From: a virus
Strand: one strand, 5' to 3'
IMG/VR virus record: IMGVR_UViG_3300042905_006708
Location: 1 to 44,985 of that record
DNA length: 44,985 bases
The notes beneath the pieces were generated by a model that was given only the letters and a program-made list of their open reading frames with translations, made no database searches and was not told the origin of the DNA. Below, one piece after another: positions 1 to 44,985 of the stretch (position 1 is its first letter; each line of letters begins with the position of its first letter). The translations under genes were made by a program, and so were the position numbers.

Positions 1-1052
1 ACACCATCAGAAAGATTGTCAATTTTTAGTATTGTGTTTTCCACAATCTTAATGCTGTTTTTTACCAAACTGTTTTCATTATTCAAAGGTGATAGCTCAT
101 CTTTTTTATTTTGAATAATTGTCAATAATTCTTTAGCTTTTACTTGTATTTTGCTTTCAATATCTTCGTGTTTTTTAATTTTAATTTTTAATTGTTCAAC
201 TTCTTTTTCTTTTAAAACAATTTGATTTTGAGAATTGTTATAAATTTCTAATTCTTTATTTTCAGATATTAAATTTTCCATTTGATTTTCATGCATTGTT
301 ATTTCAAGTTCATATTTGTTGATATCATTTTGTATTTGATTTTCCCATTGTTTTTTATTATTTTCATAAACACTAATATTGTTTGAATGAGTAGACTGAA
401 CTGTTAGTTTTGTGTTTATTTCAATATTATGACCTTCAATTTCTTGTTTGTTTTGTTTGATAAATTCTTTTGTTTTTTCGTGAAATTTACGATATTTTTC
501 CAATCCTAAAAGATTTTCGATAATACTTCTTCTGTCTTGTGCAGTTGCTTCTAGATAGCTATCAGAATTATTATCAGTGAAAACACATATTGACTTCATT
601 GTTTCATAATTAAAACCAAGGATTGATTCAATTAGAGACTGCGTCTGGCGCATTTCTCCTCTTGTTAATTCGGAAGCATCATCGAATTTTCCATCAGTAC
701 TTTTCCATAATTTCAAACCATCAGGCTTTCTTGTCCTTTGCACTTTATAATCATCAAAATATATTTCGACAATCATTTTTTTCCCAATTATGTTATTAAT
801 AACATCTTTGGCTCCAATTTTCTTTGGATTTTTAACAGTTTTTCCAAACAATGCATAAATGAAAGCATCCAGTATTGAGCTTTTGCCAGATCCGTTAGAA
901 CTACTGTTATCTTCAATATCGCATATTGTGTCAAAGTTTCTACCTTTGATCATCGTAATATTTTTGCAAGATTCAAAATCAATAACAACAGCTTCTTGTC
1001 CAAAGCAAATAAAATTTTGTGCAATCAATTTCTTGAAATGTATCTTCTGCAT
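1..1052 (-). CDS. 46: SbcC/Rad50-like recombination ATPase (T4 gp46-like), 3' end outside window
   Basis: This is the ATPase subunit of the phage SbcCD/Mre11-Rad50-type complex, which with gp47 resects DNA ends for recombination-dependent replication. The N-terminal ABC half is visible: an initial strand-helix (MQKIHFKKLIAQNF), then a Walker A of the form NGSGKSS at about residues 53-59. A Rad50 Walker A normally lies nearer the first strand; here roughly ten extra residues precede it. From about residue 190 the protein becomes a Lys/Glu/Gln-rich coiled coil, as expected for Rad50 arms. The C-terminal Walker B half lies beyond base 1. The start at 1052 is one base after the gp47 stop, so the pair is probably translationally coupled. 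Identification is from motifs and the gp47 neighbour; confidence is high. Confidence 0.93.
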   Translation of the reverse strand, partial: MQKIHFKKLIAQNFICFGQEAVVIDFESCKNITMIKGRNFDTICDIEDNSSSNGSGKSSILDAFIYALFGKTVKNPKKIGAKDVINNIIGKKMIVEIYFDDYKVQRTRKPDGLKLWKSTDGKFDDASELTRGEMRQTQSLIESILGFNYETMKSICVFTDNNSDSYLEATAQDRRSIIENLLGLEKYRKFHEKTKEFIKQNKQEIEGHNIEINTKLTVQSTHSNNISVYENNKKQWENQIQNDINKYELEITMHENQMENLISENKELEIYNNSQNQIVLKEKEVEQLKIKIKKHEDIESKIQVKAKELLTIIQNKKDELSPLNNENSLVKNSIKIVENTILKIDNLSDG

Positions 1053-1053
1053 A

Positions 1054-2145
1054 TCATTCGTCCTCCATTGTTGTTGCAGAAACAATACTCTTGCCAATAA
1101 TTACGAGTTGTTCGTAATCCAAATCTGGTTTTATATGTTTTACATATTCTGAAACCATTGTTTCGGTGTTTTCAAGAATAGCTTTAGATGTTTGAACAAC
1201 ATCAGCGTTTTCTATATCATTTTTGTTAGTAACTTTTTTGATCTTGACAGTTTTGATTCCCATTTCTTGCAATAAATCAACTTCTTCTTTAATCGAATTT
1301 TTATCATCACTGTTGGTAATTAATGATATAAATGCCTTTTCTAAATGTTCTTTTTGAACTGATTTGATTTCGTCAAATGTTCCTGCATAATGTCTTGGAC
1401 TAAATGTGTTTTCTATATAATTTTTTGAAAATTTATCGCCATTAATTTTCAAATGCAATATATGTTTTGTTTCATTTGCTTCACCAAATGAAAGTTGTAA
1501 TGGGCTTCCAATATATTCCAAATTGTTTGAAAGAATCTGATATCCGTGATAATGACCTAAGAATCCGTATTTATATTTAGAAAACAAACTTTTATCAATT
1601 TTACACATATCTCCATCATGTTCAATTTCAACTTCAGAAACACTGCCACTACTGTTTAGTTTTGCTCCATCAACTGCTAGATGACCTAGCATATATGTGT
1701 TTGAATCAATGTCGTCTTCAAGATGTTTCATACTTTCAATTGGATTGTGAGTAAATGGAATCATATGCCATTTAATATCATCAATTATTATCGACTTTGG
1801 CGTGTCAATAATCACAACATTTGGCAATGAAGATAACATTGTTACAGAAGAAACTGTTGACTTTTCGTAAAACCAAAGATCGTGATTACCTAAAATCATA
1901 TAAAGATTCAACGATCCATCGAGATGCTTCTTCATTGCAACAAATGTTTCATGGCAAGTAAGCAAATCTATTTTGCTTCTATCATGAAAAAAATCACCAC
2001 CAAACAAAATGTTTTTTATATTTTTTTCTTTTGCTGTTCTGAAGACCCATTCCAAAGTATCTAGACAGTCTCTTAATCTTTGTTCTGATTTTTTGTGAGG
2101 ATGAATATGAATGTCTGTCCAGATCAAAAAATCATGATCAGCCAT
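1054..2145 (-). CDS. 47: SbcD/Mre11-like nuclease (T4 gp47-like)
   Basis: Metallophosphoesterase nuclease subunit of the gp46/gp47 end-resection complex. Visible phosphoesterase motifs are TDIHIH (residues 10-15), GGDFFHDR (49-56), LGNHDLW (85-91), LGHLAVDG in the middle, and LGHYHGY, which supplies the last metal-binding histidines. Its 363 residues are close to T4 gp47 size. I place the start at 2145 because AGGAG lies seven bases upstream of that ATG, whereas an in-frame ATG 11 codons earlier has no such site. The stop is one base from the gp46 start, giving a two-gene minus-strand operon. Nothing in the catalytic motifs looks defective. Confidence 0.95.
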   Translation of the reverse strand: MADHDFLIWTDIHIHPHKKSEQRLRDCLDTLEWVFRTAKEKNIKNILFGGDFFHDRSKIDLLTCHETFVAMKKHLDGSLNLYMILGNHDLWFYEKSTVSSVTMLSSLPNVVIIDTPKSIIIDDIKWHMIPFTHNPIESMKHLEDDIDSNTYMLGHLAVDGAKLNSSGSVSEVEIEHDGDMCKIDKSLFSKYKYGFLGHYHGYQILSNNLEYIGSPLQLSFGEANETKHILHLKINGDKFSKNYIENTFSPRHYAGTFDEIKSVQKEHLEKAFISLITNSDDKNSIKEEVDLLQEMGIKTVKIKKVTNKNDIENADVVQTSKAILENTETMVSEYVKHIKPDLDYEQLVIIGKSIVSATTMEDE

Positions 2146-2202
2146 AAAAGACTCCTGTGGAGCCTTAAGACTAACCAAAAGGTGTCATTTTGTCAAACAA
2201 GA

Positions 2203-2598
2203 TCAAAAGAACTGAGACGACAACCTCTTGATAATGTTTTTTTCTTTTTTATCTTTTGATTCTTTGTCTTTTTTATCAAAATAATTTTGTAGAATTGAAT
2301 CCCAGTTATATATATCAAGCTTTGTTACTATATCTGTTGGCGCACCTCCACCAGCAACTGCTCCACCAAGACTTGCATCTGGAGCGCCAAGACCACCACC
2401 AAGATCAGGAGGAGGCGCAGCGCCCATGCCTCCTCCAATAGCACCACCTAAACCACCACCTAAATCACCACCAGCAGGTGGAGCGCCTCCAGCAGGTGGT
2501 GGAGCACCGCCTGCATCTCCTGCTGGTGGAGGTGGTGGCGCAGCATCAGCTTCCATAAAAATCTTATTTTTTAGAAGATACTCATAAATTGATATCAT
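2203..2598 (-). CDS. small Pro/Gly/Ala-rich late protein with capsid-targeting-like N-terminus
   Basis: 131 residues in three parts: an N-terminal helix (MISIYEYLLKNKIFMEA), a long Pro/Gly/Ala tract (about residues 18-90) made of PPP, GGA and GGG runs, and a short charged C-terminus rich in Lys/Asp. The N-terminus resembles other small proteins in this window (M-[IK]-[TS]-F-x-x-[FY]-[ILV]-x-E). FME-A at residues 14-17 would fit T4-type prohead protease cleavage after a hydrophobic-x-Glu. The low-complexity tract is much more GC-rich than its surroundings. It is divergent from the gene starting at 2619, and a TATATA at 2605-2610 lies between them, six bases before this ATG. Function is unknown; an internal head protein is inferred. 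The antisense frame across the repeat tract is a composition artefact. Confidence 0.7.
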   Translation of the reverse strand: MISIYEYLLKNKIFMEADAAPPPPPAGDAGGAPPPAGGAPPAGGDLGGGLGGAIGGGMGAAPPPDLGGGLGAPDASLGGAVAGGGAPTDIVTKLDIYNWDSILQNYFDKKDKESKDKKEKNIIKRLSSQFF

Positions 2599-2604
2599 AT
2601 AGGA

Positions 2605-2610
2605 TATATA
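2605..2610. promoter_or_regulatory. TATATA box between divergent late-type genes
   Basis: This palindromic TATATA is six bases from the minus-strand ATG at 2598 and eight bases from the plus-strand ATG at 2619. It resembles the TAAATA/TATAAATA late boxes found before other genes here and could serve both directions. The plus side also has a GGGAAG that could act as a weak ribosome site. Confidence 0.4.
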
Positions 2611-2618
2611 CAGGGAAG

Positions 2619-3056
2619 ATGAAAAGTTTTATGCAATTTATTGAAGAAGTTGACTTCACTCCTCTTGAAGAACCAGAAGTTGCACCTGTTGCGCCTGCTG
2701 TACCTAATGCTGTCGCTGCTCCATCACCATATTCAATTTATTCCAGAAAAGTCAAACCTTGGAAAGCAAACAAGAAAGAAACACTTCAATTCTGGGAAAG
2801 CTTAGTTCCTAACATTCCGCTTCAATTAAAACCTATTGAGTCGTCTCACAAAGGAACAAATATCCAACAAGATGGAATCAGAATAACTGGGTCTAGGGAA
2901 TTTATTGCAACTGTTATATCAAGATTAAAAGATTTGTTATATTTTGAAAGCGAAAAAACTAAACTTATAATTGATTATAGACAAAATGCAAAAAGTCTAA
3001 AACCTGGTGGTAAAGACAGTTATTTGTTTTATATTAACGTAAAGAACAGAACTTAA
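2619..3056 (+). CDS. late protein with capsid-targeting-like N-terminus and Pro-rich linker
   Basis: 145 residues. It begins MKSFMQFIEE, the same pattern as T4 internal-protein capsid-targeting sequences, then has a Glu/Pro/Ala/Val linker to about residue 40. A folded C-terminal part of about 100 residues contains TRP-free alpha/beta-looking sequence such as GIRITGSREFIATVISRL and TKLIIDYRQNAKSL. I chose ATG 2619 over 2589 because it gives the shared N-terminal pattern and follows the TATATA/GGGAAG segment. The last four bases overlap the convergent small gene at 3053-3220. No enzyme family recognised; an internal head or prohead component is inferred. Confidence 0.72.
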   Translation: MKSFMQFIEEVDFTPLEEPEVAPVAPAVPNAVAAPSPYSIYSRKVKPWKANKKETLQFWESLVPNIPLQLKPIESSHKGTNIQQDGIRITGSREFIATVISRLKDLLYFESEKTKLIIDYRQNAKSLKPGGKDSYLFYINVKNRT

Positions 3057-3220
3057 GAAGCAGCTTTTTTCATGCATCTAGACATAATAACTTCTTTTTT
3101 CACATTAAGAAGAGTGTCCAGCATTGATTCTAAATATGTTTGTTTTTGGCACAATTTGTCAAGATTTTTCTCTGTTTCAGAAATTTTCTCAAGAGTATTG
3201 TTAATAACTTCTGAATCCAT
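3053..3220 (-). CDS. 55-residue coiled-coil protein
   Basis: A short gene beginning MDSEVINNTLEKISETEKN and ending CMKKAAS. The heptad-like Leu/Ile spacing with many Glu/Lys residues predicts a single coiled coil. AAGGAG lies six bases upstream of the ATG at 3220, a strong ribosome site. A TAAATA box on the same strand lies at 3251-3246, about 25 bases upstream. Its stop overlaps the stop of the convergent upstream gene by four bases. No family recognised. The strong SD site and tight packing argue that it is real despite its size. Confidence 0.7.
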   Translation of the reverse strand: MDSEVINNTLEKISETEKNLDKLCQKQTYLESMLDTLLNVKKEVIMSRCMKKAAS

Positions 3221-3245
3221 ATAATCTCCTTTTATTGTACTATTT

Positions 3246-3251
3246 TATTTA
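3246..3251 (-). promoter_or_regulatory. TAAATA late-type box with SD-containing leader
   Basis: CATAAATA on the minus strand, about 25 bases before the ATG at 3220. The leader holds the AAGGAG site. This is the leadered version of the late-box arrangement. Confidence 0.35.
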
Positions 3252-3372
3252 TGTTTAAGTAATTGTTTTTTATAAAAATTTATTATAGTTTCAAATAATG
3301 CATTCGTGCTTGTATTTTTCCCGTTTTTTTGTATGATCTCAAAGACCAGTACCCAAATTTGAGTGCCAAGTA

Positions 3373-4428
3373 ATGATTCTTTACAACGATGAGCAACAAG
3401 CAGTAATAAACAATGTTTTAAATGACATCAAAGTAAAGCAAATCGTATCTATTGCTGGTTATGCAGGAACCGGAAAAACCACTATAATCAAAGAGATACT
3501 GTCCAAGCTACCTAATTTCCGTGTTTGTGCTTTCACGGGCAAAGCGACAAATATCCTCCGCAGAAAAGGCATTCATTCAGCAGAAACGATTCATAGTACT
3601 ATTTATGATGTAAAGAAAGACGAAGATAAAGTAAAATATTCAATCAAGCCATTCTCAAAGCTTTTGCTTGATGGTTTTATTATTGATGAAGCAAGTATGA
3701 TTAGTGAAGAAATATATAAAGACTTGTGTTATTATGAAAAACCAATCATATTTGTTGGTGATCATGGTCAATTACCACCAATTGGAAAAACAAATTTTAA
3801 CATAATGTCAAAACCTGATTATAAACTTGAAACAATTCATCGTAATGCTGGGCCAATTGCACGATTCGCAAATTATCTCCGTGAATCAAATAATGCCAGA
3901 AATTATACAGAAAAATCTGAAGAAGTTACAATCAGAACAAAAAGCCAACTGACAATAAAAGATTTGCTATTAGTTGATCAAGTTATCTGCGCTTTTAATA
4001 AAACAAGAGTTGTTCTTAATGTCAAGATGAGAGAAGCACTTAAACTTCCTCCTGAACCAGTTGTCGGTGATAAAATAATAGTTCTTAGAAACAATAGAAA
4101 CTTTGGTGTATTTAATGGACAACAAGGAGTGGTTTCAAAGATCAATAATAAAACAGTAGATGTTCAATTTGATAACTTTCTTGCTAAAAGGTTGCCGTAC
4201 ACAAAAGACCTGTTTAATGCAGAAAAAACTAATCAAGACACACTAAATGATTATAAGAAGGATATAGTTCTTATGGATTATGCGTATGCTATCACTTGTC
4301 ATAAAGCACAAGGTGACCAATTTGACAAAATTGCAGTTCTTGAAGAACCATGTACGATATGGGAGATGAATAGATGGAACTATACAGCAGCAAGTAGAGC
4401 AGAAACACAAATTTTTTGGTACAAATAA
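3373..4428 (+). CDS. dda: Dda/RecD2-like SF1 DNA helicase
   Basis: A 5'-3' superfamily 1B helicase of the Dda/RecD2/Pif1 group, which in T4 helps replication start and clears proteins from the fork. Motifs: Walker A GYAGTGKT (residues 29-36), FTGKATN (Ia), IIDEASM (Walker B, D105-E106), VGDHGQLPPIG (motif III), and the C-terminal UvrD-like motifs YAITCHKAQGDQFDK and YTAASRAE. At 351 residues it is shorter than T4 Dda (about 440). No good SD precedes the ATG; a weak CCAAG lies nearby. The uvsW-like gene follows with no gap, so the two helicases form one transcription unit. Confidence 0.92.
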   Translation: MILYNDEQQAVINNVLNDIKVKQIVSIAGYAGTGKTTIIKEILSKLPNFRVCAFTGKATNILRRKGIHSAETIHSTIYDVKKDEDKVKYSIKPFSKLLLDGFIIDEASMISEEIYKDLCYYEKPIIFVGDHGQLPPIGKTNFNIMSKPDYKLETIHRNAGPIARFANYLRESNNARNYTEKSEEVTIRTKSQLTIKDLLLVDQVICAFNKTRVVLNVKMREALKLPPEPVVGDKIIVLRNNRNFGVFNGQQGVVSKINNKTVDVQFDNFLAKRLPYTKDLFNAEKTNQDTLNDYKKDIVLMDYAYAITCHKAQGDQFDKIAVLEEPCTIWEMNRWNYTAASRAETQIFWYK

Positions 4429-5844
4429 ATGTCATTAAAATTAATAATAAACAATGATTTATCTCAACTTGAAACGGATAATGAAGAATTATTAAAATTT
4501 CTACATACAAATTTAAGATTTCGACAAAAAGGTTATCATTTCCATCCTCTTTACAGAGCAAAAAAGTGGGATGGATTTGTAAATTTCTTTAGCAGCAAAA
4601 CTGGTAAATTTTTAACAGGAATACTTCCAGAAGTTATTGCTGCCATTAAAAAATTCAAAGACGTTCCAGTTGTTGTTAATAATTCAACTCCTGTTGAATT
4701 GCTCAGAACAGATATTGACAAATACTTTCTTCAAACAATAGAAAAAGATTCAAAAATCGAATTGGCTGATTATCAGGTAGATTTGGTTAACCAAGCTTTG
4801 AAATATAAAAGAGGAATCGTTTTTGCGCCAACGGGTGCTGGTAAAAGTTTCATACTTGCAAGTATTATAAAATCTATCAAAGACAATCAGCCAATTCTTC
4901 TTTTGCAGAATAAAAAGACTCTTGCCATACAAAATTACGAAGAAATGCTAAGATGGAAAGTTGCAAAAGTAGGAACTCTTTGGGGAAATTCCGTAAACCC
5001 TGATCTTGTCACAGTTGCAACAGTCCAAAGTGCTCATCATCTTGGAGATAAACTTAAAGATATAAAAGTTTTAATTGTTGATGAAGTTCATGAAATGGTG
5101 TCACAGCAATCAAAAGATGTTTACAAATTACTAAAAAATGCATCTATGCGTATTGGACTAAGTGCAACTCCATTCAAACATGGAGAAACTGATAAAGTTC
5201 ACAAATTTCTAGTTAAAGGATTTTTTGGTCCTTTATTCAAAACCACAACAACTGAAACAGGTGTTATCAAGACTGCGGATCTTCAGAAAAAAGGACGTTT
5301 GTCAAAGTCCTCATGTGTGTTTCATACTATCAACGAACCCGAATTACACAACGAATTATACCAAGACGCTATAGAAAAAGGCATTGTTAGTAACCATGAG
5401 TTTCATCAAAAAGTATATGACATATGTTCAACAATACAAGGAAGAACATTAATTCTTGTAGACAGAATTACGCATGGAGATAATTTGAAAAAACTAATTC
5501 CAACAGCATGTTGGATTACCGGAAAAGACGATAATGAAACAAGAAAAGAAGTAATTGACATGCTTCAAACATCAAAGCATAGTTGTATCGCAATTGCTAC
5601 TCAACAGATTTTCAACACAGGCATCAATGTCAAAATACACACTTTGATAAATTGTGCAGGTGGGCAAGCAGACCATCTAATCATTCAACGTATGGGACGT
5701 GGTCTAAGAACAGCTGATGACAAAGACGAAGTTCTTTATATTGACTTTTTGTTTGAAAACAACCCTTATCTTAAAAAACATTCAAAGAAAAGAATAAAAA
5801 TTCTTGAAAAAGAAGGGCACTCTGTTGAAATCAAGACTAAATAG
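4429..5844 (+). CDS. uvsW: UvsW-like SF2 helicase
   Basis: An SF2 helicase of the UvsW type, which in T4 unwinds R-loops and branched DNA and switches replication from origin-driven to recombination-driven. An N-terminal DNA-binding segment (residues 1-105, including LRFRQKGYHFHPLYRAKKWDG) matches the UvsW leader domain. The helicase core shows Walker A APTGAGKS (133-140), DEVH (218-221), LSATPFKHGE (motif III) and QRMGRGLR (motif VI). Its 471 residues compare with 587 in T4, the C-terminus being shorter. The ATG directly abuts the Dda stop, implying translational coupling. Its last codons overlap the TAAATA box of the next gene. Confidence 0.92.
   Translation: MSLKLIINNDLSQLETDNEELLKFLHTNLRFRQKGYHFHPLYRAKKWDGFVNFFSSKTGKFLTGILPEVIAAIKKFKDVPVVVNNSTPVELLRTDIDKYFLQTIEKDSKIELADYQVDLVNQALKYKRGIVFAPTGAGKSFILASIIKSIKDNQPILLLQNKKTLAIQNYEEMLRWKVAKVGTLWGNSVNPDLVTVATVQSAHHLGDKLKDIKVLIVDEVHEMVSQQSKDVYKLLKNASMRIGLSATPFKHGETDKVHKFLVKGFFGPLFKTTTTETGVIKTADLQKKGRLSKSSCVFHTINEPELHNELYQDAIEKGIVSNHEFHQKVYDICSTIQGRTLILVDRITHGDNLKKLIPTACWITGKDDNETRKEVIDMLQTSKHSCIAIATQQIFNTGINVKIHTLINCAGGQADHLIIQRMGRGLRTADDKDEVLYIDFLFENNPYLKKHSKKRIKILEKEGHSVEIKTK
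5838..5843 (+). promoter_or_regulatory. TAAATA late-type box, probably leaderless transcript
   Basis: ACTAAATA sits inside the last two codons of the uvsW-like gene (AAA-TAG) and ends six bases before the ATG at 5850. A T4 late start site falls about five bases after the box, so the transcript would begin at or next to the start codon. No SD is present. Confidence 0.5.
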
Positions 5845-5849
5845 ATATT

Positions 5850-6368
5850 ATGATAGTCGAAAAATTAAAAAATTGTGTTGGCGGCATGCCAATGATGGCA
5901 GATTCAGAAATACAAATAATAAATGATATTATAACTAAAAATAAATATAAAAATTGTTTAGAATGGGGATCTGGAAATTCCACTATATATTTTCCTAAAA
6001 CAAATACTTGTGTAAAAAATTGGATGTCAATTGAACATTGTCAAAATCATTATTCTTTAATAAAAAGCATGGTTCCAGCCAATGTAGAGTTAATTCTTGA
6101 AAAAGAAGAAAAAAAATATATTAATAAACCAAAAAATAAAAAATTTGATTTTATATTGGTTGATGGCATTAATCGTGATGAATGTATGGATCTAGCGTTT
6201 GATCTTTTAGAAAAAAACGGATCAATCATTCTTCATGATTCTGCAAGAAAAGAATCTTCTGAAATTTTAATAAAACACAAATCCAAAATTGTATTATCAA
6301 CAGATGGTGAAAAAAAACTAAAAGACGGTTATTTTGCACATCGTGGGATTGCTGTTTTCAAGATCTAA
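5850..6368 (+). CDS. class I SAM-methyltransferase-like protein
   Basis: 172 residues with a Rossmann methyltransferase pattern. The SAM-binding loop is CLEWGSGNSTIYF (about residues 36-48). A second strand ends in SIEH (acidic ribose-binding position), and FDFILVDGINRDECMDLAF (about 110-128) is followed by GSIILHDSAR. This arrangement is seen in small O-methyltransferase-like and FkbM-like proteins. The substrate cannot be read from sequence. Nearby genes include glycosyltransferases, so a sugar or capsule-type acceptor is possible but unproven. It is placed directly behind a TAAATA box without an SD. Its end overlaps the convergent gene 6358-6636 by 11 bases. Confidence 0.7.
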   Translation: MIVEKLKNCVGGMPMMADSEIQIINDIITKNKYKNCLEWGSGNSTIYFPKTNTCVKNWMSIEHCQNHYSLIKSMVPANVELILEKEEKKYINKPKNKKFDFILVDGINRDECMDLAFDLLEKNGSIILHDSARKESSEILIKHKSKIVLSTDGEKKLKDGYFAHRGIAVFKI

Positions 6369-6636
6369 GCTCTTTTTCATCCATTATCAAAAGCTTATAA
6401 ATGTCATTCAAAGATTTAGTTGGTTTATAAAGCATGCTTCTAATTTTTTCCTTCTTCTCTTCGTCTTTTATTTCTTTAAATTTTGTCCAATTTTCAAGCT
6501 TGTCTTTGATTGCTTCTACATCAAGTAATTCCATCTTAATTTGAAGGCCTTTATGTGTAATGTCTAAACCCAATTGGTTGAAAAAAGATTGTTCTTCATC
6601 ATCTTTCATTTCCATAAATTTTCTAAATGTATTCAT
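6358..6636 (-). CDS. small charged late protein with capsid-targeting-like N-terminus
   Basis: 92 residues starting MNTFRKFMEMKDDEEQ, close to the shared M-x-T-F-x-x-F-[IM]-E pattern. The remainder is helical and highly charged (many Lys/Glu), with no recognisable domain. A TAAATA box ends five bases before the ATG, and no SD is present. A virion-internal or assembly role is inferred from the N-terminus and promoter class only. Confidence 0.68.
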   Translation of the reverse strand: MNTFRKFMEMKDDEEQSFFNQLGLDITHKGLQIKMELLDVEAIKDKLENWTKFKEIKDEEKKEKIRSMLYKPTKSLNDIYKLLIMDEKELRS

Positions 6637-6641
6637 AACAT

Positions 6642-6647
6642 TATTTA
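6642..6647 (-). promoter_or_regulatory. TAAATA late-type box, probably leaderless transcript
   Basis: ATTAAATA on the minus strand, five bases before the ATG at 6636. No SD lies between box and start. Confidence 0.5.
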
Positions 6648-6666
6648 ATAAACACCAATATAAAAA

Positions 6667-7548
6667 TTATACAAACATTTTTTGTTTATGCATATTTTTC
6701 CCAGCAATTGATTTTTTATGCCAGTTAAGTATTATGTCATAGTAATTATTTTTAGGGAATTTTGAATAATCAATTATGGGATAATTTTTTTTATTGAAAA
6801 AAAATTGATCGCAAGAATAGTGAGCAATATAATGACTATTTTCTAAGTTGTTTATAGGAACTATATAGCAATAATCTTTTGTTACCATTTTTATTTTTTC
6901 AACATTACAAGCTGCTTGAAAAGAATACATACCTGCCCACCAACGAGTCAATTCATGTTCTTTTGCAGGAAATCTACCAAGTATATCTTTGTGAATTTCT
7001 ATCCAAGTATTAATCACTTTTTTGAATGTTTTTATTTTTCCTATAATAGGAACAAATCCGCCGTTGTAATATAATTCCTCATTCTTTAAATATTTTTTTA
7101 TTATATGTTTTTTAGAAGTTAAACTAAATAAATGCCAATTTTCATATATGTCTGCAACAAAAAAAGTATTATCTTCTATTTCCAAAACTGGATGTTCTTT
7201 TATATGAAACATATCACAATCTAAAAGTTCAATAATCTGTTCGTCGTCTTTAAATTCGTCAAATATTTGTAGTAAACCTATTTGAATATTTATTGGATGT
7301 GGATTTTCATATTTTGATAAATTAATGTCATAATCAGCAAATGATTCACACAAAGAATGAGGAACATCATTGTTCCATTTAAATTCTTCACATCTTTTGT
7401 CAGTTAGACTATTTCTTCTAATTACTATTGCTTTTGCTTTTTGAAAAGCATTTTTTCCATACAATTCTTTATGCCTATGCCAAAACAAATCTAATTGCCA
7501 TTCAAACAAACCATTGTAAACAGCTACTGGAACACTTATCAAATCCAT
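6667..7548 (-). CDS. GT-A-type glycosyltransferase-like protein
   Basis: 293 residues. The N-terminus (ISVPVAVYNGLFEWQLDLFW) and a DxD-type motif ELLDCDMFH (D110, D112) after a helix that ends DEQIIELLD suggest a GT-A fold. The C-terminal part, rich in Trp/Tyr and His (AKEHELTRWWAGMYSFQAA; HYIAHYSCDQFFF), resembles enzymes of the hydroxyproline-arabinosyl/galactosyltransferase type. Donor and acceptor are unknown. It may modify virion proteins, host envelope sugars or DNA bases. A perfect TATAAATA lies just upstream without an SD, so late expression is likely. Confidence 0.6.
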   Translation of the reverse strand: MDLISVPVAVYNGLFEWQLDLFWHRHKELYGKNAFQKAKAIVIRRNSLTDKRCEEFKWNNDVPHSLCESFADYDINLSKYENPHPINIQIGLLQIFDEFKDDEQIIELLDCDMFHIKEHPVLEIEDNTFFVADIYENWHLFSLTSKKHIIKKYLKNEELYYNGGFVPIIGKIKTFKKVINTWIEIHKDILGRFPAKEHELTRWWAGMYSFQAACNVEKIKMVTKDYCYIVPINNLENSHYIAHYSCDQFFFNKKNYPIIDYSKFPKNNYYDIILNWHKKSIAGKNMHKQKMFV

Positions 7549-7553
7549 AAGAT

Positions 7554-7559
7554 TATTTA
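7554..7559 (-). promoter_or_regulatory. TATAAATA late-type box, probably leaderless transcript
   Basis: With its two preceding bases (7561-7554) this reads TATAAATA, the exact T4 late consensus. The core ends five bases before the ATG at 7548, and no SD is present. Confidence 0.55.
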
Positions 7560-7631
7560 TATGTTTTTCAAAAAAAAATTCAATTACATAAATATTTTGT
7601 GTAATATAACCATTTGTTAATAAGTTAAAAT

Positions 7632-8444
7632 ATGAAATTCTTTGAATGGATCGGAAAATCTCCTGATAAATTATTTGGATTTGAAAATCCCAATAAAGCT
7701 TCTGATGTAGCTCTCAAGTATGAAGAACATCCGATTGAAGGTCTTCAAACTGAAACGTGCCTTGATGAAATAATAAATTTAGGCAACATTGGAACAAAGT
7801 CGCCTGTCAAAGATTTTGGAAATACTGTAACTTATGGACCAAAAAATCAAGTCGGTTCACTGAAAGTTGAATTCTCACCTTTGGGATCATGTCGTATCAC
7901 AATTCTAAGATTAATAAAAGATCTAGAAGGCGAACTTAAATGGATTACAAGATATGCTGTACCAGTTATTAATGACTATGAACATCTAACAGCTCAAGAT
8001 ATAGCTATAGAAAAAATGCTTGCCATAAGAGCAAATGAAATAGCTAGTTTTATTGATAGTACTAGTTTGGAAAGACCAAGAAATGATTATGTTGATTTAA
8101 GAAATCTTGTTGTTAAAATAGCATCAAACATGAAACTTAAACATCCTCAAATACTAAATTATGAAGGAGTTATGGAAACTGATATAAATAATTATATTAT
8201 TTATTTTAGTTATAAAGGATTTGGTCAAGGCGCTCCTGATCATAAAAAAGTTAATCAGTTTAATATTTATCTATCATATGATATAAAAGTTGGTCTTATT
8301 CACACATGGGGAGCAGAACTTTCTTCTGCTAATCAAGGCTATGAATTTAGACCGCAATCTCCAGAATGGGACGAATGGTTTTCTCCAGATCAAGATCCTC
8401 AAGAGATGGTTACTATTCTTGAAAAGATGTTCTTGACTTACTAA
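7632..8444 (+). CDS. conserved-looking protein of unknown function
   Basis: 270 residues, soluble, starting MKFFEWIGKSPDKLFGF. It contains a central alpha/beta part (GSLKVEFSPLGSCRITILRLI) and a C-terminal aromatic segment (HTWGAELSSANQGYEF; SPEWDEWFSPDQDPQEM). No family recognised. The AT-rich upstream bases lack a clear SD; a TAAATA lies 37 bases before the ATG. Its N-terminus is only distantly like the capsid-targeting pattern. It ends convergently with the next gene, overlapping four bases. Confidence 0.6.
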   Translation: MKFFEWIGKSPDKLFGFENPNKASDVALKYEEHPIEGLQTETCLDEIINLGNIGTKSPVKDFGNTVTYGPKNQVGSLKVEFSPLGSCRITILRLIKDLEGELKWITRYAVPVINDYEHLTAQDIAIEKMLAIRANEIASFIDSTSLERPRNDYVDLRNLVVKIASNMKLKHPQILNYEGVMETDINNYIIYFSYKGFGQGAPDHKKVNQFNIYLSYDIKVGLIHTWGAELSSANQGYEFRPQSPEWDEWFSPDQDPQEMVTILEKMFLTY

Positions 8445-9136
8445 TTCTCGTAATCAAAATATTTTAAATATATATCTTTAATTTCATCAACATTACATTG
8501 TTCTAGCACACTACATTCTGAAAATTTGTAAATATCAGAAATTGCCTCTTCTGATAATTTTTTAATCCAATTGCTAGAAAAACAATACACATGCGATATT
8601 TGTTTAGCCTTAGCCATAATTATCAATCTTTTTTCTTGTTTGATAAAATCTTCTAGTTTTATGTCATCCCCAAATAGTTTTACGATATTATTTTTAGAAA
8701 TTTTCATCAAATGATCAAGATATTTTGTTGGTAATTTTGATTCACGACCAACTTCCATAATTTGTTTATCAGCAACGAGTTGCAACCAATAAGCATATCG
8801 ATATTCTGCTTTTTTTCCATGCAACATGTTTGGAGCAATTAATGGATCATATTTTGAATTAAGTTTCATAATTTCAAATTGTGCTTTTATGTATCCTATA
8901 AATTCAGCAACTGAATAATATTGTTTTAGATCATTGATCATTTTAATTATATTTTTAAATAAGAATTGTTTTTGTGGTTGCTTCTGAGCATTGAACTTAG
9001 TGTTTGCAATTTTTGGAAAATAGAATATTTCACAATTCATATAAAAACAACATAGTTCGTATGCTAAAAGATTAATTTTGTCAGCACAATATTTGTTGAT
9101 TATATCAAATGATGGAGAATAAACCTTGGGAATCAT
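8441..9136 (-). CDS. unknown soluble protein next to the structured intergenic region
   Basis: 231 residues, mostly helical, with no recognised family. Visible segments include FKNIIKMINDLKQYYSVAEF, HGKKAEYRYAYWLQLVADKQ and a Lys/Ile-rich middle. A GGAG lies about ten bases upstream of the ATG. It is transcribed away from the 476-base structured noncoding region and divergently from the polymerase gene, so its promoter must lie in that region. Confidence 0.6.
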   Translation of the reverse strand: MIPKVYSPSFDIINKYCADKINLLAYELCCFYMNCEIFYFPKIANTKFNAQKQPQKQFLFKNIIKMINDLKQYYSVAEFIGYIKAQFEIMKLNSKYDPLIAPNMLHGKKAEYRYAYWLQLVADKQIMEVGRESKLPTKYLDHLMKISKNNIVKLFGDDIKLEDFIKQEKRLIIMAKAKQISHVYCFSSNWIKKLSEEAISDIYKFSECSVLEQCNVDEIKDIYLKYFDYEN

Positions 9137-9156
9137 AAAATTTACACTCCAAAGTC

Positions 9157-9265
9157 AAGATGATAGTCAGTTATGGTTGAAGCACAGCCATCAACATCGA
9201 TTTCTAGGGTGTTAATTTCGCTTGTAACGAACGATCACCATGTCAACCATGCCGACTGTCATCTT
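9157..9265. repeat. imperfect inverted repeat
   Basis: Arm 9157-9180 pairs with arm 9243-9265: AAGATGA, AGTC and ATGGTTGA are shared in inverted order around a short mismatched centre. The spacer is about 62 bases. Confidence 0.6.
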
Positions 9266-9388
9266 ATACGTTAAGTGCTGTTAAAACGCAAATTAACCGC
9301 TTAAAAATTAATAGAAAGTTTTCTCGGAATTGTGTTTTTTTGGCACGGAATTTGCTTCGTGCGTTTTGGTATATATGGGTTTATATCT

Positions 9389-9435
9389 ATTAGTTTAAAT
9401 TAATAAAGTGTTAATATCAATTAGTTTAAATTAAT
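9389..9435 (+). repeat. 16-base direct repeat, AT-rich
   Basis: ATTAGTTTAAATTAAT occurs at 9389-9404 and again at 9420-9435. Both copies lie in a nearly pure AT segment that would melt easily, like origin iterons or an unwinding element. Confidence 0.65.
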
Positions 9436-9446
9436 TTAAATTTACT

Positions 9447-9469
9447 GATTAGGTACGAAGTACCTAATC
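9447..9469. repeat. 10-bp hairpin with GAA triloop
   Basis: Perfect stem 9447-9456 / 9460-9469 with loop GAA closed by C-G. CGAAG mini-hairpins are known to be unusually stable in single-stranded DNA. Confidence 0.8.
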
Positions 9470-9500
9470 GTGTAACATTTCACGAAGTGAAATGTTACAC
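9470..9500. repeat. 14-bp hairpin with GAA triloop
   Basis: Perfect stem 9470-9483 / 9487-9500 with the same C-GAA-G loop as its neighbour, which it abuts with no spacer. Confidence 0.8.
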
Positions 9501-9612
9501 ACTAATTATAATTAATATAAATAATACAAAACGCACGCACACGCACGAAGCAAATCCCGTGCCAATCAAAAAATCATTTGACTTATGTCGAAAATAGTCG
9601 TAGGCTCAAGCA

Positions 9613-10926
9613 ATGAACGCAACAAACCCATTTTTCGGAGAATTCATTCAAGCTGTTGCTATAGAACCATTTCTTTATTTTGAAATTATTAGAGAAACAA
9701 ACATACCTGCTAACCAAGAAACAAAGCTTGATATCATAATACATGGAGTAAAGGGTACTAAGATAGAAATTAAATTAAATAATCGTAATGTTTCAACCTT
9801 GGTTAATTTTGTGAATTTAGTTTTAGACAAAAATAAAAAACCAATTGTAATGGCTGATGCAAAGATATTTCAAACATTTTGTAAAAAATTTAATTCAAAT
9901 GGAATTAATTTCAATTTAATTTACGATATTTTGTGGTATAGAAAATATACTGGCAATAAAGATGAATATAATTTCCAAAGTTTTAAAGAAATTTGCGAAA
10001 CTTTCAAAAGTTTCATTACATCTAATATTATAAGTACCTATAAATCAATTTTTCAAAAGTTAATTTGTATTTCAATTCCTGAAATTGAGAATCAATTTCT
10101 CGTTGATGATAATACTGCTGAAAAAATATTTCCTAATTACATCATAGAAGGACAAGATAACGGAAGACTAAACACAAAGACTTATGGAACAAAGAGTTAT
10201 AATCCAAACACAATTGATGAAGAAAAAAGAATTTCATTGATTAACCCATATGAAGATGAAGCATTTGTTTATTTTGATTATAGATCTATGGAAGCTAGTG
10301 TATTGGCGGGATTAGCAAAAGATTCAAACTTAAGCACAGTTGTTAATTCAAATAACGATCCTTATGAACAAATTGCTAAATATGTGCTTGGAATTGATGA
10401 AACTAATAGCAGAAGTATGGGAAAAGATATATTTTTGCCAGTAATTTACGGTATATCTTCACAAACACTCGCAGACAAAATGGGCATAAGTTTAGAAATA
10501 ACAAGGGGTTATATAAAATCACTCAGATCAAATTTTAGTGCATCATTTGGTTATATGGACGAAGCTTACAGAAAAGCAGAGTCAGATGGTAAAGTTGCAG
10601 ATTATTTTGGCAGAGTCAGATTTTTTAATTCAAATGATGCATTTAAGGCGAAGAATTTTGTAATTCAGTCGCCTAGTGCTACTATTAATCAAATTATTTT
10701 AAATCGATTGATTGAAAATTCATCAAAAATTGGGTATAGGGTATTTTATATGAATCATGATGCTTATTGTCTTTCTGTTAAAAGACATGAAATCAAGGAT
10801 AAATTTTACAAAATAAAGGAATTATTGGAACAAAAAATTGAACAAGCGCCTGATGTTTTACTATTTGCTGAAGGTAAAGTTGGTCGAAAATTAAATGAAA
10901 TGACGAAAATTACAAAATCATCTTGA
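9613..10926 (+). CDS. polA: short family-A DNA polymerase
   Basis: Polymerase domain of the E. coli Pol I/T7 family, presumably the replicative or repair polymerase. Motif A is FDYRSMEASVLAGLAKD (D222, E227). Motif B is R267-SMG-K271-DIFLPVI-Y279-G. Motif C is MNHDAY (H382, D383). The position equivalent to E. coli Phe762 is Leu275, and the usual Glu after the motif C Asp is Ala384. At 437 residues it is much shorter than a Klenow fragment (about 605). Residues 75-112 faintly resemble the exoII/exoIII part of a 3'-5' exonuclease but lack its acidic residues, so proofreading is probably absent or encoded elsewhere. No strong SD. T4 itself uses a family-B polymerase, so this is a notable swap in a T4-type set. 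Confidence 0.88.
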   Translation: MNATNPFFGEFIQAVAIEPFLYFEIIRETNIPANQETKLDIIIHGVKGTKIEIKLNNRNVSTLVNFVNLVLDKNKKPIVMADAKIFQTFCKKFNSNGINFNLIYDILWYRKYTGNKDEYNFQSFKEICETFKSFITSNIISTYKSIFQKLICISIPEIENQFLVDDNTAEKIFPNYIIEGQDNGRLNTKTYGTKSYNPNTIDEEKRISLINPYEDEAFVYFDYRSMEASVLAGLAKDSNLSTVVNSNNDPYEQIAKYVLGIDETNSRSMGKDIFLPVIYGISSQTLADKMGISLEITRGYIKSLRSNFSASFGYMDEAYRKAESDGKVADYFGRVRFFNSNDAFKAKNFVIQSPSATINQIILNRLIENSSKIGYRVFYMNHDAYCLSVKRHEIKDKFYKIKELLEQKIEQAPDVLLFAEGKVGRKLNEMTKITKSS

Positions 10927-10971
10927 CTTTGTTTTAATTAAGAGTAATATTTTTGTTAAGGAGAAATTTCA

Positions 10972-11526
10972 ATGAATACATTCAAGAGTTTCACCATAAG
11001 TTCTGAGGAATATGTCCTTTTGGAAAAGGAGTTTAGTCAGCTATGTTATTTTGTTTCATGGCAGTTAATGCAAAATAATAGCAAGAATAATCATCAACAT
11101 GAGATAGATGATTTCAAACAAGACCTATTAATGGCAGTACTCAGAGCAGGTAGTTATTACAAACGCCAAACTTGGATCGAATCAGTATTCTTGAAATTAG
11201 ATCAATATGTTCCCAAAGAAACAATATGGGAAGAAATAAACAAAAGTTTACAACATCTGTGGAGTAGAAAAACTCATCATGGTGCTTATAAGCGCAAATT
11301 TGGTGAAGAACAAGAAGAAATACTGGAAATGATGGCTAATAAATTTGTTCCAGTTGAAGAAATTCCGTTGAAAAGCTTGCATGTTATGATTAACAACAAA
11401 TTCAAAATTTATGCCAAAAGAATTATCTGGAATGCAAGTCGATTTATAGGGAAGAAGATTACTAAGGAAAAACAAATTAGAGTTGGCCAAGTTTCCTTGT
11501 CAGAGCATGAATTTCTGTTCTACTAA
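10972..11526 (+). CDS. sigma-factor-like protein, candidate gp55-type late sigma
   Basis: 184 residues, about the size of T4 gp55 (185). Residues 13-65 look like sigma region 2: a helix EEYVLLEKEFSQLCYFV, then EIDDFKQDLLMAVLRAGSYY, whose DxxQ(D/E)xxxxxxRAxxxY pattern matches region 2.2 core-binding helices. Two further basic helical segments follow (HHGAYKRKFGEEQEEIL; NNKFKIYAKRIIWNASRF). A good AAGGAG lies upstream. Placement between the polymerase and the replicative helicase fits an early or middle regulator. If correct, it would direct host RNA polymerase to the TAAATA boxes seen in this window. The similarity is motif-level only; an unrelated helical protein remains possible. Confidence 0.45.
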   Translation: MNTFKSFTISSEEYVLLEKEFSQLCYFVSWQLMQNNSKNNHQHEIDDFKQDLLMAVLRAGSYYKRQTWIESVFLKLDQYVPKETIWEEINKSLQHLWSRKTHHGAYKRKFGEEQEEILEMMANKFVPVEEIPLKSLHVMINNKFKIYAKRIIWNASRFIGKKITKEKQIRVGQVSLSEHEFLFY

Positions 11527-11538
11527 GAGTTAAACCAA

Positions 11539-13077
11539 ATGGAGAGTAATGTGACAGAAATCAACGACGAACAAGCCAAAATTCTTGACTCGTTGATGCA
11601 AAAGCAGAACTATAAACAGAAATTTCGTTGGGATGAATCATTCCAACGAAGACTTGTTGGTATTTTGTTAACAGATAAACACTTTATTGCACAAAGTATA
11701 AATCTTATCAAACCAGAATATTTTACCAATGAGTGTCATGCTGATATATGCAAAATAGTATTGAAAGTAGCTGAAAAGTACCAAGGTTCCACACCAGACA
11801 GATTTATTGTTGAAAACTATCTTGAAGAATTAAATAAAGATAAACCAGATGCTGTTAAATTTTATTACAAGTCCGAACTTGATTCAATTTATGATTACCA
11901 TATGGCAAATGCAGCTTCCAGAGAGATATTGCTTGATAAGTTGGTTACTTTTGCCAAAATGCAAAGTCTTAGAATTGCAATGGATGAATCACAAAAGGAC
12001 ATGAAGAAAGATCCTGATTCTGAAGCAACTTGGAATACTATATTTGAGCGTTTCAGAAATGTAATGAACGTCAATAAAAGTTTTGATGTTGGTTTTGAAT
12101 ATTTCCAAAAAATTGATGATTTCTTTTCCGAACTTAACAAAGAAACAACTAGAGAAGGTACTTTTACTAGTGGTTTCCTCAGCATTGACGAAGCACTTAG
12201 TGGTGGTGGATGTCGTAGAGGAGAAATTTACGCATTTATCGCACTTGCTGGAAAAGGGAAAAGTCTTGCCTTAGTAAAAGCTGCTGTTGAAAATATTAAA
12301 AAAGGATACAAAGTATTATTCATAAGTGTAGAAATGGATTGGGTTTCTATCAGTAAAAGATTTACAAGTCAATATTCAGGATTTGCATTTGGAGGATTAC
12401 AAGACAATCAAGCTCAAATCAAAGAATTTATTGAATATAATAACATTAACCACGATGATAAAAACAGATTTGTTATCAGAGATTTCCCTGCCAATTCAAT
12501 TGACGTAAATGACATTCGTGCATTTATGAATCAACTTGAAGTGTACGGATTTACACCAGATGTTCTTATTGTTGATTATCCGGGTGAAATGAGAGATACG
12601 CCTAATATTCCAACATGGGAAAGCAAATATCGCATGATACGAGATTTGCGTGGATTAGCTGGTGAAAAGAAAATAATTGTGTTTACGGCAATGCAGGCAA
12701 ATAGATCTTCAAGTGAGTTGTCGTCAAGCGAGTTTATTGAAGAAGGTAATATTGGTACATCCTACGACATGTACAAGCCTTTGGATGGTTTATGGAGTAT
12801 TAATCAAACTACAGAAGAGGCTAGTGCTAATCTGGGAAGAATATTTGTTGTCAAACACAGGAATGGAAATGCAAAATTTCATTTTACGATCAAGTATGAC
12901 AAAGAAGTTTTGAATATTAACGAAATTAAGGTTGAGGAATACAGAGCGGTAATGCATAATAATGCCAAGCGAAAAGCTGAAGAATATGGTCTGATAACCC
13001 CAGATCAGAATGTGCAAGAAGACTCGAAGCAGAAGAAAAGGCGTAAGCCTTCTACTAACAGTGATGTCATTGACTAA
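11539..13077 (+). CDS. 41: replicative DNA helicase, DnaB/gp41-like
   Basis: Hexameric RecA-fold helicase that unwinds the fork and works with primase. The N-terminal helical domain (about residues 25-140) contains RLVGILLTDKHFI and PEYFTNECHADICKIV as in DnaB. The RecA-like core follows FTSGFLSIDEALSGGG. Walker A is ALAGKGKS (235-242, with Ala in the first position) and Walker B is DVLIVDY (341-347). FTAMQANRSS and VKHRNGNAKF are the later DnaB motifs. The C-terminus is a basic, probably flexible tail. An alternative in-frame GTG four codons downstream has GGAG six bases before it and may be the true start. No primase was found in the window. Confidence 0.92.
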   Translation: MESNVTEINDEQAKILDSLMQKQNYKQKFRWDESFQRRLVGILLTDKHFIAQSINLIKPEYFTNECHADICKIVLKVAEKYQGSTPDRFIVENYLEELNKDKPDAVKFYYKSELDSIYDYHMANAASREILLDKLVTFAKMQSLRIAMDESQKDMKKDPDSEATWNTIFERFRNVMNVNKSFDVGFEYFQKIDDFFSELNKETTREGTFTSGFLSIDEALSGGGCRRGEIYAFIALAGKGKSLALVKAAVENIKKGYKVLFISVEMDWVSISKRFTSQYSGFAFGGLQDNQAQIKEFIEYNNINHDDKNRFVIRDFPANSIDVNDIRAFMNQLEVYGFTPDVLIVDYPGEMRDTPNIPTWESKYRMIRDLRGLAGEKKIIVFTAMQANRSSSELSSSEFIEEGNIGTSYDMYKPLDGLWSINQTTEEASANLGRIFVVKHRNGNAKFHFTIKYDKEVLNINEIKVEEYRAVMHNNAKRKAEEYGLITPDQNVQEDSKQKKRRKPSTNSDVID

Positions 13078-13088
13078 AGGAGCAGTTC

Positions 13089-13529
13089 ATGATTGAGAAC
13101 ATCAAGATTCAGGATACTGACTGGAAGATCGATACAACTGATCTTAGTTTTACAGATGCAACATTGAATCTTTTCTTTGAAAAGGTTGGTGGCATAATTG
13201 ATTACATTGGTAGTGCTCATGCTAATTCCATGCGTTATCATTCAGTTTGTGAACTTTCATATAAGCAGATGTTTATTGATAAATTTAAGTTAAATAAAGA
13301 AAATGGAAAGTCTGATAAAACAGCAGAGTTGTATGCAGAAGGTGATCCTGATTGCATCAATCTTAAACAAATGGTAATTAATGCAAGGTATATCAAAGAC
13401 AGGTTGTACGCACATCTTCAGGCGCTTAATGCAGCAAGGGAGGATGCTCACCAAAGAGGACATATGTTGCGTAAAGAGATGGATAAATTGCATGGTGATA
13501 TTAGAGGCGTTAGCGGTTTTGAAAATTGA
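13089..13529 (+). CDS. uvsY: UvsY-like recombination mediator (probable)
   Basis: 146 residues, all-helical and charged. T4 UvsY (137 residues) loads UvsX onto gp32-coated DNA and ends with a long helix of the form LDxxxGALDAxxxRGFAIxxxQDM. The present protein ends LYAHLQALNAAREDAHQRGHMLRKEMDKL, the same helix rhythm with the RG pair, and its length and location beside gp41, gp32 and uvsX agree. AAAGGAG lies upstream with proper spacing. This is a pattern match rather than a strong motif, so an unrelated small helical protein is possible. Confidence 0.5.
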   Translation: MIENIKIQDTDWKIDTTDLSFTDATLNLFFEKVGGIIDYIGSAHANSMRYHSVCELSYKQMFIDKFKLNKENGKSDKTAELYAEGDPDCINLKQMVINARYIKDRLYAHLQALNAAREDAHQRGHMLRKEMDKLHGDIRGVSGFEN

Positions 13530-13541
13530 TTTTACACTAAT

Positions 13542-13547
13542 TAAATA
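13542..13547 (+). promoter_or_regulatory. TAAATA late-type box with SD-containing leader
   Basis: ATTAAATA lies 23 bases before the ATG of the glycosyltransferase at 13571. The leader carries TTGGAG. It could give this gene late expression independent of the upstream replication operon. Confidence 0.35.
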
Positions 13548-13570
13548 ACAATTAAATTGGAGTTTGTTTT

Positions 13571-14302
13571 ATGAGCAAAACAGTACATGCCCTTTGGATT
13601 GGTAGCAAAACTCTAAATAATTTAGGATTGCTAACAATAAATTCTTTTATTGCACAAGGTGCTAATTTCAATCTATGGACATATGAATCATTAGCCAATG
13701 TTCCTCGAAAAGTGATTATTCGTGATGGTAACGAAATATTAAATTCTAATATGATATTTCGTTACCCTTCAACAATGTATTTGAATATTGGAGGCAACTC
13801 ACTAGCTGGATTTTCCGATTTGTTTAGATATAAACTTTTGTACGAATTGGGTGGTTGGTGGAGTGATATGGATGTAACATGTTTAAAACCTTTGGAAGAA
13901 TACAAAGAAGATTATTATTTTAGATTTCATGGAATTTTGTCAGTGGTTGGTAATATTATGAAAGTTCCACCTAAAAGTGAATTAATGAAAATGTGTTTTG
14001 ATAAAGCTGTTTTAGAAATAAACGAAAAACAAAAAGATTGGCATCATGTAATTAGAATTTTATGTTATTATATAGAAAATTTAGGTTTAAGCAAATACAT
14101 CAAATATGATACATGTAATTTGGATGATCCTTATGACTTCTACAAAAATTTTATACACAGAGAAGGTTCTTTGAATGAAATTCCACCTACATGGCTTTTT
14201 ATTCATTGGATGAATTCTTTAAATCCAGAATGTAAAAAAAATTCTATACTTGATTTGTTGTCCAATAAATATAACAATAAGAATTTTTTAGCAATGATTT
14301 AG
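13571..14302 (+). CDS. DxD glycosyltransferase (Gly_transf_sug/OCH1-like)
   Basis: 243 residues of the sugar-binding DxD family, which includes capsule and OCH1-type transferases and clostridial glucosylating toxins. Key features are KTVHALWIGSK at the N-terminus (first strand), SDLFRYKLLYELGGWWSDMDVTCLKPL (residues 82-108, DxD D99/D101), and a C-terminal HWMNS. It uses a nucleotide sugar; acceptor unknown. It sits inside the replication block but has its own TAAATA box and SD, which suggests insertion of a glycan gene with separate timing. Confidence 0.8.
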   Translation: MSKTVHALWIGSKTLNNLGLLTINSFIAQGANFNLWTYESLANVPRKVIIRDGNEILNSNMIFRYPSTMYLNIGGNSLAGFSDLFRYKLLYELGGWWSDMDVTCLKPLEEYKEDYYFRFHGILSVVGNIMKVPPKSELMKMCFDKAVLEINEKQKDWHHVIRILCYYIENLGLSKYIKYDTCNLDDPYDFYKNFIHREGSLNEIPPTWLFIHWMNSLNPECKKNSILDLLSNKYNNKNFLAMI

Positions 14303-14317
14303 AATAAATCTTTTAGT

Positions 14318-14908
14318 TTAAGCTGCTATCTCATCTTCAAAAGCTGTTTTTGGCATGTATTCTTTAATTTTTACAGATATTCTTTTTGTCTTTTCTTTTA
14401 TTTTTGGATTATTAGAATTTTTGCTTATTGTATCTAACATTGGCAATATGTAAACATAAATATAATATGGTATTTTAGTGATAAATGCAAAGGCTAATTT
14501 ATCCATCAATGTTGGTTTAACACCCATGCTATTTGCAAAAGCAACAAAAGCAGCTTCTGTTGGAGCTACTGTGAAAATAGGATTGAGTATAATAAGCTTT
14601 GTTAGTTCTTCTGCATTAGTCAAAAAATCTTTCATTAATCTTGATTTTTCTTTTTTATTATTACATGTAGCGTAAGCTCCCATTGACTCGAATGTTTTTA
14701 CAGCTGCTTTTTTTGTAGGTCCGATTATAAGTTTGAATAATTTTTGAAAACCTAAAAAATAATGATCAATTTTATTAATTAAATCCGTCGTATCAGATAC
14801 GACAGGAATTATATTCGTAGACTTTCTCTCTTTACCAAGAGAAGAAACACGAATTTCGTGTAAATCAAAATCTTTGTTTGAAACATAGTTGATAAAGCTA
14901 AAGTCCAT
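14318..14908 (-). CDS. unknown late protein
   Basis: 196 residues starting MDFSFINYVSNKDFDLHEI, a weak relative of the capsid-targeting N-terminus. A moderately hydrophobic middle (LIILNPIFTVAPTEAAFVAFA; FAFITKIPYYIYVYILPML, about residues 98-155) may be membrane-associated or pack in a bundle. The C-terminus is Lys-rich (KIKEKTKRISVKIKEYM). No family recognised. A TAAATA box lies five bases before the ATG with no SD. It is the only minus-strand gene within the 9.6-23 kb plus-strand replication block. Confidence 0.62.
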   Translation of the reverse strand: MDFSFINYVSNKDFDLHEIRVSSLGKERKSTNIIPVVSDTTDLINKIDHYFLGFQKLFKLIIGPTKKAAVKTFESMGAYATCNNKKEKSRLMKDFLTNAEELTKLIILNPIFTVAPTEAAFVAFANSMGVKPTLMDKLAFAFITKIPYYIYVYILPMLDTISKNSNNPKIKEKTKRISVKIKEYMPKTAFEDEIAA

Positions 14909-14913
14909 GCTAC

Positions 14914-14919
14914 TATTTA
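14914..14919 (-). promoter_or_regulatory. TAAATA late-type box, probably leaderless transcript
   Basis: ATTAAATA on the minus strand, five bases before the ATG at 14908. No SD. Confidence 0.5.
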
Positions 14920-14939
14920 ATCAGGTAAGGAGCATTTTC

Positions 14940-15563
14940 ATGTCGTCTTTTCTTGATATTGAACGAAACAATAAGTTTGTTAACAAATATTTATCACTTG
15001 CAAAGTTCTTCGGAAATAGAGATAATCCTTGCTATTCAAGACAAATAGGAGTTGTTATCACAGATAGCAACTTCAATAAAATATTAGCAACAGGTTATAA
15101 TGGACCACCACGAGGAATTCCTCATTGTGATACACCAGAACATTTTAAAGAAATACTAATTCCCCAATTAACAGAACAGGATAAGTTTAAACTTTGCAGC
15201 AAAATTAAATGTCGATTTTTTGATGAAGATAAATTTACCGAAACTTATGCATATCAAAAAATTTGCCCAAGAAAAATAATAAATTGTAAATCTGGTGAAA
15301 GATTAAATTTGTGTACATGTGTACATGCAGAAGCAAATGCAATTGTAAATGCGTCTACTGATCTTTCAGGATCATTTATGTTTGCATGGTGTCCTTTGCC
15401 TTGTTTGGAATGTACAAAATTGATTATCAATGCAGGAATCAAAAAATTGTTTTGTTACAAAGAAGATGAAGATTATTCGCACGGAAGTAGATATTTGTTT
15501 GAAAAGTCTGGAATAGATGTTTACGAACTAGATAGAAATAATTTTAGCGACACTCAGGTATAA
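14940..15563 (+). CDS. deoxycytidylate (dCMP) deaminase
   Basis: Converts dCMP to dUMP, feeding the ThyX encoded 10 kb downstream. Zinc and catalytic motifs are HAEANAIVNA (H129, E131) and CPLPCLECTKLIINAG (C155, C158). The substrate loop GYNGPPRGIPHC is typical of dCMP deaminases. Extra Cys/His residues in the middle (CSKIKCRFF; KICPRKIINC; LCTC) suggest a second zinc site as in T4 dCMP deaminase. I chose ATG 14940 because AAGGAG lies just upstream, and the longer in-frame start would overlap the divergent gene. 207 residues. Confidence 0.93.
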   Translation: MSSFLDIERNNKFVNKYLSLAKFFGNRDNPCYSRQIGVVITDSNFNKILATGYNGPPRGIPHCDTPEHFKEILIPQLTEQDKFKLCSKIKCRFFDEDKFTETYAYQKICPRKIINCKSGERLNLCTCVHAEANAIVNASTDLSGSFMFAWCPLPCLECTKLIINAGIKKLFCYKEDEDYSHGSRYLFEKSGIDVYELDRNNFSDTQV

Positions 15564-15579
15564 TATTGAGGAAAAATAT

Positions 15580-16302
15580 ATGGCCTATGAAGTTATTTTT
15601 AAATTTTACAATGTTAACGATGATGGATCATTTAATAAAGAAACACCGCAGGAATTGAAAAAAAAGTATGGAACGATTGAAAATGAGTATCCTATGGATA
15701 AGCTCATGAGCAACATTACAGGACATCTTGCCCGTAGAGACATATATGTTTATGATGTTGAAGTTTATGAATTTTTGAAGAAACAAATTCCATTTAAGAT
15801 TACTAAGAATGGATTAGTATTAAAAAACCAAAGAGTATCTTATGATGAGATGCTTGAAAATAATCAAATTTTAGCAGAACAACAAAATCCAACTAATGTT
15901 AGTTTGGTTTCAGTTAATAAGCCAGTTCAACAAAACAAATTTGTTGACTTGTCAAGTCGAGTTGAAAATCAAAAAAATAAAAAACCAATCAGATATGTTG
16001 TTTTTAGCCCTCCATTGAATGTCGATAAATCAAAATTTAACTATAAGTTTACAAGAAACAAGAGATATCCTGTTTTTTTTGAAAGGTTTCTCGATACTGG
16101 AATTGGCCAGATGCTTTCAATGATTGATGATGCTGGTAAAGGTGTAGAAGTTCATGATGAATATTTTGTTCCGGCAGGAAATAATCTTGGTTTTGACAGT
16201 GAAATGAATCTTTCTAAAAAAGATGGAAATATTGATCTCTTAAATTGGCAGGGTGGCAATGAAGGAAACGATGGAGTTCCTGTGTTGAGAAAGGGGATTT
16301 GA
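15580..16302 (+). CDS. unknown protein in the replication operon
   Basis: 240 residues, no family recognised. The N-terminal half (YEVIFKFYNVNDDGSF; YPMDKLMSNITGHLARRDIYVYDVEVYEFLKK) looks like a small alpha/beta domain. A linker around residues 90-140 is polar, and the C-terminal half (IRYVVFSPPLNVDKSKFNYKF; RYPVFFERFLDTGIGQMLSMIDD) is another domain. GAGGAA lies upstream. It sits one base before the next small gene and upstream of gp32, which suggests a role in replication or recombination. Confidence 0.65.
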   Translation: MAYEVIFKFYNVNDDGSFNKETPQELKKKYGTIENEYPMDKLMSNITGHLARRDIYVYDVEVYEFLKKQIPFKITKNGLVLKNQRVSYDEMLENNQILAEQQNPTNVSLVSVNKPVQQNKFVDLSSRVENQKNKKPIRYVVFSPPLNVDKSKFNYKFTRNKRYPVFFERFLDTGIGQMLSMIDDAGKGVEVHDEYFVPAGNNLGFDSEMNLSKKDGNIDLLNWQGGNEGNDGVPVLRKGI

Positions 16303-16303
16303 T

Positions 16304-16588
16304 ATGAATCAGCGTGATAAGGATCAGAAGAAAAAAGCTCGTGAGTCTGCTGTTAGGAAAAAAGTATTGGCAAGAAGAGAAGAAATCAGAACACAAAGAA
16401 AAGAAGAGGATCGATTGGAAAAGGAATTTGAAGCCAAAGAGCTTAAGAATCTTAGTTCTGATGAAATCAAGGAAAGACTAGAACAAAATTATAAGATCTT
16501 GCAAGGTCTTTATGAAGAGATTCAAAAAAAGCAAGATCAAATTCAGGAAGAAGTTAAGCCTGTTGAAGAAGAAAAACCCTCTGATTGA
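16304..16588 (+). CDS. small highly charged coiled-coil protein
   Basis: 94 residues, almost entirely Lys, Arg, Glu and Gln, predicted as one long helix (RDKDQKKKARESAVRKKVL; EIRTQRKEEDRLEKEFEAKE) with an acidic Pro/Glu tail (KPVEEEKPSD). GGGG precedes the ATG by six bases, and the gene starts one base after the upstream stop. No family recognised. Position directly before gp32 would suit a helicase loader or late coactivator, but nothing in the sequence proves either. Confidence 0.62.
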   Translation: MNQRDKDQKKKARESAVRKKVLARREEIRTQRKEEDRLEKEFEAKELKNLSSDEIKERLEQNYKILQGLYEEIQKKQDQIQEEVKPVEEEKPSD

Positions 16589-16622
16589 TTTGACTTAATA
16601 ACGATTTAATACTATGTTAAAA

Positions 16623-16648
16623 CGATAATTCGCCTGTGCGAATTATCG
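16623..16648 (+). terminator. perfect 11-bp hairpin followed by T-runs
   Basis: Stem 16623-16633 / 16638-16648 with a CTGT loop. T-runs follow only after short gaps (16653-16657 and 16665-16672), so it is either a weak terminator between the operon and gp32 or a leader structure protecting and regulating gp32 mRNA. Confidence 0.55.
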
Positions 16649-16674
16649 AGCAGTTTTTAAGCAGTCTTTTTTAA

Positions 16675-16691
16675 ATCCGCCTTTGGTGGAT
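16675..16691 (+). promoter_or_regulatory. hairpin just upstream of the gp32 ribosome site
   Basis: ATCCGCC pairs with GGTGGAT (one G-T wobble) around a TTT loop, ending one base before the GGGAG ribosome site of gp32. T4 gp32 represses its own translation from a leader pseudoknot and adjoining single-stranded region. This hairpin is placed where an equivalent operator would act. Confidence 0.45.
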
Positions 16692-16701
16692 GGGAGTTTG
16701 T

Positions 16702-17640
16702 ATGTCTACAGAAGATTTAGGTTTTGATTCACTTGATGATAAGCAATTTACCGCAGAGGTAAATCGTCTTAACAAGGAAGTTGGAGGAATGGACAATTAT
16801 GTCCGTCTTCCAGAAAAAGATGGTTTCGTTGCTCTACGGTTTTTGCCAAAGCTTAAAAACAAACCATTTTATTTAGCATGTCGTGTACATCGTTTGGGAG
16901 TATATCCAAACAGCAAAACAGTGTTTTGCACACGCAAATTAATTTCAACGCCCCGTGGCGACCGTTGGCTCGCAACATCCCCGGACAACGATTGCCCTAT
17001 TTGCATTAAGTACAATGCACTTTGGGAACAGACCAAAAAGATGACTAACAAAAATGAAATCGAGAAGGTTCAATCTCTTGCTCGTAGCATTAAGCCAGCC
17101 GAACGCTATTACTACAATGTAATCGTGCGTTCACAAGTAAACACAAAGACCAAAACACTTGAAACAAATGTTGGTCCAAAAGTTTATTCGTGCCCTAAAC
17201 AGGTGCATGAAATTGTAGTGCAATCAATTACTGGATCAGAAATTTCTGGTCGCAGGAAACTTGGTGATATTGCACATCCAGTTACTGGGCGTGATTTCAG
17301 GCTTGTCAAACAAATCAAGGGTGGTGCCTATCCTGATTATGGGCAGTCTGCTTTTGAGGATATCAGCATTCTTGGCACAGATGAACAGATCAGAAGCTGG
17401 GTGAAAAGTTATCATGATTTGGAAGCGATTCCAGTAATGCTTCCTATTGAAGAAATTCGTAAGATCTTGTCCAGCTTCCTTGATGGTGATGTCCAGCAGC
17501 CAAAAGCTGCTACTTCTACTGTGTCGGCAAGCACATCAAAGCCTTCTTCCGAAAAGGTTGAAAGCAAGATGGCAGAGGACATCGAAGGAGTTCTTGATAG
17601 TGATTGGGACACAGCTCTCAAGAACATTGGGGTTCAGTAA
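16702..17640 (+). CDS. 32: single-stranded DNA-binding protein, gp32-like
   Basis: Coats single-stranded DNA at the fork and during recombination. The zinc ligands fit T4 gp32: H63, C76, then C98 and C101 in DNDCPICIKYNALW (T4 uses His64, Cys77, Cys87, Cys90; the loop is longer here). An OB-fold core surrounds this. The last 60 residues form a Ser/Thr/Pro linker and an acidic tail (EDIEGVLDSDWDTALKN) expected to bind partner proteins. 312 residues against 301 in T4. ATG 16702 is chosen for the GGGAG five bases upstream. The codon use is less AT-rich than its neighbours, as expected for a highly expressed gene. Two leader hairpins suggest autoregulation. Confidence 0.95.
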   Translation: MSTEDLGFDSLDDKQFTAEVNRLNKEVGGMDNYVRLPEKDGFVALRFLPKLKNKPFYLACRVHRLGVYPNSKTVFCTRKLISTPRGDRWLATSPDNDCPICIKYNALWEQTKKMTNKNEIEKVQSLARSIKPAERYYYNVIVRSQVNTKTKTLETNVGPKVYSCPKQVHEIVVQSITGSEISGRRKLGDIAHPVTGRDFRLVKQIKGGAYPDYGQSAFEDISILGTDEQIRSWVKSYHDLEAIPVMLPIEEIRKILSSFLDGDVQQPKAATSTVSASTSKPSSEKVESKMAEDIEGVLDSDWDTALKNIGVQ

Positions 17641-17646
17641 TAAATA
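17641..17646 (+). promoter_or_regulatory. TAAATA late-type box with SD-containing leader
   Basis: AATAAATA begins directly at the gp32 stop and ends 14 bases before the ATG at 17661. GGAGG lies in between. Confidence 0.4.
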
Positions 17647-17660
17647 ACTGTGGAGGTATT

Positions 17661-17831
17661 ATGAAAATCATTACTATTATTTTGGCAACTTTATTATTTG
17701 TAAGTACTTTAGGTTGCCAAACTTCTTTTACAAGCACTTGTTGTGACATATGCAAAGTAAAATCTTGCAATTGTCATGGAAAAGCAAACAATTGTGTTTG
17801 CCATGAGGAGAATTGTGTATGTCAGCGTTAA
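17661..17831 (+). CDS. Cys-rich small secreted protein or lipoprotein
   Basis: 56 residues. The start has a signal sequence (MKIITIILATLLFVSTLGC) ending in a Cys that could be lipidated, although the -3 residue is Thr rather than the usual Leu. The mature part has nine more Cys and two His in 37 residues, arranged as CC, CxxC, CxC and repeated CxCH-type units (CNCHG; CVCHE; CVCQ), like a metallothionein. GGAGG lies seven bases upstream. Function is unknown; metal binding at the cell surface or lysis timing are guesses. It overlaps the next ORF by 13 bases. Confidence 0.72.
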   Translation: MKIITIILATLLFVSTLGCQTSFTSTCCDICKVKSCNCHGKANNCVCHEENCVCQR

Positions 17832-18052
17832 CTTTCTTTGCATCATTTTTGATTATGATGCAATCTGGAACGAATTGCCCGACATGACCATCTGCTTCTT
17901 CTAGTACTAGCCGGTCGGCGAGTACTAGAAGCTACCAGACTCAGCGACCAACATACAGACCTGCACAGTATGCTGGTAATGCTACAAGTCAAAAACGTGT
18001 GGCGACAAGACCGCAGTATCAGCCTCAGAAAAGGGTGATTAGAACAAGATAA
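17819..18052 (+). pseudogene. small secreted-type ORF split by an in-frame TGA: readthrough candidate or broken gene
   Basis: The frame opens at ATG 17819, eight bases after GAGGAG. It encodes a hydrophobic signal-like stretch (MSALTFFASFLIMMQSGTNC) and hits TGA at 17885-17887. The same frame then continues open for 54 more codons to TAA at 18050, with a Ser/Arg/Gln/Tyr-rich tail (TRSYQTQRPTYRPAQY; RPQYQPQKRVIRTR) of protein-like composition. There is no alternative ATG after the TGA. The TGA is followed by C, a leaky context, and ten bases later by a perfect 11-bp hairpin. Possibilities are stop readthrough, selenocysteine-type recoding, simple decay, or a sequencing error. Other genes here use TGA as a normal stop. 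Confidence 0.5.
17898..17931 (+). promoter_or_regulatory. stem-loop immediately downstream of the in-frame TGA
   Basis: Perfect stem 17898-17908 / 17921-17931. The 12-base loop can form a further GCC/GGC pairing with a GGTC tip. The stem starts ten bases after the TGA. Position and shape are those of readthrough-stimulating or SECIS-like elements, but it could also just be coding sequence. Confidence 0.5.
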
Positions 18053-18073
18053 AGACCAGACCTGTTAATTTTC

Positions 18074-18108
18074 AAAAGTGCTCGCTTTTTGCGGGCACTT
18101 TTTTTTTT
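18074..18108 (+). terminator. rho-independent terminator
   Basis: Stem 18077-18085 / 18091-18099 (one G-T wobble), loop TTTTT, then about ten T residues; an A-run precedes the stem. It separates the gp32/lipoprotein unit from uvsX. The rest of 18109-18171 holds no gene; it is an AT-rich leader with AAAGGAA before uvsX. Confidence 0.9.
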
Positions 18109-18171
18109 ATACACTCTTTTAATTTGGGTTAAGCAATAAATCCGGCATCCAATGACAAAAGGAATTTAATC

Positions 18172-19371
18172 ATGGCGAAGTCTAAAAAAGATGGTTTTGA
18201 CGATATTTTTACTCAAATGGCGCAAGACACTGGCGCACAAGTAGTTGCAAATCTGGACGTTGCAAAATATTTTATTGATACTGGTAATCTTGCTATTAAT
18301 TATTGTTGCTCAGGCAAGTTTATCAAAGGTGGAATTCCCGGTGGAAGATTAACCGAAATTTATGGTCCTAGTGCATCAAGCAAAAGTTTGATTGGCAGTA
18401 ACGTCCTTGCAGGCGTTCAAAAACTTGGAGGCATCGGTATCATTCTTGATACTGAGAATGCGATTAATGGTCAGTTCATGCAACAAGCTACCAAATGCGA
18501 TATCAACAAAGTAATCAGATATACTCCTGTTACTTTAGAGGATTGTTTCGGAACAATTTATAGAGCTATTGATTATATTCGTAGGAAAAGAAAAATCGAA
18601 GTTCCGATGGTTATTGTTTATGATTCCATTTCTGTATCACCAAGTGCTAGGGAATTGAGAGAGACTCAACTTCCAGAAGGTTATTCCAAGGCTGATTTCA
18701 AGAGAATAGTAGGATCTAATGAACAGCCGGGAGAAAGAGCTAAGATTTGTTCTAAGGAACTAAGAAAGCTTAATACTGAGATGGAACAAAACGATGTTAC
18801 CGTTGTTGTTTTGAATCAAATTAGAGATAAAATTGGCGTTATGTATGGAAGCCCAGAAACCACAGCTGCTGGTGGTCAAGGATTGCCTTTTTATGCGTCT
18901 TTGAGAATTAGATCACAGACTCAAAAGAAGATTGAAACCAAGATTGTTGGTTCTCAAAAGAAAAAGATTATGGGAATTAATATTAAAATTCAAAATAAGA
19001 AGAACAGGTCTTATCGTCCATTTGTTGAAGTTGATAATATTCCTTTGTATTTTGACAAAGGAATCAATCCACTTGGTGGATGCTTGGGTGCTTTGATTGA
19101 CGCAAACAAGATTACGCCTCAAGGTGCTGGTAAGTTTTTGATTAATTCAAGCCTTACTAATGGTGAAGAGGTTTCGTTTAGGTCTTCTATGGAAAGAAAT
19201 GATATTCCTTTGGAGATTGCATATAAATATCCAGGATTATTTGATGCAGAATCCGAGCTTGAAATCAGAAGTTATTTAGATCCTCATCTTGACGCAATCA
19301 ATTATGTTTGCGATGGTGAAATCTCAGATGTTGGCGAAGATGAAAGTGAAATCGACGATCTTTTAGCTTGA
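18172..19371 (+). CDS. uvsX: UvsX/RecA-like recombinase
   Basis: Strand-exchange protein for recombination-dependent replication and repair. The RecA core shows Walker A GPSASSKS (residues 65-72). As in T4 UvsX, the canonical Gly before Lys is replaced, here by Ser. Other landmarks are IILDTENA, VPMVIVYDSI (Walker B, D151), VVVLNQIRDKIGVMYG, and the DNA-binding loop region TTAAGGQGLPFYASLRIR. The C-terminus is acidic (DVGEDESEIDDLLA), similar to RecA/UvsX regulatory tails. 399 residues (T4: 391). AAAGGAA lies upstream. It is followed closely by two small genes, likely one operon. Confidence 0.95.
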   Translation: MAKSKKDGFDDIFTQMAQDTGAQVVANLDVAKYFIDTGNLAINYCCSGKFIKGGIPGGRLTEIYGPSASSKSLIGSNVLAGVQKLGGIGIILDTENAINGQFMQQATKCDINKVIRYTPVTLEDCFGTIYRAIDYIRRKRKIEVPMVIVYDSISVSPSARELRETQLPEGYSKADFKRIVGSNEQPGERAKICSKELRKLNTEMEQNDVTVVVLNQIRDKIGVMYGSPETTAAGGQGLPFYASLRIRSQTQKKIETKIVGSQKKKIMGINIKIQNKKNRSYRPFVEVDNIPLYFDKGINPLGGCLGALIDANKITPQGAGKFLINSSLTNGEEVSFRSSMERNDIPLEIAYKYPGLFDAESELEIRSYLDPHLDAINYVCDGEISDVGEDESEIDDLLA

Positions 19372-19379
19372 GGTGAATC

Positions 19380-19853
19380 ATGAAAACTTGCTTATTATTG
19401 ACAAGTCCAGATGGTAAACAGATGCCTACCAACCAGTCAAATTATGATTTGCTGGTTGAGTTTATTGATTATTTCAAATTAACAACTCAATTTGTTAAGC
19501 TTGAAGATGAAAGCAAAATGCTGGACATTCCACAAATTGCCAGCATATTTTGTGATAGCAATTATCATTCAAATGTGGAATTTATTTCCAAGTCATCAGT
19601 TAACACATGTCCCGTTCCACAAGAAAGTGGTAATTCATCAAATTATATTCGCAAGAAAATTAAAGATCAGTTTATAAAAAACAGGATTATTACGTTTAAA
19701 GAAATTTGTAAAATGTTTGAGTCTCTTAATTATTCTTTGGCAGCGTTAAATAATCACTTTAAGATTGTTCGACAAGATCTTGTTGCAGGAGGATGGATTG
19801 TCAACAAGATCAAGAACGGTCTATATCAGCTAGAAAAAGTAAATGGTGATTAA
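19380..19853 (+). CDS. unknown protein with winged-helix-like C-terminus
   Basis: 157 residues. The last 55 residues (ITFKEICKMFESLNYSLAALNNHFKIVRQDLVAGGWIVNKIKNGLYQLEK) read like a helix-turn-helix with a wing, so DNA binding is plausible. The N-terminus (KTCLLLTSPDGKQMPTNQSN) has no recognisable family. GAGG lies upstream, and the stop overlaps the start of the next gene by one base. Location after uvsX suggests recombination or regulation; this is inference. Confidence 0.62.
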   Translation: MKTCLLLTSPDGKQMPTNQSNYDLLVEFIDYFKLTTQFVKLEDESKMLDIPQIASIFCDSNYHSNVEFISKSSVNTCPVPQESGNSSNYIRKKIKDQFIKNRIITFKEICKMFESLNYSLAALNNHFKIVRQDLVAGGWIVNKIKNGLYQLEKVNGD

Positions 19854-20302
19854 TGAACAGATTAGAAAATGTTGTTGACGCTGCCAAGCAAGCCGATTTA
19901 ATGAGCAGCATTTTGGAACCTTATAGTTTTCCAAAATTTGATGCTAGTGTTGAACATGCTTTAACGCCATACAAAGTATGGCGTTTTCCACTGGATGGCT
20001 ATGATATAATTGTATATTTTACCAAATCAGGTGGTAAAGATTGCAAAATATCATCATTACAAGTATGGTCTGAAGATTTCTTAATTTTACCATTTAATGT
20101 TTCTGTTAAAGTTGCTAAAATCTTTTTGAAAGAAAAAAATTTAAGTTTGTTTCTTTTGAAGAATTATGACAAACTTTTGTATTGTTGGACTAAGATGACT
20201 ACATTAGATGGAGAATTGTTAAAGCCAATTGACGAATCGGTGCTAGAGAAAACATATGGAGACTTTTCTTACTTTTTAATAAAAGAAGAATTTTCTTTTT
20301 GA
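19853..20302 (+). CDS. unknown small protein in the uvsX operon
   Basis: 149 residues, alpha/beta, with no recognised family. Segments include SFPKFDASVEHALTPYKVWR and YDIIVYFTKSGGKDCKISSL. Its start overlaps the upstream stop (TAATG), so it is co-translated. No signal peptide or membrane segment. Confidence 0.62.
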   Translation: MNRLENVVDAAKQADLMSSILEPYSFPKFDASVEHALTPYKVWRFPLDGYDIIVYFTKSGGKDCKISSLQVWSEDFLILPFNVSVKVAKIFLKEKNLSLFLLKNYDKLLYCWTKMTTLDGELLKPIDESVLEKTYGDFSYFLIKEEFSF

Positions 20303-20353
20303 TTCTGATCTAAATACTGTTGGGGCACAGGACTTACATCTTGTGAAATAAAA

Positions 20354-20674
20354 ATGAGCAATCCCGTTAGTAAAGTCCAGAACAAGAGAATACAATCTTC
20401 GATAATTAAACATCTTGAAAAATATGGCACAATACAAATTAATCTTCCAGATGATAATTTGCTTGAAATAGGTGTTTTAGAAGAAGACGATCAGGGAAAT
20501 TTGAAAAGAGGCGAATCTTATTGTTATGTTATCGTAAAAAATGAAATGAGAGCAACAGTAATAGACAAGTATAATTTAGGTATAAGATTTTCAGCAGATG
20601 AAAACCTTATTGTAATGGATGATAAATTTGTAGATTCTGATGGAAAAAATGTTAAAACAATTAATGTTGCTTGA
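20354..20674 (+). CDS. unknown small protein
   Basis: 106 residues, starting MSNPVSKVQNKRIQSSIIKHLEKYG. The sequence is beta-rich afterwards (TIQINLPDDNLLEIGVLEED; YCYVIVKNEMRATVIDKYN). No family recognised. No SD is visible before the ATG. A GGCACAGGACTTA motif upstream has a partner (GGCTCTGGACTAA) before the next gene, which may reflect shared regulation. Confidence 0.55.
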   Translation: MSNPVSKVQNKRIQSSIIKHLEKYGTIQINLPDDNLLEIGVLEEDDQGNLKRGESYCYVIVKNEMRATVIDKYNLGIRFSADENLIVMDDKFVDSDGKNVKTINVA

Positions 20675-20725
20675 TTTTTAACACTAATTTAAAATGTTAC
20701 AACTTTTTGGCTCTGGACTAAAACA

Positions 20726-21001
20726 ATGAAAAAGAGCGAATCTTACAGTACACAAGTACTTCTTACAAGTGTAAACAACAAGCTTCTTGAATTCTTGTAC
20801 ACAAGATTCAAGTATCGATATCAGGACGATTTGGCTCAAGCATTTTCGGCTATTTCTTCCGAAAAACTGCTTGAACCTATTCATGATTCTCTAAACTGTT
20901 CGGAAGATAGCAGTAGTTTTCATTATAGAGTAGAGTGCTTGGCACAAGCTTTATCAAATGAATTTAACAAGAGAAATTTGGATGAATATGGGTTGTCTTA
21001 A
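20726..21001 (+). CDS. unknown small protein
   Basis: 91 residues, helical, with no family recognised (KLLEFLYTRFKYRYQDDLAQAF; CLAQALSNEFNKRNLDEYG). No SD. It is preceded by the GGCTCTGGACTAA motif. A strong hairpin follows about 50 bases after the stop and probably ends this transcription unit. Confidence 0.55.
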   Translation: MKKSESYSTQVLLTSVNNKLLEFLYTRFKYRYQDDLAQAFSAISSEKLLEPIHDSLNCSEDSSSFHYRVECLAQALSNEFNKRNLDEYGLS

Positions 21002-21050
21002 GTTCTAAAGGGGGTGATTCCAGACCGATAACCCAAATTTGTCAAAACAC

Positions 21051-21087
21051 TATGCGAACCTATGATTTAAACACATAGGTTCGCATA
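21051..21087 (+). terminator. perfect 14-bp hairpin, probable terminator
   Basis: Stem 21051-21064 / 21074-21087 with a nine-base loop, followed by AAATTTTAAT. The T-run is short, so termination may be partial; processing or mRNA protection are alternatives. Confidence 0.6.
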
Positions 21088-21128
21088 AAATTTTAATCCT
21101 TGAATTAATATAAAAAACGATTATGATC

Positions 21129-21154
21129 AATCTCTTCTACCAACAGAAGAGATT
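21129..21154 (+). promoter_or_regulatory. 10-bp leader hairpin upstream of the Ski2-like helicase
   Basis: Stem 21129-21138 / 21145-21154 with loop ACCAAC. It ends 17 bases before the ATG at 21172. Likely a 5' leader structure affecting stability or translation of the helicase mRNA. Confidence 0.5.
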
Positions 21155-21171
21155 CACAGAGAAGCTAAATT

Positions 21172-23154
21172 ATGGAAATTGTAGAAATTACTGATGCTAA
21201 TCCAATAAACACAAATACATACTCTCCGCTAAAATACGATAAGTTTGAAGAATTCAATCCAGTACAAAGCTCAGTTCTCCCATTTGCAGACAAAGATAAC
21301 AATTGCGTTATATCAGCTGCCACAAGTTCTGGAAAAACCGTAATTGCTGAATTTTTTATTACGCAATCTTGCTTACAACTTAATAAAAAAGCTATCTATG
21401 TATGCCCTCTAAAAGCACTAGCTAGCGAAAAATATAGTGAATGGAAAGATTCATCTCATGAATATTCATTGAAAAATATTGGTTATTTTACAGAAGGCGG
21501 AAAATCAAAAAATGATGATTTTGATATTGGAATATTCACAATAGAAGGACTTTGCCATAAGTTAATTACAAAAACAGAAATATTCAAAGATGTGGATGTT
21601 ATTGTAATTGATGAAGCGCATTTGCTTGGAGCAGAGAACAGAGGACACTTCCTTGAATTCGCTTTAATGTATATCACGAAAATATGCCCTTGCAGAATTG
21701 TTTTTTTATCTGGAACTCTTGCAAACGGAAAAGAATTAGCTCAATGGTTGTGTAATTTAAACAAAAAACAAACTATTTATCTCAAAAGCACTTACAGACC
21801 AGTACCTTTAAATATACATTACAGAAAATACGAAGAATCCGACTATGATGATGGATTGCCGTCTGAATTGGTTGAATCAACTTTAAGTCTTGTCAAAAAA
21901 CATCCTAATGATAAATTTCTTGTATTCGTACACAGTAAAGCAACAGGTAAAAAACTAAAACAATTATTCTTAAAATCAGGACATACAAGTGATTTTCATT
22001 GTGCAGATCTTAAATCAATTGAAAGAAATAAAATAGAGAAACAGTTTAAGAACGGTGACCTCAGAATACTTGTTGCAACAAGTACTCTTGCAGCAGGGGT
22101 AAATTTGCCTGCTAGGCGTGTTATTGTGTTTGGGGTAACCAGAGGCAAGCAATTCGTAGATAAGGCTGAGATAGGCCAAATGATGGGCCGTGCAGGCAGG
22201 AAAGGTATAGATACAGAAGGCGATGTCTACATCTTCATTCCAGAAAGCAAAAAATTCTATGCTTCAGAACTAAAGAAGATTGATCCAATCAAATCTTCTT
22301 TACTTGAAATTGACAAAAGAGACGAATATCCAAATTTAGCTTTTTATATACTTTCTTTAATATTTAGCAAAAACTATAACACAGATGAAAAATTGATTGA
22401 TATTATCAAAACATCATTTGCCTGTGAGCGTGGAATGATTCATATTGATAAAATTAATAAAACTATTGCTAGATTAATATCTTTTAAGTTTATAGAAAAA
22501 AATGATAATGTTTACAATATTACTAAAATTGGATCTTTATCATGTTATTATTTTATTGATCCTTATGATTTGTTTTCTTATCAAATGAATTTTTATGGAT
22601 TAATAAAAAACAATATGTTGAAAGATAGTTTAGTTTCCTACGCTCTAGCAAACATACCATCAAAGAATTCAACATATATTTCTTCTGAAGAGGCTAGTTT
22701 TTGTTTTAATTATAAAAGTAGGTTGCAGGAACTTCTAAAAGATAAGTTTTATGAATCAGCTTGTATTAAATATGGATTTTCGTATTGGTGTTTGATGCAT
22801 GGAAATAATTTGGGTCCATTGGCTTATTTGAAAGAACCATTACAAAATGATATTGGTAGAATCACATCATGTTTAGCTATGATGTCTAAAATTTGTGGAT
22901 GGAACAATTCAGACTTCTTTTATAATCTTTCAAAGAGACTGATATACGGTGTTCGTGTTGAATTGTTGGGATTAGTTGAAATTAAGAATATTGGTAAAAT
23001 TAGAGCTGAAAAATTATACAGTAGTGGGTTTAAAAATAAACAAGATGTCATGAATAATTTAGAAAAAGCTAGTAAAGCTGTGGGTCTTACAGTTGATGTC
23101 TTAAGGGTTTCTTGTCTTCTGGACCAAAAAAGCCAACAGGATATTCAATCTTGA
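21172..23154 (+). CDS. Ski2/Hel308-like SF2 helicase
   Basis: 660 residues. Motifs: Q-like FNPVQSSVLPF, Walker A ATSSGKT (50-56), YVCPLKALASEK (Ia), DEAH (147-150), LSGTLANGKELAQWL (III), FVHSKATGKKL (IV), ATSTLAAGVNLPARRVI (V) and GQMMGRAGRKG (VI). This is the Ski2-family signature rather than RecQ or DEAD-box. After the helicase core come a winged-helix-like part and a C-terminal helix-hairpin-helix (KNIGKIRAEKLYSSGFKN), as in Hel308. Hel308 acts on stalled forks in archaea and eukaryotes; a fork or recombination role here is inferred. Its last 68 bases overlap a convergent gene. Confidence 0.85.
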   Translation: MEIVEITDANPINTNTYSPLKYDKFEEFNPVQSSVLPFADKDNNCVISAATSSGKTVIAEFFITQSCLQLNKKAIYVCPLKALASEKYSEWKDSSHEYSLKNIGYFTEGGKSKNDDFDIGIFTIEGLCHKLITKTEIFKDVDVIVIDEAHLLGAENRGHFLEFALMYITKICPCRIVFLSGTLANGKELAQWLCNLNKKQTIYLKSTYRPVPLNIHYRKYEESDYDDGLPSELVESTLSLVKKHPNDKFLVFVHSKATGKKLKQLFLKSGHTSDFHCADLKSIERNKIEKQFKNGDLRILVATSTLAAGVNLPARRVIVFGVTRGKQFVDKAEIGQMMGRAGRKGIDTEGDVYIFIPESKKFYASELKKIDPIKSSLLEIDKRDEYPNLAFYILSLIFSKNYNTDEKLIDIIKTSFACERGMIHIDKINKTIARLISFKFIEKNDNVYNITKIGSLSCYYFIDPYDLFSYQMNFYGLIKNNMLKDSLVSYALANIPSKNSTYISSEEASFCFNYKSRLQELLKDKFYESACIKYGFSYWCLMHGNNLGPLAYLKEPLQNDIGRITSCLAMMSKICGWNNSDFFYNLSKRLIYGVRVELLGLVEIKNIGKIRAEKLYSSGFKNKQDVMNNLEKASKAVGLTVDVLRVSCLLDQKSQQDIQS

Positions 23155-23350
23155 TTGTTTTGTGTTCTCCGTCTTTTTTTTCCTCCCACATGCGTATTTG
23201 TTCTACATCCATGCCAAGTTCTAAAAAGTGGCAATTGTCTTCAGCAAATACTGGAAGTTTCATCTTTTTTTCGTTAATCAGGATATTAACTTGACAATAT
23301 CCTGATTTTGGGTCATAACACAAACACGATTTGCATTTTTTTTCTTGCAT
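23087..23350 (-). CDS. small Cys-rich, zinc-ribbon-like protein
   Basis: 87 residues: MQEKKCKSCLCYDPKSGYCQ at the start, then a conserved-looking CHFLEL at about residue 40. Cys residues 6, 9 (or 11), 19 and 40 could bind one zinc. An AGGAT lies about ten bases upstream. It is antisense to the 3' end of the helicase for 68 bases, a true convergent overlap rather than a shadow since most of it lies outside. No family recognised. Confidence 0.55.
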   Translation of the reverse strand: MQEKKCKSCLCYDPKSGYCQVNILINEKKMKLPVFAEDNCHFLELGMDVEQIRMWEEKKDGEHKTIKIEYPVGFFGPEDKKPLRHQL

Positions 23351-23394
23351 TTTTTTTGAATCCTGTTATTCTTTGTTATTAAAGGAGTGTTACA

Positions 23395-24009
23395 ATGAAT
23401 AAACTAATTATAGGTTTGGCAGGACAAGCAGCAGCTGGAAAAGACACAGTTGCTGATATTTTAATTCCAGAACTTAATAAAATCGCAGGATATGATTTTG
23501 TAAGAGATTCATTTGCTGGCAATGTAAAGAAAATTTTCGCACAAGCATTTCAGGTTGATCTTCCATTTATTGAATCATGGAAAAGAAGCCCTACTCCTCC
23601 TCATGGATTCTTGATCCCTGTTAGAAAAGGCCTACAACTAATTGGTGATGGATTCAGACAAATCAAATCTGATGTTTGGATTGATTATGTTCTAGAGAAC
23701 CCACAACATGATATCGTTGTTTCAGATGTTCGCTATTGCAATGAAGCAGTTAACATTAAGAAAAAGCAAGGAATTAATATTGTTTTGATTAGACCTGACA
23801 AGATGAACAATGATGACAATGATAGTGAGAAGATAATTGGTCAAGTAGCTTTGCACTTTGAAAAGATGGAGTATAACGGTCCTATCACATATAATCAGAC
23901 ATATCCAATGTTTGATTATTTTTTGAAAAATGATGGTGATCTAGATCGATTGAGAAATAGAGTTATCAATCATTTGCTTCCTTTTATTGTTTCCAAAATG
24001 ACTCGTTAG
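23395..24009 (+). CDS. deoxynucleoside monophosphate kinase
   Basis: Phosphorylates dNMPs to dNDPs for phage DNA synthesis, as T4 gp1 does. P-loop GLAGQAAAGKDT (residues 7-18) is of the adenylate-kinase/dNMP-kinase form. RKGLQLIGDGFRQIKSDVWIDYV and VVSDVRYCNEA are the substrate-site and second acidic segments of this family. 204 residues. AAAGGAG lies upstream. With dCMP deaminase and ThyX it makes up a dTTP-supply set. It converges on the gp4-like gene with a four-base overlap. Confidence 0.88.
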   Translation: MNKLIIGLAGQAAAGKDTVADILIPELNKIAGYDFVRDSFAGNVKKIFAQAFQVDLPFIESWKRSPTPPHGFLIPVRKGLQLIGDGFRQIKSDVWIDYVLENPQHDIVVSDVRYCNEAVNIKKKQGINIVLIRPDKMNNDDNDSEKIIGQVALHFEKMEYNGPITYNQTYPMFDYFLKNDGDLDRLRNRVINHLLPFIVSKMTR

Positions 24010-24605
24010 CGTTTTTTCTTAAGTGCATTTTCTGTTACGACTATAAATTCCCAATTTCTTTTTTTGCAATAGGAATTGGCAGCGGTCCATTTAGCTATAT
24101 TTTTAGGCCATTTTGTTTGAGATTTGGGCTTTATCTCCCACATCTCAATTTTTCCATCGCTGTATTCTACTAAAACATCTGGAATATAAGTGTGTTTTGA
24201 ACCTTCAAAGAAATATTCTATATTGACATTTTCAACTCTATAGTCTTTTACATTTGGGTTTTTTTCTAATTTTTCATAAAATTTTAATTCAAGCCCACTT
24301 CTGAAATTAACAGTTCTTTTAGTTTTTTCTGATTGGTATGTTCCTTGTTTGAATCTAGTCTTTTTATTTTTATAACAATCACGAATTATTATGGGTTTTA
24401 ATTGAGCATTTGGTGGAATTTGAACACCTATGTGTTTTGTTTTGTAGTGATTGCAAAGATCTCTCAATGGAGTAAAGCATTTTGTGCAAACCACATAATC
24501 ATCTCCTTCACGATGGTTTGCAAATATATGTTCTTTCATTTGTTCATGATTATCAAAACCTTCGCTACAAACAAAGCAAAGGAAATCTCTTTTTGCGTTT
24601 CTCAT
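24006..24605 (-). CDS. 4: head-completion nuclease (T4 gp4-like, TnsA-type fold) with two N-terminal zinc fingers
   Basis: Residues 95-195 match the TnsA-like domain of T4-type head-completion proteins: FRSGLELKFYEKLE (E106), a PD at IPDVLVEY (D143), WEIKPKSQTK (E157, K159) and then NIAKWTAANSYCKKRNWEF. The last stretch is the family hallmark. These proteins finish the packaged DNA end and prepare heads for tail joining. Residues 8-60 add two C2H2 fingers: C10-C13-H26-H31 and C40-C43-H53-H58. T4 gp4 is about 150 residues and lacks these fingers as far as I know. The start overlaps the stop of the upstream gene (ATGA), so the two are coupled. Confidence 0.82.
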   Translation of the reverse strand: MRNAKRDFLCFVCSEGFDNHEQMKEHIFANHREGDDYVVCTKCFTPLRDLCNHYKTKHIGVQIPPNAQLKPIIIRDCYKNKKTRFKQGTYQSEKTKRTVNFRSGLELKFYEKLEKNPNVKDYRVENVNIEYFFEGSKHTYIPDVLVEYSDGKIEMWEIKPKSQTKWPKNIAKWTAANSYCKKRNWEFIVVTENALKKKR

Positions 24606-24961
24606 TTTGGCATCACAAAAATTTTATATTTGCTAGACAAAATTTTGCATATTTTGTCTAAATCTATTACTTTTACTTTGTCTACTTGATCTTTTTCAAT
24701 AATTTCGGTATTATCTTTACCATTTACCAAATCGTCAAGGTTTATGGCTTCAAAATCTTCTACTCGCATAGTTCCGTCAATTGGACTTTTTAGATTGTTG
24801 AAACTGATTCTATCATCTTCTGTTGATGCATAGCATTTACCATTTAGACAAAAGTACATAATAAATCCTTTTTTATGTGCAATTCTTTCAAGTTTTGAAC
24901 ATACTTTTTCGTGAAGTGATTGTTTTTGTTTTTCGTGCATCAATTCACTGAAGGTCATCAT
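24602..24961 (-). CDS. late protein with capsid-targeting-like N-terminus, coupled to gp4-like gene
   Basis: 119 residues starting MMTFSELMHEKQKQSLHEK, which fits the shared M-x-F-x-x-[LF]-M-x-E pattern. The rest is charged, alpha/beta and unknown (ISFNNLKSPIDGTMRVEDFE; KVIDLDKICKILSSKYKIF). I chose ATG 24961, preceded by a purine-rich AGAAAGAAGAAAA, over the longer in-frame start, which would cross the divergent gene. It lies in one unit with the head-completion nuclease, supporting a head role. Confidence 0.65.
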   Translation of the reverse strand: MMTFSELMHEKQKQSLHEKVCSKLERIAHKKGFIMYFCLNGKCYASTEDDRISFNNLKSPIDGTMRVEDFEAINLDDLVNGKDNTEIIEKDQVDKVKVIDLDKICKILSSKYKIFVMPK

Positions 24962-24981
24962 AATTTTCTTCTTTCTATTAG

Positions 24982-24987
24982 TATATA
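24982..24987 (+). promoter_or_regulatory. TATATA late-type box between divergent genes
   Basis: TATATATT ends five to seven bases before the plus-strand ATG at 24995, depending on register. On the minus side it lies about 20 bases before the ATG at 24961, with a purine-rich leader. Confidence 0.4.
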
Positions 24988-24994
24988 TTACAGT

Positions 24995-25393
24995 ATGAAA
25001 ACATTCCTTCAATTTATAAACGAACAAGAACAACCAGAAGATCCTAGTAAAAAACTAGCGAACGCAACAGGAAGTTTGTATTCTGTTTTAAATATAGATC
25101 CAGAAGACGTTGAAGGCGCTATTGAAAATTCATCACCATTACTTGCTCAAGGTACGGTGGAACTGCCATCAGGAATAATAGATCAGATTGGATTGGCGCA
25201 ATTAGATGTAGAACCTTTAGATAATGGCAGGTATAGAATCAGTATTAAGAATGAAAACGGAAATTTGCTTTACAGAGATGGTCGTAAAGTAAAGCATATG
25301 CATTTGATTGGGACTGTTGATGAAGATACTTATAACAGAATTATGACACAAGGGCTGACTGGATGGAATAATATACCAAAGAAGACTAAATAA
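24995..25393 (+). CDS. late protein with strong capsid-targeting-like N-terminus
   Basis: 132 residues, beginning MKTFLQFINEQEQPEDPSK, which is very close to T4 IPIII (MKTYQEFIAE). Cleavage after INE would release an acidic mature protein with a beta-rich middle (GTVELPSGIIDQIGLAQLDV; NGRYRISIKNENGNLLYRDG). No enzyme family recognised. Its last codons contain the TAAATA box of the following gene. Internal head protein inferred. Confidence 0.75.
   Translation: MKTFLQFINEQEQPEDPSKKLANATGSLYSVLNIDPEDVEGAIENSSPLLAQGTVELPSGIIDQIGLAQLDVEPLDNGRYRISIKNENGNLLYRDGRKVKHMHLIGTVDEDTYNRIMTQGLTGWNNIPKKTK
25387..25392 (+). promoter_or_regulatory. TAAATA late-type box, probably leaderless transcript
   Basis: ACTAAATA embedded in the last codons and stop (AAA-TAA) of the preceding gene, ending four bases before the ATG at 25397. 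Confidence 0.5.
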
Positions 25394-25396
25394 GGT

Positions 25397-25603
25397 ATGG
25401 ACAGGTATACATTTAAAAAATGGCTTAAACTTCGTGAAGTATCAACTTCTACTGGTGATGTTGCTGGCTATTCTATGCCAATTGGTGGAATGGTAGGAAG
25501 AAGCTTTCCTCAGTTTTACAGTGTTGGAGATCATGGTCTAGCTGGACCACTTCAAGATTTAATTGCGCCAGTTCATAAAAAACGAAGACGTAAGCATAAA
25601 TAA
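25397..25603 (+). CDS. small basic late protein, possible internal DNA-associated protein
   Basis: 68 residues. MDRYTFKKWLKLREVSTSTG resembles the targeting pattern with two extra residues. The middle is Gly/Pro/Met-rich (GYSMPIGGMVGRSFPQFYSVG), and it ends in a basic tail PVHKKRRRKHK. Small, basic and late fits a packaged DNA-binding internal protein. Box-to-ATG spacing is four bases, with no SD. Confidence 0.65.
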   Translation: MDRYTFKKWLKLREVSTSTGDVAGYSMPIGGMVGRSFPQFYSVGDHGLAGPLQDLIAPVHKKRRRKHK

Positions 25604-25684
25604 TATGAAGACTTAGGTTTTCCCCCTATATTAAATAATAACATTACATAATATAAAAATACCTATAACTTATACTATAATTCT

Positions 25685-25742
25685 TAGGGCAGTGTTCGCA
25701 CTGGGGTTCTGAGAGGTTTCCTGAAAACCTCTCTTTTTTTTT
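25685..25742 (+). ncRNA. candidate small structured RNA ending in a terminator
   Basis: In the gap before thyX, CAGTG-TTCG-CACTG (25690-25703) forms a UUCG-capped hairpin. A nine-bp terminator hairpin (25711-25719 / 25725-25733) with a T-run of nine follows. TATACT/TATAAT-like sequence sits at 25671-25681 immediately upstream, but no well-spaced -35 box is obvious. It may be a 50-60 base RNA, or simply a double hairpin ending the late genes. The remaining 25604-25684 is AT-rich without a gene. Confidence 0.4.
25711..25742 (+). terminator. rho-independent terminator
   Basis: GAGAGGTTT / AAACCTCTC stem, five-base loop, then nine T residues. A clear intrinsic terminator before thyX. Confidence 0.92.
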
Positions 25743-25789
25743 GCCATAATCATTTTTTTAAGCTAAGTTAAACATAACAAGGAGATGTT

Positions 25790-26659
25790 ATGGACGCACT
25801 TGATTTAGTTCCTGTTAAAGAGATTCAATGTCTTGATAAAGGTTTTGTAAAACTGATTGATGTGATGCCAAGGATTGTTCCTGATGGGCAGACATGTGAT
25901 TACGCCATAGCACAAATGGCAAGGGTAAGTTATGGGGCTGGAACCAAATCTGTAAGTGAAGACAAGGGATTAATTCGGTATCTTCTCAGGCATAGCCACA
26001 CATCTCCAATAGAAGCAATTGATTTTAAATTTGCAATGAAAATGCCTTTATTTATAGCTAGACAAATGTTTAGGCACAGAACCAGTAGCGTGAATGAGAT
26101 TTCAGGAAGATATTCAGTAATGAAAGATGAGTTTTATATTCCTGCTGTTGAAAACTTAAGAAAGCAGTCTACCACCAACAAGCAAGGTGGAGATGAATTA
26201 CTTGAGCAAGATATTGCTCAAGATTTTGTAGACAAGATTGATTTGAATTGCAAAGATTGTTATTCTATTTATTTGCAAATGCTTGATGCTGGAATTTCCA
26301 GAGAGCAAGCTAGAATGATTTTGCCATTAAATTTGTATACAGAATTTTATTGGAAGCAAAATTTACATAATCTTCTGCATTTGCTGGCATTGAGAGCAGA
26401 TTCTCATGCACAACAAGAAATTAGGGCTTATGCTGAGGCAATTCTTAAATTGATTAGTCCCTTGGTTCCTTGGACGATAGAGGCTTGGAATGATTATCAT
26501 CCAATGCGTGGAGCCATGAAGCTTACAAGTCTTGAGAAGGATGCATTATTTAATTCAGACATTGACGGTTCTAGTGTTTTGGATATTGATTCAAAAAATC
26601 AAAGAGAAGCACAAGAGTGGTGTTCTAAGAGAGAGCATTTGTTTAAAAAAATTATCTGA
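25790..26659 (+). CDS. thyX: flavin-dependent thymidylate synthase
   Basis: Methylates dUMP to dTMP using folate and FAD. The ThyX signature RHR-x5-NE-x2-SGRY is present at residues 95-108 (RHRTSSVNEISGRY). RQMF precedes it, and SREQARMILPLNLYTEFYWKQNL is the second family block with the catalytic-site Arg. Full length at 289 residues. AAGGAGATG lies upstream. Together with the dCMP deaminase and dNMP kinase it gives a complete route from dCMP to dTDP. The separate terminator in front implies its own promoter. Confidence 0.96.
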   Translation: MDALDLVPVKEIQCLDKGFVKLIDVMPRIVPDGQTCDYAIAQMARVSYGAGTKSVSEDKGLIRYLLRHSHTSPIEAIDFKFAMKMPLFIARQMFRHRTSSVNEISGRYSVMKDEFYIPAVENLRKQSTTNKQGGDELLEQDIAQDFVDKIDLNCKDCYSIYLQMLDAGISREQARMILPLNLYTEFYWKQNLHNLLHLLALRADSHAQQEIRAYAEAILKLISPLVPWTIEAWNDYHPMRGAMKLTSLEKDALFNSDIDGSSVLDIDSKNQREAQEWCSKREHLFKKII

Positions 26660-26686
26660 CGCTCAATTAACTTAAAGAGGTGTTTT

Positions 26687-27139
26687 ATGGCATGTCATAA
26701 AGGTTTGAATTTTTTCAGATGGAGTGTTATTGGTATGACTAGTGCAAATTTGTTTCTTGCTTTTTTTATTAGTCTTCGTTTATGGAGTTTGGATTATAAA
26801 GTTGAAAATTTTTATGTAACAGACAGTATGTTGCGTAAAGAATTAGTTGATAGTGCTTTTGCGGTTGGTGCAGGAAATTGGAAGTTTGATAAATCTACCA
26901 AGCTTGAAATTGTTGACACCAAGTATACTGGTTACGAAAATATTTTATTTGTAGAATTTAATGACGAAAAGACTTTGGAATTACCTGAAGCTAAATTTAG
27001 TGAAGGTATTGAGCAGATTGAAAATAAAAAATTAAAATTTAAGATAGATGGACTTTTGAAAATGATTTATGTCAAAGTGAAAGATGTTCCAATTTGCACA
27101 AATATTAGTATTATTGAATTTAAGTCTTTGAAAAATTAA
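26687..27139 (+). CDS. single-pass membrane protein of unknown function
   Basis: 150 residues. One N-terminal membrane segment (SVIGMTSANLFLAFFISLRLW, about residues 13-33) is followed by a soluble, probably periplasmic beta-rich domain (KLEIVDTKYTGYENILFVEF; KLKFKIDGLLKMIYVKVKDV). AGAGG lies upstream. The two Cys residues flanking the fold could be free or paired. No family recognised. Confidence 0.65.
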   Translation: MACHKGLNFFRWSVIGMTSANLFLAFFISLRLWSLDYKVENFYVTDSMLRKELVDSAFAVGAGNWKFDKSTKLEIVDTKYTGYENILFVEFNDEKTLELPEAKFSEGIEQIENKKLKFKIDGLLKMIYVKVKDVPICTNISIIEFKSLKN

Positions 27140-27148
27140 GATTATTAA

Positions 27149-27154
27149 TAAATA
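27149..27154 (+). promoter_or_regulatory. TAAATA late-type box, probably leaderless transcript
   Basis: AATAAATA ends four bases before the ATG at 27159. No SD. Confidence 0.5.
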
Positions 27155-27158
27155 AATT

Positions 27159-27833
27159 ATGATTACATTTAAAGATTATTTGGAACACAATCACCCTGAA
27201 GTTCTTGATGAAGCATGGTGGCACTCGCTTTTAGCTGGAGCCGCATTAGTAACAGGTTTTGCTGGAGGATCTGCTAGATCTGCTATGCCTGAAATACCGA
27301 CAATTTCCAGTGTTAGAGATATTAAAACTCAAGCAAAAGAAGAATTCAAATCTCTTCAAGCTACCGTTAACAGAACTTTAAATGAATATTTAGAACAGTA
27401 TACAAAAGACAGGTTGAAATCAGATGCCAATTTTTCTATCAGATCCTTTAAACAAGCATTTTTTCAAAAATTCACTAAATTAGTGAAAGATGGAGATGTC
27501 AAATTAACAATAAGTCGATCTTCTACAGACAGGGCAATGATTAACATCAGACTTGATTGTGGGTCAGATACCAGATCTGGAGATGCTAGACATGGTCAAA
27601 CTTCTGATCAAATGAATGTATTGAAGCCAATGGTGAAAGTTATTTTTGATAAAATCGTAAGCGAAATTACCGGAAACAGTAGTCCAACAAATGTAAGCCC
27701 GGAAAAAGTAGTTGGTGGCGGGGTTGGTGATTATAGACTAGATCCCCTATATATAAAACAACTTCAAGATACACCTCCACCTGGATTGACGAAATACGAT
27801 CCAACGCATGTGTTGGGTAGAACTAAAAAATGA
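27159..27833 (+). CDS. late protein with capsid-targeting-like N-terminus
   Basis: 224 residues: MITFKDYLEHNHPEVLDEA, then a hydrophobic segment WWHSLLAGAALVTGFAGG (about residues 20-37), then a charged helical region and a middle alpha/beta domain (VKLTISRSSTDRAMINIRLD). YLE at residues 7-9 or VLDEA at 15-19 are possible protease sites. The Pro/Gly-rich end (DTPPPGLTKYDPTHVLGRTKK) is flexible. No family recognised. The hydrophobic patch after the propeptide is reminiscent of ejected or membrane-active internal proteins, an inference only. Confidence 0.7.
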   Translation: MITFKDYLEHNHPEVLDEAWWHSLLAGAALVTGFAGGSARSAMPEIPTISSVRDIKTQAKEEFKSLQATVNRTLNEYLEQYTKDRLKSDANFSIRSFKQAFFQKFTKLVKDGDVKLTISRSSTDRAMINIRLDCGSDTRSGDARHGQTSDQMNVLKPMVKVIFDKIVSEITGNSSPTNVSPEKVVGGGVGDYRLDPLYIKQLQDTPPPGLTKYDPTHVLGRTKK

Positions 27834-27864
27834 TTACAAAATAATATAATTTGTTTGAGGCAAC

Positions 27865-28692
27865 ATGGCGCAAAATAAATTAAAATATATTGTTTTGGGA
27901 TCATGGAGAACAGGATCTACTGTTTTGCATGAATCTTTAGAAAAACATCCAGATATAAAAATAGCTTATGAAATATTTCATGAAGACTCTTCTATAAATA
28001 CAAGTGGAATGATTGATATTTCTGATGTTATGAACAATCTTTTCGGAAAAAGAAAGTTTGATATTGAGAAAAGTCCATTTTATTGTAAATATCACAAATC
28101 AAATCATAGTGTTTTATCTCAATTGCCTGGAAATTATCTTTGTTTGAATCAGCCTTTATATAAAATGGTTGATTATGTATTTGAAAAATTTAATGCTTTT
28201 AAAATTATCTACTCTCAAATTAACATTAATGATAACATATGGAATTATTTATCATTAATTAAAGATCTTAAAATAATTAATACTGTTAGACAAAATTATT
28301 TTGAAATATTAGTTTCTGTATTGCTGGCATATAAAACTAACACATGGCAAAAAACTGAAATAAATCAAAAAATATTAGATGAAAAAATAACAATAGATAG
28401 ACATCTTTGCGATGCTTTTTTTTATTTAACAGAATTTGAAACAGAACATTATACATCATTATTTTCTGACCACGACAATATTACAATTGATTACAATAGT
28501 CTGTTTTCTTGGGATTCGACAATTGAAAAAGTGCAAAAATTTTTAGGTGTTAGGCATGTTAAACTGCCAAACAAATACTATAAAAGAACAGATGAAAAAA
28601 TTAAAAATTTGGTAGAAAATTACAAAGAATTATCTGATTATTTCAAAAATACAAAATGGAAAAAATTCTTTGATATAAATATTTTATTATAA
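27865..28692 (+). CDS. sulfotransferase-like protein
   Basis: 275 residues. KYIVLGSWRTGSTVLHESLEKHP (residues 7-29) is the 5'-phosphosulfate-binding loop of PAPS-dependent sulfotransferases, with the usual R-T/S-G-S/T-T core. DLKIINTVRQNYFEILVSVL supplies the 3'-phosphate-binding Arg/Ser segment, and the C-terminal NYKELSDYFKNTKWKKFF is typical. It would transfer sulfate from PAPS to a sugar or other acceptor. TTGAGG lies upstream. Two glycosyltransferases follow on the other strand, so a sulfated glycan on the virion or host surface is a reasonable guess. Confidence 0.8.
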   Translation: MAQNKLKYIVLGSWRTGSTVLHESLEKHPDIKIAYEIFHEDSSINTSGMIDISDVMNNLFGKRKFDIEKSPFYCKYHKSNHSVLSQLPGNYLCLNQPLYKMVDYVFEKFNAFKIIYSQININDNIWNYLSLIKDLKIINTVRQNYFEILVSVLLAYKTNTWQKTEINQKILDEKITIDRHLCDAFFYLTEFETEHYTSLFSDHDNITIDYNSLFSWDSTIEKVQKFLGVRHVKLPNKYYKRTDEKIKNLVENYKELSDYFKNTKWKKFFDINILL

Positions 28693-28719
28693 ATAACAGT
28701 TTTGTACAAAAATTTAATT

Positions 28720-29643
28720 TTAATATATTTTTTTTAATTTTAAATTTTTATAAATATTAGAATTTCCAAAAGAATTTACAAAATATTTATGTGTAAACTT
28801 TGTTTTATCCATATTTGTTAAATATAAATAAGTTTTTATTATGTTTTCTATGTTTTTTAATTTATCCGCAGCTTCTGATAAATTTTCAAAATAAAATGGA
28901 TATTCTTCACCAAGATATTCAACTACAGCTGGTAATTTTCTGACTAATATAGGTGTGTTTCTAATTATGCATTCTATTATAGCAGTGTTGGCTGATGTAT
29001 CATAAAAATCAAGAAATACCAAGTTTTCAGAAAGAAATATATCATATTCTTGATTGTTCACTCTATTCAGTTTTGTTACAGTCTTGTTGTTTGTGTGCTT
29101 ATCTGAACATGGGCCACTTTTTAACCAAAATTTTGGATATATTGGAGAATTTAATTGATCGAAAGACTCGAAATTTCTTAACCAATGACCTATTAATATT
29201 ATTTTTTTATTTTTATTTGAACTAAATTTTGATAAATCAAATTTTAAATCACTATTTGTTGTTGGATAAAATAATGAATTAACAGGAACTTTTACTTTAT
29301 CTTCAAAATATTTTTTGCAATATTCTGATAAAACAAAAATTCCTTGACAATATTTAGAACTATCAATCCATGTTTTGCTAGTTAAAAAATTATCAATACA
29401 AATTGTTTTACCATATAATTTATGTAAATGTGGTGGATGCTGTGGAGTGTTATGCATAAACGCAATCCAAGGTTTAGTTATTGTAATGTCTTCTATAACT
29501 TCTGTTTCTATATTCGAATAAAACCAAACTCCATCTGAACATTCAAAATTTGTTTTAATACAATCAATAACTTCTTTCCATCCATGTCTATGATGATCCC
29601 AAAAAATGGGATTTTTCAAAAATATTTTTTTTTCAAATGCCAT
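28720..29643 (-). CDS. GT-B-type glycosyltransferase
   Basis: 307 residues. The C-terminal half has the retaining GT4-like pattern: KKIILIGHWLRNFESF (start of the second Rossmann domain) and NLVFLDFYDTSANTAIIECIIRNTPILVRKLPAVVEYLG, where the acidic-rich AIIE loop binds the nucleotide sugar. The N-terminal half contains FMHNTPQHPPHL. Acceptor unknown. A TAAATA box five bases upstream without SD suggests late expression, although a second glycosyltransferase gene ends only eight bases upstream of its ATG. Confidence 0.78.
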   Translation of the reverse strand: MAFEKKIFLKNPIFWDHHRHGWKEVIDCIKTNFECSDGVWFYSNIETEVIEDITITKPWIAFMHNTPQHPPHLHKLYGKTICIDNFLTSKTWIDSSKYCQGIFVLSEYCKKYFEDKVKVPVNSLFYPTTNSDLKFDLSKFSSNKNKKIILIGHWLRNFESFDQLNSPIYPKFWLKSGPCSDKHTNNKTVTKLNRVNNQEYDIFLSENLVFLDFYDTSANTAIIECIIRNTPILVRKLPAVVEYLGEEYPFYFENLSEAADKLKNIENIIKTYLYLTNMDKTKFTHKYFVNSFGNSNIYKNLKLKKIY

Positions 29644-29648
29644 AGTTT

Positions 29649-29654
29649 TATTTA
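29649..29654 (-). promoter_or_regulatory. TAAATA late-type box, probably leaderless transcript
   Basis: TGTAAATA on the minus strand ends five bases before the ATG at 29643. It overlaps the stop region of the upstream glycosyltransferase. Confidence 0.45.
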
Positions 29655-30380
29655 CAACAAACTAATGCAAATTTTATTGTGGTATTTATGGTGATTTCTA
29701 TTCAATTCAACAAAATGATAAATATCATGATTTAACCAGTTGCACATTGGTGAATAAGAGTTATTATTTTTAAGAACTCCATCTGGATGTAAAATCAAAA
29801 TATCTTCCTTGTTCAGAACTGAAAAACTTAATTGTGATTTTATCAATAACGAAATCAAACCTTGTTCATCTGCCGAATCTATATTTTGTAGTGATCCATG
29901 TTCTTTCCAGATTTTAATAATGTTAGCTTCTAAATCAAATCCAGATGGAAATCCTAATAATCCTGCATTAAATTTTTCATATTTATTAAATAAATGTTGA
30001 AATCTACCAAAATATTGGACATCATCTTCACATATTAAAAATGAATCATTGTTAAGAAAATTTAATATTTTATTATTTTTTCTTATAAAAACAATATCAT
30101 TATCAATGAAGAGTTCTTTTTTTGAAATGTTTATTCTTGCAGGTGTGTATTTCCAAATGCTTCCTGATCCTTCAAGTATTGTGTTTTCTTGTTTTATAAA
30201 TTTTACGTCTATATTTAAATTTATTTCTGGTTTTGCAATATTGTTATAGCAAATATAAAAATCAAAATTTTTTCCATAACAATCAACAAATGATTTAATT
30301 GATTTTTTTAAGCAAGATAATCCTTGCTTGCTAACACTACCTATTGTCCATCTGACAATAGTATTATTTTCATTTTCCAA
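29652..30380 (-). CDS. GT-A-type glycosyltransferase, TTG start
   Basis: 242 residues. KKELFIDNDIVFIR holds the DxD motif (D93, D95) that binds metal and nucleotide sugar; SFLICEDDVQYFGRF and FNAGLLGFPSGFD follow as in small GT-A enzymes. The start appears to be TTG at 30380, overlapping the end of the CxxCH gene by 11 bases; no in-frame ATG lies close by. It therefore appears to be translated as the last-but-one gene of the minus-strand secreted cassette or from its own leader. Donor and acceptor unknown. Confidence 0.72.
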   Translation of the reverse strand: MENENNTIVRWTIGSVSKQGLSCLKKSIKSFVDCYGKNFDFYICYNNIAKPEINLNIDVKFIKQENTILEGSGSIWKYTPARINISKKELFIDNDIVFIRKNNKILNFLNNDSFLICEDDVQYFGRFQHLFNKYEKFNAGLLGFPSGFDLEANIIKIWKEHGSLQNIDSADEQGLISLLIKSQLSFSVLNKEDILILHPDGVLKNNNSYSPMCNWLNHDIYHFVELNRNHHKYHNKICISLL

Positions 30381-30762
30381 AGAACTTCAGCAATCTAGAT
30401 TTTTGTTTTTCTTCTAGTTTTTTGCATTTATCAAATGATTTTTCATTTTGTATAAATTTGACTAAAGTGTCTTTGCTTTCTTTTAGAAGAACTTCGTTTT
30501 CTTCATCAAATAAGCCTAAGTCTTTTGTAACAGAACTTACACTATGACAAGAGAAACAATTATCTTTAAGTATCTTTTCACATTCTTTCTTGTGAACAAC
30601 TTTAAGTTTTGAATCAATTTCTTCACTGTCTAGCTCAGAAATTAAAGCCTTCAAGACTTCCTTGTCTTTATCTTTTGATGAAGGTTCTTTAGCTACAGGT
30701 GGTTCCTGTGCAAACATTGCAGAACAAAACAACAAACTAAAAGCTGCGAAAAATCTCATCAT
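30370..30762 (-). CDS. secreted c-type-heme-motif (CxxCH) protein
   Basis: 130 residues. A clear Sec signal peptide (MMRFFAAFSLLFCSAMFAQE, cleavage after FAQ or MFA) is followed by a Lys/Glu-rich linker. CEKILKDNCFSCHSVSS then carries a heme c motif C69-F-S-C72-H73. The segment after it (KDLGLFDEENEVLL) resembles the GGLRLD-type block of planctomycete cytochrome domains. No Met follows that could be the sixth ligand, and two further Cys (61, 113) may pair. A redox or structural role outside the membrane is inferred. GAGGA lies upstream. A phage-encoded c-type cytochrome would be very unusual. Confidence 0.7.
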   Translation of the reverse strand: MMRFFAAFSLLFCSAMFAQEPPVAKEPSSKDKDKEVLKALISELDSEEIDSKLKVVHKKECEKILKDNCFSCHSVSSVTKDLGLFDEENEVLLKESKDTLVKFIQNEKSFDKCKKLEEKQKSRLLKFFGK

Positions 30763-31244
30763 TTATCCTCGTCAATTGCCTTTTCAACCGCATTAATCAA
30801 AGCCTCAAGAATCTTCTGACCATACTTTTCAAAAATGTAAGGAAGCAATTTTTCAACAACAACTTTCAATAAATTACTGCTAATCTTATCTTTGTTGCTG
30901 TCTCTAATCAAAGCATCGATAAACTCGCTATCCAAATCTGCAAACCCAGCTTGACCTTGAGCAGCAAGATTTGCAACCATCTTCTTTTTCGACAACAAAG
31001 AAATAAAGAAATCCATTACAAATGGACCAAACAGTCTGAAACTCTCAAAAATAAACGAAATTGAGAAACCATTACGAAGACCTTCTGTAACCGTAGAAAG
31101 AACATCAGGTCCATACTTTTGTAAACATTCTGCTAAAAATTCTGGAGAAGCACCCATCTTGAGTGCTTCTTCTTGCATAACATCAATATCAACTCCATCC
31201 ATTGGAGTCTCGCCAACCATGCCAAATCTTTCAAAATCACTCAT
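30759..31244 (-). CDS. helical protein in the papain cassette
   Basis: 161 residues, largely helical with amphipathic and mildly hydrophobic stretches (ISFIFESFRLFGPFVMDFFISLL, about residues 62-84) and an Ala/Glu/Lys C-terminus (YGQKILEALINAVEKAIDED). No signal peptide. AAGG lies upstream, and the stop overlaps the start of the CxxCH gene. No family recognised. The hydrophobic helix could insert in a membrane. Tight packing with the papain gene implies a shared task. Confidence 0.6.
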   Translation of the reverse strand: MSDFERFGMVGETPMDGVDIDVMQEEALKMGASPEFLAECLQKYGPDVLSTVTEGLRNGFSISFIFESFRLFGPFVMDFFISLLSKKKMVANLAAQGQAGFADLDSEFIDALIRDSNKDKISSNLLKVVVEKLLPYIFEKYGQKILEALINAVEKAIDEDK

Positions 31245-31247
31245 TTG

Positions 31248-32054
31248 TTATACCTTTACAGTAGGAACATCATCTTGAGTGTTTGGATCTTTAGGATCGT
31301 CAATCACTCCTTGGAATGCAAAGCAATCTAATCTACTATAGTAAGCAAAATGTTCTTTTCTTACATAACAATAACCATTCATTCCAAAATTACTTCCCCA
31401 ACTATTCTGCAACTTAACAAGCCAGCCATACTTGCTATGTTTCTTAAGCCCACAAGCCAGCATAGAATGCCCGCCACCGCCTCCATTTGGAAGAGGGGAG
31501 ATTCCCTCTGCATCTACTTTAGAGAAGTTAGAACCCACAAGAATGCCAATATTAACGACAAAGCCAATACTCAAGGCAGAACATACTTCTTCAAACGTAG
31601 TGCAACGATAAGCTTTCTCAAGTTTGAACCTAGCTGCATTATCATAAGCTGATTTTGTCAAACTATTCTTGTAGTAAACCCTATCACTAGGAAATGCGCC
31701 AAGTTCGCAAATACCATACTTTTTAAGCATGTCAAGGCTGTTTGAGATATATGCTCCGGCATCTTGTCCGCCATTAATTAAAGCATAATGAAAAAATGGA
31801 TTGAAACTTTCAACCACATCTTGTCTTTGTTTGTACAATATCTCCATACCAGCAGCTGTAGCATGAGCAACACAACTACTTGTGGATTTTTGGTTCAAAA
31901 TCCTATGACCTTCCCAAGACATATCAATTTCTTGAAGCGTCCCAGAAAATCCTTGACCACTCTCTGAAAAATATGGAAAACTATCATCAACAGGACTAAG
32001 TTGATGAGAAAGAACACGATAATATCCGTCGAAATAAATTGATGGGAAACTCAT
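31248..32054 (-). CDS. papain-like cysteine protease (peptidase C1 type)
   Basis: 268 residues with the full papain triad: Q55 and C61 in NQKSTSSCVAHATAAGMEI, H196 in GGGGGHSMLACGL, and N217 in LQNSWGSNFGMNGY. The oxyanion Gln, the NSWG block and the G-x-x-G-Y ending are canonical C1A features. There is no signal peptide and only a short propeptide-like N-terminus (about 45 residues). A Pro/Asp tail (DDPKDPNTQDDVPTV) ends it. AAGGAG lies upstream, one base from the preceding gene. Substrate unknown: host proteins, neighbours' products or virion proteins. The antisense frame within it is a shadow. Confidence 0.88.
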   Translation of the reverse strand: MSFPSIYFDGYYRVLSHQLSPVDDSFPYFSESGQGFSGTLQEIDMSWEGHRILNQKSTSSCVAHATAAGMEILYKQRQDVVESFNPFFHYALINGGQDAGAYISNSLDMLKKYGICELGAFPSDRVYYKNSLTKSAYDNAARFKLEKAYRCTTFEEVCSALSIGFVVNIGILVGSNFSKVDAEGISPLPNGGGGGHSMLACGLKKHSKYGWLVKLQNSWGSNFGMNGYCYVRKEHFAYYSRLDCFAFQGVIDDPKDPNTQDDVPTVKV

Positions 32055-32055
32055 A

Positions 32056-32769
32056 TCAATCTCCTTTAGTGATTTTTGTCAATACATCAAGAACTTCTTT
32101 TTCTGTTTTAGGAATCGCACTATAATGCAAAACTGTTCCATCTGAACTTTGAACAATAAACAAACTATTACCTGTTTTTTCAAGTAAAGTATCAAGCTTT
32201 TTGTTTTTTACAATAGGACTGGCAATATCGTAAACTTTGTAATAACTCTTTGTTTTAGTAATTTCATCACGAATAGGTTTTGAATTCAATATTGCTGCTA
32301 ATTCTGAATTAGAATTGTTAAAATCAAACAAGAAAGTAACATGTAAGCCTTCTTTTACAACAACAACTGGCTTTACGGGATCAACAGGATCAACTGGTTT
32401 TGTCCCTTTGACAGTAATTGAAGTTTTAGCAAATTCAGTTAATTTACTATCAACAAGAGAAACAGCAAAAATACTTACAGTTCCTGATTGTGGCACAGCA
32501 ACAACAAGACTGTTTGTTTCTTCATTGGCCACATATTTAACTTTGCTCTGACTAACCACAAGCCATTTGACTTTTCCTTTTGATTTAGCTTGCACAAGCA
32601 TAAAGCCTTCAGAATTTTCAACTATAATATCTTCAGGAAGTTCTAAACCTTCAACTTTTGCTGATAATGTTGTTGTAGGAAGAGGGTTGCTTACTGTAGG
32701 AATCGGAATTTGAGCCAAAGAAACAGTCGCAAAAATCAAAATACTTGCAATACTAGCCAAAATTCTCAT
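32056..32769 (-). CDS. secreted protein with beta domain, Pro-rich linker and thioredoxin-like C-terminus
   Basis: 237 residues. The signal peptide MRILASIASILIFATVSLAQ is cut after SLA. A beta-sandwich-like domain follows (about residues 40-120: GKVKWLVVSQSKVKYVANEE; VAVPQSGTVSIFAVSLVDSK), then a Pro/Val/Asp linker (PVDPVDPVKPVVVV). The C-terminal domain (HVTFLFDFNNSNSELAAIL; SLFIVQSSDGTVLHYSAIP) has the strand order of a thioredoxin fold but no CxxC. This layout reminds me of planctomycete surface proteins. GAGG lies upstream. It is first gene of the four-gene cassette. Confidence 0.7.
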   Translation of the reverse strand: MRILASIASILIFATVSLAQIPIPTVSNPLPTTTLSAKVEGLELPEDIIVENSEGFMLVQAKSKGKVKWLVVSQSKVKYVANEETNSLVVAVPQSGTVSIFAVSLVDSKLTEFAKTSITVKGTKPVDPVDPVKPVVVVKEGLHVTFLFDFNNSNSELAAILNSKPIRDEITKTKSYYKVYDIASPIVKNKKLDTLLEKTGNSLFIVQSSDGTVLHYSAIPKTEKEVLDVLTKITKGD

Positions 32770-32810
32770 ATTTCACCTCACTTTAAATAAGTGTATAATA
32801 ATTATTCTGT

Positions 32811-34124
32811 TTACATAACTTCAATTTTTCTTATGTCCTCTTCAGTTAGATAAACATAGTTTCCCATCTCATCTATCATCATTTTTATTAATAAATTTCT
32901 ATTATCAATATTATTAATTTTACTTATGCTAGAAATTCCTCTTAATGGTCTTACGTTTCTCTCCCCTTTACTTTCCAGATAAGATTCTACATTGTGTAAG
33001 ATTGATACAAAGTCATCAATATCATTAATTTTATCTTTATCTATAATATATTTTTTAACTGTTTTGCTTTTTATTAAATGCTTTTTTTGTTCTAAATTCA
33101 TTGGAATTTCTCTTCCAGAGCCTTCACCTTCTCTAAACAATATTCTTCTTAAATTTTCAGAAAGATTTTGTTTTACATATGCTGAAAACCTTTTAGCTAA
33201 TGTTTCTTTAGCTGATATGAAGTCACTGTGTAATTGATTTATTATTCCAAAACCTTCTGTTATATAAGGTTCGCTTGTTTCGTTTTTGTTTAAACATGCA
33301 ATTAACGCATCTAATGATTTTGTGTTATTTCTTCCACGGATTGGAAATTCATTGTTGATTTTCTCATGAATTTCACTTGTGTTACTAGATTTTAACATTA
33401 CATCAAATTGCTGTTCGAGTGGGTCTTCTTCAATTTCTTCAGGCGTTAGAGAATCCTCTTCTTTAGTTTCTTCTTCTTCAGTTGCTGGTGCTGTGACATT
33501 TATAAATTCGGCATCATCATCTTCGTCTTCACCATCTTCTTCTCCTTCTCCATCTTCTCCTTCATCATCTTCTTCTCCTTCTCCATCTTCTCCTTCATCA
33601 TCTTCTTCTTTTGTTTCTTCTTCACTACTTTCTTTTTCTGGTTTTTCTTCTTCAGGTTCTTCCACTTCTATTGGTTTTTTCTTACCGGAAGTAGGAGCAG
33701 TTGTTTCTGGCTTTGGAACAATTGGGGCCATTCCAAAAACTCTATGGTCAATGTCTTGTTCGGCATTTTTTCTTAACATTGTTACGATTCTAACAGCTGC
33801 AACTTCATTTCCTGTAATTCCAATCAAACTGTCAAGGAACTTTTCGTACGCCAATTGAAGTTGCTTTTTCAAAGTTATAGTTGCTGAATTCAGACTTCTT
33901 GTACCCAAACCAGCCCTAAATCCATGATACATGCCTCTTAATGCACCACCAATACCACTAAGAAAGCCGCTGCTGCTAAGATTGCTGTATTCATTGAACA
34001 AACTCTTGTTCTTTATTTTGATAGCAAGAGATATTAGATCAGAAGGATGAATTTGTTTTTCTTCCATAAATGAAATAAAGTCTCTATTAGCTAGCTCTTT
34101 TGAAAATTTGAAAAATGCATTCAT
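32811..34124 (-). CDS. late, probably head-core, protein with acidic repeat tract
   Basis: 437 residues. The N-terminus MNAFFKFSKELANRDFISFMEE contains two hydrophobic-x-Glu sites (FSKE, FMEE). The middle (about residues 150-230) is a very acidic Glu/Asp/Gly tract with repeated EDGEGEED units, encoded by an imperfect tandem repeat. A helical C-terminal half follows (IIDKDKINDIDDFVSILHNVE). Acidic, cleavable proteins are typical of T4 prohead cores. AGAGGA lies in the leader, and a TAAATA box lies 20 bases upstream. The Ser-rich antisense frame over the repeat is an artefact. Confidence 0.7.
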   Translation of the reverse strand: MNAFFKFSKELANRDFISFMEEKQIHPSDLISLAIKIKNKSLFNEYSNLSSSGFLSGIGGALRGMYHGFRAGLGTRSLNSATITLKKQLQLAYEKFLDSLIGITGNEVAAVRIVTMLRKNAEQDIDHRVFGMAPIVPKPETTAPTSGKKKPIEVEEPEEEKPEKESSEEETKEEDDEGEDGEGEEDDEGEDGEGEEDGEDEDDDAEFINVTAPATEEEETKEEDSLTPEEIEEDPLEQQFDVMLKSSNTSEIHEKINNEFPIRGRNNTKSLDALIACLNKNETSEPYITEGFGIINQLHSDFISAKETLAKRFSAYVKQNLSENLRRILFREGEGSGREIPMNLEQKKHLIKSKTVKKYIIDKDKINDIDDFVSILHNVESYLESKGERNVRPLRGISSISKINNIDNRNLLIKMMIDEMGNYVYLTEEDIRKIEVM

Positions 34125-34144
34125 TTGATAAAATCCTCTTACTA

Positions 34145-34150
34145 TATTTA
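34145..34150 (-). promoter_or_regulatory. TAAATA late-type box with SD leader, between divergent genes
   Basis: CTTAAATA on the minus strand, 20 bases before ATG 34124 with AGAGGA in the leader. On the plus strand the same bases read TATATTTA, ending close to the hldE-like ATG at 34154. Confidence 0.4.
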
Positions 34151-34153
34151 AGC

Positions 34154-35491
34154 ATGCACGAATTATTTAACGAATTACTCAACAAAAAAATAACTATTTC
34201 AGTGGTTGGTGACACACTGATTGATGAATTTTATAAAGTAAATGTAAATAGAATCAGCCCAGAATTTCCAATTCCTGTAATGCTTTCAAATAGCGGCAAT
34301 CCATATAAAACAGTGTGTGGAGGAGCAGCAAACGTAGCAAATCAGTTCAAATATTTTAATATTGACACCAAATTGGTATCTTTTTTGAACTTTTATGCAA
34401 AAGAACTATGTGATGCAGAAGGAATAGATATTAGTCATTCACATGAGTGTGATACATGTCAAGTGCCTATAAAGAAGAGATTTTATCATGATGATCATCC
34501 AATTATGCGATGGGATGTAGAAGCGAAAAATTATGGTGTTGATAATCTTGCACAACAATTAAAAAATTTAAATCCACCCGAATCAGATGTTGTTATTTAT
34601 TCTGATTATGATAAAGGTCTATTTACCAAAAAATTCAACATGACAGGAAATGGAATTTCGTTAGTTGATCCAAAAATAGATGTTTCCTTATGGAATAAAT
34701 GTTCTGTATTTAAACCAAACTATCATGAAGCAGTTAGAATAACCGGAGAGAAAGATATAAAAAAACAAATTGATAAAATTATCAAAAAATTAAAATGTGA
34801 ACAAGTTGTTATTACAAAATCTGGTGAAGGAGTTTTTGGTTATTCAAAAGAAGAAGGATATGTTGAAGTAATACCTGAAAATGAATTACCAAAGCCAGTT
34901 AGTGTGTCAGGAGCAGGAGATGCGTTTGCTGGATTTTTAGCTATGGGTTTAGGATGTGGATTTAGCCTTAAACAATCTATGACATGGGCATTTAACGCTG
35001 GAACTATTTATGTATCTAACAAATACAATCAACCACTTTGTATGGCAGATTTTTTGCGTAAAGAAAAATATGTTAAAAATTGGGAATTCCTTGCAAATAG
35101 AAACTTTAAGTTGGTTGTAACTGGTGGTTGTTTCGATGTGCTTCACAAAGGACATATGCACAGTCTTAGAGAAGCTAAAAAGCATGGAGATAGACTTTGT
35201 GTAACTTTGAATTCTGATGAAAGTATTAAGCGGTTAAAGGGACCAAAGCGTCCAATCATGCCATTAGAATCAAGAATTGAAGTACTGAAATCTTTAGAAT
35301 TCGTAGATTATATTGTTGTATTTGAATCAAACACACCTGAAGATGTTTTGAAAGTATTAAAACCAGATGTCTATGTTAAAGGAACTGATTATAAAAACAA
35401 AGAACTACACGGTTCTGAATATGTGAAACGTGTAGTTCTTGTTGATCTCGTTGAAGGCTATTCAACTACTAAGTTTTTGGGAGGCGGTTAA
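34154..35491 (+). CDS. hldE: bifunctional heptose-7-phosphate kinase / heptose-1-phosphate adenylyltransferase (HldE/RfaE-like)
   Basis: 445 residues with both halves intact. Residues 1-300 are a PfkB-type sugar kinase: VGDTLIDEFYKV, GGAANVANQF and VSGAGDAFAGF (GAGD 253-256, catalytic Asp). Residues 315-445 are a cytidylyltransferase-fold domain: VVTGGCFDVLHKGHMHSL (HxGH, 331-334), LNSDESIKRLKGPKRPI and VEGYSTTKFL. Bacterial HldE makes two steps toward ADP-heptose for LPS. Start at 34154 gives a normal N-terminus and avoids overlap with the divergent gene. The phage could supply ADP-heptose to the nearby glycosyltransferases or alter host LPS. Confidence 0.93.
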   Translation: MHELFNELLNKKITISVVGDTLIDEFYKVNVNRISPEFPIPVMLSNSGNPYKTVCGGAANVANQFKYFNIDTKLVSFLNFYAKELCDAEGIDISHSHECDTCQVPIKKRFYHDDHPIMRWDVEAKNYGVDNLAQQLKNLNPPESDVVIYSDYDKGLFTKKFNMTGNGISLVDPKIDVSLWNKCSVFKPNYHEAVRITGEKDIKKQIDKIIKKLKCEQVVITKSGEGVFGYSKEEGYVEVIPENELPKPVSVSGAGDAFAGFLAMGLGCGFSLKQSMTWAFNAGTIYVSNKYNQPLCMADFLRKEKYVKNWEFLANRNFKLVVTGGCFDVLHKGHMHSLREAKKHGDRLCVTLNSDESIKRLKGPKRPIMPLESRIEVLKSLEFVDYIVVFESNTPEDVLKVLKPDVYVKGTDYKNKELHGSEYVKRVVLVDLVEGYSTTKFLGGG

Positions 35492-35506
35492 TTATTTTTT
35501 TTATTC

Positions 35507-37618
35507 TTATTTTTTTTGTAAAATAGATTTCATTTTTTGATAATCACCGTTATGTATAAGATATAGACAAGCGCCATTATAAGTCGAATACCGCCCACGT
35601 TTCATAAAAATTTTAGGCAAACTTTTAACTTCTTCGTCCATTAAAATTCTTCTGTGGTCTGTATGATCCGTCTTTGGAAAATCTTGTACCAAGATTATTT
35701 TAAGATCATCTTCGGTCAATTCTTGCAGTCCTTTATGTTTAATACACATTCTATACAATGCTAACTCTGTTAAATAATCACTATGAAGTTGATTATTGTC
35801 CTCTACAGCAAACATTTTTTTAATTTTTGATAAAGGTTCGTCTAGGTTAACTTTTCCGTCGTCAACAAGTTTTTGGGCTTCTTCAGCAGCAGTCTCCTCA
35901 TCAGTCTTCAAATCATCAAGATTATCTGCCCCCATCAGAAACTCAAGCTCATAAGTATCCTCATCAGGAATCTCTATATATTTCGAATCATCATCTAGAT
36001 CAAGCAAGGCAGAAGTTTTTAAAGCTGATTTATAATCAGCGTTTTTTGGATCAAAATAATTTTGTTTTTTATAATATTCAAGCAATGTTCTTATGGGCTT
36101 ATTATGCAGATCATTATCATCCAGCTCTTTCTCGTATTTAGAATCATTAGCATATTTATTAAATATGTAAATTAAATCATTTTCATTAAAATAATTTTCT
36201 TCGACATCATTGCCTACTATGCCTTTTTTTATGTACTTAAAAATTAGTTTTCTATGATCTTGATCTTCTGGTACAAGTCTTCTTGACTGAGCATATCTAT
36301 TAATCATTTCTATACCGGATTTATCTTTATTCTTGGAATAAGGACTTATAAGACGGTTATTATAAATTACTTCAAAATTTGTTTTACTTTCTCCATAGAT
36401 TCCACAAAAAACAGCTTCTAATTCTTCCTTTGATAAATTATAAGGTTTATAATGATCATGATAAACTTCTAGAATGTTATCTTCTAGTATAAATCTAATA
36501 ATATAATTTATATTACCTTCATCAGGATGAGCTACAGATTCTAATGCATCATATAAACTTGGTTTTTTCAGGTCAAGTTCATCTAGTGCATATTTTTTAT
36601 GAGGCTTTACAAATTCAAAAAGTTTTTTCAAATTCTTGCTATGGTTAATAATTGCTTCATATCTTTTTTGTTGTTGCTTTTCTTGTTTATAAGCTACTGG
36701 TTTCGTATCAGTGTAAATTTTTGGTAAAATATTACTTGCAAGTTCTTTTTTTATTTTGTTTTGAATATTAGTAAAATAATTTTCTAGTGCAGCTTTTTCT
36801 GTATTTGATACTAGTATTTTACTCTGAATTTCAGTAATTTTTTGTTTTATTGAATTTGTTATCCTGTTAAAAACTAATTGTAAGTTATTTTTTTGTGTTA
36901 GTTTTGTCCCAAAAAGTTCTTCACTTCCATATTTTACGTTTGCTGTTGTCGATGTCGATTCTTTAATAATATTATTTTTTAAAATATATTCATGTAAATA
37001 CTCTTGTGTATTTTTTGGATCAAACAAAACAGCTGATGACAATTTAGATAATTCAAATTTGTTGCTATTATTTTCTAGAAAATTTTTAAATGAATTATGT
37101 GATGTGTTTTCATTAAACGTGTCCTTAGTATCTAAAAATTTTATTAATTTTTCTTTTATATTTTTAAGCACAACATAATAGTTTTGAGCCATTCTTGCTT
37201 TTTTTTCATTAGCAAAATGTTTTGATAATTCTGTTCCCATTTCAAAAACTTTATTAGTTACAGTAGCTTTTAGTATTGTTTTAAATTTTTCTTTATTATC
37301 ATCAATAATTTTTTTGGCGGCACTAGGAACAGCACCGGCTGGAGCAGCAGGTTTTGGTGCAGCGGGTGCGGTTCCCGGAGGTGCGGCAGGGCGAGGAGCA
37401 CCGGGTGCAGCGGCAGCACCGGGAGGAGCAGCAGGTCTTGGTGCAGCGGGTGCGGTTCCGGGTGCAGTGGCACTTTCAAAAATATTTGCAAGTATATTAC
37501 TGTTATATTCGTTTAAAAAATCAAATAATAAATTTTCTATTGATTTTTTTTCTTGAAGTTTTACAAGAATTTTTTGAGCGTGGTTGTTAATAAATGAATC
37601 AAATCTTGTAATACTCAT
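35507..37618 (-). CDS. large late protein with Pro/Ala-rich linker
   Basis: 703 residues, the largest unrecognised protein here. The N-terminus (MSITRFDSFINNHAQKILVK) and ANIFES about 50 residues in fit a processed leader. A Pro/Ala/Gly tract (about residues 50-100) is built of repeated PGTAPAAP and RPAAPPGA units, GC-rich against an AT-rich genome. The remainder is helical and charged, with several coiled stretches (IKQKITEIQSKILVSNTEKA) and an Asp/Glu-rich section near residue 570. AAAGGAAAA precedes the ATG. No family recognised. A core, scaffold or internal virion protein is inferred. Confidence 0.68.
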   Translation of the reverse strand: MSITRFDSFINNHAQKILVKLQEKKSIENLLFDFLNEYNSNILANIFESATAPGTAPAAPRPAAPPGAAAAPGAPRPAAPPGTAPAAPKPAAPAGAVPSAAKKIIDDNKEKFKTILKATVTNKVFEMGTELSKHFANEKKARMAQNYYVVLKNIKEKLIKFLDTKDTFNENTSHNSFKNFLENNSNKFELSKLSSAVLFDPKNTQEYLHEYILKNNIIKESTSTTANVKYGSEELFGTKLTQKNNLQLVFNRITNSIKQKITEIQSKILVSNTEKAALENYFTNIQNKIKKELASNILPKIYTDTKPVAYKQEKQQQKRYEAIINHSKNLKKLFEFVKPHKKYALDELDLKKPSLYDALESVAHPDEGNINYIIRFILEDNILEVYHDHYKPYNLSKEELEAVFCGIYGESKTNFEVIYNNRLISPYSKNKDKSGIEMINRYAQSRRLVPEDQDHRKLIFKYIKKGIVGNDVEENYFNENDLIYIFNKYANDSKYEKELDDNDLHNKPIRTLLEYYKKQNYFDPKNADYKSALKTSALLDLDDDSKYIEIPDEDTYELEFLMGADNLDDLKTDEETAAEEAQKLVDDGKVNLDEPLSKIKKMFAVEDNNQLHSDYLTELALYRMCIKHKGLQELTEDDLKIILVQDFPKTDHTDHRRILMDEEVKSLPKIFMKRGRYSTYNGACLYLIHNGDYQKMKSILQKK

Positions 37619-37636
37619 ATTTTCCTTTGCATTTCA

Positions 37637-37774
37637 TTATTTATGATCATGGTTCAAATGTTTAATCATATCTTTCATAAATGAACAATAATGAAACTGC
37701 ATTACACAAAATGTAGCAGCGCCAGAAAAGAATCCAATTGCTAATGCTGCAAAAATAGTAAGAAATGTTTTCAT
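37637..37774 (-). CDS. 45-residue single-pass membrane protein
   Basis: MKTFLTIFAALAIGFFSGAA begins the protein: one membrane helix of about 20 residues, then a Cys/His/Met-containing tail (MQFHYCSFMKDMIKHLNHD). The ATG overlaps the stop of the upstream gene (ATGA), so it is coupled. Its stop codon lies inside the TAAATA box of the following gene. No family recognised. Size and topology are compatible with a lysis or envelope-interacting peptide. Confidence 0.65.
   Translation of the reverse strand: MKTFLTIFAALAIGFFSGAATFCVMQFHYCSFMKDMIKHLNHDHK
37638..37643 (-). promoter_or_regulatory. TAAATA late-type box with SD leader
   Basis: CATAAATA on the minus strand overlaps the stop codon of the 45-residue gene. 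It ends 19 bases before the ATG at 37618, and AAAGGAAAA lies in the leader. Confidence 0.4.
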
Positions 37775-39237
37775 CTGTAAAACCTTTCAATAAATTGTTT
37801 GAATGTTCCAATATTGTTTTTTGTCCAATCTGTTATATTATCTGAATCGGTTGGGCTACTTGAAGGGAATAAACTTCTTTGTATTGGGTCGTTATTCATC
37901 ATTTCTCTACGTTGTTCTGGTGTGGCATCAAGGAAACTACCTTTTTTGTTTTTACTAAGAATAGAATTATAGTAAGTTCTTTCGTCTGGTGTTAATGTCT
38001 CCTTCTGTTTCTTAGATTTATGTTTATTTTTCTTAATTGGTCCGGGATTAACATCTGGATCAACATCTGGATTAACAACTTTTGTTGTTGGTGTTGCGCT
38101 TAAGTCTGGCAAGCTTCTAACAATGTCAACTTTCATATTCGACCAGTCTGGATCATCATTATCATCTGTCAAACTTTTAACTGGTTCATTTACTACAATT
38201 TTAGCTTCCAAATTATCAGGTTCAGGTTTTTTTTCTGGTGTAATTTCGATTTTTACGTCTTTTGTAATATCTACAGGACGGTCTAAAGCTGCGACTACAA
38301 CGGCATCTAATGCATCATCCGTAGCAACGGTAGTACCTCTCACTGTTATCATATCCATTGTTGTATCAGAGTACCAAGCAATACGCCTGCCTCCTCCTTC
38401 TCTTGCCTTTATATCAGCGAGTCCTGCGATTAATTCGTCTCTATTTTCTGGTGGAGGCGGCAATAGAGCTGCAAGTTTTTTAAGTTTTTCTTTGTGTATA
38501 CTCTCAATAGAAGCATCCTTGACAAGCTGATCAACAGTAAATGAAAATTTAAGTTTTTGGCGATCATTCATTCTATTTCTTCCATCTGTCAGTTTATTAA
38601 GAAGTGCTGCAAAAGATACATGTTTTACACCAAGTTTTTCTCTTGTAAATTGGCTGATGATTGAATCTGCTCCTTTTTCATAATCTCCACTCAATGCTGC
38701 TCTTTTGGCTAATTCTGCATTATATTCTTCATCAGTAAATTCTGTTTTATATTTTAGTTTGTAGTTATCAATATGGTTGTTGATAACTTTTGTTAAATGA
38801 TCCAGCATGGATATAGTTGTTCTAGCTTTGGCTTTTTCTCCTGGATCATCATGTTTTTCAGTAGCTCTAAGAAAATATCCAGCCTTATACTGTGCTTCTT
38901 TGATATGTTTTTTCAATTCTTCTTTAACCGTATTAAACAATTCGTCATGTAGCTTCATTCTTCTTTTTTGATCTTCTGGAGTAAATGTTTTTCTAGTAAT
39001 AATTTTCCCCGGATCAGCAGGGTCAATTATAGCTTCATTCAAGTTGTTTAATTTTCTTGATATTATGTTTACAAATTGATTTAGATTATTCCAATTCTTA
39101 TTTTCAAGAACTGGTCTTAATATGTTTCTTACAAATACATAACCAGAAATTCCTCTACTTGATGCAACTTCAAGCAAAGAAACGAAATTTTCTATTTTAT
39201 TTCTTTTTGACAAAAAACTGTTAAATTTATTATTCAT
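37771..39237 (-). CDS. large late protein of unknown function
   Basis: 488 residues. MNNKFNSFLSKRNKIENFVSLLEVASSRG contains SLLE-V, a candidate prohead-protease site. Helical, charged central domain (KRRMKLHDELFNTVKEELKK; RAALSGDYEKGADSIISQF); a Pro/Asp/Lys-rich flexible part (about residues 340-410, with DPDVDPDVNPGP); a short helical end. AGGAAA precedes the ATG. It belongs to the minus-strand unit that continues into the 45-residue membrane protein and the 703-residue protein. A head or core role is inferred from the leader and neighbours. Confidence 0.65.
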   Translation of the reverse strand: MNNKFNSFLSKRNKIENFVSLLEVASSRGISGYVFVRNILRPVLENKNWNNLNQFVNIISRKLNNLNEAIIDPADPGKIITRKTFTPEDQKRRMKLHDELFNTVKEELKKHIKEAQYKAGYFLRATEKHDDPGEKAKARTTISMLDHLTKVINNHIDNYKLKYKTEFTDEEYNAELAKRAALSGDYEKGADSIISQFTREKLGVKHVSFAALLNKLTDGRNRMNDRQKLKFSFTVDQLVKDASIESIHKEKLKKLAALLPPPPENRDELIAGLADIKAREGGGRRIAWYSDTTMDMITVRGTTVATDDALDAVVVAALDRPVDITKDVKIEITPEKKPEPDNLEAKIVVNEPVKSLTDDNDDPDWSNMKVDIVRSLPDLSATPTTKVVNPDVDPDVNPGPIKKNKHKSKKQKETLTPDERTYYNSILSKNKKGSFLDATPEQRREMMNNDPIQRSLFPSSSPTDSDNITDWTKNNIGTFKQFIERFYR

Positions 39238-39268
39238 AAAAAATTTCCTAATATTCGACCATTGAAAA

Positions 39269-39274
39269 TATATA
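39269..39274 (+). promoter_or_regulatory. TATATA late-type box, probably leaderless transcript
   Basis: AATATATA ends five bases before the ATG at 39280. It may also drive the divergent gene starting at 39237. Confidence 0.42.
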
Positions 39275-39279
39275 TCAAT

Positions 39280-39507
39280 ATGATGATTACATTTAAAGAA
39301 TTTGTTGAAAAATTCAATGAAGCTGTGCCAGATCCAAAATATTTAAAAAACCAAGTAGCGAAGTATGCAGAAGATCCAGAAATACAAAAATACGCAGATA
39401 ATCCAAATGTATTGACAAAAATAGTTAAAGAAAAGGAAATTAAAATGAAAAAAGCTGTTAGTGACGCTATTAAGAAGGCTCTTGCGAGTGTTCCTCCTAC
39501 ACCATGA
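39280..39507 (+). CDS. small late protein with strong capsid-targeting-like N-terminus
   Basis: 75 residues: MMITFKEFVEKFNEAVPDPK, then a Lys/Glu/Asp helix ending in KKALASVPPTP. FVE at residues 7-9 or FNE-A at 12-15 fit cleavage by a gp21-type protease. The true start may be the first or second Met. The stop overlaps the next ATG by four bases. Probably an internal head protein. Confidence 0.7.
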   Translation: MMITFKEFVEKFNEAVPDPKYLKNQVAKYAEDPEIQKYADNPNVLTKIVKEKEIKMKKAVSDAIKKALASVPPTP

Positions 39508-39686
39508 TTACTTTCAGAGAATATGTTGAGTTACAAGAAAAGAACCATAATAATCATGGTGGAGACAGAAGCACATATAGAAGTCAGATCAACCGTATGG
39601 TTCTCAAAATTATTCCATCACCCAATCTAGTATTTTCGCCCAGAAAACATTTCAAAAATCATAAGAATAAACTCTTTAAGTTTTGA
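39504..39686 (+). CDS. small basic late protein with capsid-targeting-like N-terminus
   Basis: 60 residues: MITFREYVELQEKNHNNHGG, then an Arg/Lys/His-rich C-terminus (FSPRKHFKNHKNKLFKF). YVE or ELQE would be the cleavage position. Basic mature peptide could bind packaged DNA. Translation is coupled to both neighbours by ATGA and TGATG overlaps. Confidence 0.68.
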   Translation: MITFREYVELQEKNHNNHGGDRSTYRSQINRMVLKIIPSPNLVFSPRKHFKNHKNKLFKF

Positions 39687-40273
39687 TGAAAGTTCTGTTT
39701 AAACCAAAAATTGATTACATACCAAATTTAGGCATAATTGTCCCTGCTTATTATCCATATAATTTAATTTCTTACTTCAGTTGGTTTTCTTTTGCTAAAA
39801 ATCTCCCAAATATAAAACCTGTATTTTTTGTTTATGGCTATCCAAATTTTGATGTAATACCTTGGGCAAGAAGACTAAAATTTAAAATAATACATCTAGA
39901 AACAAATTTTGATGTAGACCATATTCAGAATATGATCAAATGGCAAGAGTCATACATAATTGCTTTTTCTAATGTTTTCTGCTTGAGAAGATTTAATATA
40001 GACCAAGAAATATTTTCAAAATATCTTGTCATAAATGGAAAAAATAAGCCAAAAATAAATATTTGCAATAAATTTTTTGAAAAATCTGGAGAATTATTTT
40101 ATATCTCTGATGTTGATGCTAGAGATATTGCATACAGAGCTATAAATAGTAAGGATGCTTTTGACATATTGGATAATTGTAATAAAATACGCTTATCAAA
40201 TATTGTTAAAGAATCTTTGATTTTTAGACCACTGATCGAAAAGGAGTTATGCCATGAAACGATTCAATTTTGA
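39686..40273 (+). CDS. unknown protein, possibly glycosyltransferase-related
   Basis: 195 residues: NLGIIVPAYYPYNLISYFSW and KPVFFVYGYPNFDVIPWARR look like the first strands of a Rossmann or GT-A protein, but no DxD motif is evident. The C-terminal half is helical (DVDARDIAYRAINSKDAF). The ATG at 39686 overlaps the previous stop. No confident family; unusual high content of aromatic residues. Confidence 0.55.
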   Translation: MKVLFKPKIDYIPNLGIIVPAYYPYNLISYFSWFSFAKNLPNIKPVFFVYGYPNFDVIPWARRLKFKIIHLETNFDVDHIQNMIKWQESYIIAFSNVFCLRRFNIDQEIFSKYLVINGKNKPKINICNKFFEKSGELFYISDVDARDIAYRAINSKDAFDILDNCNKIRLSNIVKESLIFRPLIEKELCHETIQF

Positions 40274-40544
40274 ACGATATGGCGACGATGATTTCGATGA
40301 GGACAATCCAGAGGACTTCGGAGAAGATTCTAAGGATCACCCTGATCAAGTTGTAGATTCGCAGCTAATTGCTCTCCAGATTGAACAAAACTTTCTTTTA
40401 GAGCAGGAAATAAACGAAAAGATACTTGTTGATAGCATCAATCTATGCAAATCAAGTATTTTTTGGCGATTCAAATCAATGAAAAATAAATTGCAAATTA
40501 TTAAAGAAACATATGATGGTTTAAGAAAAATTCTTGAAGATTAA
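40254..40544 (+). CDS. unknown small protein with acidic N-terminus
   Basis: 96 residues: MKRFNFERYGDDDFDEDNPE and further acidic residues, then a helical C-terminal part (LIALQIEQNFLLEQEINEKI; IFWRFKSMKNKLQIIKETYD). AAGGAG seven bases upstream. It overlaps the previous gene by 20 bases. No family recognised. Confidence 0.62.
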   Translation: MKRFNFERYGDDDFDEDNPEDFGEDSKDHPDQVVDSQLIALQIEQNFLLEQEINEKILVDSINLCKSSIFWRFKSMKNKLQIIKETYDGLRKILED

Positions 40545-40572
40545 AAAGTTTCTAAAAATTAATTAAACCTTT

Positions 40573-40604
40573 AGTTGCTTGCTCAAAATTTTGAGCAAGC
40601 AACT
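40573..40604. terminator. 32-base perfect palindrome, terminator
   Basis: The perfect palindrome 40573-40588 / 40589-40604 folds into a long GC-containing stem with an AT tip, followed by TTTTATTT. It ends the upstream late unit before the FmdB/PrkA operon. Confidence 0.8.
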
Positions 40605-40667
40605 TTTATTTAATGTTAACTATATTATTTGAACAAGTCAAAACTTGTAAAATCCAGAGGATAAAAT

Positions 40668-40994
40668 TTGCCTACATATATATTTGGCTGTAAGAAATGT
40701 AAAAATGAATACGAAACATTCACCAGATTCGATGAAACTGGTAAATATTCAGATGTAAGTTGCCCTAAGTGTAACTCAAAATCAAAGAAAAAATTAATCA
40801 CTTCTGCCCATATTAAATTTGCTCAACCAAAAGATACAAGCAAATTTGATAATTTTAATTATAGGGCTGGATATAATTTGGAACAAGCCACTGATTTAAG
40901 AAGGAAAGCCGAAGCTGCTTCCCATATGGGAACAGCACCATACAACCCAATTGATGATATTAGCAGCGGAAAACACTTTGGTGAGGTGCAGTAA
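40668..40994 (+). CDS. FmdB-family zinc-ribbon protein, TTG start
   Basis: 108 residues. MPTYIFGCKKCKNEYETF and VSCPKCNSKSKKKL give the CxxC...CxxC zinc ribbon and the conserved MPTY start of FmdB-type putative regulatory proteins. The start is TTG at 40668, supported by AGAGG eight bases before it and by the family N-terminus. The C-terminal part (GYNLEQATDLRRKAEAASHM; YNPIDDISSGKHFGE) is flexible. Function of the family is not settled. It heads the operon with PrkA, so a link to that pathway is possible. Confidence 0.8.
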   Translation: MPTYIFGCKKCKNEYETFTRFDETGKYSDVSCPKCNSKSKKKLITSAHIKFAQPKDTSKFDNFNYRAGYNLEQATDLRRKAEAASHMGTAPYNPIDDISSGKHFGEVQ

Positions 40995-40995
40995 C

Positions 40996-43068
40996 ATGGG
41001 AAGACTCAGCGCATTAGTCGAAAACACAACAACACAAGATTTTGAAAAACTACACGAAGAAATCAGTTTTGATGAATATCTTGATAAGTGTTATGCAAAT
41101 CCAAAACTTGTCAGAAACTCATTTCAAAGAATTTATGATATGATTGTTTCTGAAGGAACAAATGAACTCGAAAGATATCGCAAGAAAGTCGTTACATATA
41201 AATTTTTTGAAAATCATCCACAAATTAAAATTTTCGGTATTGAAGAACAATTAGAAGCACTTGTAAGCCACTTTAAAGGCGCAGCAGGCGGCTTTGGACC
41301 AGAAAAGCGTATTCTTCTTCTCTGCGGTCCAGTAGGTTCATCCAAATCAACTATTCTTCGCCTTATCAAAAGAGGCCTTGAAGCTTACTCACGCATTGAT
41401 GATGGCGCTCTTTATACCTTCAAGTGGGTTAACCTTCCAGCAGGAGCAGAAGGTATCTATACTAGTGATAATTGCTGCTGCCCAATGAATGAAGAACCAC
41501 TCAAACTCATTCCTATTGAAATCCGTAAGAAAATTCTCACAGATCTTAATAAAATTCTTCGTGATAAGGCTTCAGATAAAGAAAAATCTACAGTCTATAA
41601 TTTGCATGTTGATGGAGAGCTTGATCCAAAGTGCAAGTTCTTTTATGAAAAATTGCTTGAACAATACAAGGGCGATTGGAGCAAAGTAATTGCCAATCAC
41701 ATTGTTGTGAAGAGAATGCACTATAGTGAAACAAATAGAGTTGGTATCGCATCATTCCAACCCAAGGACGAAAAGAACCAAGATAGCACAGAACTTACTG
41801 GTGATATTAACTTTGCTTTGCTCCCAACCTTTGGAAGTGACTCTGATCCAAGAACATTCAGTTTTGATGGGGAATTTCAAGTTGCCAATCGTGGCATTAT
41901 TGAATTTATCGAAATGCTTAAGCTAGAAGTAGCATTTCTTTACGATCTTCTTGGTGCATCTCAAGAACAATCTGTAAAGCCTAAGAAGTTTGCTCAAATA
42001 TCAATCGATGAAGCAATTGTTGGTCACACAAATATTCCCGAATACGAAAAACTTAAGAACAACCAATACATGGAAGCTCTAAAGGACAGAACTGTTAAGA
42101 TTGAAATTCCATATCTTCTTGAATGGCAGAACGAACTTAAGGTGTTGGAACAAGATTACAACAGTGAAAAGATTGCTCAACATATTGCGCCACACACACT
42201 TGAAATTGCTGCTCTTTTCGCAGTTCTTACTCGTCTTGATGAGGATAAAGACAGCAAGATCAGCCTTGTAGAAAAGGCTGAACTTTACGATGGCAAGATG
42301 CTTCCGGGCTGGACAATTGATCGTGTTAAAGAACTTAAAGAAAAGAATCCACAAGAAGGCATCAGTGGTCTTTCTGCTAGATACATTCAAGATAAAATTT
42401 CAAGTACTTTGAGTAGCAGACACGATTATATTAATCCATTCATGGTTCTCAATGCTCTTAAGAGTGGATTGGAATCACACAGTCTAATTACTAATAAAGA
42501 CATTGTTAGAAAATATCAAAACTGTATCACTCTTACAACCAAAAAGCTTGATGATATTCTCAAGCACGAAGTACAAAAAGCTTTGGTTGGCGATGAAGAA
42601 GCTATTGTTAGACTTTGCTCAAACTATATTGACAACTTGATGGCATATATCAACAAGTCAAAGATCACTAATAAAATCACTGGAAGAGAAGAGAGTCCAG
42701 ATGAAAAACTAATGCGAAGCATTGAAAGCAAGATTGATGTTCCTGAAGCAACCTGTGATGATTTCAGACGTATGATCGCAGCTTTTATTGGCGATCTTGC
42801 AATCAAACAAAAGATATTCCGTTGGGATAGCAATGCCCTTCTCAAAAAAGCTTTGGAGGCAAAACTCTTTGAAGACACTAAAGATCATATTAAAATTAGC
42901 GCATTCTCTAGTGGCGCAAGCACTGTTGACGCTGATGTTCAAAAGAAAATTGATGCAGTCAAACAAAGACTCATTGAAAAATATGGTTATAACGAGCAAT
43001 CAGCCACAGATGTCCTCGAATATGTAAGCTCCATATTTGCAAGAGGTGATCTGGCTGATGAAGAATAA
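40996..43068 (+). CDS. prkA: PrkA-type serine protein kinase
   Basis: 690 residues of the PrkA family (E. coli YeaG), an AAA+-like protein with a C-terminal kinase-like domain. The N-terminal EISFDEYLDKCYANPKLVRN and the P-loop LLCGPVGSSKST (111-118) are family hallmarks, as are EGIYTSDNCCCPMNEEPLKL and GEFQVANRGIIEFIEMLK. In bacteria PrkA acts in stress, starvation and sporulation, usually together with YeaH/YhbH and SpoVR. Nothing looks truncated. The start at 40996 follows GAGGTG and is one base from the FmdB stop. A shifted overlapping start is less likely. Confidence 0.93.
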   Translation: MGRLSALVENTTTQDFEKLHEEISFDEYLDKCYANPKLVRNSFQRIYDMIVSEGTNELERYRKKVVTYKFFENHPQIKIFGIEEQLEALVSHFKGAAGGFGPEKRILLLCGPVGSSKSTILRLIKRGLEAYSRIDDGALYTFKWVNLPAGAEGIYTSDNCCCPMNEEPLKLIPIEIRKKILTDLNKILRDKASDKEKSTVYNLHVDGELDPKCKFFYEKLLEQYKGDWSKVIANHIVVKRMHYSETNRVGIASFQPKDEKNQDSTELTGDINFALLPTFGSDSDPRTFSFDGEFQVANRGIIEFIEMLKLEVAFLYDLLGASQEQSVKPKKFAQISIDEAIVGHTNIPEYEKLKNNQYMEALKDRTVKIEIPYLLEWQNELKVLEQDYNSEKIAQHIAPHTLEIAALFAVLTRLDEDKDSKISLVEKAELYDGKMLPGWTIDRVKELKEKNPQEGISGLSARYIQDKISSTLSSRHDYINPFMVLNALKSGLESHSLITNKDIVRKYQNCITLTTKKLDDILKHEVQKALVGDEEAIVRLCSNYIDNLMAYINKSKITNKITGREESPDEKLMRSIESKIDVPEATCDDFRRMIAAFIGDLAIKQKIFRWDSNALLKKALEAKLFEDTKDHIKISAFSSGASTVDADVQKKIDAVKQRLIEKYGYNEQSATDVLEYVSSIFARGDLADEE

Positions 43069-43089
43069 TACAGAGGAGTAATGATTTTT

Positions 43090-43815
43090 ATGCCGTATAA
43101 TTATAATTGCAAACAATGCTTGAAAAAGTTTGCCCATAAAGATAAAAATAAAAAATTCTGCTCACAGAAATGTGTAAAAGAGCATAGTAAAAAAGGGATT
43201 AATTTAATTTGTTTTAATTGCGAACAAATTGTTTATGTTTCAGAGTATCGTGCAAAAAAATACAAAAAAGTATTTTGCAGCTTGGATTGTAGTAGAAGTT
43301 GGCAGGTGAAAAGAAGACCAACAAGAATTTGTGAAAATTGTAAGATTTTTTTCAAAAAAAAATCAAGATCAAACGCTATGTTTTGTTCTTTGGCTTGTAG
43401 ATTAAATTCTGATTACAATATAAACCAATTGGCAAACATGCGAAAAAAACAATCTCATCATAAAATAAATAATTTAGAAAAAAAAGGATATAAATTGCTT
43501 TCTGATATGAAATTTGAATTTGAAATACAATGGATTTTTGGCAAAAGATTTGTTGCAGATGCTTATTTGAAAGATTACAATGCAATTGTTCAGTTTGACG
43601 GAGATTATTGGCATGGTAATCCAAAAATATTTAAAAATTTGTCAGAAATGCAGCAAAAAAATAAAAGAACAGATGAAAGAGCAAATGCAGTTGCTAAAAA
43701 AGAAGGATTAAAAATTCTCAGATTTTGGGAACACGATATAAAAAACAATGAAAACTGTGTTAAAAACAAGATTTTCAAATTTCTTAAGGAGAACAAGTCT
43801 TGCCACGCCGTATAG
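43090..43815 (+). CDS. Vsr-like nuclease with three N-terminal zinc fingers, homing-type candidate
   Basis: 241 residues. Three CxxC-CxxxC units (C7/10/24/28, C41/44/63/67, C81/84/99/103) are followed by a Vsr/DUF559-type nuclease: FVADAYLKDYNAIVQFDGDY (D157, D170, D172), WHG, then KRTDERANAVAKKEGLKILR and FWEHD (E214-D216). This is the order of very-short-patch-repair nucleases and of EDxHD homing enzymes. It splits the PrkA-YeaH gene pair, as free-standing homing endonucleases often do. GAGGAG lies 11 bases before ATG 43090; an ATG at 43081 is only two bases from it. The end overlaps the YeaH start by 16 bases. Confidence 0.78.
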   Translation: MPYNYNCKQCLKKFAHKDKNKKFCSQKCVKEHSKKGINLICFNCEQIVYVSEYRAKKYKKVFCSLDCSRSWQVKRRPTRICENCKIFFKKKSRSNAMFCSLACRLNSDYNINQLANMRKKQSHHKINNLEKKGYKLLSDMKFEFEIQWIFGKRFVADAYLKDYNAIVQFDGDYWHGNPKIFKNLSEMQQKNKRTDERANAVAKKEGLKILRFWEHDIKNNENCVKNKIFKFLKENKSCHAV

Positions 43816-44985
43816 ATTCCGATCATAAGGATTTTAGAGATATCGTAGGCGGAAAAATTCGCAAAGGACTTAGAAAGTTCATTAAAAGTGGCGAAGTTTT
43901 CCGCAGACGAGGTAAAAATGGTAAAATTACAATAAAAATTCCTGCAATTGACATTCCTCATTTCCTTCATGGAAAGAATCCAAACGGCGTTGGTCGTGGT
44001 GAAGGAAACGAGGGTGATGTCATAGGAAAGGATAAAGATAAAGATAAAGCAAAAGGAAACGAAGCTGGAGATAGTGAAGGCGAAGGAATCATCGTTCAAA
44101 TCGATATGGAAGACATCCTTCAGTTTATGAAAGACGAATTAGAACTTCCAAATATTAAGCCAAAATCAAGTGCTAATATGGAAGAAGTAAAGATTAAATA
44201 TAACAACATATCACTTGTTGGCCCAGAATCACTTCGTCATACAAGAAGAACCATGCTTCAAGCTCTTAAAAGGCTTTGTGGTACGGGAGAAATCAATAAT
44301 CTTAAGACAGTTCCCGGATGTAAAGATCCAGTCAGATGTATCAATCCAATTAATGCAGACAAAAGATATCGTCAATTTAAAGAAATAAAAATACCATCAA
44401 GCAATGCTGTTGTGATGTTCGCTCGTGATGCAAGTGCTTCAATGGATGAAAAGAAAGTAGCAGTTGTTTCTGATATGTCTTATTGGATTGACACATATAT
44501 TAGAAGTTTCTACGAAAGAGTTGAAAGATTTTATGTTTGGCATGATGTTGTCGCACATGAAGTTGATGCAAAAGATTTTTACAGAGTAAGATATGGCGGT
44601 GGAACAAAATGTTCTAGCGCACTTAAATTAATGGCAAGTCAGTTTGATAATAGATTTCCTCCTTCAAACTGGAATATTTATGTTTTTTACTTTACAGATG
44701 GTGAAAACTTTGATAATGATAACGAAGAATTTGTTAACATTATCAGGAAAGATTTTCCAGACAGTAAAGTTAACCTTGTGTCAATTACACAAATTGGATC
44801 ATATTTTTACCGTAATTCAGTAGCAGAAGCTGTTGAGAAAGAAATGGTTGATTCTTCTTTGGGAAATAATGTCATAGTGACAGAAATAACACAAGAAATG
44901 CTTAATGATGAAACAAAAAGAAATGAATCAATTATTAAAGCAATAAAAGAAATACTTGGTAACGCAAACCAAACTTCTGGAGCCT
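43800..44985 (+). CDS. yeaH: YeaH/YhbH-family (DUF444) protein, 3' end outside window
   Basis: At least 395 residues. LPRRIDSDHKDFRDIVGGKI (first residue Met in the protein, encoded by TTG) is the family N-terminus. A Gly/Glu/Lys-rich linker follows, then KYNNISLVGPESLRHTRRT and a von Willebrand A-type domain with a MIDAS-like ARDASASMDE (D210, S212, S214) and YFTDGENFDND. The TTG start at 43800 has AAGGAG eight bases upstream. In bacteria this protein partners PrkA and SpoVR. SpoVR is not in the window but would be expected downstream. The C-terminus runs off the edge. Confidence 0.93.
   Translation, partial: MPRRIDSDHKDFRDIVGGKIRKGLRKFIKSGEVFRRRGKNGKITIKIPAIDIPHFLHGKNPNGVGRGEGNEGDVIGKDKDKDKAKGNEAGDSEGEGIIVQIDMEDILQFMKDELELPNIKPKSSANMEEVKIKYNNISLVGPESLRHTRRTMLQALKRLCGTGEINNLKTVPGCKDPVRCINPINADKRYRQFKEIKIPSSNAVVMFARDASASMDEKKVAVVSDMSYWIDTYIRSFYERVERFYVWHDVVAHEVDAKDFYRVRYGGGTKCSSALKLMASQFDNRFPPSNWNIYVFYFTDGENFDNDNEEFVNIIRKDFPDSKVNLVSITQIGSYFYRNSVAEAVEKEMVDSSLGNNVIVTEITQEMLNDETKRNESIIKAIKEILGNANQTSGA

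Follow-up and report, generated by a model that had tools for sequence, protein, structure and literature searches.

A conserved phage gene cassette pairing a papain-type protease with exported proteins, a candidate lysis-type module

Distant phage papains (peptidase family C1) are encoded in or beside lysis genes. Immediately after a Hol44 holin, one contig (L077:7878-9758) encodes a single protein that joins a papain to choline-binding repeats and a phage lysozyme. In another (L078:7878-8774), the papain is present in two pieces, separated by a frame break, ends in an SLH (S-layer homology) domain and is followed by a holin-like gene. The papain lies two genes after an M15 endolysin in L079, adjoins a lysozyme2-M15-PG-binding endolysin in L076, and directly follows a GH25 endolysin in the Thermoanaerobacterium phage THSA-485A. 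Here, we have analyzed a phage locus carrying a papain gene of its own, named B. Like the L077 endolysin, B has a phage C1 papain domain and no signal peptide, but it stands alone: it has no lysozyme domain, no wall-binding domain and no recognised holin next to it, and the identity over the papain part is only 28%. The THSA-485A papain is also a stand-alone phage C1 papain of similar size; it differs in sequence (26% identity) and in its neighbours, which include none of the genes A, C and D described below. The nearest solved relative of B by profile is PDB 3ois_A (1.8e-13), a peptidase C1 protein that is remote and not known to be of phage origin.

The window, that is, the whole stretch of 44,985 nt of IMG/VR virus record IMGVR_UViG_3300042905_006708, comes from a large uncultivated phage in which T4-like replication genes were named by eye. 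Four intact ORFs follow one another on its minus strand: A (32056..32769, 237 aa), B (31248..32054, 268 aa), C (30759..31244, 161 aa) and D (30370..30762, 130 aa). The A/B and B/C spacings are 1 and 3 bp, respectively, and C and D share a 4-bp ATGA overlap, in agreement with the packed four-gene cassette proposed in an earlier sequence-only reading. The same reading had placed an SD before each gene; SD-like sequences were found for A (GAGGTG), B (AGGAG), C (AAAGG) and D (GAGG), that of C being weak. The B/C junction is in frame (TAA CAA ATG), with one stop and one codon between the two genes. Hydropathy and inspection confirmed two Sec signal peptides, on A (MRILASIASILIFATVSLA) and D (MMRFFAAFSLLFCSAMFA) only, and hydropathy revealed no export signal on B and C. 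Thus, the description of the locus as a secreted cassette that acts outside the inner membrane suits A and D, as well as the huge-phage proteins E and F presented below, but not B and C.

Comparison with contig L003 gave dN/dS values of ~0.17 (A), ~0.06 (B), ~0.23 (C) and ~0.28 (D) (NG86, dS partly saturated), and by this measure all four genes are under purifying selection. The packed unit may extend beyond D. The gene g29652 (29652..30380, minus strand, 242 aa), glycosyltransferase-like by eye and with no Pfam match, overlaps D by 11 bp as a possible continuation of the operon, and g28720 starts 8 bp past it. A g29652 homologue adjoins the cassette only in L002, and the conserved block in relatives stops at the fourth gene. 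A common promoter upstream of A was considered and discarded, the TACTAT-like motif showing no enrichment.

B matched the C1 papain family PF00112 with 28.2 bits (cut-off 20.7; 2.5e-6). The alignment placed the catalytic residues at Q55 (oxyanion; 31890-31892), C61 (31872-31874), H196 (31467-31469) and N217 (31404-31406), all on the minus strand, and the four were invariant across 10 B orthologues. With a complete Q/C/H/N set and a score over the cut-off, the intact papain of the earlier annotation was upheld, and B is a predicted protease of peptidase family C1. It has neither a signal peptide nor a pro-domain (N-terminal hydropathy 0.12). A profile scan of 84,980 bacterial species genomes, which needs exact short peptide matches, returned no B homologue, and all that the plasmid searches yielded were C1 peptidases and a single cytochrome, each of them remote. 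In one relative (L159:1130-3193), the papain gene is split by a LAGLIDADG-domain intein exactly at the catalytic cysteine (GQVGSC/FPAGT). In the huge phages L109, L110 and L112, there is also a second, unrelated papain of family C1, encoded not far from CTP synthase genes; it was rejected as a B counterpart, as it is a different gene, beside CTP synthase in two of them.

The signal peptide of A spans approximately residues 1-20 (32710..32769; hydropathy 2.68 over 12 residues, ...SLA/Q), and the N-terminus was hydrophobic in all relatives of a 16-row alignment. The AlphaFold model (14 sequences, pLDDT 76.6) shows strands at residues 48-121 and a beta-alpha-beta-alpha-beta-beta-alpha arrangement at residues 143-235. 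These correspond to an Ig-like beta-sandwich (32407..32628) joined by a Pro-rich linker to a thioredoxin-fold domain (32065..32343), both on the minus strand, and Foldseek against the PDB returned Ig-like domains and TrxA 2voc (E ~1e-3). Both domains were also matched by three BFVD proteins of uncultured Caudovirales phages (A0A6J5MFD0, A0A6J5M6Q9 and A0A6J5NXZ0; E 1e-12 to 4e-11), with 15-18% identity and a low whole-chain TM-score, the linker being flexible. The designation of A as thioredoxin-like therefore stands for the modelled fold but not for a redox role. A contains no cysteine at all, so the CxxC active site is absent from its thioredoxin fold and thiol redox chemistry is ruled out; hence, we discarded A as a thioredoxin oxidoreductase or disulfide reductase.

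C is all-helical and amphipathic, as its previous label of helical protein had implied, and carries KYGP-type repeats in varying number, the protein in L070 reaching 226 aa. Its best 19-residue hydropathy was only 1.28, and the structure model (pLDDT 57) is too weak for a fold statement. Relatives of C gave saposin-like matches, which may be amphipathic-helix noise. B and C are joined into a single ORF of 427 aa in L011, a fusion seen in one contig, where a sequencing error around the stop is possible.

D combines its signal peptide with a helix, a CFSCH motif (30544..30558, minus strand; kept in L003) and the conserved residues C61 and C113. The c-type heme motif noticed before is thus present, and it is the only CxxCH among the 52 non-overlapping window ORFs of at least 80 aa, with 0.07 expected from composition. 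An exported protein with CxxCH is what D shares with c-type cytochromes of the planctomycete and cbb3 types (PSCyt1 PF07635, PF13442). Unlike these, D has no Met ligand after CFSCH (window and L003) and no His beyond the motif (window), and the best Pfam match of its family profile (14.7 bits) is under the cut-off of 27.

A fourth gene encoding CxxCH is common to the window, L002 and L003; its syntenic counterpart in L004-L011 and L016 retains the exported N-terminus but ends in ...CPT, with no CxxCH. The sequence-only reading had regarded absence of CxxCH from close relatives as evidence against itself. Such absence is found in these contigs but not in L003, and the motif recurs in huge phages: E comes after A(-B-C) in LR756511, L025-L030, L053 and L070, and F comes after E where the contig is long enough. 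E (539-623 aa) has an invariant GRSC..CH, F (~243-305 aa) has CxxCH ... MPP or MPS, and both are exported by inspection. F, with the downstream MPP, gave weak cbb3/PSCyt1 matches; D and F were aligned by hhalign with a probability of 20%. The fourth gene is variable, a predicted exported accessory that is probably heme-binding where CxxCH is present.

The profile scan with E of the 84,980 bacterial species genomes, relying on exact short peptide matches, found none. In L012 (11271-13847) and L027 (10208-12944), E and F are two consecutive exported CxxCH proteins for which no close bacterial homologue was found. The E motif GRSCxxCH..GIRPI.DE resembles the CcoO heme site, and an exported Gly/Val/Ala-rich repeat protein is encoded after E and F (L027:13013-13735, L026:12854-13552).

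By tblastn and profile searches, A-B-C was found in one order in 19 phage contigs, with identity down to 34-45%. These comprise 11 close contigs (L002-L011, L016), LR756511, L025-L029, L053 and L132; L070 (B-C) and L131 (A-B) are cut off at contig ends. LR756511 is a 595-kb phage whose B is 45% identical to the window B. The gene-order search proposed earlier thus revealed a linked module and not scattered homologues. In the window group, the flanking genes are RfaE-like and ThyX; in the huge group, they are tRNA-His guanylyltransferase and, named by eye, neck or tail genes. Since the order is kept while the flanks differ, the linkage points to more than shared ancestry of the whole region. 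Tail and neck genes (by eye) surround the cassette in a 341-kb relative, whereas in the window lineage it is found near nucleotide-metabolism and glycan genes. In the literature searched, no description of this gene set was found, as the sequence-only reading had anticipated; the cassette as a whole matches no system described there, B itself belonging to the known C1 family.

Departures from this order were also observed. In L042/L043, a 138-aa A, consisting of the Ig part, stands directly before C, the papain and the thioredoxin part being missing, and L030 retains A, E and F in the absence of B and C. In L146-L148, B is absent, and A and C are followed by a further Ig-type protein and then by a papain from a different subfamily (PF00112 3e-11); as this papain stands there with A and C, a papain-type enzyme seems to be required in these contigs. 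L161 encodes a relative of the L146-L148 papain (37%) beside small membrane proteins, and a secreted CGPC thioredoxin follows it. A papain adjoining an exported thioredoxin-fold protein thus recurs in separate lineages.

Several further features of the window were recorded. An RfaE-like bifunctional sugar kinase/nucleotidyltransferase (by eye) is encoded at 34115-35491 (+), with glycosyltransferase- and sulfotransferase-like genes nearby; L043, L131, L146 and most of the T4-like group have a homologue of the RfaE-like gene next to the cassette. A small single-TM protein (26687-27139, +) has a homologue convergent to the cassette end in L004-L011. Six genes, at 2619(+), 6636(-), 24995(+), 27159(+), 39280(+) and 39504(+), start with M(K/I/N)(T/S)FxxF(L/I/M)xE, against 0-1 in reversed/shuffled controls, and this start was also found in related contigs. 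This start resembles the sequence that directs internal head proteins to the capsid in T4, and the six genes probably encode a protein family that is packaged or injected. As to the host, the TIGR03067 planctomycete domain in the 341-kb relative and the weak PSCyt1 match of F are only hints.

We propose, with a probability of about 40%, that A-B-C and the fourth gene make up an unconventional lysis-type cassette, in which a protease would disrupt the envelope with exported accessories at its side, and which is predicted to function late in infection. Lysis was absent from the sequence-only reading; it is the context of the distant phage papains that points to it. The proposal is further supported by the conserved A-B-C order, the B-C fusion, the papain replacement in L146-L148, the L161 papain with its small membrane proteins and secreted thioredoxin, the tail/neck location in the 341-kb relative and the results for endolysin families: neither LR756511 nor seven to eight related records matched PF00959, PF01464, PF08291, PF01510, PF07486 or PF00877, while the controls responded. 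LR756511 carries an M23 peptidase elsewhere, which counts against the proposal, and thus a classical endolysin may be present. B resembles the lytic enzyme of a holin-endolysin pair in having no signal peptide, but there is no adjacent holin; A-D contain no holin, no transmembrane segment besides the signal peptides and no muralytic domain, C being only amphipathic. Other observations also count against lysis: B shares only 23-29% identity with the lysis-linked papains, the cassette of the window lineage does not lie near tail genes, L042/L043 retain C and the Ig part of A although papain is lost, L030 retains A, E and F without B and C, and we know of no lysis system with exported CxxCH proteins.

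In such a lysis-type cassette, B would be made without signal peptide or pro-domain, in an endolysin-like manner, and would reach the envelope once the membrane is breached, there cleaving envelope proteins or peptide cross-links. C could anchor B to the membrane, control its activity or contribute to opening the membrane. A would be exported beforehand and, with its Ig-like domain and redox-dead thioredoxin fold, could serve as a periplasmic binding or chaperone partner, D here and E and F in huge phages being the variable exported accessory. A broader scenario, in which phages of up to 595 kb replaced the peptidoglycan-cutting endolysin by papain-based release, with exported Ig/thioredoxin-fold and heme proteins preparing the envelope of a possibly planctomycete host and with proteolysis coupled to envelope redox, strikes us as distinctly unlikely.

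The sequence-only reading had named envelope redox as one example of a role. A respiratory or redox module, in which D, E and F would be c-type cytochromes keeping or redirecting electron flow, A a periplasmic partner, and B and C processing factors, would explain why exported CxxCH proteins recur by the cassette in two groups, as D (window, L002, L003) and as E and F (L012, L025-L030, L053, L070). It would also suit the CxxCH...MPP mono-heme pattern of F with its weak family matches, the CcoO-like motif of E, the set kept in L030 and the secreted CGPC thioredoxin beside the L161 papain. However, CxxCH is not a fixed member, being lost from the fourth gene of L004-L011 and L016; D lacks the Met ligand and stays under the Pfam cut-off, comparison of D and F gave no clear homology, A has no cysteine and the core most often linked is A-B-C. 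We consider this a weaker rival of the lysis-type cassette, and an unlikely one. That B and C are without signal peptides, in frame and fused in L011 would also fit a cytosolic role in host takeover or processing. Here, the targets of B would be proteins of the host or the phage, and C would inhibit or activate B or serve as a substrate adaptor, an inhibitor being plausible for a protease without pro-domain; A and D would be separate exported genes sharing the transcript. This appears doubtful, given that exported A is the most constant neighbour, that C persists without B in L042/L043 and that distant papains occur in a lysis context.

From the export signals and from the glycosyltransferase-like and RfaE-like genes nearby (named by eye), it could also be envisaged that exported A and D exclude superinfecting phages or modify the surface, their maturation being under the control of B and C. 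Yet, these glycan genes are unlinked to the cassette in huge phages and no exclusion family was matched, which makes this role very improbable. Least probable, with hardly any chance left, is B as a virion assembly (prohead-type) protease with C as a scaffold-like partner. A helical partner fused to a protease does recall protease-scaffold fusions, and several window proteins carry T4-type capsid-targeting N-termini, but A is exported, B matches C1, and LR756511 and the 341-kb relative have a separate T4 gp21-type prohead protease (PF03420, ~1e-27); B as a T4-type prohead protease is thus largely refuted.

A-B-C is conserved from T4-like to huge phages, which gave no match to the main endolysin families tested. 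Should the cassette serve lysis or breach the envelope, it would show that proteolysis of the papain type can take the place of wall hydrolysis or support it. Should heme be bound by the CxxCH proteins, these phages would export cytochromes, which would bear on the effect of huge phages on host respiration.
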